Below the pieces are notes generated by a model. That model searched no databases and was not told the DNA's origin. It was given only the letters and a program-made list of their open reading frames with translations. From the NCBI RefSeq assembly GCF_964204865.1, contig NC_135252.1, positions 6,407,383-6,471,382 of the forward strand: a DNA stretch of 64,000 bases, in the 5' to 3' direction. Shown here one piece after another: positions 1 to 64,000 of the stretch; positions within the stretch are counted from its first letter, which is position 1; each line of letters begins with the position of its first letter. The position numbers and the translations under genes were made by a program. Source of the stretch: Styela clava (Eukaryota; Chordata; Ascidiacea; Stolidobranchia; Styelidae).

Positions 1-1470
1 ACTTTTTGAGTTGATTGATTGAGGTAGACATAGAATTACTGGAATTTGCTTGTTTTGTTTGCTTAATTAGTGACATGTTTTTCTCAATAATGGGAAATTG
101 AATGTTTAATTGCTGATTACTATTTTTATGAAGACTTATTTCTGAAAACAAAATAATCATTTGTGATAAAGGTTTTTTCATTTTTATTTTTTTGGTTTGT
201 CTGGATAATTGCAGATTTCAAGTAATAAAAAAAAAATATAAAAATATAACTGAGAGCTATTGAAGTCTCATAGCATAACCAAAGAGGGCCTCCATCATTT
301 ACCCAAATTCTGAGAAATGTAAAAAAATAAACAATCAAATCGCTGTTTATTTTGATTTCACTGTATGTGTTGTGTTCCTTGTTGAACATGGTCCAATACA
401 AGAATTCGGAATAGCCAATTGTCCAATATACAGGGTGTCTCAATATTATAGTTTAAATTATATTTGAAATTATGAGACAACTATATGGGAAGGTTGCCAT
501 AAACATCCCATCACCTGAAAAATATTGCCTGAAACTGAAGTAAATATGAAGTATGTTCTTAAATAATATGCATTTGATGATTATTTTCAGCCCTTTTCTT
601 GTACTTAAAAAAAAAAAACATTGAGCAGATTTGGTTATCAAACTCATTAATAAAGTGAACCTAGGTTTTTTTACGGATTTAAACTGTGGTGTGTTAGTGT
701 AAGAATTCTTTTCCAGCTAATATAAAATAGTGTGCTCTACTGGTTTATGACTTTAGTATGGTGATTTGAACAGCGCATTTCCTTCATAATTAATTCATTT
801 TTCCCCCAAGTGGTGCATTACTAAGTTGTAAATAGAATTGAAACTGCTGGCATGATGATTGGGTATGAAGTAGCCTATATAAAAAGGCTGTATGTTAATA
901 AGGCATCAGTCATTTGCGAAAAATGATTTTATATGTTTTTCTACTGTTCATTGATTATGAAAAAACACATCATGAAAAAAAATGATAGAAAATTATTTAT
1001 ATCTCAAATTTTGTCGAATATTAAAAATCATTGCTACTTGTTTCTATTACGGTATATTTTCTGATAACTTTTGTATTTGTTTTATTTTAAACAAAGTATT
1101 TGCGATTTAATAAACCTATTTTTGCAGATAGTTTTGATTTTTTGGTTTAATTTATTTCTTTGTTTGTTACCATTTGATTCGAAATTCCGGAATTAATACT
1201 ACTTTTCAAATTAGTATAATAGCTGTCATGCTTTTGTTATTTTTAAACCAGTTTTATAAGTCACTTTTACATATAAAATAAGTTTTAGGAGCTATTTTTC
1301 ATTATATTATATTTTTGATATTTTTCATTCCTAATAATTTCTTGGAATACATATACAGCACAGAATAACTGAAAGATGCAAGGTCGAAGTCGTAACTGTT
1401 CGTGAAAAGTTTTTTTACCTTTATTTTGTTGTCATTAAGAGTCAATAACATTGCCCAATTCTGTATTCAG
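1..1470 (+). other. Intron of the TAO-kinase gene (5' part missing)
   Basis: No coding exon is visible here on either strand. The stretch is AT-rich with many T runs and ends in an acceptor (TATTCAG) directly before the first recognisable TAO-kinase exon at 1471. The kinase-domain exons must lie upstream of the window. Confidence 0.6.
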
Positions 1471-4400
1471 ATTTGCTACAATACGCTCAGCTCAAGTTGT
1501 TCATCGGCAAATGTACGAGCATAATGAAGACAATCGACACAGAGAACAAATGCTGGGTTATAAACGAATGAGACAGCAACACCAGAAGCAACTGATTAAT
1601 TTTGAACAGAAATTGAAGAACGAAATGGATGAATATAGGTCGGAAAGTTTGAGACTTGTTTTAATAAAGCAGAATAATATTCAAATAAAATTTTTCTTTT
1701 GGTTTGGCTGATGGCTTTGTATGGCTTCGAATTTATTCCCTTATGAAATACTATGTTAAATAAGAAACTAATACATGTATCATGCTAATCCACATATGCT
1801 GGCGCTTATTGGAAACCTTATTACCGTAATCTATACAAAGTCAGTAGCTTTTAGTATTTCAGTGTTCACCTGTGACTTTACTCAGAGATGAGTCTTTTTC
1901 TTCTGATGGAGTGTGTGTGGCCTTGCTTTGAGTAAATTCTGTGAGAAATTTTTTACACCGTTGATATCTGACATTTGTATGGTATGCTATTTTCTTGCAG
2001 TGTGAAACTTGTAAAAGAGTTGGAAAGTACGCGATCTGCTTTTGCTCAAGAGCTCGATCGTTTGGTAAGAAAACATCAACAAGAATTAGAAAAAGAAGCC
2101 AAACAACAACAGGGTGACGATAAAAAATATCAGAAACATATCGGACAGATGCAAGATCAAGAAATCAAGGGATTTTTACAGCAACAGAAAAAAGATTACA
2201 AAGGCAAGAAAGAGCAGCTCAAAGAGGTAATTTTTACGAATATTATTTTTCCACAAATCGAAATAATTTCTTCAAGCTATACCTAGTGGTAAAACAATTT
2301 ACTAGTTTGAATATGTTTTTAAATGTTTTTTTTGAAAATGACAAATCAAGTAATTTGAGATTTGATTTGCTCAAATTATTGTCAGTTTATCCCCCTCACT
2401 TGGCCCGCAATTATTCTTCCGCTTCTAATTTGGCTCCCGGTCAATCAACTTTGGGACCCATGGTTTTGAAGGACTTCAGATAAAAGTTGTTTTGATTGAT
2501 TATTAATAGGCTTTTATTGATCGGAACATCATATAAATTTTCTAGAATTACATATTACTATTTTTTTCAGTATTTACCGAGTTTTTAACTTATTCCTAAC
2601 ATAAAAAATTTATAATATGAAATATAACCAATTTTGAATATTTGGTTCATCTTGGAAATCCCTGACTGTTATTGTTGTCTTTATTCATATTGATTAATTC
2701 AAAACTTTTATATCTATCCTCCATTTACACATGGAAGCAATAAGTCAAACAACTCTTTTTATATAATTGTAATTTCCCCTAGTGGATAGTTAGTGGATAG
2801 TTTTTTATTGACTGTACAATAATTGACAAGTTTTCCTGTCTCCAATCTAATCAATAATATTGACCAATTGTTAATAAGCAGTCGATTTTTATTAGTTTTT
2901 CAAACACATCTTAATGTATACAGGATTCTAATCAAATGCAAGGCAATAAAGAAGCTCGTGATGAATGGTTAACAAGGCAGATCAATACCCTTGTAACGAT
3001 GCACTCACAGGCTGAGAATCAACTCAGAGAACGTTACAATCAAACATTGGAATTAGAAGTTCGAAAATATAGGAGAAAAGCACTCTTGTCACGACACAAT
3101 CTTGAACAGGATTTATTACGGGAGGTTGGAAGTTGATATTATTCTTTTTTTTTATTTTCTAAGTAGGTTTGCCTTAGAAAGTCTAAGTGGGTAATACTCA
3201 AATATGACTGCCGTATATCCTGACCCCCTTAAAACAGTGAATTTATAGAAAAAAATTTGCATATAAACCGACCCTATTAATACCACACTGTAGGCACCTA
3301 ACACAGCAAATGCTTGCAGAAGAGGATTAGTGAAATTGATAACCATTATTCTTATGTTTTATTTTTATTAATAATTTAATTATTTAGAAGTGTCTAGTGC
3401 GATCAAAGATATGCGTGTATAAGCCGACCTTGGCATTTTTTTGTTTTGTGTGTTTTAAACTTGGCTTATATGCGAAGATATACGGTAATATATCCGGTAA
3501 TAAATTGCAGCCGAATATTCGAAAAATTTCTATCTAATGTCATAAATAATTTTACTGAATGCCATATGAAAGTATGCCCATGAATTCCTAAAATCGGCAG
3601 AATATTGGTCAAATATCTGTGAAACTGAGAAAATTTTTTATAGGAAATTACAGTAATGCCCTTTTAGCGACCTCTTTCATCTTTAGCTACTGATAATTTG
3701 AATTTGATTGGTCAATTAGTTGTGAAGAAAAAGGGAAACAACAATTTTGCTGCGAAACGATCCATAGGTACATTTCGTATCCAATAAATGGAGTATGTAT
3801 GCAATGAAGAAATTGGCGTTCTTAAAAACATAAATTTGAAACTAAGTTATTTTTTTCAGGAATTGAACTTGAAGCAGCAACATAAGGATAAAGAACACGA
3901 GATGTTATTGAGACAACATGATGCCACTCAATCTCTCGAGTATAAACATCTTCATGCCATTCACACTCAGCGTATAGAACACTTGAAGTAGGTTTTTCTA
4001 TATTCTATTGACATTGTATGTTCTTCAGTGAAGCTCATAGGATTAGGATTTCTCAAGCGTTGCCATTAACAACTATGAAAGTTACATGCGCTGGAAACAA
4101 ATAACTGGCTAACTAATCCCTTACCCAACATGGACTGATAACCCGATGATTGGAGGCTGTGGTTTGCCATATGATTGAGCCGTCTCATCGGCTATTCTCT
4201 CTCCAGGATGAATATGTATATCCTTTCTTATTCAAAGATTTATTTTATAATGTTTTTAAAATAATAATTTTAGATTTTGGTCTTCCCTTTCAGAAAGTGA
4301 CATCAATACTAAATTTGAAAATGTGTTACATGCTTTCAAAATTGTTTTCTATTGGACACAAAGTGGACCTGTGAATCATTTTTTCATTTTGTATTTTCTT

Positions 4401-7400
4401 TATCATCAGATCTCAGCACCAAACTGAATTATCGAATCAGATGGAATATTCACAGAGAAGAGAATCGGAACTCAAACGAAAGCATCTCGCTGCAATTCGA
4501 CAACAACCTAAGAGTTTAAAAGTGAGTGGCGCATCCGATAAATCGGCAAGTTCGCGTCGTTCCAACTTCTTGTCAGGTGGTTCCAGTGCTGTTAAGAAGA
4601 AATCTACTCGCAAACAGGACAATAAAAAAGAGAGCAAAATGTCACCTTCCAAATCGAGCAAATTTAGTGATTGTGTTGATGTGTGTAATGATATGATGTG
4701 TGAACTATGTGGTCTAGCTAGTTTGTTAAATATGGTTGATTGTTTGAGAGAGGATGATCTTTTTTCTATTTACAATATTTTGAGTAATCTTATTTGTTTA
4801 AATGATTTATTGATCGACTTTCAATTGGATGATGAATTTGAAGAAGCATCGAAGAATTTCAAAGAGAATGGGAGAACTCACGAAGAAAACGAATTCACTG
4901 AATCATCATCTTATTCCATGACTGATGCCATCAACATTACTGAAGAGGAATTGATGCAACTCGCAGCAGAAACTCAAGATGAGGAGGAACAGAAAAATCT
5001 TTGCGTCGGATTGAATACAATGCGTAAAGGAGGACAGGAAGAGGTTGTTCTTAGACTACGATCGAAACTTTTATTCTCCAAATCGAATTTAGATGATGCG
5101 GAAGTAGATCTTCACGCAGATGATACAAGTGATGAGGATATGGGTTTAGATGAAGATTCTGACACTCTAGATTCTATCCCAGAATCTCTCACATCACCAA
5201 CTGTGAGCGAGGCGGCCGAAGATAGCGATACGTTGGATTTACTCCCTCCTGAATTATGTAAAACTTATCCGGGTATTAAAATGCCTTCTCCTGAAGAAGT
5301 AGTGACGGAGCGTTCTAGATCACGTTCTGGGGTCGCAGATTCAAGACAAAAAGAACCGAAGAGTCCTGAGAAGCCTCAGAAAAGTAAGAGTTTCCCTGAT
5401 GTCACCAAAGGCCATCTTAAAGAGAATAAACCGAAAAAGTCTTCGAAATTGAAACCATGGATTCCTTCAGGATCGAGTGGCAGTTTGTCCATGGCAGATT
5501 CATCAAAGGATTTGAGACAGAAGGTGTTAACGAGGGCTGCAGAATGGTCCAGGAATTCAGCTGGGTTAAATACAGGTGCCGGAAAAACCTCTTCAAAACG
5601 AAATATTAGTAAAAATATTTTGGAAAGAACTAAAATCTTTTCTGGCTCTTCCAACATTGCAACAGTCATACGTAGGATGTCACCAGCTAAGCCAAAGAAA
5701 TCTCAAGATGAGCGACCACCATGGCGACCTACAACAACTTCAACACCAGTGAAACCTCTTCCTACTATTAAGCCATTTGTTATGAGAAAAGCTACACGCA
5801 AACATGAACTTGGGCTGAATAGGTCAGAGCTACAAAATCTCAAGTTTGGATTACATAAAGTGCTTGACCATGAGCAAGGAAGCTGCCAAAGTAAACCCTA
5901 TAGATCTCAGAGTTTGAACAATTCATCCTTTGGACGCGTCGCTTCTTCGAAAGCTCTAAACGCCCAACCAGCACAAACCTTCGCGTCGTCAAATGAGCCC
6001 CAAACAGATTACCAAGGATGTGAAGTGTGTCGTTTAAAAGAGGCAATGAGAAGTTCACCCATGGGTCACAAGCTGAAACAAACACCGCATCATTGCGCAG
6101 ATACCACCAAGACTATTACACCGGCAGAAAATATACCCAACCTTTTAAATCCCAGGAAAAGTTTTACACTGACCAGACCAAGATCATACTTGAAAAGCGA
6201 TGGGACAGTAACATTAGAGCAATCGCGGCGATCAAGTGAATTTGATGATACACCAGATGGGATGTCAACGTTCTATCTCAAGAAGCCGATGAAGAAATTT
6301 CTTTTTGCTGTAATGTTCTTGATGTTTTTACTGTCCTTAATTTATATAACAGTTTATCATCCATTCTATTTGATACCCTATATTGGGATTTGCTCGACAG
6401 CTGCAGTCCAGATCATCGAAAGCGACTTTTTCAAACGTCTGTCGAGTGGTGAAATGGATAAGGTATTTTTTATCAAATATCACTCTGCTGTCTCCAAGTG
6501 GAAATCGCTATCTGTGCAAGAAAAATTTTCAATGCTCGTTTCAGCAGTAAAAAAAAGTTACGCCAATGTAAGAAATACCGATTGGAAAGAATTTGCTCAG
6601 TCGTCATGGCAACATTTACAAGATCTCGATGAGAGCGCTTCTAATATTCCGTTCTGTATCGGAAACAGCTTGAAAATATGGATCGGATTGATTAGTCGTG
6701 GCGGAAAGCATATCATCAGCAAGTTCTCATCAATGGGTTCTTCTGAGAATATAATTCTCAAATTATTTGCAATCGTTCTTCTCTTTATGATTCTGTTTAT
6801 TTTCTATTTCTTTCCTAAATATACAGTAATTGGAGCAACTATCATCTGCACACTGATTCCATGTTTCACTTCAATTCTTAATCACTGAATTTTCCATTAA
6901 CATTTGTAAAAATATCTTTTTTAAAAACAATCTGGTCCACGTTCTCAACAAGTAGTATAGGAATGCCCGAAAAGTGAAAATTTCTTGCTTGAAGAGCATA
7001 GCCAGTTATATTATCAACTAATTCATTCTGGCTTATTCATATCAAGAGTTGTTATTTCGGTTATTTATCTATTGTTGAGTGAAAACACGAGTACTAAATT
7101 TATTTTATATATTACGGTAGTTATAACATAAATCAGTATCACTATATTAAACGATATTAATAATATTCTCAAGAACAAATTTGAGTGCTCCAGAAGTGTG
7201 TGTACCAATATGGAAGTGACTAATTTTGTACGCCTATTTACATACAAGTTGTGTAACGGGACTGAAACCTATGGGCAGGGTGTATATTCACTTGGCTAAC
7301 ACAGACAGTCCCTGACCTGATAATAGAACTAAAATAAGGAAAATTGGAATAAAATTATAGCCCTACCACAACCTGGTACACACATTACAGGAGTACCCAA

Positions 7401-10400
7401 CTTTGTAAACTATTGGTCATTTCAAAACCTTTTCAACATTTCCTGAGAAACAAATCTGAAATAAAATGAGAATGGGGCCATTGGGCACTCCTGCTATCGC
7501 GGTTCCTTGGTCCCCATATGAGCATTAGGGTCTGATAGACAGATTTGTGAATATAAATATATACTTCAACGTCTTCAAGTTTATGAAAACCAAATAAACT
7601 GGGGTCAAAACAGCGGAGCCCGTCACCAAAATTTGTAACTCTTCTATTTAAAGAACAAAATAATTTATTTTAAAACTTCAAGCTCTAACAAGGATCAAAA
7701 TATATAAAGTTCAAAGACCAAATTACTTTATTATTTCTTCCTTCAGGGTAATTTATATCTGACATTTTTGCAGCGTAATTTTGTGATGCCTAAGAGTTCA
7801 TTTTTTCTACTTTTCCTCCTTAATTTCTTCCATTGCAGTGCAATGCTTTTTCATTCCTTTATTACTGTCTGTATAATTCCAGAGAGCCATGAGATAAACA
7901 ATTTAATTGAACTGTATATAGTTAGTTTGTGAGTAGCCTCGCTTGCGTTGAACTGTTATTCAAGGTCATTTACAGAGGTCAAACTGTTTGAATTATATGA
8001 GCAATTTCATCTAATTAAATGCTAGTGTTATGAAGATCAAGAATGCTTGTTTTATAAAACTGTGAATTCACAATAAAATATAATTAATAGGAAATATCTC
8101 GATAAAGTATTGTATTTTTTTTAGCTAACATTCTACTTGATGAAAACAGTATATCCAGAGACTGACCAATATTTTTTGTCGAAATGCCTTTTTTTTTAAC
8201 TTAGCATTGCTATTTATATATTACTCCAGAATCATCATTTTTAACTTTTTATTGCAATGGATTTTACCTTCCCAGAACAGAATGCTTTCGTAATGATAAA
8301 GATTGCAAGTTATCTATGCTATCTAATGCCATATGAACCCAGAAAGAAAAGAAACTTTTTCCGCTTACATTTACTTGATGAAAATGTGCCTTATGTATTT
8401 AAACTTGACAATTTACTTACTGTGTGAATTTTTGCTTGTTTTGTGCTGTGCGGAATGCTTGTATTTGATTATTGCTTTGAGCAAGTTGGTGTGAAAATAT
8501 TGATATTAATTCGCAATTCCTGAGTGCTTCAATACAGCAAAGTATCTGAGAAAAGCTTTTATGAGGCGTTTTCACGCCTCATATTCATACAAATCTCTGC
8601 AGAAATCACCACATAAGAGCCATTATTTTTAAAAGGACCAAATTTTCTCCTTTTTATTATTGTCTACCCAATTGAATTTGGTCTTGGTCGCAGTAGATAT
8701 GGGATTTCCACCCCAAGATCTATTTTTATGAAGTAGCTCGTCTGAATTAGTATCTGTTCCGGATTCAAGTTATTTGTTATTCCATGTACTGCCATTAACA
8801 TTTCTGTATTTATTACTCCATTTCATTACTCAACCACATTTGATTGAATTTTCCAAGTTTTTTTATACCTTTATTCACCGATTTTGTTTTATAAGACAGC
8901 ATTTATGCAGTTTTGTTTGCAGAGTTTTTTAAGATCCAGCATAATAAACCTTGCAATTTTTAACAGACTGACTTCAAATGCTCGATAATATTCAATTAGT
9001 TTACTGTGACATGCAAATCAATAACATTAGCATCAAAGTCACATCATAGGAATTTACATATTATTCAGGCTTTTTCTTTAATTTTTTAAATTTTTCTGCT
9101 CACACTAGCTTCTTATGCCATGAATCCTTATATTCCAGGGGCTCTCAAACTTTTTTTTACACAGTCCCCTAAATTTTTTTTGTGGGGTTGTAAGGACGAA
9201 CCCTTTGTCGATATCAAAAATATCAGTTATCCTTTGGGAAAGTTTTTTCCCTTCATTCCATTCTTAAATTTTTATTGAATTTTCGCGGACCGCTCAAAAC
9301 TATATCTCGAACCCCTCTGTGTTCCAGGGACCCTTGTTATATACTGTTGTAAATGATCGGTAAAAATGTTTCTATATTGTTGTTAATATTCATGGATGTC
9401 ATTTTGTTTTAACAAGTTGTATGATCTGTACTGCCCATGTACTATGCTTTTAATCCAGTTTCAGTGTTTTGTTCAAAAATTGTTTTAAGCATTGAAATGA
9501 ATAAATTGAGAGTATACTTGCAAAAAAGATGGCCTTTTCACTAGTGCTTTGCATGTTATTGGTGTTTTTTTTGTAAATACAATGCTTCTTGCCTTTGCTT
9601 TCTATGTGTGGATGAAGTTTACAAGTAATCATTTTATCTGAGAACTCTATTTACTATACTCTGTGCCTTAAATTTTTAAAGCCTGCCCAGCAGGGATGAC
9701 CATGAACTGATGTATTATTCCGAATTCATTTTAACATGGATTGAAAATATATTATAATTTCAGTCATGTTCAAAAGAATGAAGTCAATGTATATTTAATA
9801 AGTTTGTTTTTGTAATTCAAATAAGTTGATGATAAACAGTGGTTTGATTGCTTTTCTATTCTCTTACAGTTTTCAAAAATTGTATGACTATGAAGGTCAT
9901 ACTATGAGACCTCATTTGCTCAAATTAAAATTTTCAAATGAATCTATTCTGAATTCTTTCTAAATTCAGGTAATACATGAAATAGAATTAATTTCAAATC
10001 AATCCCAAGATTTGATTTATTTTGTGCATCCCTGCTGTCCAGCCGTTTTATCAATATTTTATTGTGGTTGGTGGGGTATACACTTGCTATACTAAAACAC
10101 TATAATACATCAATGTTTTTGGAGTGAATGGAGACTGTTGTCTGCTGGTATTAACTTGTGTCTGTAATGCTCTTTTAAATTACCAGCGATACCATAGTAG
10201 AGATTTCTCTTGCGTTGAGCAAGATAATTCAGAAGGACAATAATTCTTTGGTGTGGTTCTTCTAGATGTGGCTTCAACTTAAACAATGGATTCTATGACT
10301 CGTATTTCTATTTAAGGATATGTCTAATTAGAGATTTTAAATTTGCTTTTTGTCAAGAATAGACTTTATTAAATGAACGATTGTTACTTGAATGTCCGTT

Positions 10401-13400
10401 TCGTCGGCAGACCATACTTGAGACAAATCCAAGCAGAGATAACCCGTTTTTTTGTGATTACATTGAATGGCAGTAATTTTACCAATTTTTTTATAAGAAA
10501 ACCATATCCCTGTTCTGGATAAATGCCTGTCCGCTTTGCATGCATTGTTGCGCTTGATAATATTAACTGCCTGATATTTTCTTTTTTTTGTTCTAATTGA
10601 TAATAATAAATATTACCATGCATGCTATCTGCTATCAAATACTAAGGTGTTAAGATTCAGTGTCGTAGCTTTAGTATAACACTATCTCTGACCTTGTGTT
10701 TTTGTGGACGACAAACAAGGACTTGTTTACATGTTATTGTGCTTGTAATAATAGTTATATATTGTCCTTAATCAAAATTTGTACATCGTTAAATATTAAC
10801 ATGCTAATATACTATAATAACTTTTTTGTAAACTCGTTTTTATACCTTTTGCAAATACACGAACACGGCTCTGTTGCTGCCAATTTACCAAATTAAATTT
10901 CGGCCTCGTCAACAAAAACACATGGTCAAAAAAAGAGTGTTATTTGAGAAATCGAGCAGAACAGTCTCAAATTGAGTTAGGGGGGCAGCAACGGAAGCTG
11001 ATGTACGCGTATTGTGATCGGTGTTAGCATTACTGACTCTGATGCGTCGTTTCGCAAATTTTTAGTTGAAAGAAAATCAGATCAAAAAACAATTTCACGA
11101 AACTGTCAAAATCCAAGAAAAGCAATACAAAGCATGGAGAAATCATGTACTAGAATCTGTTCCCAAAAAAGAGCAAAAAGAGGTGCGTACTTTTTTTTAT
11201 ATATTGAATTATTTAGAAACGTTTAAAAATGTTCCTCATTTTATGATTTTTTAATAGGTTTTAAGAAGAATGAAAGAAGAGCAAATGAGAAAACTCGCAT
11301 TGTTGGGTGAACAATACGAAAGATCAATAACGGATCTGAATCAAAAACAATCTGTAAGTAGTGACAAATTTCTATGGATAAGTGTTAAATTTGATTCAAA
11401 AAGAGTAATAAAGAGTTGGAGTCCATGCAATCTAAATGACATATTGGTGTAATGAACCTATGGAATCGTTTTGTAAATTGTTCTTGCTGGTGTTGTGTAA
11501 AATCACTTTTCTCTGTGACGAATCGACAAATCTTTTTGAATTTTTAGTACATAAAAATAGAAGAATTGCTTGTGCCTTTTTTTATAACTATTCTCATTTT
11601 TGACGGTCCTGACATATTGCTGTTTTATGTAATTCTTGGTCACACGATTATGGCGTTTATTATTTGGTAAAGTAATAATTTGCTGAAATTTCTGTTTCCA
11701 TGTTAGTTATTTGGTCTTAATGCTTCGTTCCAAAATTACTCTCTTTATTAAAACTAATATTTCTCCCTACTCATGAATTATTCAGGATTTATGAAGTCGA
11801 AGTAAATTTTTCAAAATTGTAATTTTGTCAGGTTAAATTGTCTGACGGCCAAGAGAAAGAACGTGGTCAGTTACAAATGCAATTACAACAGGAATTAGAA
11901 TTGTTGACTGCTTATCAAAGCAAGGTGAAAAAAGTTATGGAACAGCAGCATGAGAAGGAACTCAAAGATCTAGAACAAAAGGTGTCACTTCGTAGAGCAA
12001 TGTTGGAACAGAAGGTGATTTTACGTTCATTTTTTCCCATTGCGTTCATTTAACCCAAACAAAATGTTTTTAATTTTTATTCAAAAATACCAATGTCGGA
12101 ATGGGCCAAACCATTGAACATGAACATGTGCATCTATGTATTCCTGAGTGAATTAGGATAGCCTCTGAGATTTTACTCCATCCTGTTCAGGATAATACAA
12201 ATGGGCATGCTGACTGGGAGAGACGGCCTAGCAATTAAATCGCTAGACCATGGTGTGTAACAGGCGGCCTGTGGGCCTCGGCCCACTGAGCCATTTAATG
12301 TGGCCCTTGTCAACACTCGGATTTTCCCCCATCAATCATAAAATCCTAATCAGACTGTTTATGTATAAAAAGGTGCTCACATGGGTAAAAATACATAATG
12401 TTTGACCAGTCAATTAAGGGTTGCTTCAACTTCTGTCAAAGCTGATGTTAACAAACTATACAAGAACTCGGAATTTCAAGTATCCCACTAAAATCTTAAA
12501 TAAGTAAAATTTAGTTTATAAGATCCGCCGACAAAAAATGTTGCACACCCTTGCGTTAGACTAACTGCTTGTTAGCATAGCAGGTTACACTTCTTGGGTT
12601 CTAAATCCATGCCCATCACATCACCCAGGTTGTAATAAATTGGGTTGTTAATGTCGAACGCGAAAGATTTCAACCCTTCCAAAAATAGTAGTCTGTTGCA
12701 TGTCAGTAGGTGCTTGTACTGAGCCTTGTTCGAAGTGAATGTTAGTATAAAACTTCAACCTGAAAACCTCCAATGCCAATGATGACTAAAAGTTGGGAGG
12801 TTTTATTTGGTTTGCTGTTATATTCAGTGAACAAAACATGTGAATCATGTAGCGATGTAGGGAAAATTCTATCCGAAGCATTTATCTTACACAAGTACTG
12901 GTACTTTGGTTTAACGACTATTTCTTGTTCTTTCAGATGGAGGAAGACAGTGTCAAACTTCAGAATGAGCGGCGCGAGAGAATCCGAAGTTTGCTTGAAC
13001 AACAAGGAGGAGAAATAGAAAATTTTGACGCAGAAAGTTTGCGTATGGGGTTCTCCACAGTCGTCATAACAAACTATGGTGATCATGTGTTTGTTGATCC
13101 CCATGTGCAGTCTGGAACACAGGGCTCTGCTCCAGGGAATTTGCATGTGTCTGCTTCCACGTCTGCTATTGGAAAAAGTGGGCCACATGGCGGAATGCCT
13201 CGAAGCAGCAGTGGCACCAGTATACGATCTGTCGGTGCAGTGGGACAAGGTCCTGGACTTTCTCATCCGTCTCAGCCATATTCTCACAAAGCCGGCAGAT
13301 CCAGTTCTGACGCCCCTACTCGAGGTGGAACTTCTCAAGGCCACTCTTATCAACGCTTGGACTCCTCTAATAGTAACAGAAATAATAGTTCCCGTATAAT

Positions 13401-14039
13401 GACTGGAAGCCCGGTTATGCAACGGAGGGTATTGGAATCTGACATGAATGCATCTACTGGGCGGAATAATCCTAACATGGATCGTGTCATGTCACAGTCA
13501 TCAAGAAGTACACCACAGCCAGATGATAATTCAATAGTTCAAAGGTTAATGGCTGCTAACCGACCCAGCAGTCGAGGTCCGCCATCTGAAGCAAGTTCTT
13601 CCGGTGTGAGTTTGACTGTCTATATAATCTGTTAGTTATATTTAATAATGGTTGTTAAAACGTGTTTATATTTTTTTTACAGATGCAGCAAATTAGTGGA
13701 ATGTCACATCATGGGTCAACAACATCCCTGCCTGCTTCATCTGGATATATGAATTCAAGACATGCTAGGTCTGGTAGAAGTTGGGATGGTGCAGATCGAA
13801 CAGGTTCATGGTCGGCCCGCCAAGAACAGCAACGGTACCTCAATTCTCATGACAGTCCGTTGCCTGTTCGAACACAGAATCGGGGAGAACGTTCGTCACA
13901 TCAATCAAGTCGGCAAATACATTCTCGGATTCAAATATCCGGTGATAGACTCGTGTCAGATAGACGTTCTGAATCCCCTTCTCGTAATAAACAGACAGGT
14001 GGTGTAAGCGGAACCTCGTTTTCATCCTCATTCCATTAA
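1471..14039 (+). CDS. TAOK: TAO-family serine/threonine kinase, C-terminal coiled-coil half, spliced (short) isoform; 5' partial
   Basis: TAO kinases are STE20-family MAP3Ks that act in p38/JNK and Hippo signalling and on microtubules. Only the C-terminal regulatory half is here. Exons with matching phases: 1471-1638, 2001-2226, 2924-3124, 3860-3987, 4410-4521, 11066-11182, 11258-11353, 11832-12014, 12937-13605, 13683-14039. Recognised family blocks in order are [106 protein letters not shown] and [20 protein letters not shown]. These give about 750 residues of near-continuous coiled coil, followed by a Ser/Gly/Arg-rich disordered tail of about 320 residues that is longer than in vertebrates. 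Exon phases agree across every junction. The kinase domain is outside the window. Which vertebrate TAOK (1, 2 or 3) is closest cannot be said; one pre-duplication gene is likely. Confidence 0.93.
4085..4222 (+). repeat. Partial copy of the SINE-like repeat
   Basis: The block with AACTGGCTAACTAATCCCTT, ACATGGACTG and a later CCAGGATGAATATGTATATC matches the right half of the longer copy at 37559-37907. It lies in a TAO-kinase intron. Confidence 0.5.
4410..6888 (+). CDS. TAOK: Alternative long terminal exon of the TAO kinase: membrane-anchored isoform
   Basis: The exon that ends at 4521 (RQQPKSLK, donor GTGAGT at 4522) can instead be read through. It then stays open for 788 more codons to TGA at 6886-6888. 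The added tail has a Ser/Lys-rich start, an acidic middle with a repeated DSDTLD motif (near 5158 and 5224), and a long basic Ser/Pro-rich part. The end carries four hydrophobic segments in two hairpins (about 6298-6357, 6361-6420, 6757-6813, 6823-6882). Vertebrate TAOK2-alpha reads through after the same QQPKSLK codons into a tail with several membrane segments, and that isoform is reported on the ER, tethering microtubules. The tail shows no evident residue identity to TAOK2-alpha; the shared feature is branch point plus topology. Use of this exon in transcripts is inferred. Confidence 0.85.
7175..7406. mobile_element. MITE, family A (about 32-bp imperfect inverted ends), copy 1
   Basis: The ends are imperfect inverted repeats: ACAAATTTGAGTGCTCCAG at the left, and the reverse complement of the right end reads ACAAAGTTGGGTACTCCTG. 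The interior (ACCTATGGGCAGGG, TTCACTTGGCTAACACAGAC, AACTAAAATAAGG) recurs at 26173-26409 and 52296-52485, and a fragment at 50841. No coding capacity. I could not define a target duplication. Confidence 0.6.
9131..9333. mobile_element. hAT-like non-autonomous relic
   Basis: A CAGGGGCTCTCAAACTTTTT-type left end and a GAACCCCTCTG right end enclose about 200 bp containing TCGCGGACCGCTC. This is the usual look of short hAT derivatives. The flanking TATTCCAG/TGTTCCAG could be a degenerate 8-bp target duplication, but its placement relative to the end is ambiguous. Confidence 0.4.
12249..12553. mobile_element. hAT-type MITE with near-perfect 8-bp target duplication
   Basis: The ends are CATGGTGTGTAACA and, inverted, CAAGGGTGTGCAACA. 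They are flanked by CGCTAGAC (12241-12248) and CGTTAGAC (12554-12561), 7 of 8 bases equal. The length is 305 bp with no ORF. It lies in the TAO-kinase intron between the exons ending at 12014 and starting at 12937. Confidence 0.7.
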
Positions 14040-15982
14040 AGAAATCTTGTTAGAAACTATATAATTGCCATTTTATTATACGCAGTACTAAATGATTTGT
14101 CATGAGCTAATTTATATTATCATTCATGACAGTGGTAATTTGAAAATTTTCATTTTCTATTATACATGTTTTGTATGGCTGTAATTTTGCCATAAAAAGT
14201 CGCTTCGTAGTGCTTCATACCTGGGTTGTTTTCATATTAAAATCATGCTTTGCGTATTACCATAATGGAATCTCTGTGGGGCGCAGTAGATTTGAACTTC
14301 CATCACATTTTGGATTCAGCCACTGTGATGATATGACAATGTGATACGTTTCATCTGGTTAGTTACTTCAGCTTGAAAATGATTTATTTTCGGATGTTAA
14401 ATAATAATATATAATGGTCTTGAATGTTGTGGCATGTTTTATAACAGTGCTTTCCTCTGGATAGAAAGTGTTTGTTGTATTTGGAGTCTAACCTAGCTTT
14501 ATATAGGTCAAAATGTCTTCAATTCGCTCAAATTTGTTCACAATTGTCAGCAGGTATTTGCAAACTAGGGTTAAAGTTAAATTTCTGAAAAAGTGGTGAT
14601 AGAAAGGAATGACGCTATTTTCGTTAATCTATACGCATAATTACCTTTTCAAACGCAATTCATCATTGTAATAAAATGCACATATTTTAGCCCAGTGAGC
14701 TGTGAAACGATCCATCGATATGTCATGTGAATAACATCCCAAGCTTGGGGTTAAATCAGTTTTTACCCCCAGAATGTGCCCATGCACGTACTATTTTCTT
14801 GTACGTGAAAATAATGTTCTTTCTTCTGATCATGTATACACTATTTATTGTTTACACTTGAGCTTTTTATACAGGTATAAATCTATGAAAAGGAGTAATT
14901 CCCACATTGAAAAGTTAATTGATATACTTATTTCAGTTTAATGAATTTTCTGTCAATAGCTTTATTTGAATAAGAAAATCATTATTTTTTTCAATTAGTG
15001 TAAAACAAATTATAAACATGTTTTTTTTTTCGATCAGAATTGTTTTATCATATGTAGGCCACAAATGAATTGTACTCTCAAATCAGGGCAACAACTTCTG
15101 TTTGGCCGTCTTTTAAAATCATATACAGATTTCTAATTCAGTTGTTATAATTAAATATTTGAGATGCAATTATGGCAATTTGTAGGGGAAAATGTATTGT
15201 TTTTTAATGGTTTAGTCAAATCTGATTTTAGAGCTGTATTTAAAACAATGATATATGCCAAACTATACTATGTAATTTTTGCAATATATCATATGGCATC
15301 TTTGTTAAGTAATTCCAAGCATTAAAATCAGTTATCGGTGTTCATTCACATTGAAGAATTTGATCTGAGTAAAATCCAGACAAATCCATTTTCATCAATA
15401 TCGCCATACGAGATCGATATGGAAGACATCTCAATGCAAAGCTACAAGTTATGACTCAAAATCATATTGCTTTCAATCTTGAATTATTTCACGAAAGTGA
15501 CTAGATGCATTTAAAAAAAAAACATTGTTTATGTTTTTGAAAAACCAAGTCGTCCCTGATCTGCATGTGGCTCAAATTGCCCCAGGTTTATATTCTCTGA
15601 ATCTAAAAATCTTGTTTTCTTTTTACTCAATTGTTTGGACATCTCTCATATCAATGTATTTATATTGAACATCAAACTTTAGCGCTAATTTATTTCAAAC
15701 ATTTTGTGGGGTTGTAGACCCGCTTGTCTAATTAAGAAAAATTGTAATGTATATAATATTGTTTTAACTTGTATTCTGGATGTATCAGCCATGATTATTG
15801 TGCACTTTCATCCAACGAATTATAAATTTGAAAGTCCGCGTTTGCCTTTTTTTTGAATACGAGCGATAGGACTCCTCATTGTCGAAGGAAAGGTAGTTCA
15901 GGCGTTCGATTGTCGGTTACGGCCTTATCTATCCTGAATGTTTGTGAAGGGAATAAATAATTGGCTAAATATGCTCGTTTAT

Positions 15983-16078
15983 GATATGTGCTGGTAGCCG
16001 AGAAGTTTTGGTTCACCATATGTTTGAACCATTTTATTGCATTTCCTCTCCCCTGGTATGAATGTAAGAATCCCATCT
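15983..16078 (+). repeat. Partial copy of the SINE-like repeat
   Basis: GCTGGTAGCCGAG, CACCATATGTTTG and CTCTCCCCTGGTATGAATG follow the order of the 3' half of the copy at 37559-37907. A GTTCGATTG box lies upstream near 15906. Confidence 0.45.
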
Positions 16079-17249
16079 AACGTTAAGCAGATTTTTGTAG
16101 ATATACTAATACAATATAAGAACTTTCCGGTCTCGTTGAATTTATTGCAATTACAAAAGTGTGGTGTAGCATAAACGAATATCAAGGAAAGATAGGAAAT
16201 AAACATACAATTAAACGTTTCTGTGATTACAGCATGCCTAAAACTTTGTACAGGCTAGAAAACAATTGGTAAACGCCACGAGTCGGGGAAGTCATTTTCA
16301 GGACTCGACCCAAGAGATCAATAGAGCAACATGGGTTTCACGCGAAAAAGAAATGATGTTATTGATGAGTTCAAAATTGATGCAGAATGGAATTGATATA
16401 TTATTTGTTCACTCGATGCTGTTTATGGCACGAATGCAATTTTGGCTTGAAATTAAAATAGGAGAAAATGTGTTCTCACCTATTATACCTGCTAAAAACG
16501 GCATGATCCGCATAATTGAAGCATTTTGTTTTGGATAATATTTGAACAGTCGTGATATTATTACCTATCAACCAACTCCCCTTAAAATAATAATGTATTT
16601 ATCCCGAATTCAGTGGCCGTATATCATGTTCCAGTCTGAAATAATTATGCGATTTATTTAGATCGAGCTTGTGCCTTGGCTACGTTCCCAGTTTCTTCTG
16701 TTGATAAAATTATTCAAGGCATTAATTCCATAACAAAGCAGTTTCACTACGTTTTAAGATACACCGAAGCCGTGACGTTATGCATTGTGACTCGAGCGTA
16801 GCAAAAAGGCTGTGGACTATTCATGAAACCACTACTGCGCCAGTCAGCTTGTCTTGACGTTCTGTAACTAACTAACTGAAACTTTGGTTGTTGATTTATT
16901 TTCCATGGTACATAAGCAAAAAGGTGTTAAGTTTCACCATACTATAACTAACTAATAATTGGGGTTACGTGAGGGCGAGATTAACTACCTTCTCTCCGTC
17001 CATGATTATGCTTCGACTCAGCATGAACTTCTCAAACGCTGTTGACGGAGTTCAGGAAGAATGTCCTTTGATTGTTTAATTTTATTTTTAATTGTTACTC
17101 ACGGAACTGCGGAATATTCATTGATTAATATTTTGACTTGACTTCCGTATTGTTCTTGGAGAGCAATTTTATTGTTTGGTATTGGAAACAAACTCAACAA
17201 TTGGTAGCAATTATTTATGGGCATTCTATCATGTCTAGTTAAATTAGAT

Positions 17250-17400
17250 CGCAGCTTGTCTGAAAAAAGTCTTATCTTGGTCAGCCGAAACGTTACAGAC
17301 GTCCTGATGAAGTTTTTCTGTATAGAAATCCGAAACGTCGGCAAATTACAGCGTTTTGCTAACATCGGTTGTGCTTTATTTATTATCAACATGAGTTTAC
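17250..17400 (+). mobile_element. Tandem hammerhead-ribozyme-like cores, probably a Penelope-like element fragment
   Basis: Two units follow each other. Unit 1 has a decayed CTGA..A box near 17260, then CGAAA at 17286-17290 and a mini stem III ACGT-TACAG-ACGT (17290-17302) followed by C at 17303, the expected cleavage position. Unit 2 has an intact CTGATGA (17304-17310), an internal hairpin TTTCT...AGAAA, and CGAAAC (17331-17336). Minimal hammerheads in tandem are known from Penelope-like retroelements. No reverse transcriptase ORF is nearby, so this is at most a fragment. Confidence 0.45.
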
Positions 17401-17863
17401 CTGGTGGCAATCATGCGTTACAGAAACACATTTGTGTTAGTGTGCAGCAAGCCTCTTAAGTCAAATATAAAATGAAAATTATTTTATTTGTTAACTGTTC
17501 ACATCCTCTACGTGTTGACTAGGTCTACCGTTACAAGTATACATGTTCTTTAGCAAGCTCGTGTTCTGTCCGGTAATTTAGTTATCACTCATATACCATG
17601 GAGAAAACAAGATACATAACATTTGATATATTTACTTTCATTATTTAAGATATGGGTAGACACACATCACATCCCTAACCCTTCCGACGTAGCCAAGAAA
17701 ACGACACTCGAAAGATAATTCGATCCCAATCGATGCGTGGTGGGGTAACCGTCGCCCGTTTGTTTCTACCACATTATTCTAACTACTTGTTCAAGGGGAG
17801 GCAGTTTTACAGTCTTTTATTTCCCATGTTTTCAAAATACTCACTCGATTGATGTTGGCAAGT

Positions 17864-18079
17864 TTATAATGTTTTTATATATTTCCGGCACACCAAGCCG
17901 AAGAAGTTCTGACGGTCTTGGCAATCAATCATTCCATACATGTTTTTTATTTTTCCGGACGTAATGTACGAATCTAATTTCAAAATATCTTCACAACAGT
18001 TTGGACTTACCTCAAAGACATCGGACAATTTTTCATCAAGTGCCTTCAATTTCAAGCATTGCTGAATTGCGTGCTTCAT
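17864..18079 (-). CDS. Hypothetical short ORF or first coding exon
   Basis: It begins with ATG in a good context (GACACAATGAAG) and could encode 71 residues starting MKHAIQQCLKLKALDEKLSD. After codon 23 there is a strong donor (GAG followed by GTAAGT, near 18010), so only the first 23 codons may be an exon of a minus-strand gene running to the left. It lies about 350 bp upstream of the tyrosinase start in divergent orientation. I recognise no family, and it may be chance. Confidence 0.25.
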   Translation of the reverse strand: MKHAIQQCLKLKALDEKLSDVFEVSPNCCEDILKLDSYITSGKIKNMYGMIDCQDRQNFFGLVCRKYIKTL

Positions 18080-18359
18080 TGTGTCTCGGTTGGCAGTGCT
18101 CTATGGTTTACTTGAGTCTTTCAGCATATTTCTTTTTTTAATATTCGATATTGTGAAAAAAATTAGCATTCGCTTTTAATTTTTAATTTACTTCAATTAC
18201 TTTAATATGCACTTCCCGTATCAATTTTGACAACAACAGCCACACGCCGGGCATCCGTATATCAGTTGGTGAATTCCTGAGTCACGCGGAAATTAATCTT
18301 GCGACCTCATCATAATTTATTTTATCGGATTAGCCGCTTGTCATTTCCCTGCAACTCCG

Positions 18360-18367
18360 TATATAAA
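18360..18367 (+). promoter_or_regulatory. TATA box of the tyrosinase gene
   Basis: TATATAAA lies 61 bases before the ATG at 18428. This fits a transcript start near 18390 and a short 5' UTR. Confidence 0.6.
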
Positions 18368-18427
18368 CTGATGTTCGTATGCTCACAATCACAAATTACT
18401 TGGCTGTTGTAAGTGTTCACAGTAATA

Positions 18428-20933
18428 ATGAAGTCATTGCAAATATTCGGCACTATCGCTGCACTGGTATGGGGTGTTTCAGCTCAGTTTCCAAGAGACT
18501 GCACTACGGATATTGCGCTCAATGATCGGGAATGCTGTCCGCTGTTGGTTACGAGTGACGGAATTTCTTCAAAGTGTGGTACAATGCAACAACGTGGAAA
18601 TTGCGAAGACATTGAAATTTTTGTTGATAATGATCTTGATAATGAAACTGAATTTCAGTTGTCGTTAGATGAACGGAAGATGTGGCCTAAGATGTTTTAT
18701 GACAGAGCATGCAGATGTCATGGTAATTTTGATGGCATCAATTGTGGTGTCTGCAAACCAGGTTATGGGGGACCAAACTGTGAAAGTGTCATGCCTCTGT
18801 TGGTACGCAAAAACATTCTAAAGATGCCGCGAAATGAGGTAAATGAATTCGTAGATGTTCTTGATAAATCGAAACACACTACCAGCGAGAGGTATGTGAT
18901 TTTAACGTCAACGTACGACCAAATCCTCGCTGGAGCCAGACCGCAGTTCTCAAACATATCCGTATATGATTTATTCGTTTGGATGCATTACTACGTTGCC
19001 AGAAACAACTTGGTCCCTAATGAGAGAAATATTTTTGACGAAGTGGAAGACATTGAACTGGTTATGACCAAACTAAATCCAGATTTAGATATAAACGACG
19101 AACACGATTACGCCCACGAAGGCCCTGCATTTCTTCCTTGGCATCGTTATTTTCTTCTGAAATGGGAAAATGAAGTCCGAGAGTTGATGGGTAAACCCGG
19201 ATTTACGATTCCATACTGGGACTGGAGAGAAAGTGAAACTTGTGAAGTGTGTAACGATGAATTCATGGGCGGGAGAAGCAGCAATAACGTAAATCTCATT
19301 AGCAACGAATCCGTATTTTCCAAATGGCAAGTTATATGCACAAAAGATGATGAATATATTCTAAATGGAAAGCAATGCGACGGAGAACCCGAAGGCCCTC
19401 TGCTTCGTAACTTTGGAGCTTATGACCCAAGCGTGATTGCAGGACTTCCAACTACCGAAGACGTGAGAACTTCTCTTCGATTTTCTGCTTACGAAACTTT
19501 TCCTTACAACAGAGTCGCACATGGAAGCTTTCGAAACGTCATTGAAGGTTTTGCGGACCCGAAAAGCGGCGAAGCAACGGCTGGATTCAGCACCATGCAT
19601 AATGCAGTACATCTTTACATGAATGGCACCATGTCGGAAGTGGGTTCGTCAGCAAATGATCCAATTTTTATTCTTCATCATGCATTTATTGACAGTATAT
19701 ATGAGCTTTGGTTACGAGAACAATCGCGCCAACAACTATTTTTATCATTGGACGGCCCTAGATCAAACATTAGCGTAGGACACAATCTTCAAGATTTTAT
19801 GGTACCATTCTTTCCGCTCGTGCGACAAATTGAAGGATTTCGAACGTCTGCAGAATTAGGATTAAAATACGAGTATATTCCGGAATCTGAAGCTGGAAGC
19901 GGGGATTTCGATGTTGATGTACAAATCGATGAAGATATTGGAAAAAGGAGCGATAAAAAAGAATCACCAAATAATGTGCTTGATTTCATTTTTGAAGAAA
20001 ACCTAATACAAGCAGAAGAGAGGTTTTTCAGCGAAGGTAATTTCGAGGCGCTGACAGTCGAAGGAGTAGTGTCAACCGTGACCAAAATGAAAGTGGTCAA
20101 AAGAATATCAAGAGTGAGACCAATCAAAAAGAAAACAGTTTTGCGCAAGGTGAAGCAGAAGCATAATCCGAAACACCGGGTTGCTGAAGGCGGAATAGAT
20201 TTAACTCCCCGTCGACAAATGAGTCCCAAAGTTGGTTTATCTTCTGCTGCTCTGAAGCAAACCAGTAATGCTGATGTGGGTGTTGAGATGAACAGTTTTT
20301 GGAACAAACTTATGGCGTTTGCTTATGATTGGCAGAAGTTCTTCACAAATATGTCAATCAATGATCAAATTGTATTCTTTTTTGTTGTCGGTGTCACGAT
20401 CTTCTGCGTATTCCTTCTGATTCTTGTATGTTGTTCTTTTCGCCGAGAGCAAAGGGAAGAAAAGAATATCAAAAAAGGTTGGTGAACATTACGGTGTAAA
20501 TATGTCACATGTATTAGATTGATACTTTTTTCTATAAAAACTGTAAACCTAACTTTTTGTCATTTTGATCTCAACCAATACCAAAGCTAACTAAACACAT
20601 TCATACTCATATTTTGTATATATATAAAAGTGGTAAAAATATATATTAAAAACTATATTGTTTTTTTACATTTATTTATCTTCAAAATAATCCTTTTCAA
20701 GTGTACATTGATTTTGACAAAAATACTGAACACTTGTTGTTTTACCAGGTCCACGCAACCCATGTTACAATTGGTTTTATCGTGAGACTACCTTGGATTA
20801 CGATGCTGAAGAATCACAAGGATTACTGAAAACTTGTGAAGACGGGAAACTAAAATGCAAAGTAGTGCTGGCAAAAACCTACACTTATGAAAATGACGAT
20901 TTGAAGAACAATTTGGAGTACAACGTTATATGA
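18428..20933 (+). CDS. TYR: Tyrosinase, TYR-type, membrane-bound copper oxidase
   Basis: Catalyses tyrosine hydroxylation and dopa oxidation, the first steps of melanin synthesis, in melanosome-like organelles. Exons are 18428-20477 and 20749-20933, phase 1, giving 744 residues. A signal peptide (cut after VSA, residue 19) leads into a Cys-rich EGF-like region (CRCHGNFDGINCGVC). CuA histidines are H187, H230 and H239 (HEGPAFLPWHRYF); CuB histidines are H391, H395 and H418 in MHNAVHLYMNGTM and LHHAFIDSIYELWL. The HHAF pattern is TYR-like; TYRP1 has LHTF. A basic linker of about 170 residues precedes the membrane helix (about 646-668), making it longer than human TYR (529). The second exon encodes the cytosolic tail with a YNWF motif and the dileucine motif EESQGLL, like the EKQPLL melanosomal signal. 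The ATG was chosen over an in-frame GTG at 18413. The donor GTTGGT is weak; retention would end the protein at KKGW. Confidence 0.93.
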
Positions 20934-21162
20934 ATATGAAAGTAGAAACAATGGACTTGACTGGGACATAAAACACTTTTAATATATGCCTTGCATTCGA
21001 TGCAACATAATTTCTCATTTTTTGGACTGTCTTCTATTTTTTCAGTTTTGGTTTTCACTGAATAAGCGCAGTAATGCTAAGTGAACAACCGTTGTTGATT
21101 TCCACTATATTTTTATTTTTGCGACGTCTGTGATTTCTGATCTTAAATTTATTGTGTTCTGG

Positions 21163-21168
21163 AATAAA
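21163..21168 (+). terminator. Polyadenylation signal of the tyrosinase gene
   Basis: AATAAA lies 230 bases after the tyrosinase stop codon, within a T/GT-rich stretch. It is the first canonical hexamer downstream. Confidence 0.5.
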
Positions 21169-21479
21169 GCAATATTGCAATTGAATCATTGGTATAATGT
21201 TCTGTCATCGGATGATTTCATTTATTCAGTATGATATGGTTAATTAGTTGATAATTTGGTACTATACATATATATACATTTGGTACACCTAACGTGCGCA
21301 TTCCATAACGCTTGAAAGAACTAGACACGAGATTACTTTTTCCGTCGGTAGTTGGTAGACAGAATGGCTTATTATGATTTACTATTTTTCAACGCTCTGA
21401 ATAAATACTAAAATTTACCACGAAATTTCGTCAAGGATTATTACGATAAGTTCAACAATAGAGCAATGCTGAAATATAC

Positions 21480-21706
21480 GGACACGTTAATAAGAGCGAA
21501 GAGTCCTTGCGTTCGACGCTACCGGTACCTACGTCGCTGTTCGCCATTCCCACAGAGTTCCAGTTCGGTGACCATTCCCCATTAACAAATCTTCGTTACA
21601 CACCACCGACGTTCGATGAGCACGTGAACAACAAGAAGAGTGCCAGCATAAAACAAATCCATTACGTGTCAAAAAACGAATCCCACAGTGCTATCAGGAA
21701 TATTTG
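21480..21706 (+). other. Unassigned coding-like ORF tail with a stop next to AATAAA
   Basis: An open frame of about 80 codons (ending SHSAIRNI, stop TGA near 21705) is more GC-rich and more codon-like than its surroundings. The hexamer AATAAA follows the stop at once. A possible acceptor (CAACAATAG) sits at its left edge. It could be the last exon of an unseen plus-strand gene or a piece of a retrocopy. No family recognised. Confidence 0.25.
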
Positions 21707-21752
21707 AAATAAATGAAAGTAATGGTCTTCTAAAGAAATTTTTTATCTTTAA

Positions 21753-22172
21753 CCTCTGAAAATTTCAGAGCAATTGGTCCAGTAATCAAAGAGAAAAGCG
21801 ATTTTTAGATCCTCCACTAGGTGTCCGGAAAGTGTCAATAAACAACAACAAACAACAACATAACGATCGTTATGTCCACTAACGTGTCCAATAAGTCCAC
21901 AAACTCCAGTTTGATTTTTCTATCTTGTATTTGCGTCATTAGGTTCAAAGGTTAACGGATCCCATCACAGTCGTGCAACAGCTAGAGACAATTTAGAGGA
22001 ATTGTTCATTCGTATTTTATTTCAAGTCAGCCAATGGTTCCTATTTATTGGACACGTAGTGGACATAGCGATCGTTTTGTTGTTCTTAGTCTTGTTGTTT
22101 TTTGACACGTTTTGAAGAAATCGCTTTTCTCTTTGATTACTGGACCATTTGCTTTGAAACTTTCTCCAGAAG
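21753..22172. mobile_element. Foldback element with arms of about 130 bp
   Basis: The left arm (21753-21895) and right arm (22046-22172) are inverted copies. Both carry TGGTCCAGTAATCAAAGAG, GAAAAGCGATTT, CAACAACAA, ACGATCG(T/C)TATGTCCACTA and CGTGTCCAATA. The spacer is about 150 bp. No transposase is present. It is probably a foldback-type MITE; I did not identify a target duplication. Confidence 0.65.
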
Positions 22173-22913
22173 GCTATTATTTTTTTTCGCTATGACGTCA
22201 TCAAAATTATGTGGCTTTACGTGTCCATATATTTGAGCATAGCTCTCTTGTTAGTGGATGCATGTTTAGATATACTCGGCAAAAACACTTTACATGCTTT
22301 AAAGTTGAGTGATAAAGCAGTCGAAATGCATGTAATGACGTCACAAAAGATGACGCTCTTTCTGATTATGAAAGATAAATATCGAAATATACGACGAAAT
22401 ACATTTAAAAGATAAAACATATGGTTGTAACTGAATACAGTAGATAAATTTTTTCTTGAGTAATCGTGTTCGTGATTTTTTTTCTGAAAAAAAATAGAAA
22501 TTTGTCATATATATACACAACACACTAGTTGTAAATCAGCTTGTTCGAGCAGATAACGATTGTATAAATAGCGTCGGGAAGTTTTGCATTCCTTTCAGAA
22601 AATCTACGCTGATACAAGGCAATTTAATGGCCTTCAACCCGTTTAACGTTATGAGTTGATGTGATAAACGTTTCCCAAAGAGGAGTGCCATGAATAAATT
22701 TCAGAGTCAAGGAAAATGAATTGGACGTTACATCAAGTAAAAATAAGCTTTTCAGTGCAAAAATATAAACCTACTACATCAATAGAATGTGGAGAATCGC
22801 GAAGAAACTAACAATTACTGCATTTGACACTGGAATACAATTTCAATTATACAACCTCACAAAATTAATATATTATATTTAAAGGAAGATTTCACATTAC
22901 TTCAAACTACTGC

Positions 22914-23624
22914 TTATCCTGCAGTGCACATGTACTGATATCCATACGGTGCAGGCTTTGTGCAACAATAATGTGTATCAGGGCATTGCAACATGGAAGA
23001 ACCGCATGACCTAGTTGATGCTGTTGCAAGCCTGAATGAATAATGAATAAAAGGTTAGACATGTTTTTTTTAAGCAAAAACGATGGTTTCAAAAATGCTT
23101 CCTAAAAACGAAGTTATAACCAATCCAGGAGCGTAATTATTTATATATATCGTTTGGAAATTGCAGATCGCAATCTCGCTAGAAAACACTGGCTCAATTT
23201 GTTTGTGTTGGATAAGTGGCGGTGAAGCAAAAACCTTTTTACGATTTAGTTTACATAGGGAACTGACCGTGAATATTTCAAGTCGTAAGGATAATGATTT
23301 CAAATAAACTCCAAAAATAGCATATAGGCTGATGTTGATTTACAATTCTTCCGTTAAATTGCTATGAACAATATCCAAGCTGGAAGCTCAATACTGGCTG
23401 GTTTTGAACAAGCTCACTTACGGAACCACTGATTTCCAAGCACTAGAGTCATATATTCAAATACCACGAGATAATCGAATGCAAAAATATGGCTGGACTC
23501 CAGGTAGTAAGAAGATTACATTTTCTTCATCGTGGTTTTAAAGACTGCAGACTAAAGAGACTAAAAAAGTACATACTCACTCAAAAACACCAAAGCAGAG
23601 GACTATGAGAAATATAATGTTCAT
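22914..23624 (-). CDS. Small secreted cysteine-rich peptide, 53 residues, two exons
   Basis: Exon 1 is 23624-23581, ending in phase 2 at a GTGAGT donor. Exon 2 is 23031-22914, starting after TTCATTCAG and ending in TAA. The joined frame begins MNIIFLIVLCFGVF and runs through LATAS, a textbook signal peptide cut near LATA/S. The mature part of about 33 residues has five cysteines (C-x6-C-x5-CC-x11-C) with CPDTHYCC at its centre. The pattern recalls disulfide-knotted or granulin-like minis, but I recognise no family. An upstream in-frame ATG exists at 23666, but the TATA box at 23694-23701 would place the transcript start close to it, so the 23624 start is preferred. An odd number of cysteines suggests a dimer or a free thiol. 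Confidence 0.6.
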
Positions 23625-23693
23625 TGCATTAAATCCTTTCCGCAGTGCTGGGAAATTGTTAGACATTGTCCAAAACATACAAATATACTATAA

Positions 23694-23701
23694 CTTTATA
23701 T
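23694..23701 (-). promoter_or_regulatory. TATA box of the cysteine-rich peptide gene
   Basis: On the minus strand ATATAAAG lies about 70 bases before the ATG at 23624. This is the same spacing as in both tyrosinase-family genes nearby. Confidence 0.45.
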
Positions 23702-25888
23702 GCTGATTGAATACTTGTTAAATTGGAATACTTCACCCAATTTATTGCTAGTAATATATATTAGTGTTGGCAGAAATATGTTGGAAGATATATATATAAT
23801 ATATTTATCACATGAAATAACGAACGTATTAATGTTAATCTAATTTGTTTCCGTGTCCTGACCACGCGAAGAATACTTATATAGAAGCATACGCAGATTC
23901 ATTCTCAAAAGTTCATTACTTTTTGCTGGCAACTACTCGTGAAAATCCAGCTCCGCTCACTCCTGCCATACCTGTCTGAAAGTGGATCAAACTATGTGCA
24001 GCCTGAAGTAAATATACAAAAGTATTTGTTTATAATTCAGCTATGCGTATTTCCTGGGAGTTGTGCAACAATGAGGCAAGCAGTGTAGAAACTTTGCAAC
24101 AATTCCTTTAGGCTTGCTTTGAGTTATCCTACGAGACAGGAGTGGGATTTGCTCTCTTCTAGTATATTATTTATTTCAAATTATCTTACTGCTGTGTGCA
24201 AAGGTATACGGAGTCAGAGTCATGATTGTGACTACTCTGCCTGGTGGGACAGATGTGAATATTCTTGACTGACTCCAAGCACAACAGTCCTCGCGACGGC
24301 GTTTGCATTGTACGTATCAACTGCCGTTGCCTCCTCCCAGTCTGACTCGCGTCTACATCGGACGTGTTTTCATTGCTCTGTATTATATCTGTTCAATCCA
24401 TGGCTTACTGGTCGGAAATATAGTTTTTTACGTGCGTGATTATTATATCAAACTATTGCGCGAAAATGCGTATTTCTGTTAGTGTTTTTCAATTTCAAAG
24501 ATAATGGTGGCAAAAACAAGTAGTTGGAGGTATGAAAAAGCATCCATATATTCTTGCGCATCATAAAACTCGCCTGTTGGTTATACACCGCAATGTCGAC
24601 GGCCATACACACAAGAGCAGAAGTTTATCAAAGAAAACAGCAATATAATCGTTTTTATCTGTAAATTACGTTTGTTTTCTATTATATTTCTATCATTTTG
24701 ACTACTATCTACACAAATAAGAATGAGCAAAATGCTATAACTAGGAGTAAAATGCGTTTGCGACACTGTAAAACGATATCTAACAACCGTAGCAGTTGTT
24801 TAGCGAAGATCTGATACCGGATTGTAGAATGAACAGAAGATACGTGCCGCAGCTGCGCACTGTTTTATAAATGAGTATAAAATAATTTTAGGAAATGGGA
24901 TTTTAATATAATTTGATAGGATTGGTGGGCATGGGTATACAATGAACAAAATCTGATTCGGAGCCTAAAATGACAAACTAGTCAAGTCATCCTCATATTG
25001 ACCTGAGGTTTCATCATCTTTTCACCCACGGTCATTTGTACTCAGAGATTTTAGCACCCCCGCGGACATTTGCACCCACGGATATTTGCACAGATTGACA
25101 TTTCCACGTATAGACATTTGCAATCATTCATATTTGCACTCATAGACCTTTGCAACCATAGACACCAGTCTTTGTAGTAAACGAGGTTTTATTGCAATTT
25201 ACAATGCAGCGATGGGCGATGTTAAAACTAGTAATGAATGCGAACCCATTGCAGATTCGCAAATAAGCTGTCATCTCGCCTGGCAAACGCAAAAAGAAAA
25301 GGTGTTGTTTTGTTTTATATAATATTATAAACATATGAAGATCGACAAGAACACATGACATCATATTGAATAATAATAAATGAAAGATGACAACAACGAG
25401 TTATAGAAAAATGGTGCGAATACAGCAGAAAAAGTATTGTAATTCTAAAAATGATCAAATGAAGTATGAAAATTTGTGTTATCATCTATTACAGTGAAGT
25501 TCATATAATGACATATGAAAAAACGTTTTTAGTTCAAATACATTATTTTATAGTAAATATTTTACAAAAATTTTCAATCTTTTCAAAATAATGTGAATAC
25601 AGAATAAGGTGTGAAAATGGTTAATAATAGCATATAAAAATATTTATACTCGACAGTTATAAGTCGGTCAAAATTAGATAACAATTATAAGGATTTATAT
25701 TCAATAAATAATAAACAATAACCAATAATGATAATGTTTCAGTGTTAAGCCAGATATACACAATAAATGGACCCAATTTTGTATTCACTTTTCTAGTATT
25801 AGATTGAAGGAAATCGGTCTCGTTTATCGTAAGCAAATTTGACTAGTTCAAAAAATCAATAAATATCAAAGTTATACTCAAGCAGTAA
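23702..25888. other. Intergenic region
   Basis: AT-rich, no recognised gene. It holds a short decayed tandem array near 25023-25165. Confidence 0.5.
25023..25165. repeat. Decayed tandem repeat, unit about 20 bp
   Basis: Variants of GGACATTTGCACCCAC recur about every 20 bases (GGTCATTTGTACTCA, GCGGACATTTGCACCCACG, GGATATTTGCACAGA, TAGACATTTGCAATC, ATATTTGCACTCA, TAGACCTTTGCAACC). Units have diverged, so the array is old. Confidence 0.6.
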
Positions 25889-27609
25889 CTATTTAATGCA
25901 TATCGATTTCGGGCAATAACTTTTTTCTTCATTGATCAGCGGATACCTTTCTCCGAGCTGTTCACTATCATCACTGAAAACCATTTTTCTGCATTCGTCT
26001 GCAAAAAGAATACACATATATTGAAATGTATGTGTCGAAGTTTCACCAACTCAGTGGTCGAATTTCGGTGAACCGGATCAAAAGACAATTTTAAAATATA
26101 GGTTTCAATATTGTCTACTAGTGACATAAAAGTACGATTTTAATGTAAGACAAGCCGATGATATATATTTAAGCGCAATAATGGAGGCTCCAGAAGTATG
26201 TGTAACAATATGGGTGTAATTAATTTTGTTCGCCTACTTTGCGCATCAAGTTGTGTGAAGAGAAGGAAGGCTATGGGCAGGGGTATTCACTTGGCTGGCT
26301 AACACAAACAGTACTTGAACTCGTAATAGAACTAAAATAAAGAAAATCGGAGTAAAATCATGGTTTAACTCTGACCTGGTTCACATACCATGGGAGTGCT
26401 CAATAATGTATATATGATAATATGAAAACGAAATTAAAACAAGTATAAAAAATTACTCTACTTTTGTGGGCTTTGTAATTGTCTTCGCCAGTTGACTGAT
26501 AAATGCGGCAGGCCTTCACTAGATTCATAATTGCTCCAGCCAGTGGTGGGATTCAATTTTTTTGTCAGTCAGTTTCATCACAAAAGTCATATTTTCAGCC
26601 GGTTCTGTTACCAACATAACATTGGCAGTAACGAGTAAAGCTAACCGGTTCGCTGATCTCATAAAATTCCGTGAGGCGGTTCTATAGAACCGGTGCGAAC
26701 CGGCTGAATCCCACCACTGGCTCCAGCTGAACCTACCGTCTGGTTATGAAAAAGTTAGTGCTCACCTGGCTTTCTATATATAAGAACTTGCTGTATCTGT
26801 CTGGAGTAAATACAGGAGATTCCAATCGAAACAAAACAGATCACAGTTACTGACAGGGTGAAAATGAAAACGAATCGATGCATTTTGATCGTATGCCAAG
26901 TGTGTGATGCAACATCGGAGGTCAGTTCGAGGAACCTGTTAAACAATTTTCTCCACGTAGTTCTGCGACCCTCTTTGGTGGATAATTGTGATGGATTTCG
27001 GTTCTGTTCCTTGCTAGTACTGACCTTTTGTTGTAATTTGTTTGAATATCTCAAATCTCGTTTACCCCGGCTTAGTGGTCCATCTTTGCTAATGCTATTA
27101 GTTGCCGCTTGGCTGACTTTTTTGTAGTATATCTGACTTTGAACGTTCTTCGACAATCGTAGTTTTGTGCTCTTTGGAACGTAGTGCGTTGCTGGTGTTT
27201 TCCTGATTTTGAACCCGTTCAAGATGGGTTGTGTGCATCTCGGACCAGTAAAACCATTCTTACATCTTCCACAGTTGCTACCGGCAAAGTTCCCAAAACA
27301 CTTGCAACCTTGTTCCAAAATGCGAGCATTTATACCATTGTTTCTATGCTTATTCTTGGGAGATTTAAAATATTTTTGGAGTTTGGTATTTGAACTAGTA
27401 ATTTGCATGATTCTACTGAAGTAGCATATACCTCTGCCTTCATGACTTCCGCATCTTGACGACCCAGTCGATGTTGCTAGCATTGGACAAAGTTTATTCC
27501 TACTGGAATCGTCATTAGTAGGCTGCCCTTTGCGAAGAAACTGTGGTCGAGCCTCAACGGAATCCCATGTGAAATACAAAATCGCTATATGAAGAAACGA
27601 AACGTTCAT
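25889..27609 (-). CDS. Tyrosinase-like membrane protein without the copper catalytic domain
   Basis: Exons are 27609-26766 and 25998-25889, phase 1, giving 317 residues. The product has a signal peptide (MNVSFLHIAILYFTW...), then a Cys-rich block aligned with the tyrosinase N-terminus (CPMLATS, RCGSHEGRGIC, GCKCFGNFAGSNCGRC, GFTGPRC). The family would continue into CuA and CuB here, but a basic linker with RGKR follows directly, then one membrane helix (FVFIFTLSVTVICFVSIGIS) and a second-exon tail. The tail carries ERYPLI before NEEKSY, closely like EKQPLL-MEKEDY of human TYR. The phase-1 intron before the tail matches the tyrosinase at 18428-20933. One exon spans Cys-rich region to helix, so the catalytic domain cannot hide in an intron. 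An upstream in-frame ATG (27747) precedes the TATA box and is rejected. It may be a decoy, matrix or sorting protein; enzymatic activity is excluded. Confidence 0.8.
26173..26409. mobile_element. MITE, family A, copy 2
   Basis: GGCTCCAGAAGTATGTGTAA at the left and a GGGAGTGCTC right end form imperfect inverted repeats. The interior matches copy 1 at 7175-7406. It sits in the only intron of the tyrosinase-like gene. Confidence 0.6.
26541..26719. mobile_element. hAT-type MITE with perfect 8-bp target duplication
   Basis: The ends are perfect 15-bp inverted repeats CAGTGGTGGGATTCA / TGAATCCCACCACTG. The element is flanked on both sides by GCTCCAGC (26533-26540 and 26720-26727). It is 179 bp, non-coding, and in the intron of the tyrosinase-like gene. 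Its intact ends suggest a fairly recent insertion. Confidence 0.85.
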
Positions 27610-27678
27610 TTTGGCCTGATGTCGACAATTTGACTGAAGCACTGGCGAGAATGTACTCGGCAAGTAAGCCAGACATCC

Positions 27679-27686
27679 ATTTATAG
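27679..27686 (-). promoter_or_regulatory. TATA box of the tyrosinase-like gene
   Basis: On the minus strand TATAAATG lies about 70 bases before the preferred ATG at 27609. This places the transcript start after the upstream in-frame ATG and so decides the start codon. Confidence 0.55.
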
Positions 27687-30600
27687 TTGTCGCTGCAGTC
27701 GTTGTTTCCTCGCAGCATGTGATGTCTGTCATATGATTAGACTTCAATAAAATATTTCCTGCTTCGCCAACTTAAAGAAATTACTTAATATCCCATTGTG
27801 ATAACTTGTCCTATTCCGACGATGCTTGTGTTATTGATGCAAACTGGGGTGATGGTGGCGAGAATTGATAAGTTTAATGGCACAAAAATGTAGTTCAGAG
27901 ACGCATATAACAAGTACTGGAGTACGATAGAATTACTTTAATGAACAACCGAATATGTTACAATTTGAGTAGAATTATTACGTCTTGTCATCGCTTCTAA
28001 CTTTAAATCTTTGCCCGACAGAACAATCACGATAACTAAAAAAGTAAAGAGGTGGATAACCAATAGGGACTAGGAGTCACATTTCTTAGTTAACGTTTAG
28101 ATCCGTCAATCCATATCACCTTAAAGATACGATTGAATAATATTTAAGTCGCCTTTACCTGTCACACATACGCAAAGGCATTATCACAGATTGTTTTAAA
28201 TTGACCAGATTTACTGTCATTCACCAGAAGGAATAAGTCTACATTCGTATGTCATATCGATCGGTTGATGCGATACCATGTTGATATAATAGTTTGAAGT
28301 ATAGAATGTACATTTACATAATTTTCATCAATATATATGTATATAAATTAATCTTTAACTGAACGCAGAAATAGAAGAGAAAAATTCTTATGTTCCATGT
28401 GAATTGGATATCTATATCAGACACATATGTAATACACGTAATAATTACACATAAGTATGAAGCAAGTACTATTTCTTCGCAGAAACATAATGGATTTTCC
28501 AAACAATAAAATAACCTCTCGACACGAGAGTAAAGTTAACCCTTCGTTGTATGCTGTTCACAGCATAGTAAATTCTTTTTCGTTATCCAGCATTTAAGAT
28601 CGAGACGATTTGGGATCAAAAAAAGGCGATGGTTTTCAAATATGGAATGAAGACAAACTTCAACTACACCCCTATGTTATCTAATTGTTTTAACTGGTGC
28701 TTGATCTTCTTCACAAATAAAAAAAAAATGTATTCTGGCATTCAATGGATATTGTTCATAAAGGTCTTTGAGCCCTATTTACCCTTCATTGATTTGTGAC
28801 GAGAGGGTTAACATGACAACATTATTCGAAGGAAGGTAATTTGACGACACCGGTAATTGTTCTCGCGTATTGTTGCCATGCTTACAGAAAACAAGGTTTT
28901 GACATATGATATTTACCTTTTCTTTCAGGAGGGTATTTAAATTTTATTAAAAAATCATTTGCAGTTGTGCGTGTTGTAATTACGGCGAACTATTTGTACG
29001 AGATGACACATGAAGTATAGATGAGAGTTAATATTGAGAATTATATAGATTGGGCAAGGGGTAGGTGACACGGGCGGTAGATATAATGTAATCCTATGGA
29101 GTGTCATTTATATCTTGAACAAATTTCTCAATGTAGTGCATTTATGATTTACGAGATCTAATACTGTTCATATTAATGCAATAAACGGGTGCATCGAGGC
29201 TGACCAAATATAGATCACAAAAAACAAGGGAAATTTATTTCAGCTCATCTATGAAAATGAGGGGTCTGGATTTGGCGGTAGTAACATTCAGTAAATTGCT
29301 GCAAATAAAATTACTGCTATAAAAGCATTTTAGAGCGACCATATAGATTGAAATCCTGTCGGTTAAGCTAGTTATAAAAATTTTAGGCAAACATTTGAAG
29401 TGAAATAAGGAGCGAGAACAATATCAATGCTATAGCTCGCGTAGTTTTATAGTAGTTGCAAAATATTTCATACAAAGGCCGACTTGGTGTAGTTGACCAC
29501 TATATCTAATTATCCATAATAAAACATTGGTGGAATGTATTTCCACGAGCGGAATTTTCGTTAAAAAGTAAATATTCACTACTATGGCCGTCGTATATAT
29601 CTATATGTACTTATGTATTTTTAAACTGTAGCTTACATGACAAGGGAATGTTATTCTTGTCTCTCAAGGACTCGTTCGTGTTGGAGTGGGTGGGTGCGAC
29701 GCTTGCTACCATTGTTCACGAGCACTTTAAAGATTGAATCCTATTATAAGTCTCGGTATTATTTCACCTTTTTAAATTTTTATTGTTACAGTTTGGGGAT
29801 CGTTCGTCTGGGATGAATAAAAGTATTTGGATAAGTGATTATAGGTTTGGCATAATACGATGACTAGTAATTTTGACATAAAATTGGTGTCGAATTCCAA
29901 TAGGTATATAAAATGGACCGTAAAATTACTCTTAATTGTATGTCAAATTTAGTAGGGACTGTAACTGCGTTTGGTGTTAGGGTAGCTTAGTAGCGTATTA
30001 TTGAAGACATGATTAAAATTTACCGTTACGAAAAGTAATTGGCTAGACAACAAAACTCGACTAACATATTCTGATACTTTATTTTGAAACTGATTATTCT
30101 AAAAACCAGACTCCAGTAGTTGCAAGCGTTGGGCTAAATTATAACATACCTTGGGGTCGGTTTTATAGGTGTTTGTATAACGAACAGGCAAAGTTTTTAA
30201 AACTCAAATACCTGTTTGGCGGATTGACATAGCTATGAATAAATGAGGGGATGTTTCGACGATAATGTTTAATCTTAATGGTAGGCCACGTCAGGCGGTA
30301 TTCAATACCTGAAATGTGTAGAATTCCATTCAGAACAATTAAACGTATTAAAATATGCGCATTTAAATGGCCTATCCAGTGTGTATGTATGCATAGCCAT
30401 TTAGGCCAACAAAACATCCAACTAACAATGGTACTGGTAAGTGGTAGCCGAATTCAAAAGTGATAAACCTTTTCAGATTGCACTTCAAAACGATTTCCTT
30501 GGCCGCGCTAAAAAAATTATAAACGATGATTATGTCTTACAAACCATCGTACAGCTGTAAATAATAAATTTATCAAAAGATAATCTTCCTCTTAAGATTT

Positions 30601-31458
30601 GTTTGAACATTTTAATTTGAATCATGTTGTGGAGGGTAAAACGCTATTGAAAAGCTTTCAACAAACTTGAGAAAACCACAATTCAAATAGATGTCTTCAG
30701 AATGTTGGAGAGGTTGCGTAGAGATATATTTGAAAACATGCTAGTTTTAGTAATTCACTTAAGTATATATACATATATAGCATGTACGAGAAACTGATGG
30801 TACTGAATAGTTTTTTAGTTCACAGAAATGTTTTATGATTTCATCTCATAGACGCATGTGAGTTGATTGCTCGAGGAAGAGATCAACTTTCGTATATATA
30901 TCGAGTGTGGAATGGTCAAAAAGAAATACCCGATGGTTTTTTCCTTGTAAGCTCAAGATTTCTTTACCCAAATTTGAATTTTGTTTCAAAGCTGCTCAGG
31001 CTTGTTCATTTGGCAATATGTTTTAATAGTTTGGGTAAACGGTAGGCCATAAAACTTCAGATGACGAATACTTGTTCAAACAGTTACGCCCATTATTTCG
31101 TTTACTCAGAAATAATAGTTTAACTTCCGTCTTGTAATTATTGTTTGAAAAGGAAGTATGGAACTAATCAATATAGGGCCCACGATTGTTTTTTGACATA
31201 GTCGCAGTCCTCAAATGAGAAATGAATACCTTACTCACCTAAAAACGAGAATCTTAGCTATACCAGGTTTAATCTCTGATATACATCTGTAAGCTTCACT
31301 TCGGAAAGTTTTAGTTGCTATGCGCTTCTGAGTGTTTAAAGGTTGTTAAGGAAGATCTATTTATTCTATTGTAGACAAGTATATTGGCTCACCTTCTTTG
31401 TTTTCTGTACTTATCCAAGTTATAATAATAAAAAGTGCAGTCTGCAATTTTCCTAAAG
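27687..31458. other. Intergenic region between the tyrosinase-like gene and the SPMIP4 homologue
   Basis: 3.8 kb of AT-rich sequence between divergent genes. I find no recognisable exon or RNA gene. Short ORFs here (for example near 28314-28502 and 30163-30463) look like chance. Confidence 0.5.
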
Positions 31459-34400
31459 ATGACTGCCGCTCAAACTGCCCTACCACTTCGTCATTTCTAT
31501 CCCCAGATAGAAGGATCCGAGCATCTTTCACAAAATTTGGCTTCCAATGAAATATTTACTCCATTCCAACCTGACAGAATCACGGTCAGTCCATCCAGGT
31601 AAGTTGTAAACTAAAACTACTTTGTCTTGAACATCGTGGTCAATGCCGCATGCACAATGAGGTTACTTCAGGTCTGTGATAACTCAAGCAGACCTACATG
31701 AAAACTATCGAAAATTTCTCGTAATTACCACTAATTGTGCCAAGCGGTAACGGTACATTAAATTGGAATATTGCCCTCGTATATCACGATTTCAGCTAAA
31801 AGATATATTTCTTCGCGCAAGAGCAGAGCATTAAAATGGGTAAATCACATGGTAGCGAATCGTTTTCTGCCTCATGGTTCCAGTTCTACGTCATGATCTA
31901 ACCCAGGGATGGCGAACCACTGACCCGCGGGTCACAAAGTGACCCACCGCATTTTATCCCTGACCCGCCAAGGCACGAATAAATTTAAAAAAATGCTAAC
32001 ATATCAGTGATAAAAATTTATAAAACCGGCCTTGAATTAATTCAACAATTAATAAACTATCATAATGTACCGTCAGTTAGGCTGCGATCGCTCATATTCA
32101 AATGTGGATTCAAATGGACAAATGTTTCAAAGTCTGCACCGCTGTGTACCGTTATTCATTTATTGGCTCTGACATCGTTTATAAAACAACAATGCAATTA
32201 ATCTGTTCATTTCTCGCAACGTCTTGTTTTTTTTCGGAAGTACATCTGTATACTGTTTTAGGGGTTATACGAGAACTAGATGTTACCTTGCATTTTATTA
32301 GTTTCTCGCCTACAATGCCATTGAGAAAACAAAATATTTCAAACTTGAAATGAAAACCTAGGAATCTGAAATACCAATTGGGCAGTGTAAAAGTGTCTTA
32401 ATGTGGCTGAAAGCTGATCAAAAAATATAACACTATCAGAGTGGAATTCCCTCCAACTCTTTGCAATAATTTGCCACATAATCATAAACGTTTTTGGTAA
32501 TTCATATTCGTTATTTCGTACTCTAATTTCATGAAATCGAGTGCCATATAAAGTCCCTGATAGAAGCGTTGCATAAGTAAAGCTCAAAACTACACCAACA
32601 CCAACAGAAGCTTATAAGATTTGTTTCAGAAGTTTCATAATTATAGTTACAAACATTGATTAAGTAACTGTGACCCACTCTCTTCTGTTACGCGATAAAA
32701 ATATAATTTTTGACCCCTTCATTGAAAGGTTCGCCATCCCTGACCTAACCTAACGTTTTTTCTAGTGGTGTACTAGTTCTGCGTCCAAATCAAATTTTCT
32801 AATAAGCGTTGCAAGATATCTAATCAGTCTTCAACTTGCGCGTAAAAATTATTTAAATATCTAAAGTTTACATTATATTTCCAGCTTTGAACGGTACCGA
32901 GCAGGCATTGAAAAGCAGCCGAGATTGCCATGGGGAAGACTTCGTGATTATGGAGGGCTGCAAAAAGTTCAGATTCCAGACGAATTTATAAAACTGAAAA
33001 CTTATCCACCAGACGTCGTGCAAAAGGTTTGCTGTCGCAATTATTGACCAACTATCGATAGCACGCTGGCTGTTTGCAATCTTTTGAAAGCATACTATCC
33101 CGGAAAGATTTTAAGCTAACCAACTTTATCATTCTGCACAGGGGCATCGACATTACGGATCTGGTGCCAGCGATCCGCGTGACCTGGCTGAACAACAGTT
33201 TTATGACATCACACACTTACAGAAAAGCCACGTGAGATCGAATGATCAGTTACTGCCCAACACACCCTCCAAGCATATGAAGTAAATTATATTTTGGTTT
33301 TACATTGTTAAATTCTTGAAACAGCTTATTTATGTTTTCATTCTATCAGTAGATTGATATTTTAATTGAAAACGCATAGCTAATCAATTGCTAAGCGTGT
33401 GTTATCGATCATGATTTGTCAAAACGGAACTGTTTATTTTTTCATGACCAGCATTACAATGACATAACAAGGACTATGGTATACCTTTATGAGACCATCT
33501 CCCACCCTACAGTATATTTTCTAAGTATAATTGTATTTCAATGTCCAGAAAATGGCACATATACCAGTGCAGATGGTCGAAGTTACGAACAGTTTAATCG
33601 CTAATGGGAAAATATCTGAACCCCCGAAATTTGGAAACAACTTTCTGAGAGGAAAACCCGGGAAGCATACTCGCCCTTTGGATCATGGGCACCTGCAGCC
33701 ATAAACAGTATATGCTGGCACTTATCATTGATTGTTTTGATCTTCATTTGATTGTCAATTTTTATTTACACCATATTACGCCACTGCAAGCCTACAATAC
33801 AATGAACTAAAATTATATTTTAGCGAAAATCAGATTGACCTTCCGTTTCCTGCTGAACCACCATATTATTCCCACACATCACGATTTGCTCTCATTCCAA
33901 ATTTCTCAAGTCCCGACGACCCTGCTGCAGGAGATCCTTCCAGAACTATGTCTCCACTTCATGCAAACGCATCCGCCAATCCGTATCAAGTTATGATAAT
34001 TAATAAAACTAAAGGTAACAATTTTAATAGTAAATAAAAACTCGAGAAATTTTACTACTAAATTGGACTTGCTCATGAGTGTGATCAGGAAATCAGGAAC
34101 TCGAAGATAAACTAATAACTGTCAATATATATAGCGATGACGTTTTGATGAAATGGAGCCTAATGGCAAAAAGACAATGTTATTCAGCAATGGGATGCAA
34201 TTTTGGTTTGAAAATGGTTGTTTTTTTCAATCTTACTACTTCGAATATCTCAGTAAAATTCTGAAATGGTGGGTGAACTTATCTGTTTACTCTGCTTAAG
34301 ATACTTCTTCTGCTGAATTCAATTAGAAAGATATTTTAGTGAAAGTAAAATTTACTATTTCAAGGTTCCCCGTATCGAAGAGAGCTTCAAGAATATCCAT

Positions 34401-37400
34401 TCGAAAGTGATAAGAAGGCTCTGACTTGGAATGGAGAAAGGGATTTCTATCAATTGATGAAATCACCTTCAGGGGGAAAACAACCATACTATCCGAGTCC
34501 TCCCAAAGTGGTAACAATTTTCAGTAAAATATTTTTTTAACTCGTAATGATTTGGAAAACTATATTTTACTGAAAAACAAATTAGGGATTGTTATACTGG
34601 GTTTTGTTTAATTTTTGAATTTTCGTTGGTCATACACAAACATGAGTTTATCAAAATTTACGTAATTGGGTCAATACTGATTCCTGTATGTTGATTTCTT
34701 TACTACTTTCTCACTGTTTATTAGGTTCATCCAAATTTACGCCTAAGAGATGAAAATCAACGCATTGAACTAAGAACAGCAAATTCTCTGCGTAATGTTG
34801 AGAGAGATCAGTGGAAAACAGTTTATCAATATAATTACACAGGTAAAAGACAAACCATAAATTGATAAAATTTACAACGTGTGGCGTCTCATTTTTGTGT
34901 AACAAAACGGATTATATAAGATTTCTTGATACTTTTAACTCTTTTTTTGACACCAAACTAAAAATTTTACTACCATGAGTGCCAAAAAAATATATATATG
35001 CGAATTTATAATAAAAGAAGTGACAAGTTGCATCGAATTTACAATATTTATTTTTTGTTTTGCCAAACAGGTTACGGAGAGTCAAACGCAATGCATCTAG
35101 ATGACTACCATAAGAAAGCGGTCGCTGAAATAACTGAATTCCGTGATGCAAGAAACGACGAATTGGTAATCGGATTAATCAAAATTATTGGTATTAGAAA
35201 TATTATCCGTTGAAGAATATATATATATATAGTGATCTGTTGAGACTTTTTATAGTATATTCTTTTATTTAGTATATTCTCGAAGAGATGGGGATAAAAT
35301 TAAAAAAAAAATTGCGATCTGTATGACGTCTACAACATGAATAACGATCTTTGGGGGTCTTTTATTTGTTTTGTTTTTGCATTGTTTTCATTTATATATA
35401 TATATATATATATACAAATTTAAGACAAACATTTTTAACATTATTTTATTAATTAAATATATCAGAATGAGTTAGAATTTTGTGCCTTCAATAACAGATA
35501 TATTATTGCCGTGCTGATTTTATTAGGCTCAAATGTATTTATTTATATTTGATACAATTTTATATATATGTTACATAAATATTTACATATTTGCAGGTAC
35601 CCAAAACTGCCCCAACTTTCTCTTCCCCTCGCCCCCAGGAAGGGAGATACGCTAGACTTTATCAAAACAGAAAACAAATTTCAGCGCCCATTCGATATCC
35701 GGATGAAAATCCATATCCGGATTCACCAGATGTCATGGATATACGGGAATATTCGTCACTCCCTGACAAGTCACCAAGTTCTAGAAGTAAAGACGAATGG
35801 TAAGTGGTATTAGTTTAAAAATAAAAACGGAATATCACTCACCCCGAGCGTAGTCAGCCCAAATTTTTTCAAGGGACAATTGGGGGGGGGGGGGTGTGCC
35901 TTTTGCTCCGAAGAAGCCAGATAAAAGTAGCCACTGATATCTAACAATATCTTGAAAAGTCGCTCTACAGACATACTTCGTTGTCGAAGGTGATTATAAA
36001 AGGCATATGAGCGCAAATTTTCATCATTCTCGTTTTGTTCATTTGGTGGAAGGATTATTGATTGAGCAAGCCGAGAAACGTCCGGTTTTCAGTAATTCGT
36101 TCAAGTCGATTTCATCTCCGGTCTCTACTATGAATAGGCAAGAATTTTCTATTGTCAGTCAAAGTTTTGAAATATTCAGTTACAAATCTTGTTTAGATTC
36201 AAACATGATCAATATAGTGATGAATTGACCAATAAATGAACTCAGTGCAGAATACTCTATGGCTATAGTGCGCAGGAAAGTTTTGGGGATACAAGAAATC
36301 CCTCTAATAACAATATATATATACAGGTACAGAAAGAGGTCCGCAACTACCGCTGGAAATTATAAGAAAGGTGAATCCGAAAATAACGACGATGAGGGAG
36401 AAGAAGTCAAATGGAAAACATATCAACTGGCCCAGACACCGGACTATGGTAAAATATATTGTTTAAAGTTATTTGGAGGTGAACCAATTGGGTATTCTTG
36501 AGCGCAATTACTTCAAAAGCTGCCAAATTGAATTATACTGTTAAATATTTGTCGACAGCAGGTTCACGTGTGACAACTTTTGCAGAGAAATGGGAAATAA
36601 AAAACAATCACTGCATTGCAGAGAAAAATATAAAGTTTTGTTACGTCTCAAGTTTCATTAGTTCATTATGAGTTCATTCAATATGAGATGAATTGAGTCG
36701 TTATTATAGAATGAAAACTCATAATTGAAGCCGTTCCAAAACATAGATTTATATCAGATCCATGGTATAATGACATGTGCATTTTACAGGTATATCATCT
36801 GTTGTAATGAAAAGAGTTTCCGAGCCGGACCCATTCAAGTCTGGAGAATACGACCATTTACCTAAAAGCATTCAAGAACAAGAACGAAAAGCAGAAGCCA
36901 GACAATCTTATCTTAAAGATTATGATGCAGAGAGAACAGAAAAATTCAAGGTTTGCATCTACAACTTTCTCTGATAATTTCTAATTTCCATTGCAGAGAA
37001 TTGGATTAATTCCCTGTAAATGTTATCAAATTGTTAAAAGACCCCACAATTAACACTCCTGTAAAATACGTCCTTAACTGGAGACAGAATAATTTAAATC
37101 AGGAAAGCTTACAGATCGCACCATAAAATTGTAATAATATTCATAACAATCTGTAACATGAAATCACTTCAAATCACCAAGAGTATACAACACTTTCATT
37201 ATTCGAACGAGTTATTGATTTTCAAGCAGAATTATGACATCCGATATCTCAGTGAACTGGAATCCAACTGAACTTGCTCAGATGAACTGTGATCTCAAAG
37301 TCACCAAATTTAACGCAAAATATTTTTTCAGGAAATTGATCGATTCCATAAACAGAGACAACTTGAATTGCAATATTTAGCAGAACATGACATGCACGCT

Positions 37401-40400
37401 TTACGAAATAAAACTGATCAAATGGGAAACAGAGTCGAACCCAAAGCGATGGATCAACATGCTATGCAAGTAGGTTCCACAATTTTAATTTTGTTGAATG
37501 TATATTATATATAACCTAATAAGAATAAGATTCCCATGTTCAATCTTTTTCGCTTTGCGTGATTGTATGCGCATCGTACTGAGTGTTAGGAATACGCTCG
37601 CCACTCACCTCTCATTACCATGCGTGGGTTCGAAGGTTCGAATCTCATGCGGGAACAGTTGTGAGCGGGAGGATTGTTGGACTCTTTGCCACTGTAGAGG
37701 TGGTTCACGTAAGCGCTGGTCAGTTACGACTACCTCCACCATCAAGTCCGCGCTTCCGAAAACAATAACTGACTAACTAATCCCATACCCGACATGGACT
37801 GGTAATCGGGCGAGAGTTCGTGGTTTATCATATGTTTATTATATAGGTGTCCTACCGGCTTTCCTCTTCCCCGGAATAAATATGTGAATTCTATCCTACC
37901 CTATAATGCTAGTGTGTGTTAGAGATTCATTTCACTCACATTAGTATTTTTTGCAAATGCTATCTTAATGGTGAGTTTGATTCATATCATTCAACATTTG
38001 ACATTCTGCTTCTGATGTTGTTCCTGGGGTTATTAGGTAAGGTGCTGACACTGCTGAATGACCGGAATATTTTTTTTTCTTTAAAATAACTGTTTTAATA
38101 TTTTCTGTTCAATCTATTTCCATGAACAGCTTGATAGATATTTGATTTTACGAGACAATGCATTAAAAGAAGTTAAACTGAATCTTCACATATTTCGATT
38201 CTCGAGGCGCGTACTGATTTAAAGCATTGGTTTGAAGCTTCAAGTGACTTGATTAGATGAATTTTTAATAATTGCTCTATGATCGCGTAGTAGGTAAAGC
38301 GTTTGATGTACTTCTGTTAGCTTCCTAAATAAAAGATTTTGGTCCAGCCTCCACGCCCACTACCTGGCTCAAAGTGCATTATATTGGGTAGATGATGTTG
38401 AAAAATCCCTATTTTTGTTAAAAAGTAGGCCTACCTGCTATCATTTCAGCAATTGCTGTTATAGAGCTTCGTGAATTTGTGACACCACTTCATAAAAATC
38501 TACTTTTTCAGTCGCTAGTAGACGATTCTCGAATGCAAAGTCTGAATACTTCGGGATATGAAAGTTCAGAAAGATTTGACACTGGATTAGACATCAGCAC
38601 CAAGAAAATATCCGATGCGGGACTTTTGACCGACATGCACGATAGGTCAGATTAAATGTAATCTAGTTAGGCTTGCAAAAAATGAATATGAAAAATTAGA
38701 CAACTTTATTATAAGTATTTAAATTTGAATATTCGGCTTAATTTTTGGCAAAACTGATAACAGGATCGAATAAGGTAAATTTCACGCCAATTTGTCAAAA
38801 CTTGCATTTTAGCTTCAATATTCATTGACCTGGATTCTTAGTCCCATTAAAATTCATTATGAAGGGGTTTTAAAAATATTAATTTAATGTTTGAAAGCTC
38901 AATATTATTGTTCTTTTCATTCAAATCGACCAAAACGATATATTAACAAAATCTCCATCCTTCCTAATGCCTTTCTCAAATACAACAAAATCACGTATAT
39001 TTTTTACACAGGCAATTAGATGGCTACAAAAATATAAGTGATTCCTGGATACGAGATATACCTAAGGTTGAATCACCGAGGCAAAATCACGCAGGTCTAC
39101 TAGACAGTTACGTAAACCGTTCAAATCCATTTTCATTGAGTTTGAATAGCGCAAGAGGTCCAGCAACTGCTCGTACTGGAGAGGGTTCACTGAGAAGAAG
39201 TGCATCAACAGGATCGATACTAAAAACTCCTGGATCTCCACCTAGAACTGGAGCTAGCAAAAGTATTTCTTTCAGCGAGGTAGGATTGGAATTTCACTCA
39301 CACATTCACACTTTAAATATAGGCAAATACTCGATCCAGTAACAAGTCGCTGAAGAGTTATTTCTTTATTTTTTGTTCAAATTTTCAAATCAAATAAGTC
39401 ATTCGATCTTCATGTTCATATATCTGAGCATTGTTCTCTTGTTTGGTCCAGTATTCGTATCAGTTTTAGTATAATTTATTAAATTCTAGTTTGCTAATTT
39501 TGAACTCAAGTCTATGACTAAACATGACTCGACAAGCCCGACGTGCCTACAAATCTAAGTAGCAGTGTTCTGCGTTGGCCATGAAGATAAAGTATATTTA
39601 AAACACGAATAAAGAAACTAATAACGTTTTGAAAGACCACCCACGAGTTCGAAAAGATTCCCAGAAGGGTACATGTTTTGATTGATTTGATTACAAACTT
39701 ACGTTTAAATGTAGCTCTGTACGCCCATAATAAATTGTTATTGTCCGAAAACGATATTATAACACGACTTTATAAACAGGTTGTGCGTGTGGTTTCATCC
39801 GAGTACGGAGATAAATTTCGAGTGACAACTTCTCCACTGAACAGAAGAGATGGAAATCTGACCAAGAAAGAAAGAAAATTGCACAATTTAAGAAGTCCGA
39901 CACCATTGCCAACACCCATAAGAAATCGTCGCGAACCATCAATACATTCAAGTAAGCTGTGGTGTAGTTACAGATTAACAGGTGCACTTTACCTATGTTT
40001 GAGTTATATTAAATTCATACGTTTCAAAAACCTACATTTACTCATGTCTATTGAGGTTATTTTCAACCGATGTTACGCTGGCCTAGGTTCGAAAACTTTT
40101 ATTTGTACGTTTGCTCTTTCCAGCCATAAATTCTAATTTGGTAGATCTTCATTCAATTTAGTTCATGAGCTATTGGTCTTTGCGTTATTCCTTTTCTATG
40201 TCAAAAATCTAGACAGGAATCAAAATAATTATTAGACAATCGGATCTTTTATTTTCTGGAAAAAAAAAATGGAATTTTTATTTGCTGTTCAGCAAGCAAT
40301 TTATGATGGCAAAAGTTTTCAACGAAACGAAAGGGTTGAAAATCACTCGTCTGTCGTAGCACCACAATTCTGGATATTTTTCTAATTGGCCCGCGATGGG

Positions 40401-41605
40401 CCCGGTGATTATATAATGTACTCTGAAACCTTGCTTTGTTACATAAACATAATGTTGCAATCATTTATATAGAAGCTACTCACATAAACTCTAATTTCAA
40501 ACATGAATTAGGCCAAAGGATATACGGCAAAAGAAAATTTCAATGAATACAATTTTGTAAATATTGATATACATTTATTTAAAGATATTTCGCCTCGCGG
40601 TCCGGTTTTGAGAAGTTCGAACGATTTTCCTCAAAGAAATACTGCACCTACTCCACATCACAATTGGAGATGGAATTACGATACTCGTTCCAGCGCGGAA
40701 TTTGACCCAATGGTTTGGACACCACGACCAAGCACAACAATGCCACAAACATCTCTTCTAGGTATTCAAGATAATTGGACCAAGGTAAATGATATGTATT
40801 AACCTATAATGTCACCCCTATTTACAAATGGGATTTGAATGTTATCGATCGAGTAAGGTAGCCCCAGTAACATATAAAGTCGCGGTCCATCGGATGTTGA
40901 AGCATATCATCAGACTGGAGCGAAGCGATAGCGAGCAAAATGACTTATTCTGAGGGAAAGGGGAAAGATTCCGTTACTTTCAAACCTTATATTGTGTCAT
41001 TTGCAGTTGTTGCCCCTAAAAGATCGGGGGCGAAATCGCAAAACCCTCAATAAAAAATGTAATAAGCAGTAAGCTACAAATAACAGATAGTGAGGCGAAA
41101 GTATGTTTTATTCAAAAAACACGTTGAAAATACGTGGGTGGAACGTAAATAATGAAATAAATAACAAGTTTTGAAAACAAGCAAAATTTGTTGTTATTTT
41201 TATTAGTGCAGATGTTTTTTGGCTGGCAAAATAAGAAATGTAAATATCCAAAATAAGGCAGGCAAGATCGAATCTAACAAATATTTTTATTTTTAATTAG
41301 CTTCATACCCCCTCAAAAATTGTCTACGCGTCCCCAACCGTTTGAGAACCACTGAGATAGACTATATGTTTTGATAAAAGCAAAAACTACACGAACTAAT
41401 ACTTTTTTAGACTGATGCACATCGTCGATTCCACAAAGACTTCCCCGAACAAGCTCCAGATTTTCGTGACAACACTCGTTTATATGAATTAGCAGATAAA
41501 TCTGCTGATCTTCGCTTCACAAGATCTGCACAACACAGAGAAAAACGACACAAATTTTACGGCTTTAACAGTTATGATTTCTACAACGGAAATCTAGTGA
41601 TGTAA
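31459..41605 (+). CDS. SPMIP4: SPMIP4 (C7orf31) homologue, sperm axoneme microtubule inner protein
   Basis: Sixteen coding exons with consistent phases: 31459-31598, 32885-33026, 33142-33281, 33824-34014, 34365-34510, 34725-34842, 35071-35165, 35597-35799, 36327-36448, 36790-36950, 37332-37469, 38512-38645, 39012-39279, 39780-39951, 40585-40784, 41411-41605. They encode 854 residues. Blocks shared with human C7orf31 are LPWGRLRDYGG, KGHRHYGSG, EQQFYDITHLQKS, GSPYRRELQEYP with KKALTW, YYPSPPK, LDDYHKK, RPQEGRYARLYQNR, and the C-terminal KFYGFNSYDFYN. The human protein was renamed SPMIP4, a sperm flagellar microtubule inner protein. The ascidian-like protein is longer than human (590) through an extended Lys/Glu-rich and Ser/Thr-rich middle. 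An RVxF-like KSISF motif lies at the end of exon 13. Intron 1 carries an 829-bp hAT element and intron 11 a SINE-like repeat. Confidence 0.9.
31914..32742. mobile_element. hAT-type non-autonomous element, 829 bp
   Basis: Perfect 15-bp inverted ends CAGGGATGGCGAACC / GGTTCGCCATCCCTG are flanked by ATCTAACC and ACCTAACC (7 of 8 bases equal). The subterminal ACTGACCCGCGGGTCACAAA is typical. The inner ORFs (60-83 codons) match nothing I know. It lies in intron 1 of the SPMIP4 homologue. Confidence 0.8.
35394..35414. repeat. AT dinucleotide microsatellite
   Basis: About ten TA units in an intron of the SPMIP4 homologue; a shorter TA run is at 35216-35231. Confidence 0.8.
35881..35894. repeat. Poly-G run
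   Basis: A run of about 13-14 G in an intron of the SPMIP4 homologue; a matching poly-C run is at 56521-56535. Confidence 0.85.
37559..37907 (+). repeat. tRNA-derived SINE-like repeat, longest copy
   Basis: The 5' part contains GGTTCGAATC (37635-37644), a good B box of RNA polymerase III, after a GCTCGCCACTCACC stretch. The 3' part has CTAACTAATCCC, ACATGGACTGG and CCCCGGAATAAATATGTGAA. Partial copies lie at 4085-4222 and 15983-16078. It is not a functional tRNA gene; no cloverleaf can be closed. It lies in intron 11 of the SPMIP4 homologue. Confidence 0.5.
41004..41354. mobile_element. hAT-like relic
   Basis: The right end CCAACCGTTTGAGAACCACTG is the inverted form of the common hAT end CAGTGGTTCTCAAAC. 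The left end may be CAGTTGTTGCCCCTAAAAG at 41004, but no target duplication matches. It lies in the last intron of the SPMIP4 homologue. Confidence 0.3.
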
Positions 41606-41792
41606 AGAAAAATTCCTAGACTGAGAAAATTTGTGCATTGTACATCAATGCATGCATGGTTTTTCATAAGCAAATTAGTATAATCCACCGCAAGATAATT
41701 TAGTCAAAAATACTCATTTGGAATTGATTAGTAGTTCGTTGTTGAATGAACTTCTTTGTATCCAATTTGCATGGTTTTTATGGCTGGACTTC

Positions 41793-41798
41793 AATAAA
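41793..41798 (+). terminator. Polyadenylation signal of the SPMIP4 homologue
   Basis: AATAAA lies about 190 bases after the stop codon at 41603-41605. Confidence 0.5.
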
Positions 41799-42294
41799 TA
41801 TGGTCACTAGATATACAAATTTTTCAATGAGAGCGAGGAAAAATAGGGTTTCAAACTTCTTGAACTCTATGAATTGATTATAGCATCTTACATAAAGAAT
41901 TTTTGACCGACAAATAGCTAAATGGTATTGTTATTTCATTTGCAAGTTATGCTTAGCAAATAAGCAAACATCTGACTATTTATTTGTACTGATATCTGAG
42001 AAAAACCACTTTATTGTTTTTAGTCGTTTATCAGTTTTTTGCTTATATTCGTTGAAATCGATTACACGGAAATTCTTATTTGCACTTAACAGAATATTTT
42101 ATTCATTGAGATTATATATTTGTTTTGATCTTTATTGCCTTCTCGATTTTAAATGATTTCATAAATTAAATCTTCTTATTTTGTTTAGATCAAGTGATTT
42201 TTTTACAATTAGGGTTAATTCAATGACCGATAAAATTATACCGATTATTCTTGGTTGCGTGAAAAGTTGTTTATTTCCGAAAGCAATTTACTCG

Positions 42295-42885
42295 TAGGGC
42301 TGGGAATTTTAGGGAAAACTTTTTAACCGTTAATCGGCTAAAATCATCTGATTAACCGTAACATGAAGTTTGATATAATAAGTTCAGATTTAGGATTGTT
42401 ACGTCACACTGGTTTCAACGCAGTTTTGAGTGTTTTTGTCCTGGCATCGATCGATATCGTTCACGGATCGAGATAGTCCCATAGTCACTCTACAGCAGGA
42501 GATATGCATCGTACTCCGGACATATGGAAGTATTTTCGCCAGAGGATCAATATGAGGCGTTTTAGCGTGAACCAGCAAAAAAGACAAATTGTGACCCACT
42601 GAAGTGGTGGGAAGTTAACATTCAAATTTAAGAAATATGTGGAAATGGAGCAAAAATATATGTTCTGTGTATCTGACAGCGTTCGTCACTACTTCACGAA
42701 AATGTCAATATAATAATATTCCTGTGACAGAATGCGCATTTGTTGAATGAATTAGTGAGTTAATAATTGATATCGTGATATTCTTTTGAATTAAACGCCA
42801 CGGGAGATGAACTAATCATATTCGAAGAAAATGTACAGTATAAAGGAGAGAGAGATTTTATTTTGTTTAACCATTCCCAGTCCTA
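42295..42885 (-). mobile_element. hAT-type element, family B, copy in reverse orientation
   Basis: It starts TAGGGCTGGGAATTTTAGGG and ends CATTCCCAGTCCTA. Internally it has an ATTCTTTTGAATTAAACGCC block that is the reverse complement of one in the element at 59842-60543. The flanks have decayed, and I see no clear target duplication. Confidence 0.6.
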
Positions 42886-43282
42886 CTTTAGCGTATTAGT
42901 ACGATTACTGAACAGTATACCTCAGTATAACAACCCATTTAGCATTTCTTATTACGTAGCCACCACGACACACTTGGTATTTAAACATCCATCCGTTGAT
43001 AAGGTCGTCATAAATTTTTAATTTGTTTGAAAATGGCAAGAAACAGATAGCACAAGGAACGATGGGTGAATAATAGTTTCCCAAGCTATTTTATCGATGA
43101 AAATATTTGTCGTTCCAAGAACTCTTTTCAAACTAAATTCAAAAGCCAGTTTCGATTATAGAATATTTTCAATATGATTCATTCAAGTTTTCATGTATCC
43201 ATCGATGCCTCAGCTGAGCACTGATTTTTTCTGTAAAGATTGCCAAATAAGAGTGATGGAATGCCACGTAGTGGTGCGAAAT

Positions 43283-43618
43283 ACAAAAGGCTAAATTTAT
43301 GGTGGAACATCGCACCGCCAGACTCTGAATAAATCTGCAATGAATTAAAAAGCCTCCTAGCGACTTTCATATTTTTAAATTAACTGATTCCAGTAGTTGC
43401 AGATAAAAGCGTTTTTTTCACAATAAAAATACCAAATCTAACAAGAACATACAAAAGGCTAAATTTATGGTGGAACATCGCACCGCCAGACTCTGAATAA
43501 ATCTGCAATGAATTAAAAAGCCTCCTAGCGACTTTCATATTTTTAAATTAACTGATTCCAGTAGTTGCAGATAAAAGCGTTTTTTTCACAATAAAAATAC
43601 CAAATCTAACAAGAACAT
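43283..43618. repeat. Identical 168-bp tandem duplication
   Basis: Positions 43283-43450 and 43451-43618 read the same from ACAAAAGGCTAAATTTATGG to CTAACAAGAACAT. No difference was seen by eye, so the duplication is recent or an assembly artefact. Confidence 0.9.
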
Positions 43619-45535
43619 CAACTTTGCAAAATGATCCAAAGATTTCACTTCATCTCTAATAACGTAATCCACCTAACCTTAAAGTCAAAAAATTGCGTAC
43701 TGCTCTTGGTATCTTGAGTACTTATCGTTCTTCGCCATTGATCTATGATCTGTATATTGAAAGAAAAAATTAGTCATAATTTTCATGTTCAACTTCATAA
43801 TATAATAAATATATATACACTTTTAAAACATGATTTCCACTATAGATATCTTCAGATGTCCCAACAGTCAGTCATCGAATGGGAAAGCAATGAATTAATT
43901 TGAAAACCTGAAAATTCAAGGCGAATAGGATTATATCGATTGGTCTGAGCAGGGCCAGCCTTAGGCCACTGAAACCTATGTGGCGCATTAGACCTCGCAT
44001 TTTTACAGGATAAGCTATATTTCCAGGAAATGAATAGTCCCCAAAGTTGCACAAATAAAATCTCTGAAGTTTAGGTTAAGTTACTTTAATGTTGGATTTA
44101 TATTCAGTTGAGTTAATGCGATGTAAAGACGAATTCATTTTCTATTACAAAATGGTAATTTTCAATTTGTATCTTTATTTTCATTCAGACTGGGCCCAGC
44201 TCAGTCGGTTTGCATATATATATAGGTTCACACAACTGTTATGGCCGATCTTGGGATTGGTTTAGAATAAAGGGAAACTGTTGGCAAACTTTAACATGAA
44301 TCTAATTAATTTAATATTGATGGATTACTGGTATGGTTTTCCCAAAAACAGAAAATTGTCTAAGTCGTATAACTAACTGCGTCATATATATATGGCTATA
44401 CATACAACATCGATGTACGCATTTAGAAATACCGGAAATAAATGTCTGATCAATCATCGAGGTAATGCATATTAATGTAAAGAATTAAGGAAACAAATGA
44501 AACAGTTAATAGTTCATCATTGTAACGTCACATTCGACAGAAATGGAAACTATAGCATAATTACTATTTGTCAGTTTTAATAATTACGGATCAATAAGTG
44601 ACATCATTGCAACGAAATTTACGCACAAGAAATAGTAAAATAAATGCAACAAAGCGCGGAAGATTGATGACAATGGATGTTGTTCAATAATTCATTTCAT
44701 ACTACGTATTACCCGAAAAAATTGTAAAAAGTCAAATTTCAAGAAAATGGTTCATCCTTCTCAAAACGTCGAACGAAATGTTTTGTTGACAAACATTATC
44801 GATAAAGCATCACAGCTATATACGCAGCACGTCGCTTTGCGATATTTTAAACGTATTGAAAGTAAAAGTAGGCAGGCTTTCGATCTAGATAACTGATGTT
44901 GAAGTACTTAGCCAGGCTATAAACTGAGTTGCAGTTAAACACAGCCAGGTTAGAGCCAGCTAATGAACTGAGTTCAATTGGTAGTACTATTTTATCGTCG
45001 TAGACAAAACTGGCTGTAGGGTTATAGGATCTTCTATTTTGATCGCGTGCTCGTCTGAGTCAGTCCCCACCATTTTGCTGTTTGATGTATAGGATGGTGT
45101 CCAACAATGCCAGTACCGTTGGTAAAGAGAAATTTACGGACATTGGCCTAAAAGATATGTTTATCTTGAATTTGACTTGTTTGAAAATAAGATCCTTATG
45201 TTTACGTATTTATTTCATTTCCGGGTAGTATTAAATGATGGTGTATAGCTCTCATATCTGGCGATGAAGTTAAACAATATTTGAAAATGAGTTTAATTCA
45301 AATGATGGTGCAAATGAGAAACGAATTTCTCGATAAATCGTAAAAGTGAAATGTTCTGGAAGTAAAAGCCGCAAAAGGTGATGTTTCCGACACAAATGAG
45401 ATATTTGGGGTTTCGTCAAATAAACAATTTAGATTTGGTTCGGTAATTTCGGCAATATCAATTTAAACTTGTAATAATTGATTTTATTGTTTTTAAATAA
45501 TTGTGCAGCCTTAGTGATACTACGATATAAACAGT

Positions 45536-46698
45536 ATGCATTTAATATGTGTTAGACTCATCTTTATTTTTGGATTTTTCGCGAGTTACTCAATTTCCCA
45601 AGAGTTCAACGATGAAGGATGTTCGGTGGCCTTTTATCCTAAGACCGGCTGTATCGGAGAAGAAAGGTATTATTGAATTGGTAATATTGACCAGTGGTAA
45701 TAGTTTTCCCCGCGGGTAAAAGTTTTTAAATTCATTTCATTGATTTGAGGTGATAAATATTCCTTTTAAGAACAATCTTACTTATGATGAAGCGTTTTTT
45801 CAATAACTTACATAATTACGCATGGCTGACGCTTTTGCTGATATTTCAGGCCGTCTTCAGCGAGTCCCGAGCTCACCCAAATTCAAGCCAGCCTTGCACG
45901 CTTCCGGTGCGCCATCCGGCCCTACTGCCTCAGTAATCGATGTAAGATAAGGCTGATCCGATGCTCAGCAAATTTACCCCATGGGTTTTAGTAAAAAAAA
46001 TCGTTGTGGCTCAAAATATGAAGCTCTAATTTCAACTGATTTAAACAAAATGAAACATTGACAGGCACATTTATCTGCAATTCCTGAACTGTTCCTCCTC
46101 GTCAGCAACAGTTAGTAGAGCCTACTTCAACTGGTTCCGCTTGACTACACGTAAAGGAGAAATGATTCGGGACGACACCGATTCCTCATACCCAGTGATG
46201 TGGAAGGAATTAATTATACCAAGTATTAAATTATGCTGTTAGTTCTTAGTCTCTGTTTTGACCGTACCTTTATCCCAAACAAGATTCTGAATAGGATGCA
46301 CGGTTTACAAAGCAGAACTTGAAAATTGGGTGTGGGTGATTTATAACACATATATGTGTAACGATTTATAAAAAAATATAATCCCATATATATTATAAAA
46401 TTATTTCAAATTTTTGTTTCTAAAGGTATTGCATACTCATTTTTCAGAACTTTTCAAGTTCAATTTTATTGCTACTCAACGCACCCTTTTTTCCTTTTTG
46501 TCACCCACTGCAGATTTTTTGGTTTCAATGAAATGAAACAACTATATTTTGTGACATAGATACAATAGAATCTGTAACTCTATTTTTTCAGAATATTACA
46601 GACGGAAAGGGTACGTAACCGCCTACTACAGAAGGTCATTACGGGACTATAAAAACAATGCAATTCAGATGGTGATACCGGGATGTGATAACCCTTGA
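45536..46698 (+). CDS. Small secreted protein, IL-17-like C-terminal pattern (tentative)
   Basis: Four exons fit by phase: 45536-45666, 45850-45941, 46106-46222 and 46592-46698, giving 148 residues. A signal peptide (MHLICVRLIFIFGFFASYS) precedes a mature part with five cysteines. The third exon uses an acceptor in a strong pyrimidine tract (TGTTCCTCCTCGTCAG). An earlier acceptor at 46064 would give a premature stop (CTFICNS). The stretch RST...DDTDSSYPVMWKE resembles the IL-17 RS.SPW...D..RYP.VIWEA segment, and YYRRSLRDY...MVIPGC resembles its VLRR...V.VGC end. The central Cys-x-Cys pair of IL-17 is missing. Assignment is inference and could be wrong; that it is a secreted spliced gene is better supported. 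Confidence 0.5.
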
Positions 46699-46920
46699 CA
46701 ACGCAATTTATAATACAATTTTGGACTCATTTCTTGCATCTTGCTCAATCTGCTTATTTTCCCTCACGATTTTCAGTTACATACCTAACGGACCTCTCTT
46801 ATGTTTATGTTACTTGTCAATACAATATTTTTTCGAATGTTTACGGAATTTATATGTCTTCATTACGATGTTGTCATGAGCTTTAAAATGTAAACGAATA
46901 TGTTCCTTTATAGTTTAGAC

Positions 46921-49002
46921 CAGTGGTTCCCAAACTTTTTTGACCATCGCCCCCCTAAAGTAGTTTATACAACTTCATCGCCCCCCTGCACTACAAAAAA
47001 ATATAAAGTCAGAAACGAATTTATTACAGACCAAATAAGAAGACAAATCATAGTTTATAGTGTTTTTTAATGAGATAGATGAGCTTGGTGTTCTTCAGCG
47101 AGTTTTGTTTATATCTAAAATTACCCCATTTACTGATGGAAAGGTGATTTCATTGTTCTAATAGCAATAGTAGCACGGCTGAAAACCCCTTTTTCACCAT
47201 ATAATAGGTCGGAAATGAAAGAATCCAGGGTCCTACCTCCTCAAAAACCGCCGTGTACTCTTGCCTTATAGCATTTCACTTCCTAAATTCACCCCATTTC
47301 ACATTAAAATAATAAGAACAAAGTTAATTTTCCAAACTTATAATAATGATTTTCGTACATTTCATTCATTCGTACAGCCTGATGACCTGCACCAAAATAT
47401 TTCGGAAAAATCCCCGATTCCTCATCCTATCACGGCCTCCAGTCCATAATTAACCAGCCATTTTTTTGGATTCATGGACTCGGATGTGGAAGAAGCCGTG
47501 ACTGACTATCGGCTACGGCCCAGGGGTCGGCAAATTTTATGTCGATCGCAGGACAAAATTCAGGGTTGCTAGTCTTTTGCGGGTAGCATATATTTTTTGA
47601 GAGTTAAAAACGGAACACACGCGAAAACTGCGACAATCGTGAACTCAACTCAGTCGTCTTATTAAAAAAATTTTACAATGACATTTAATGTGACACTGTC
47701 TTGTTGCTGAATCACGCTGGATAGCTTTACGACGCCAAGATTAAAACATTTTCTAAATGGGCATCACCAAACCCACTTCTTTGCTTGTTCTTTGTAATGT
47801 TCATTTTCGAAAATAATGGTTTGCACAAATATGTACTTCCAAACATCGAAGTGAATATTTTCGCACGATTTGTGAAATTTTTGATAAATATATATTTTCT
47901 TTAAGAAGATACATTCTTACAAAAATCAAGCATGATGAATCTCCCGAATATGAATATGAATTTTATTTCCTTATTGCTTTGCAATATATTCGAATATTTA
48001 CTGCGCTATTGAACCCCTGCACTCAGCATCAACTTTTCTGCGTGTTTCCATTTGTCTAATTATAATTAAATTGTAGGCTCGTTAAACGAGTGGCTGTTCA
48101 CTAAATTGTTAGGATATAGTATAATTTACTCTAAACGTGTCTCACGATAAATTCTGTTACGTAAAAAAATGTAATTTACTCCTCGAGCGTAGATTATAAA
48201 TAAAAATTTTCATCGTCAAAACCGCCGTTTGGATATTTCCCCGGACATAGACTTCCTTGTTTACTTCGTGACATTGGCCAATCAGCAAGATGCAAAAAAC
48301 GTAACAATGCCCCTTTTGCAGGCGCTCAGACACTCTCACTCGGACAGATTTCAGGGGTGGTCGTGAGCACTACCTCATTTTCACGTTTTTGAAGTATATT
48401 CGTTAGTATTTAGTTGTTTTTCGGAAATTTAAATATAAATCAAATAAGTCAATGATTACTTTGTCTTTCTATGAGTTTCAGTTTAAATACAGCAATCAAA
48501 AATTAGTGTAGAAATAGCTGTGATAGACTAGGCTAAAATTCTTTATCGGTACTTTTAAAAAGCAGATTGTTAAATGGTGTGTATTAGAATGATAGTTTGA
48601 ATCAAATACCCCATTTTACAGGCCACAGCTCGCGAAACCACTCTTAAAATAAGCACCGAAAATTTTAAAATGGTAAAGTATGGAAAGAATTTTCCGCGGT
48701 CAAAGGTCGGGGAAAGGTCCATTCAGTGAATCGTCCCGGGCCAGATTATTTTACTTCGGCAGTATTTTGCCGACCACTGGGATACGCAAACTACCTTACC
48801 TTACTGCAAAGACGAGACCAGTAATCCTTTCGCGTGTGAATATCGCCCACATGATTCAAGTCTGCGAATGCACACAAAGTACAGAATTAAGTGCGCCGAA
48901 CATAAAACAGCTTTCGCGAAATCGCCCCCTTAGACTTTTTCGCCCCCCTCTGTATCGTTTTCGCCCACTGGGGGGCGATATCGCCCACTTTGGGAATCAC
49001 TG
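46921..49002. mobile_element. hAT-type element, 2.08 kb, with perfect 8-bp target duplication
   Basis: The left end is CAGTGGTTCCCAAAC followed by a CGCCCCCC run; the right end, inverted, is CAGTGATTCCCAAAG with several CGCCCCCC/GGGGGGCG runs. GTTTAGAC flanks both ends (46913-46920 and 49003-49010). The ORF at 48680-49126 is only the C-rich end read as protein. Inside, near 47521, another hAT-like end (CAGGGGTCGGCAAAT) suggests a nested insertion. No transposase is recognised. It begins 222 bp after the IL-17-like gene. Confidence 0.8.
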
Positions 49003-49010
49003 GTTTAGAC

Positions 49011-51404
49011 CACATGGTTTTCCCTCCTATTTTTCGATTACGACGAACTCGGGACTCTTTTTTCAAAAGTGGTGGTTTCCCCAACTTTTGACTTCAGAAA
49101 CTCTTCATTTAAGTTTTTATGTTTAGTTTGAAAGTGATTTTGCAATTTGAGTTATATATATGTAAAATTATGATGTTTTTCAAAATCATAATTTTGTTTC
49201 AATTATAAAATAGTATCCATAAAAAACACAAAAAGCTGTACAGCCTGTAGCATATTCTAGCCAATTTTTAGATTACTAAAGCTAGACCTAAACTCACTTA
49301 AAATATAATAGCGCAAGTTGTCTATTTACACCGGCATTATATAAACATAACTAAAAACTCACAAGTGAAAAACTATAGAAAGAATGAGATATATATCGAT
49401 GTTTATCAGCGCGCTGTATGAATGAAAATAAAAACCAGTATATATATTAAGGAAGGAATATCCGTTTCAAACAAAAGTAGGCTACTCTTGCCTTAACCGA
49501 CTTCTTCCAGCTTTAAGTACAAAAATGCATTCAATCGGGTTATAAGTTGCGTGGAAAATTGTTTTTTTGCAACATCAACAACAACAAACCTAAAATATTT
49601 CGGATCTTTTGTACAAAGTCCCCGCCAACGCTCAAAATAAGAAAATTATCCAGTTAGATTTGGGAACGCAAACTGCACTGGATAATTACTAATTTCATAT
49701 TTTAAAATGTGGCGGTGATGCTTTTCTCAACTCTCACATTTTTGCATTAGTGGCGGGGAACAACAACAACGATTCCATCACAAGAACGTTTCGTGCCCAA
49801 AAACTGTCTGAGCGGCTGGTTCAATTCCAATTGTTACGTCACTGTAAACCTCCAGCTGATTAGCCATTGAGACAGAGGTAAACAAGGCAGTCCATCACGT
49901 CACGTTGAAATATCCAGTAGTTTAATTGTATTGATGCTCTTAGGTCAATTTACGTTAGATAACAGCCAGAAATAATGGTAATGTAGATGTCATAGTACAC
50001 AAGAGGGAATGCTTAGTGTTTGTCATCAGACAAAGAGGTTTGAAACGTAAATAACGTCGTTGCGCTAAACGCTAGTGCACCATGTTTATTTTGAAGAAGA
50101 GACTGGTTTGTAACGTTAACACGATTTTCATAACACGTCACGAGTTTTCATGTTTTTTTTTATTAGACTGTATATATTTATAACTAGGCCAAACCATTTG
50201 TATATAAATGGAGATGCGCAAATAGGTCACGATTTTGCGAAAGGCTTCGCGTATGAATGACTTTTAGAAAAACACGCCGGTTTTGAGTAAAATTTTTTCC
50301 TACGTCAATTCTGTATCGTTGTCGTTCATTTGTGCATTTCTTACAAACTAGCTGCTACTCTGTGAGTAGACTGAACATTTTGGATCGATGTTCTTATTTA
50401 GAAAAGTTCTTTTCGAGACTCAACCGCCGCCGCTCGCATTGTGTTACTGCAGTGGTTGTTTTCCCAGCATAGACTTCCTTGCTTATTTATGCAACATCGA
50501 TCAATCAACAGAATGCCAAATATGACGTAACAATTGAATTTTTAGATGCTCTCTGACAAATTTTTAAGAATAGTTGTAAACATTAGACCAAGTAGTGTTA
50601 CCGAATTTTAGATATATATAAATAGGCTTACAATACGTCTCGGTTGAGCCAGGACAGTCCCGGTTTTTCGCCGCCCCGGAAGTAAACCTGAATGTCCCGG
50701 TTTTCTGCAGTATGACAGTCGAAAATAATTTTTCAATTCGATACTATTACAAAATTGCTTTTTTAACGGAGGCAGCCGATTTACCACTGGTTTGCGTCTC
50801 ACTTCACTAGTTCAGATAGAGAGAAAAATTGTTAGGCCATAGGATGCTCCAGAAGTATGCACACCAAGATTACGCACAACCTGAATTAAATCGGTATTAT
50901 GTCGTCATAAGCAATTCCTTGGGTTGGAGTAATTTCGGAACACAAATTTTGCATTATTTATTGTATATGCACAAAGCAAAAATACAACAGTACATATTTG
51001 TAAAACTATTTAGCAAACGCCGTAATTAGGTAGTCATTAAAGTTATCGTCATAAAACTGTACCGCCATATACATTTGGACGTCAATTTTTAGAAAAAAGA
51101 CGAAAAAAATCTAAAATAGCAACTGTGAAAATTGATAAATCGTGTTTTAATGCATTCGCGTACATAATATTATGGGTATAGTTTTATTATAAAAAATACG
51201 GTATATAGAATACAAACTTCTTTATAATGTTCTAATCTCAGGTGGGAGTATTTTCAAATTTCAATATTTTATAAATTCGGGCATCTAATCACTGAAATAT
51301 TTATCTCTTGATATCATTTCAGCGATAACTCTCTGAATACTTAATCTCAAGCAGGAATAAATACTCATTTGCGACTATTGTTGTGGATTTTATCACAGTG
51401 AATA
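49011..51404. other. Intergenic region
   Basis: AT-rich. It includes a fragment of MITE family A near 50841 and a repeat-like piece near 50640-50700 (CCCGGTTTTTCGCCGCCCCGG). No gene is recognised. Confidence 0.5.
50841..50890. mobile_element. Fragment of MITE family A
   Basis: GGATGCTCCAGAAGTATGCACACC matches the left end of the copies at 7175 and 26173; the rest of the element is not recognisable. Confidence 0.4.
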
Positions 51405-53872
51405 CTACCTATGTTTATCATTTGATAAACCTTTATCATGATTTATTGCGTGTTGTTCCCAGTACGTTTTAGAAAGAGCCATAAGTCCGTTAAGTTCTTG
51501 TTGGATAGCATTTATTTTCCTTTCTAATTCTTGTTGGTGCCGAATTTTCATGCGATCGACGTCTTTGTTGTGTTCTTCAAGTTTGTCTTTTTCTTTTATA
51601 ACGTGTTGGGCATCTACTTGATGAATCTTCAAAAAATATAAATATTAAACAACAGAGCAATTCTCAAATATATGGGCACGAAAGTTCAATGACCAAACGC
51701 AGTACCCGTAGCATATATCCCCTATATGTGAGGTATATGTATATATTGAAGTCTGTTATATGAATGTTCAAAAGCTTCAAATTTAAATTGTAAATGAAGT
51801 CCTACCACCGTAACAATTCGCATCCGTAACGGTAAGCCCACAGAGTCACTCGTCTCCATCAGTACAATTTCAATAATATTTGGGTTGGATATCTTGTAAA
51901 TTTTGCATGTTTTAAGCACAAATTGTTGGCGTGGAAAAGACGCTGCTGGCACTATTCGCTGTACTCCGCATGCTGTGACTGAACCAGTGGTTCCCATACA
52001 GTGCGAAATATCGTCCGATTTCGTCAAGAATTACTTCTTACGTTACCCGCGTTTAGTACAAGGCGCTAAACGAGAAAGCAATGTTCAAATATATGAACAC
52101 CACCAACAATAACAACTAGCACTCCATCAACAGCAAAACGAATAAACGACAGCAATATAGTCGAACTATCTATCTCACACCATGCGTAGAGCAATGCTTG
52201 GATCTATGGGCACTAAGATCAAATCACTAACCCAATGTCAGCAACATTAAAAGCGTTGCAACGATCAGTGTCGTTGTGGTGATTTATATGCGCAAATACA
52301 GTCGCTCCCGAAGTGTATTTACCAATATGGAGGTATCTAATTTTGTTCGCCTACTTTACATCAAGTTGTGTAAACTGTAAAGGGACTGAAACCTATGGTC
52401 AGGAGATATTCACTTGGCTAACACAGACAAACCCGACTCGTAATATAACTAAAATAAGTAATCGGAATACAAGCTCACGTATCACATTGATTAAATTTGC
52501 ATATATTATTAATATTTTCCTTATTGTAGTTCGATGGTAATAAATTGAAATTTTTCTTCTCAGTGCGCCGTGATTTGTATTACAAGAGGTAAATGTGTCT
52601 CGAGCTTGAAAAGTTGGGAAACCTCTTTACTAGACCATAGGAAGCTTCATCTGATAACAATACATAATTATCCCATATAATAACATTTTCTCAAGTTTAG
52701 TCGTCTCCGATCCGTATTGAGTCGAGGGATAATCGAGATTCACTGGCGTCAATGCGACCAAAATCACAATAAAATCAATTTTGATGTACTCCGGCACTAT
52801 GTAGTGGTTAGACTGTTTTGCTCCTAAGGCTATCGCTCTGAATAAAACAGAGCAAAAGCTTTCATCACAAGCCTCAAAAAACAACACGAGCACAAACGTG
52901 ATCGTAATTCGGCTTTGAAAAAATAACCTTAGCGAGAAACATTTTATTTTTGTTTAATGGTTTAATGAAAACATTTAAATTCTACAAACCTGAGCGTCGA
53001 ACTGTTTTCGAAATTTATCAACATCATGTGAATGTGATTCCTTCATAAGTTTTATTTCATGCCTATGTGTTGCTCCCAGCCATAATATATCTGAAATACG
53101 AAGGTTGAATATAAGATTGCTCAAGTGGTATATCGGGGTAACTGTTCATCAATATTCCAATAACAGTTGGGGCCGTATGGAATTTATTCTACTTTCACCG
53201 CCTGGCTAGTATTCATTCCACTTCACTGACATGATTATGGGTTACTGATAAAACATAACTTCGAGTTATCATCGCACGTACCTATTATATACGCCGCCGA
53301 ATTAGTGCATGCGGACATGCATTGTTATTGTGTGGCCGTGAGATATTTAACACCCGTCGAATGCAGACCAGAGTTGGCTTGGATTTGAAATATCATTCAA
53401 AATCATGAGAATGCAAAACTATTACTTCAACACAAACGGCGTTCAGTGATACTTTACAGTCATTTCAAGGTACAAACAAGTGATGGGAATTTTAATACGT
53501 AAATTTTGAAACGCCAAATATAGCGTTAGCATCAGCGGCGAAGTACATAATCTGTTTGCTGCGGTCGTCTTCGTCTATACATAACGTCTAAAACAAAGAA
53601 CAAGAACGTGTTCGCTGATTAACACGACATTTCCAGAACGGTTCGCTCGTGTCCCCTGCTTTCCACCGCTGTATATAAGATGCATCAAAATAATTGTCTG
53701 CTGTAAGAAGTCGATAATCAATTAACTTACCAGCTATTAGGAGAATGCATAAAATAAAAACTGCAATGAACAGCTCAACCACAATTGGTGAATCCTTTTG
53801 AACTCGTCGGAAGCTTCTGGCGAGACGTGTGAGCGGTTTACACCATCGAAATTTCACTGGTGGATATGACAT
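51405..53872 (-). CDS. Small single-pass membrane protein with coiled coil (gene A of a divergent pair)
   Basis: Exons are 53872-53731, 53090-52990 and 51626-51405, phases 1 and 0, giving 154 residues. A basic N-terminus (RWCKPLTRLARSFRRVQK) precedes one hydrophobic helix (IVVELFIAVFILCILLIAG, about residues 29-48). The rest is charged and helical, rich in Glu/Lys/Gln/His (RHQQELERKINAIQQEL), ending KGLSNDKHR. The positive N-terminus predicts a signal-anchor protein with the coiled coil outside the cytosol. I recognise no family. Its first exon ends in phase 1 right after the membrane helix, exactly as in the divergent gene at 57270, so the two are probably paralogues. Both look like membrane-tethered oligomerising rods. 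Confidence 0.6.
52296..52485. mobile_element. MITE, family A, copy 3
   Basis: GCTCCCGAAGTGTATTTACC, TAATTTTGTTCGCCTACTTT and TTCACTTGGCTAACACAGAC are shared with the copies at 7175 and 26173. It lies in an intron of the membrane coiled-coil gene. Confidence 0.55.
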
Positions 53873-56800
53873 TAGAAAATTTAAATATACATGTATCTAA
53901 AAATGAAACATATAAGACAAGGATTAAGATCCACAAATACCATTGGAAAAAGCACGTTAGGAATAAATTTGCGTCTTATCGTGGGTATGACCATCTGGTC
54001 AATCGATATGACTAATTTACAATATCGTAATGATTAGGTCAGTGCGTTAACTGGGTAACCATTCCCTCCCTTACAGATAGATATGTGAGAAAATGACAGA
54101 TTATCGATTTGAAAATGTGTTCTAAAAAAGCGACGAAATCGAAATAAAATTTGTCAACGATTGCATTACTGGTGATACTGGTTTAATCAATATCGATAAT
54201 GCGTGATGATTGTGATAACCTCAAGTACTTCCATCAAATGCGTTCTTCAAGTTAAAACTCGTCAATAGCTCATTCGCTTTAACATATGGCGGCATATGTA
54301 CCAATCCAACTTGACCTATTCATGTTTTAATTTTCCGGAGTATAAAACAGAACGTCACGAAAGCATACTTCTGTCATTCCAAATGAATCATGCTCGGTTA
54401 TGCTGATGAATCAATTTGGACCTAACACTTCGGGTACTCGAACGAGCTTTCCACGCTGGTACAACTTTTAAATCAACATCAATAAATTATTGATTACATT
54501 TTGCGACGCACATGACTGAATACCAGTATATGGCTTAACAATTAGAGCTGAGCTAAACACAGACAGCGATGACTGCTTGCATGTTCCCTCGGTCGAGTAA
54601 GTAAACAGCTTTCACTAAGTAAGGCGCTGACGGATACTGCCTGTTTATTGCGAACATTATAGTAATCGAAGCTATTCAAAGAAAGTTAGTGCTACTATTT
54701 ACATTGCAAGCTAGCAACCTTTGGTAGTGCGCAACGGCAATAGCCAAGACTGTTATTTTGCCAACCCGAACACTCTCAAGGGATGTATCTGTCGTAAGAC
54801 AACTGTTGAATAGGATAGCCCAAGGCATGACGAGGGTTGATATTAGCGTAAAAAATCCTGTCGCCTCGAGCGGAAAGTGTTGAGAGTGGAAAGTTGCGAA
54901 GCGTGTCGACGCAACTTATAAGTCCACAAGAACTGCATGAACCTAATTTCAATCAAAAGCAGCCGCGTAGTGGGCAGTGCATATTTTCAGTGTAGCTGGT
55001 TTGCTCGTATAAAGTCTGACGGTATGAAAAACTTTCCACACTGTCGATTCCATGACTGTGGTTTAAAAATGTAGATCACTAATCCTAGCTCTACCATGAT
55101 GCTTATAGATCAGTTTGTTTGTTTTGTTGGGGTCGCAGAAAAACTGACGAGCAAAAAAAAAACCGAATTGCCGAATGATCTTGATATCATTTGTTAGAAA
55201 TTGTGTTAGGAGAACGAGACACGTAAATTCATACAAGTCTAACTTAGACCAGCCAGCTCTAAATAACTTTATGAAAGTGGCAATTATCCGCCTATCTGTA
55301 GGCTATATGTTAGTTTAGTCTGGGCGTTTTCCGCAATTCGCTTCGTTATTATACGCACAGGGCAGTGGACACAGTTTAGTGGCTCATAAATTTTGAGAAA
55401 ACTAAAGTATTCACTGATATTTATTTAACAATACGCGACAATGTTAACCTCTTCGAAACCTCTAAAACCGATAAATCGAAGAAGATTATTGCTGAAAACA
55501 CATTTTATCTTTGGCACATAGTTGATGCGAATGTCTTTAGCAATACTAATCGTATATGGCGGTCCTTATTTATAATATTCGAACCCGGATATAAGACGGA
55601 GAGAGTTCCAAATTAATCTTAGCTTGTTATTGTAGTGGTAACCGTATAATTCTATAGGTTTCGGTCGCACAATACAAGTCTGCGTGTTTTATCAGTATCA
55701 ATGATGTGAGATATGTTTTGGGGTACATAGAGCACAGTCGGTGTCAGCAAAAAGATTTTGAGTTTCTATACAGAAAGAGCGTAATGTGTTGATGACTTAC
55801 ATAGGACTACGTAGAATAAAAAATTATCAGCGCATAATATCTGATGCTAGATCTAAATAATTTAGCGAAAGTTCAAACAAGTTCCGGGACTATTTATACA
55901 GCGACATAGGCGCGAATAGGGTCGTCCCTTTATCCTTCATCGATTTCTTTCTATTTGTCTATATGGTACGATTCAAGAAATAGTCTTTTCCCGTAGAGCG
56001 TCTCGTATTTTTTCTACTGTTGACAGGTCAAGGTAAAGAAAAACGGCATGATCTATTTAATTCCATATAGCTACTGTCCTTCTGTTTACTCCGGAAAAAC
56101 AAAAATGGGTTTTCATATCTTAGTAATATCAGCTTTTCTTGGAAGCTTGTTTACCAGTTCCAGTTCGAGAGTTCTGCATAGTTTCATATATCGATATACT
56201 TACTTACTACCCATGTGAAACTAATATAAATATCAACCCATGATACAATATTGGTAATCATATCACGCACGATTCGTCACTTCCGTTACCTCTGCGTCAA
56301 ATAAACTTAGCTTTTCAGCGCATATGGTTCTTGTGCCGCTCGCTTATCAAGATAAATTTGTGATGTTTTCTTGGGAAAATACCATATGCTGTAGATAGTG
56401 TGGAGAATGCCGAAATATGGTCTTAAAAATGGATTACATAATGATTAATTACTATTAGCATGCGTGACTAGTGTGTGTGTACCGAAGGCAGGAATAGGCA
56501 ATGCAGGCAAATCTAGGTTGTCCCCCCCCCCCCCCTTCAGTGCAATGCAACGAAGAATTTTTAGGACTCATTCAATGTCTTTTCCCCTCAATTCTCAAAA
56601 TTAAGATGCTGATGTGAATTACACTGAAATGCCGTTATTGGTCTTGCGCAATGAACCATTCGATGTTGTAGATTACTGTGATTGGGTATAGTATCTTCGT
56701 ATGTGTCATAGCCAAAATCGTGAGTGATTATTTTTCACTTTATTAAATATCCATCTATCTTGTGCAATACTTGGATATTGAGTTAAATTTTCCAAATGTT

Positions 56801-57269
56801 AGGCTATAATGGAGATATAGAGGGATCAAGAATGGATTTCATAGCAGTGAATTCAATCGCTTGTCGACATTTAATTTCGAATTGTTCCGCTTGAACTCAA
56901 TGTATACCCCGGGGTTTCGTCAAGCACGAATGAACGATTCAATGATTTGACCGTTATCTCTTTTACCTCTCATATTTCAGTGTCCACATCGTGGTACAGG
57001 TATTTGATAAATGAGTTTATATAGTTTTGGATCTTTTAACTGAATAAGCCAACAACGAGCGACAACAAAGACTAAATGAGTCAGCACTAGGCATTACAAA
57101 GTTCAGAATAACGGGATCTTACTACCTAATACGCCTACACAAAATATCGGGCATGGGCTGATCTCTGGATTGTCTTAGATTAGTGACCATCTCAGGTAAT
57201 GCTGGAACTTTTTGATTTTCTTTCTGCATTTTCCTTTATTGACAGCTGCAATTTTGCTTCTCAGATAAA
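53873..57269. other. Intergenic region between the divergent membrane coiled-coil genes
   Basis: 3.4 kb, likely holding both promoters. It contains a poly-C run at 56521-56535. A 37-codon ORF from 56105 starts like a signal peptide (MGFHILVISAFLGSLF) but has no supporting exon. Confidence 0.45.
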
Positions 57270-60200
57270 ATGAACAGTGACAGAACGATTGTCCAGCTTT
57301 TTAAGACGGCATTTGTTATATGCACGATTCTAACATTTGGAGTGATTTTGAACAGTAAGTTGTTTTCCTAACAGTCGTCAGTACTATGAAATTGGAAAGT
57401 TGTGGATGCGTTTTCGGTATAGGACGCCAATTATACAATAATTGGAAACCATAATTTATTCTCCTTTTACATGTAATAACTGTTAGCTTTTGTGTATAAG
57501 TCTCTCCACATAAAATGATTTTTGGTGAATTGATCAGTTTTTCTAAGTTATCAGCTTGTGTTATTTAGAAATCACTCTGTTTATATGTTGCATCGCAACT
57601 GCTAATGACATTTGCATGGTTTCTTTATGACAATTCAGATTCCAAGTATCGTAAAATATCAAAACAACGCAAGCCAAGAATGTATAAAAACGTCCGATCG
57701 ACACTCAAGTTGATACAATGAATAGCTGTAAATGCGCTCAAATTTCTATCAATGTTAATTCATTCCATCAATGTGTACAGATTCTACACTCATTGTATGA
57801 CCAACCGTTCTTTATAATATTAATAAAGTTTATATAACATCCCAATTGTTATCTACGCCCTGTACATGAAGACGGTCGCTCGGGAGCATATACATTCCTA
57901 TACTACTAACTATAAATCAATTATACACCATTTACTTTACAAAACAACGTTGTTTTGTTTCGTCTCTGGCTTTTACGTTTAAGTCCCTGAAAGCCTTGAA
58001 TACATTAAGATCGCGCACACAGCAAACGGCTTTTAATAGGGTTAGGGGCTGGATAAACTTCAGTAGGGTAAAGCATGGGTAGAAAAATTGTGATGCCCTC
58101 CTCTTATTTTAATTCAGGTGTTGCAAAGAAAAAAGATAAAATAATTGCAGAACGAGATCATCAGACATTAGTAAGAATATCACTAGTGAGGGAAGAATAT
58201 GAAAGGAAGATGGCGGACATGAAAATGATTTACGAACAGAAAGTACAACAGGTAATTTATGACCCAGTTTTATATTCACGATTAGGGATGTTCAAATAAT
58301 TTTATTTAGTAAGTATTTCAATTTGCTTCAAGTAATTTATAGAGATTTGTTGCGGTGTAAATGATGTTTTCAATATGAAATTAGAAATGTTCATAGAAAG
58401 AAAATACGAAAGTTTACGTTTTTCCCCATTGTGTATGGGGTCTCAAAATGAGGCATAAACGAAAAAAATAACATAAATTTACATCATCCTATTCAGGTAA
58501 TGAATTTGATGAAAAAATCGGCAACGGAAGAACTGGAAAAACAAAAAAACGAATTAGAAGAAAAATTTGCGAAGGAATTGAAAAATCAGTCAGGTGGGAA
58601 AAACTGAGATAATAAGTCGAAAAATGCGTTCTTTTAAATAGGTTAGATATTTTTTTGTTGTGAAATATAGACGTTCTCGTTTTATGAGTTGATAAACTTC
58701 TGATCAAAAGATTAAGTATTAAATTAAAAAAAATTGCCAGAAATTCATAGTGAGAGAAAGTAATGACTTTTTAAAATCATGATTTCGATTTGTCGAATTA
58801 CAATTTCGAGAGGCGTCTACCGTTTGCCAAAAACGAGAAATGGGCCTCTTCACTCCGTGTGATATGATGACATTACACTTGTTGGCTGACTTAAAAATGA
58901 ACCATTATTGATATCCTATTTGAGAAAATGGTTTAAATAAGCTGGAACACGTTTTTTCTAAACTTTACCTACCTACATAAACAAATTTAGTTAGACAATA
59001 GTTTTAAAGTTTTCAAACTCAGCTGTATGGAGATTCTCGTACGGACTTCTTATCCCGATGCCATGCAAAATGGTTTTTATATAAATTTTATTAAACAAAG
59101 AAGGCGACGTTGTGAAATCCGGACCAACTTTGAAAGATGACTTTTGTATTGGTCCATAAGGTATAAGGGGCTTTACATTACAATAATAATATCTATTCCT
59201 GTGACAAAGACTATTTTCTGAAAATGGACTGTTGTTTTTGTTAAGAGTTTTCGAACAATTTCTAAAATTTTAGGCAATAAGAGAATCTAATGTGCCATAC
59301 AATGTACAAGTACAATGCGAATTATAACTTAGTAAAACCTAGAGATATTTTTTTATTACTTATAAATACAAATCAGTTGTAAATACATAATTTTCACGCA
59401 TTCTAGAAATAACTATTTGATGCCGTTTTAATTCATATTTAGAGGAAATTGAAAATATCAGATTACAGTTGAAACGAATTGCTGATCAAGTGAGTAAATA
59501 CTGACTTGTATAGTATATTTTATCTGATAATAACTCACATGAAAGTATATATGATTTATTAAACAAAATCCAAGGCTAGTAAAATAATTTTTTTCTTGAT
59601 TAGCACACAATCTTCAATACAGCGATGCCCTAAAACGGGCCTAAAGATAATTACTTGGGGTTAGGTTCTAGACTAGAAACCCTTTGTTAGTTGACTTAAT
59701 CTTAGAATATTGCACTGAATCGACAAATTGGTTAGATTGTGTCGAATTAGAAAGATTGCTATATATACTTCTAAATTCGTTAGCTGCCTACTATGTGCCG
59801 TAAAGTATGTTGATAAATCCCTGTGTGATGTATGTTGTCACTAGGGCTGGGGATGGTTAACCGGTTAACCGATTTTAGATGGTTAACGGTTACGATTTAT
59901 TATAACCGTTAACTGACATCTCAGGTACAAATCATTTTTATAATGTACAATTCTTTCAAAAATGATTACGTCATCGCAAATTTATCTCCTGTGGCGTTTA
60001 ATTCAAAAGAATATCGCTAACTCTATTTGCGAGGACCTAATAAATGTGCTAAATACCTAAAAAAGTATCAAGATTGCTGATTATAAAAATTTGACAATAA
60101 TTAATTATGAATCAGTTTTCGGTCGAAATATATTGTTCACGATTTTATTTCAAAATTGTACCGTATATTGTATATTCAATGCCAACCAATAAGTGCGTAG

Positions 60201-61003
60201 TTGATGCTGTTTTTCTTTATATATCTCAAAGTAGAATTTGCACATCAAACACTGAAAATTTGTCACATAAATGACATTTCATAACGGAATCAGGTTTTAC
60301 TAAAATACTTGCATATGTCCTATCCACGCTACATATATATTGCAACAGAGCGATCACGAAACTATCTCGATTCGTGAATAATTTTGAGCAATACCGGGAT
60401 AAGGTCACGCGAAATTGCTGTGTAACCATTGTGGCGTAACAAGCTAAAATTATAAATTATTATGTGAAACGTCACGCTGCGGTTAACCGGTTAATTTTAC
60501 CCGGTTAACGTTTAAAGTGTTTTCCCTGAAATTCCCAGCCCTAGTTGTCACATAATGTATGGGCAGTCACATTAATATAACGTGTCTAAAATACTAGATG
60601 TTTAACCTGTGACTCATCACTGTGTCTCAAACAAGATCTAATGAAACTTTAAAACAAAAAATAGATGTAGAATCTGGAAGCTTGGACTTTTAATATAAAC
60701 ACTCCCTACTAGTGGATATTTTAAATCCATTACCTCAAAATCTTCGAACGTTTTCAATTCCTTTAATTTCATTGCCAGGAACTAAATCAAGAACTGAATC
60801 AACAACAAAATCAAGAAGAAAAGAGTTTATCAAGTTTGGAGAAAATCCAGCAACTTCTTTCAAAGATAAAATCTCAAATATTGCATCGAGAGAAGGAATT
60901 AAAAACCGATAAAAATGAAAAGTATTCTTACGTTGAAGATAAAGAATTACCTAAACAGATCACTAATCAGTTAGACAGAAGAAAAATAGACAGTGAAAAG
61001 TAA
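57270..61003 (+). CDS. Small single-pass membrane protein with coiled coil (gene B of a divergent pair)
   Basis: Exons are 57270-57354, 58118-58251, 58497-58593, 59443-59489 and 60779-61003, with phases 1, 0, 1, 0, giving 195 residues. A short N-terminus (MNSDRTIVQLFK) precedes one membrane helix (TAFVICTILTFGVILN). Then follows a nearly unbroken charged coiled coil (EEYERKMADMKMIYEQKVQQ, EELEKQKNELEEKFAKEL) and a Gln/Glu/Lys-rich end (ELNQELNQQQNQEEK). No known domain. A hAT element (59842-60543) sits in the last intron. The phase-1 junction after the helix and the phase-0 junction ending in Gln match the gene at 51405-53872. A function in membrane tethering or scaffolding is only a guess. 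Confidence 0.6.
59842..60543 (+). mobile_element. hAT-type element, family B, 702 bp, with perfect 8-bp target duplication
   Basis: The ends TAGGGCTGGGGATGG and, inverted, TAGGGCTGGGAATTTC are flanked by GTTGTCAC on both sides (59834-59841 and 60544-60551). The subterminal parts are rich in GGTTAACCGGTTAACC. A related copy in reverse lies at 42295-42885. No transposase ORF. Confidence 0.85.
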
Positions 61004-61126
61004 CATTTTCGATTGTTTAAATTTGAATTCTAAATGATGAAGCATCAGAACGAAGGGAAAGATACAAATAGCGAATATCTAAATAGAAATAACGATGCAT
61101 AACGATAATTTATATCACACATTTTA

Positions 61127-61442
61127 TCTAGTCTGGATGTGCATTTCGCCGTTTACGGGCGAATTTTGCATCAGATTTCGTAAACAAACTAAATTTGCTA
61201 TTTCCGTATGTAGAAGGTTGAAGACGCCTCTCCAATGCCAGCTTCATCTCAATATTGACAAACGATCGAATGAATATATTCTATCACAAACCCTTCATCA
61301 CATAGATATTGCTGATATGTTCCTTTTCATATTTCCTATGAATCAGAATGTATCGACCGTATGGGTGCGCTTCAATGACCAACCTAGAAGCGCCGATAAC
61401 TTTTCTGTGGCAAGGAATAGTTTCATCACAAGTATATGGGGA
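61127..61442 (+). CDS. Isolated exon-like segment, unassigned
   Basis: An open frame of 120 codons from 61095 to 61457 has more codon-like composition than its surroundings. An acceptor-like ATTTTATCTAG precedes 61127 and a donor GTAAAT follows 61442. The part ...ADMFLFIFPMNQ...TVWVRFNDQPRSADNF is faintly like the polycystin-1/REJ ectodomain segments in which VWVR/VYVR precedes a PT motif. It begins 120 bp after the coiled-coil gene and may be a fragment or 3' UTR. Confidence 0.25.
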
Positions 61443-61457
61443 AAATACGTAAATTAG

Positions 61458-64000
61458 TTGTTGTTGTTGTTAAATAAATTATTCAATGAGAGTCTGAGCT
61501 ACAAATATGCATGCACAAATAGGCTATTAAAGATTCAAGCACTCACTGTAGCTGCTTGGTATCTTGTTATATATTTCCATTTTATTCTTTTTGTATATTT
61601 TATACAGCACCATATCATTTTCATAGTTTGATTTCAATTTAATTTTGAATACGGAATATTGCCGCATTATATTTTCTTCAAAAGCATGCTCAAAATTGCA
61701 ATTTTTGTGAAAAGGTTACGCTGCCAGGATCGGTGTGGTCCGATTGCCGATAATCTACAAAGACGATGTCGATGGCCACCTTTCGAAAATAGTCATGAAC
61801 TTCTATTTGCGAAATTTTTGTTCTAGATTTTAGAACTTTTATTATAACCATATATATGTGTGAGTTTTTTTCGAGGGCCATTGCAATTTCAATTTAAAAT
61901 GTAAAAAAAAATGCTCAGTGTTATAGAATTTCACTATGCTAAAAGTTGACTCGTTTTATTATTGAAAGACCGCATAAATTAAAAAAAAACTGCCTAAAAA
62001 CCCTTCAACCGCTGTAATATTAAATTATTGCTTATTATAGTTCCGTTGACAAATAATGTTCTCAAATCGAATGACATCTTGTGAGGTACCGGATGGACCT
62101 TAGTAATTATTCAGTCAGTCAGCAATGTAAAATGCAAATATTCTTGACTGAGAAGTCAGTGTTGAATTTCTTGGTATTTATCTGGTTGCAATGGTACATG
62201 ACATATCTAGTATTTATCTGTTTTTATGTTCTATAATGTCGCACGAATAAAAGATATATTTTGCATCTTTGTCATTACTATTTTTCGTCTCGATACGCCG
62301 AGATTTGACAGAAAAATTTGTCCCGTGGACAAGCCTGGGGATCATATAGCTGGGTTGCCATGTTGCCAGTTTAGTCATGTTTCATTGACTGCTATCAAAT
62401 CCGAGTGAATTGTCACTGAGGCCAAACAAGCTTCAAGTTTGGAACAGCTTGGATTGACTAAGAAACGCAAATTGATACACCTTGTGATAAGTGGGTTCAC
62501 CTAATCCTTGCATAGAATATCTGATTTAACAGCAGAAAGGTAGTGACAATCTGACATATATACTAATTTTCGTGGAATCGCTCATTTCATCATTATCCAT
62601 ATTTGGTGATGATGCCTTAAGAAGGAGGGTTTATTCAGGCATAGGTTATTGACTTCTGCATTAGATAAAGAATTGAATGGGAAGCTGTTCTGTAAGCAAA
62701 GTCTACAGTACCAAGGAACATCATTTGGTTCATTACTCATCTTACGAAACTATTGTAACCTTCAAGCCGCAGCATTTTAAATAAATATTGTCAAACTGTA
62801 CGTTTGTTTACACAAAGTGCAGTACGTTGGTATAACGTCTGTATCGAGATATAGTTGCAGCTTGCAGGTGATAACACCGCCCCGACCATTGCAATAAATC
62901 ATATTCTAAAAAACGAGTCTTTATTTATGTGAGTGAAACATTCAAAAATCTTTTCAAAACTTCTCTCCATTAAAGATGATGTTTGCAATCCTCCGATTTA
63001 CAGTCTTCAGATTGCATGTAAACTCTGTGAAGTACAAGGCTATATATAACCTACGTGTCACAGAATATAAGTGTGAATCTTCTCATACCCCACATTCACC
63101 AGCAGACAATGGGTAGAGATTAGAAAATATGTTCGGCAAACTTTAGTAAAGTGGTATTCTAATCTTCAATTTTCTTGAACGCTGATGCTGTAATTATGAA
63201 AGTCGAAGCTTGCCACGTAATGGAAGAAGATATTGGATATCACAACAATATATTCGAGTAATGCGAACAATGTGTACACTGTAAATTAATAAAAAATAAT
63301 AATGATCAGCAATCTAAGAAATTTGAGCACCAATGCTAAAAACATAATATACAATAAATCAAAGTTATAGTTATTTTATTTACATTTTATATATATACGT
63401 TTGGGAATATGAAACCTCCATATTTCATCTACTGGTGTGGAGATTTCCAGGCTTGTCCATGGGACATATTTTCCTGTCCCATTCCCATCCCATCGCAATT
63501 ATGCCTGCCCCATCCCATCTCATGGGCTTCCCATTAAAATAAAATTCATTAAAAATTGTTAAATTTAGGTTTAGCGTACGAAGAGACATGCAAAACAACA
63601 AAATTTACGGAGCTATGCTCAGATATATGGACACAAAGTCCCTAACAAATTTTTTCACCATTATTTCCTCGAAAATCATACGGTTTCTGTGTCGCATGGG
63701 AAATATGCTGTCCCATCCCACCTCACGGGACGTATCTCATGGAAATTCTATTCCCATGAACAAGCTCGGAGATTTCATGACAGTCATGACTTCAGAGAGT
63801 AGAGCTGTGTGATCGGGAAAAATTTATAACCGATCTCGGGTTGGAGAGAATTTGACTCTGACTCTCGACTAAGAGTTTTAACAACTCTGGCGTGGAACCC
63901 ATGAGAAAATCAAATTTTGATAAGAAGTTTGGCATATTTAATGCTTCTATAGACTGCTAGAAAGTTCAATCTGTCTTTTTTCCCCTGGCACCACAGCCCT
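61458..64000. other. Intergenic region at the right edge
   Basis: AT-rich. It contains an AATAAA near 61475 and a repeat with imperfect inverted ends near 63440-63777. No gene is recognised. Confidence 0.45.
63440..63777. mobile_element. MITE-like repeat with imperfect inverted ends
   Basis: GGAGATTTCCAGGCTTGTCC at the left and the inverted right end (GAAATCTCCGAGCTTGTTC) agree at most positions. The interior has several CCCATCCCA runs. A related piece, CCGTGGACAAGCCTGGGGAT, lies near 62323. Confidence 0.4.

Follow-up and report, generated by a model that had tools for sequence, protein, structure and literature searches.

A probable tyrosinase paralog without a catalytic domain beside the tyrosinase gene of Styela clava

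Can a tyrosinase gene lose its catalytic domain and remain a working gene and, if so, what could its product do? This question arises from a locus of the ascidian Styela clava, where a full-length tyrosinase gene (hereafter Tyr) adjoins a gene that encodes the accessory parts of a tyrosinase without the copper-binding core. The window analyzed here is the entire stretch of 64,000 nucleotides, and all positions given below without a contig name refer to it.

Gene structure and the missing catalytic domain

The gene occupies the minus strand of the window between positions 27609 and 25889 and consists of two exons, the spliced frame of which translates into 317 amino acids followed by a stop. 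Exon 1 (26766..27609, minus strand; 844 nt, 281 codons plus 1 nt) encodes a signal peptide, a Cys-rich domain, a basic stem and a membrane helix, and ends in phase 1 at the donor CCAG/GTGAGC. It is followed by a phase-1 intron (25999..26765, minus strand), which is equal in position and phase to the intron of the neighboring Tyr, and by exon 2 (25889..25998, minus strand), which starts at the acceptor TTCTTTTTGCAG/A and contributes the cytoplasmic tail and the stop. The donor sequence CAGGTGAG occurs a single time on both strands of the 64-kb window, exactly at this position. When read without splicing, the frame runs into a stop within 11 bases of the donor, so that the tail requires exon 2.

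Several features indicate that the gene is probably real. At the observed stop frequency of 0.059 per triplet, an open frame of 281 codons is expected with a probability of about 3e-8 per start. A TATA box (TATAAA; 27680..27685, minus strand), a match to the consensus only, starts 76 nt upstream of the ATG, and the neighboring Tyr has a TATAAA that starts 66 nt upstream of its own ATG. Under the criteria commonly applied to pseudogenes, no disabled frame, broken splice site or lost start was found. Codon usage neither supports nor refutes the frame and is uninformative: exon 1 outscores all but 0.36% of 5000 non-coding stretches, and its other two forward frames score about equal or higher, with a training set of three pieces, one of them out of frame (18 stops). 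The heptamer TCACATG at 27716-27722, upstream of the gene, which we take to be an MITF-type E-box, was given no weight because the window contains 13 copies against 11 expected. The intron itself harbors a MITE with terminal inverted repeats (26533..26727) that carries GCTGGAGC at both flanks; its 23-nt inverted arms are 91% complementary, flank included, and, from the 8-bp flanking duplication, we presume it to be hAT-like.

The CuA and CuB histidine sites and the PF00264 domain by which a type-3 copper enzyme is recognized are absent from the paralog. PF00264 has no Pfam match in exon 1 up to E=1, compared with E=8.2e-41 for exon 1 of Tyr, and the sole Pfam match of any kind is EGF_laminin (E=0.0048), below the cut-off. 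A Smith-Waterman comparison of the stem with the catalytic part of Tyr scores 25 against 28 +/- 4, with 1581 of 2000 shuffles as good. Nor does a catalytic remnant appear elsewhere in the window: apart from Tyr and the paralog's own Cys-rich region, all tblastn matches of Tyr have E of at least 0.2. Those near 30807 (E=6.2) and 49660 (E=0.31 and 0.20), considered as hidden remnants, were taken as noise. Thus, the sequence-only reading, which had described a signal peptide, Cys-rich region, helix and tail without CuA or CuB and had held the domain to be lost rather than hidden, agrees with our results in coordinates, frame, splice sites and domain content, and its view of the loss is borne out by exon 1 and by the window outside Tyr.

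Elsewhere in the window, a coiled-coil-like frame at 1972-2286 (PKK match, E=7.9e-4, below the Pfam cut-off) and a long frame without Pfam match at 12853-13635 are presumably parts of a TAO kinase gene. An open frame of 837 codons at 4375-6888, without Pfam match up to E 0.1, includes hydrophobic segments toward the C-terminal end.

Relationship to the neighboring tyrosinase

The Cys-rich region is the part of the paralog that can be traced. In a pairwise BLASTP comparison, residues 41-161 match Tyr with 32% identity (E=3e-14), and a PDB search matches residues 40-130 to human TYRP1 (E=4.9e-8). The Smith-Waterman score of the Cys-rich region against Tyr is 136, compared with 29 +/- 5 for shuffled sequences, none of which (0/2000) is as good. 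Cysteines are conserved preferentially, with 8 of 10 kept against 40 of 146 other aligned residues (Fisher P=0.0014). By these comparisons, the region is clearly homologous to that of Tyr. The signal does not extend beyond it. The stem scores 37 against 29 +/- 5 when compared with Tyr 501-645 (198/2000 shuffles as good), and residues 131-165 do no better than chance against the matching Tyr stretch (977/2000). Residues 212-285, around the helix, give 0/2000, but shuffling breaks up the hydrophobic block; without the helix, 646 of 5000 shuffles are as good for residues 212-244 and 836 of 5000 for residues 200-244. The stem, and likewise the tail considered below, is not alignable to Tyr at the level of sequence.

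Which member of the family gave rise to the paralog can be addressed through gene structure. Tyr lies on the plus strand, with exon 1 (18428..20477) running from the signal peptide to past the membrane helix and a separate tail exon (20749..20933), and matches human TYRP1 over residues 20-482 (E=9e-103). The two genes are convergent, with 4955 bp between their stop codons. Tyr is itself unusual in that the signal peptide, catalytic domain and helix of its 744-aa product all reside in one exon; between core and helix, an acidic stretch (485-548, net -13) precedes a basic one (549-644, net +16). In both Tyr and the paralog, the Cys-rich region is uninterrupted and the helix is followed by a phase-1 intron (in Tyr 20477/20749, just past the helix), so the earlier observation that the tail exon follows a phase-1 intron as in the neighboring tyrosinase holds. 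In all 3 Tyrps that were read, one on contig C2 and two on C9, all named Tyrp by sequence likeness, a break separates the first from the second cysteine cluster of the Cys-rich region, and a single open frame covers helix and tail as far as the stop; the exon ends of the C9 genes are judged from translated matches only. Because the intron and the unbroken Cys-rich region are common to Tyr and the paralog and absent in the three Tyrps, the paralog most likely descends from Tyr as a copy. Its structure matches the single-exon state of Tyr, which suggests that the loss removed the core from within a single exon. The loss would amount to roughly 390 codons within this single large exon, a figure judged from the end of homology and the start of the basic stem, and may have been a single in-frame deletion.

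A search of the 376.6-Mb assembly (379 contigs) with exon 1 at E 0.001 returns three places, namely, the paralog itself, as one copy without stops, Tyr (E=1.1e-10) and a Tyrp exon on C2; the search against a collection of viral contigs found no relative. PF00264 occurs at 16 places in the genome, and Tyr is the only one on this contig. The two Tyrp genes on C9 are arranged head to head at about 8.963-8.983 Mb (L025 and L026). Further PF00264 places are found on C10 (several clustered at about 16.859-16.929 Mb), C6, C5 and C18; the stretches fetched there have no match to Tyr at E 0.01, and these places, perhaps a separate and more distant group of tyrosinase-domain genes, were left out of the four-member cysteine comparison below. 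The same genome contains one place with a GH6 domain (E=1.5e-6), whereas the search gave no match in any of 14 control genomes; a frame on that strand, about 2.3 kb farther upstream, has TED and QxxRW motifs and reads like a cellulose synthase. A cellulose synthase joined to GH6 is a tunicate hallmark, and this pair identifies the animal as a tunicate.

The predicted protein and its possible function

The predicted product is a type I membrane protein composed of a signal peptide, a Cys-rich/EGF-like domain, a basic stem, one helix and a tail with the motif ERYPLI (all coordinates on the minus strand). The signal peptide (27547..27609; residues 1 to about 21, cleavage site placed by eye) includes a helix at residues 3-19 in the AlphaFold model, at low confidence. 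The tyrosinase-type Cys-rich/EGF-like domain (27235..27489; residues 41-125) retains 8 of the 10 family cysteines; AlphaFold, run on exon 1 with a two-row alignment, gives no fold for this part (mean pLDDT 44). The lumenal stem (26878..27228; residues 128-244, net +19) occupies the place of the catalytic domain. It contains RGKR (27058..27069; residues 181-184), which we take to be a motif of the proprotein-convertase type and which has no counterpart in Tyr; the motif is short, and the protein is perhaps cleaved there, in which case a cut after RGKR184 would free a piece of 163 residues with a computed net charge of +26. The membrane helix (26806..26877; residues 245-268, ends placed by eye) has a hydropathy of 2.57 over residues 246-264, and AlphaFold extends a helix over residues 215-278, confidently only around the membrane part.

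The charge of the protein sets it apart from its neighbor. Residues 22-244 have a net charge of +33 and a pI of 10.6, rising to about +40 at pH 5, and the Cys-rich part has +12 compared with -6 for Tyr residues 20-156. After the signal peptide, the paralog has no N-glycosylation sequons, compared with six NxS/T in Tyr. In composition, the stem (K+R 21.4%, D+E 5.1%) resembles Tyr 549-644 (K+R 21.9%, D+E 5.2%), a likeness that is no more than suggestive, because this segment was picked post hoc and the wider Tyr 501-644 has a net charge of only +8 as a whole.

The two missing cysteines correspond to a bridged pair of TYRP1. The N-terminal region has ten cysteines in each of the 4 catalytic members compared (Tyr and three Tyrps) and eight in the paralog. 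In the corresponding region of TYRP1, we take C113-C122 to be the fifth bridge. For this region, PMC5855855 lists C30-C41, C42-C65, C56-C99 and C101-C110, and PMC8508144 describes five bridges, the first being C30-C41; the pairs C29-C40 and C41-C61 are reported for TYRP2 (PMC8836267). When the paralog is aligned to TYRP1 (5m8q, chain residue 1 taken as Q25), Leu40 falls at C41 and Cys41 at C42, and there is no cysteine at C30. Given the TYRP1 pairings, the two cysteines that are gone are partners, and the eight kept are those of the other four bridges. In the numbering of PMC8508144, the Cys-rich subdomain spans 25-126 and the tyrosinase-like subdomain 127-477, and the loop E168-T176 neighbors the C30-C41 bridge. 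Because this loop belongs to the tyrosinase-like subdomain, the equivalent of C30-C41 is plausibly the bridge that a protein without the core can best spare. The paired loss lends support, short of proof, to a Cys-rich domain that has adjusted and still folds; taken alone, it is weak because the probability that two cysteines lost at random from ten were partners in one of the five bridges is 0.11.

The tail carries ERYPLI (25934..25951; residues 298-303), an acidic dileucine motif that overlaps YPLI, a motif of the YxxPhi type. Dileucine and YxxPhi motifs are known sorting signals in the tails of tyrosinase and TYRP1 (PMC5855855), and the Tyrp tails of this genome contain YQRLI, YQKII and YQEIV. 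In 100000 shuffled tails, the frequency is 7.1% for [DE]xxxL[LI] by itself and 58% for YxxPhi; a longer pattern, modeled on the human letters quoted in the sequence-only reading, is present in 0.013%, but its choice was made with the tail in view. The likeness to tyrosinase tails proposed in the sequence-only reading therefore stands as a motif of the sorting type and does not extend to the tail as a whole, which has no significant similarity to the tails of Tyr (1736/2000 shuffles as good) or the C2 Tyrp (1134/2000). Sorting of the product to a lysosome-related organelle is plausible on the strength of this motif.

That the protein has been under selection, as previously proposed, is supported indirectly, for the past. 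In the Cys-rich region, synonymous sites between the paralog and Tyr are saturated (pS 0.90, dN 0.74). Simulations that imposed no constraint and excluded indels, with 3000 frames at each level, left 0.27% of frames open at 0.1 substitutions per site, whereas all had closed at 0.2, 0.3 and 0.5 (0/3000 open at each). An open frame at saturated synonymous divergence, when neutral frames close by 0.1-0.2 substitutions per site, indicates that the frame was under constraint at least until recently. This result leaves the date of the core loss free, as an old full-length copy from which the core was deleted late would give an equal picture.

We tentatively favor, with a probability of roughly 0.4, a working gene derived from Tyr, the product of which is a non-enzymatic cargo or scaffold of the melanosome that binds melanin or enzymes of the tyrosinase family. 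Under this scenario, duplication of the neighboring Tyr gene followed by loss of the catalytic core would have produced a working protein-coding paralog. Once in the secretory path, the product would fold its EGF-like module with the eight remaining cysteines and be anchored by the one helix, and its ERYPLI tail would direct it to a lysosome-related organelle, either the melanosome or a different one. At this destination, the basic lumenal part (about +33 at pH 7), perhaps cut after RGKR184, would act without catalysis as a scaffold that binds polyanionic melanin or tyrosinase-family enzymes; the polyanionic nature of melanin is described in PMC7995992. Expression, location, cleavage, binding and function are what we infer. 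The "decoy" of the sequence-only reading is one of several candidate functions, and the basic lumenal part together with the eight cysteines suggests a scaffold at least equally.

A partner or decoy, which we regard as unlikely, would pair through its Cys-rich module and helix with Tyr or a Tyrp in the ER or the melanosome and act as a chaperone, a stabilizer or a dominant-negative brake, the tail serving only for co-localization. The module and intron common with Tyr and the adjoining, convergent position of the gene fit this role, and in human tyrosinase models (PMC10487697), the Cys-rich subdomain is rigid and the N-terminus lies at its interface with the catalytic subdomain. However, the lost cysteine pair is the one adjoining the catalytic domain, on the side where an enzyme core might be expected to make contact. 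We make no firm choice between scaffold and partner. Less likely, and on balance improbable, is a dying or dead relic, in which the frame of a duplicate without core is open only because the loss is recent. The uninformative codon usage and the unalignable stem leave room for a relic, as does a late deletion in a long-diverged full-length paralog, which is possible as judged from one genome. Against it stand the signal peptide, the eight cysteines, the helix, the acceptor, the TATA box and a near-consensus donor unique in the window, as well as the rarity with which simulated neutral frames survive even 0.1 substitutions per site and the single genome copy, which is free of stops.

Slightly more improbable still is a membrane-anchored EGF-like ligand, or the cargo of a non-pigment granule in a blood or tunic cell, with no relation to melanin. 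The layout of the paralog, from signal peptide through EGF-like module, convertase-type site and helix to the tail, resembles that of growth-factor precursors, and the only Pfam match is the sub-threshold EGF_laminin; yet the cysteine pattern aligns with tyrosinases, and the tail has a candidate signal for sorting to organelles. An artefact of the gene model or assembly, with the catalytic domain on further exons or a tail exon that belongs elsewhere, is very improbable. Exon 1 runs unbroken from signal peptide to helix, so that in this reading there is no further exon in between, and it lacks PF00264; the window holds no Tyr-like remnant, and the contig's single PF00264 place among the 16 is Tyr.

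Comparison with known systems

PMEL is a non-enzymatic matrix protein of the melanosome with a dileucine tail and convertase cleavage. The paralog resembles it as a type I, non-enzymatic protein with a lumenal convertase-type site and a tail of the ExxPL[LI] type, and might work alike; it differs in that exon 1 has no PMEL-type domain among Pfam domains up to E=1. The further idea that, in tunicates, a tyrosinase took on a structural role in the melanosome, its EGF-like module and strongly cationic stem serving as a melanin-binding matrix and as an independent counterpart of vertebrate PMEL, is doubtful.

The Tyr and Tyrp families of tunicates have been described, and the parts of PMC3334994 and PMC5516394 that present them make no mention of a tyrosinase without the core. 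Likewise, an intact paralog of this kind appears in none of the titles and abstract openings among the matches listed in a literature search whose scope lay mostly outside subscription journals. A parallel is provided by the Tyr and Tyrp.a pseudogenes of Molgula occulta (PMC5516394), which are also tunicate tyrosinase loci without a working catalytic domain; these genes are broken by frameshifts, stops and insertions, whereas the paralog is open and its accessory parts are complete. The tunicate tyrosinase family may exceed its current count because surveys based on the tyrosinase domain would miss such genes.

Like chordate TYR, TYRP1 and DCT and the tunicate Tyr and Tyrps, the paralog combines a signal peptide, a Cys-rich/EGF-like domain, a single helix and a short tail, in its case with a candidate dileucine/tyrosine sorting signal. 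Unlike the chordate tyrosinase family, it has no metal-binding core and no sequons, has eight rather than ten N-terminal cysteines and is strongly basic. The split between TYR and TYRP in the chordate family changes the metal site. In a paralog that retains the other parts but has lost the catalytic domain, sorting and structure would be uncoupled from the chemistry of the family, and the roles of the Cys-rich domain, stem and tail on their own could be read from a natural experiment.
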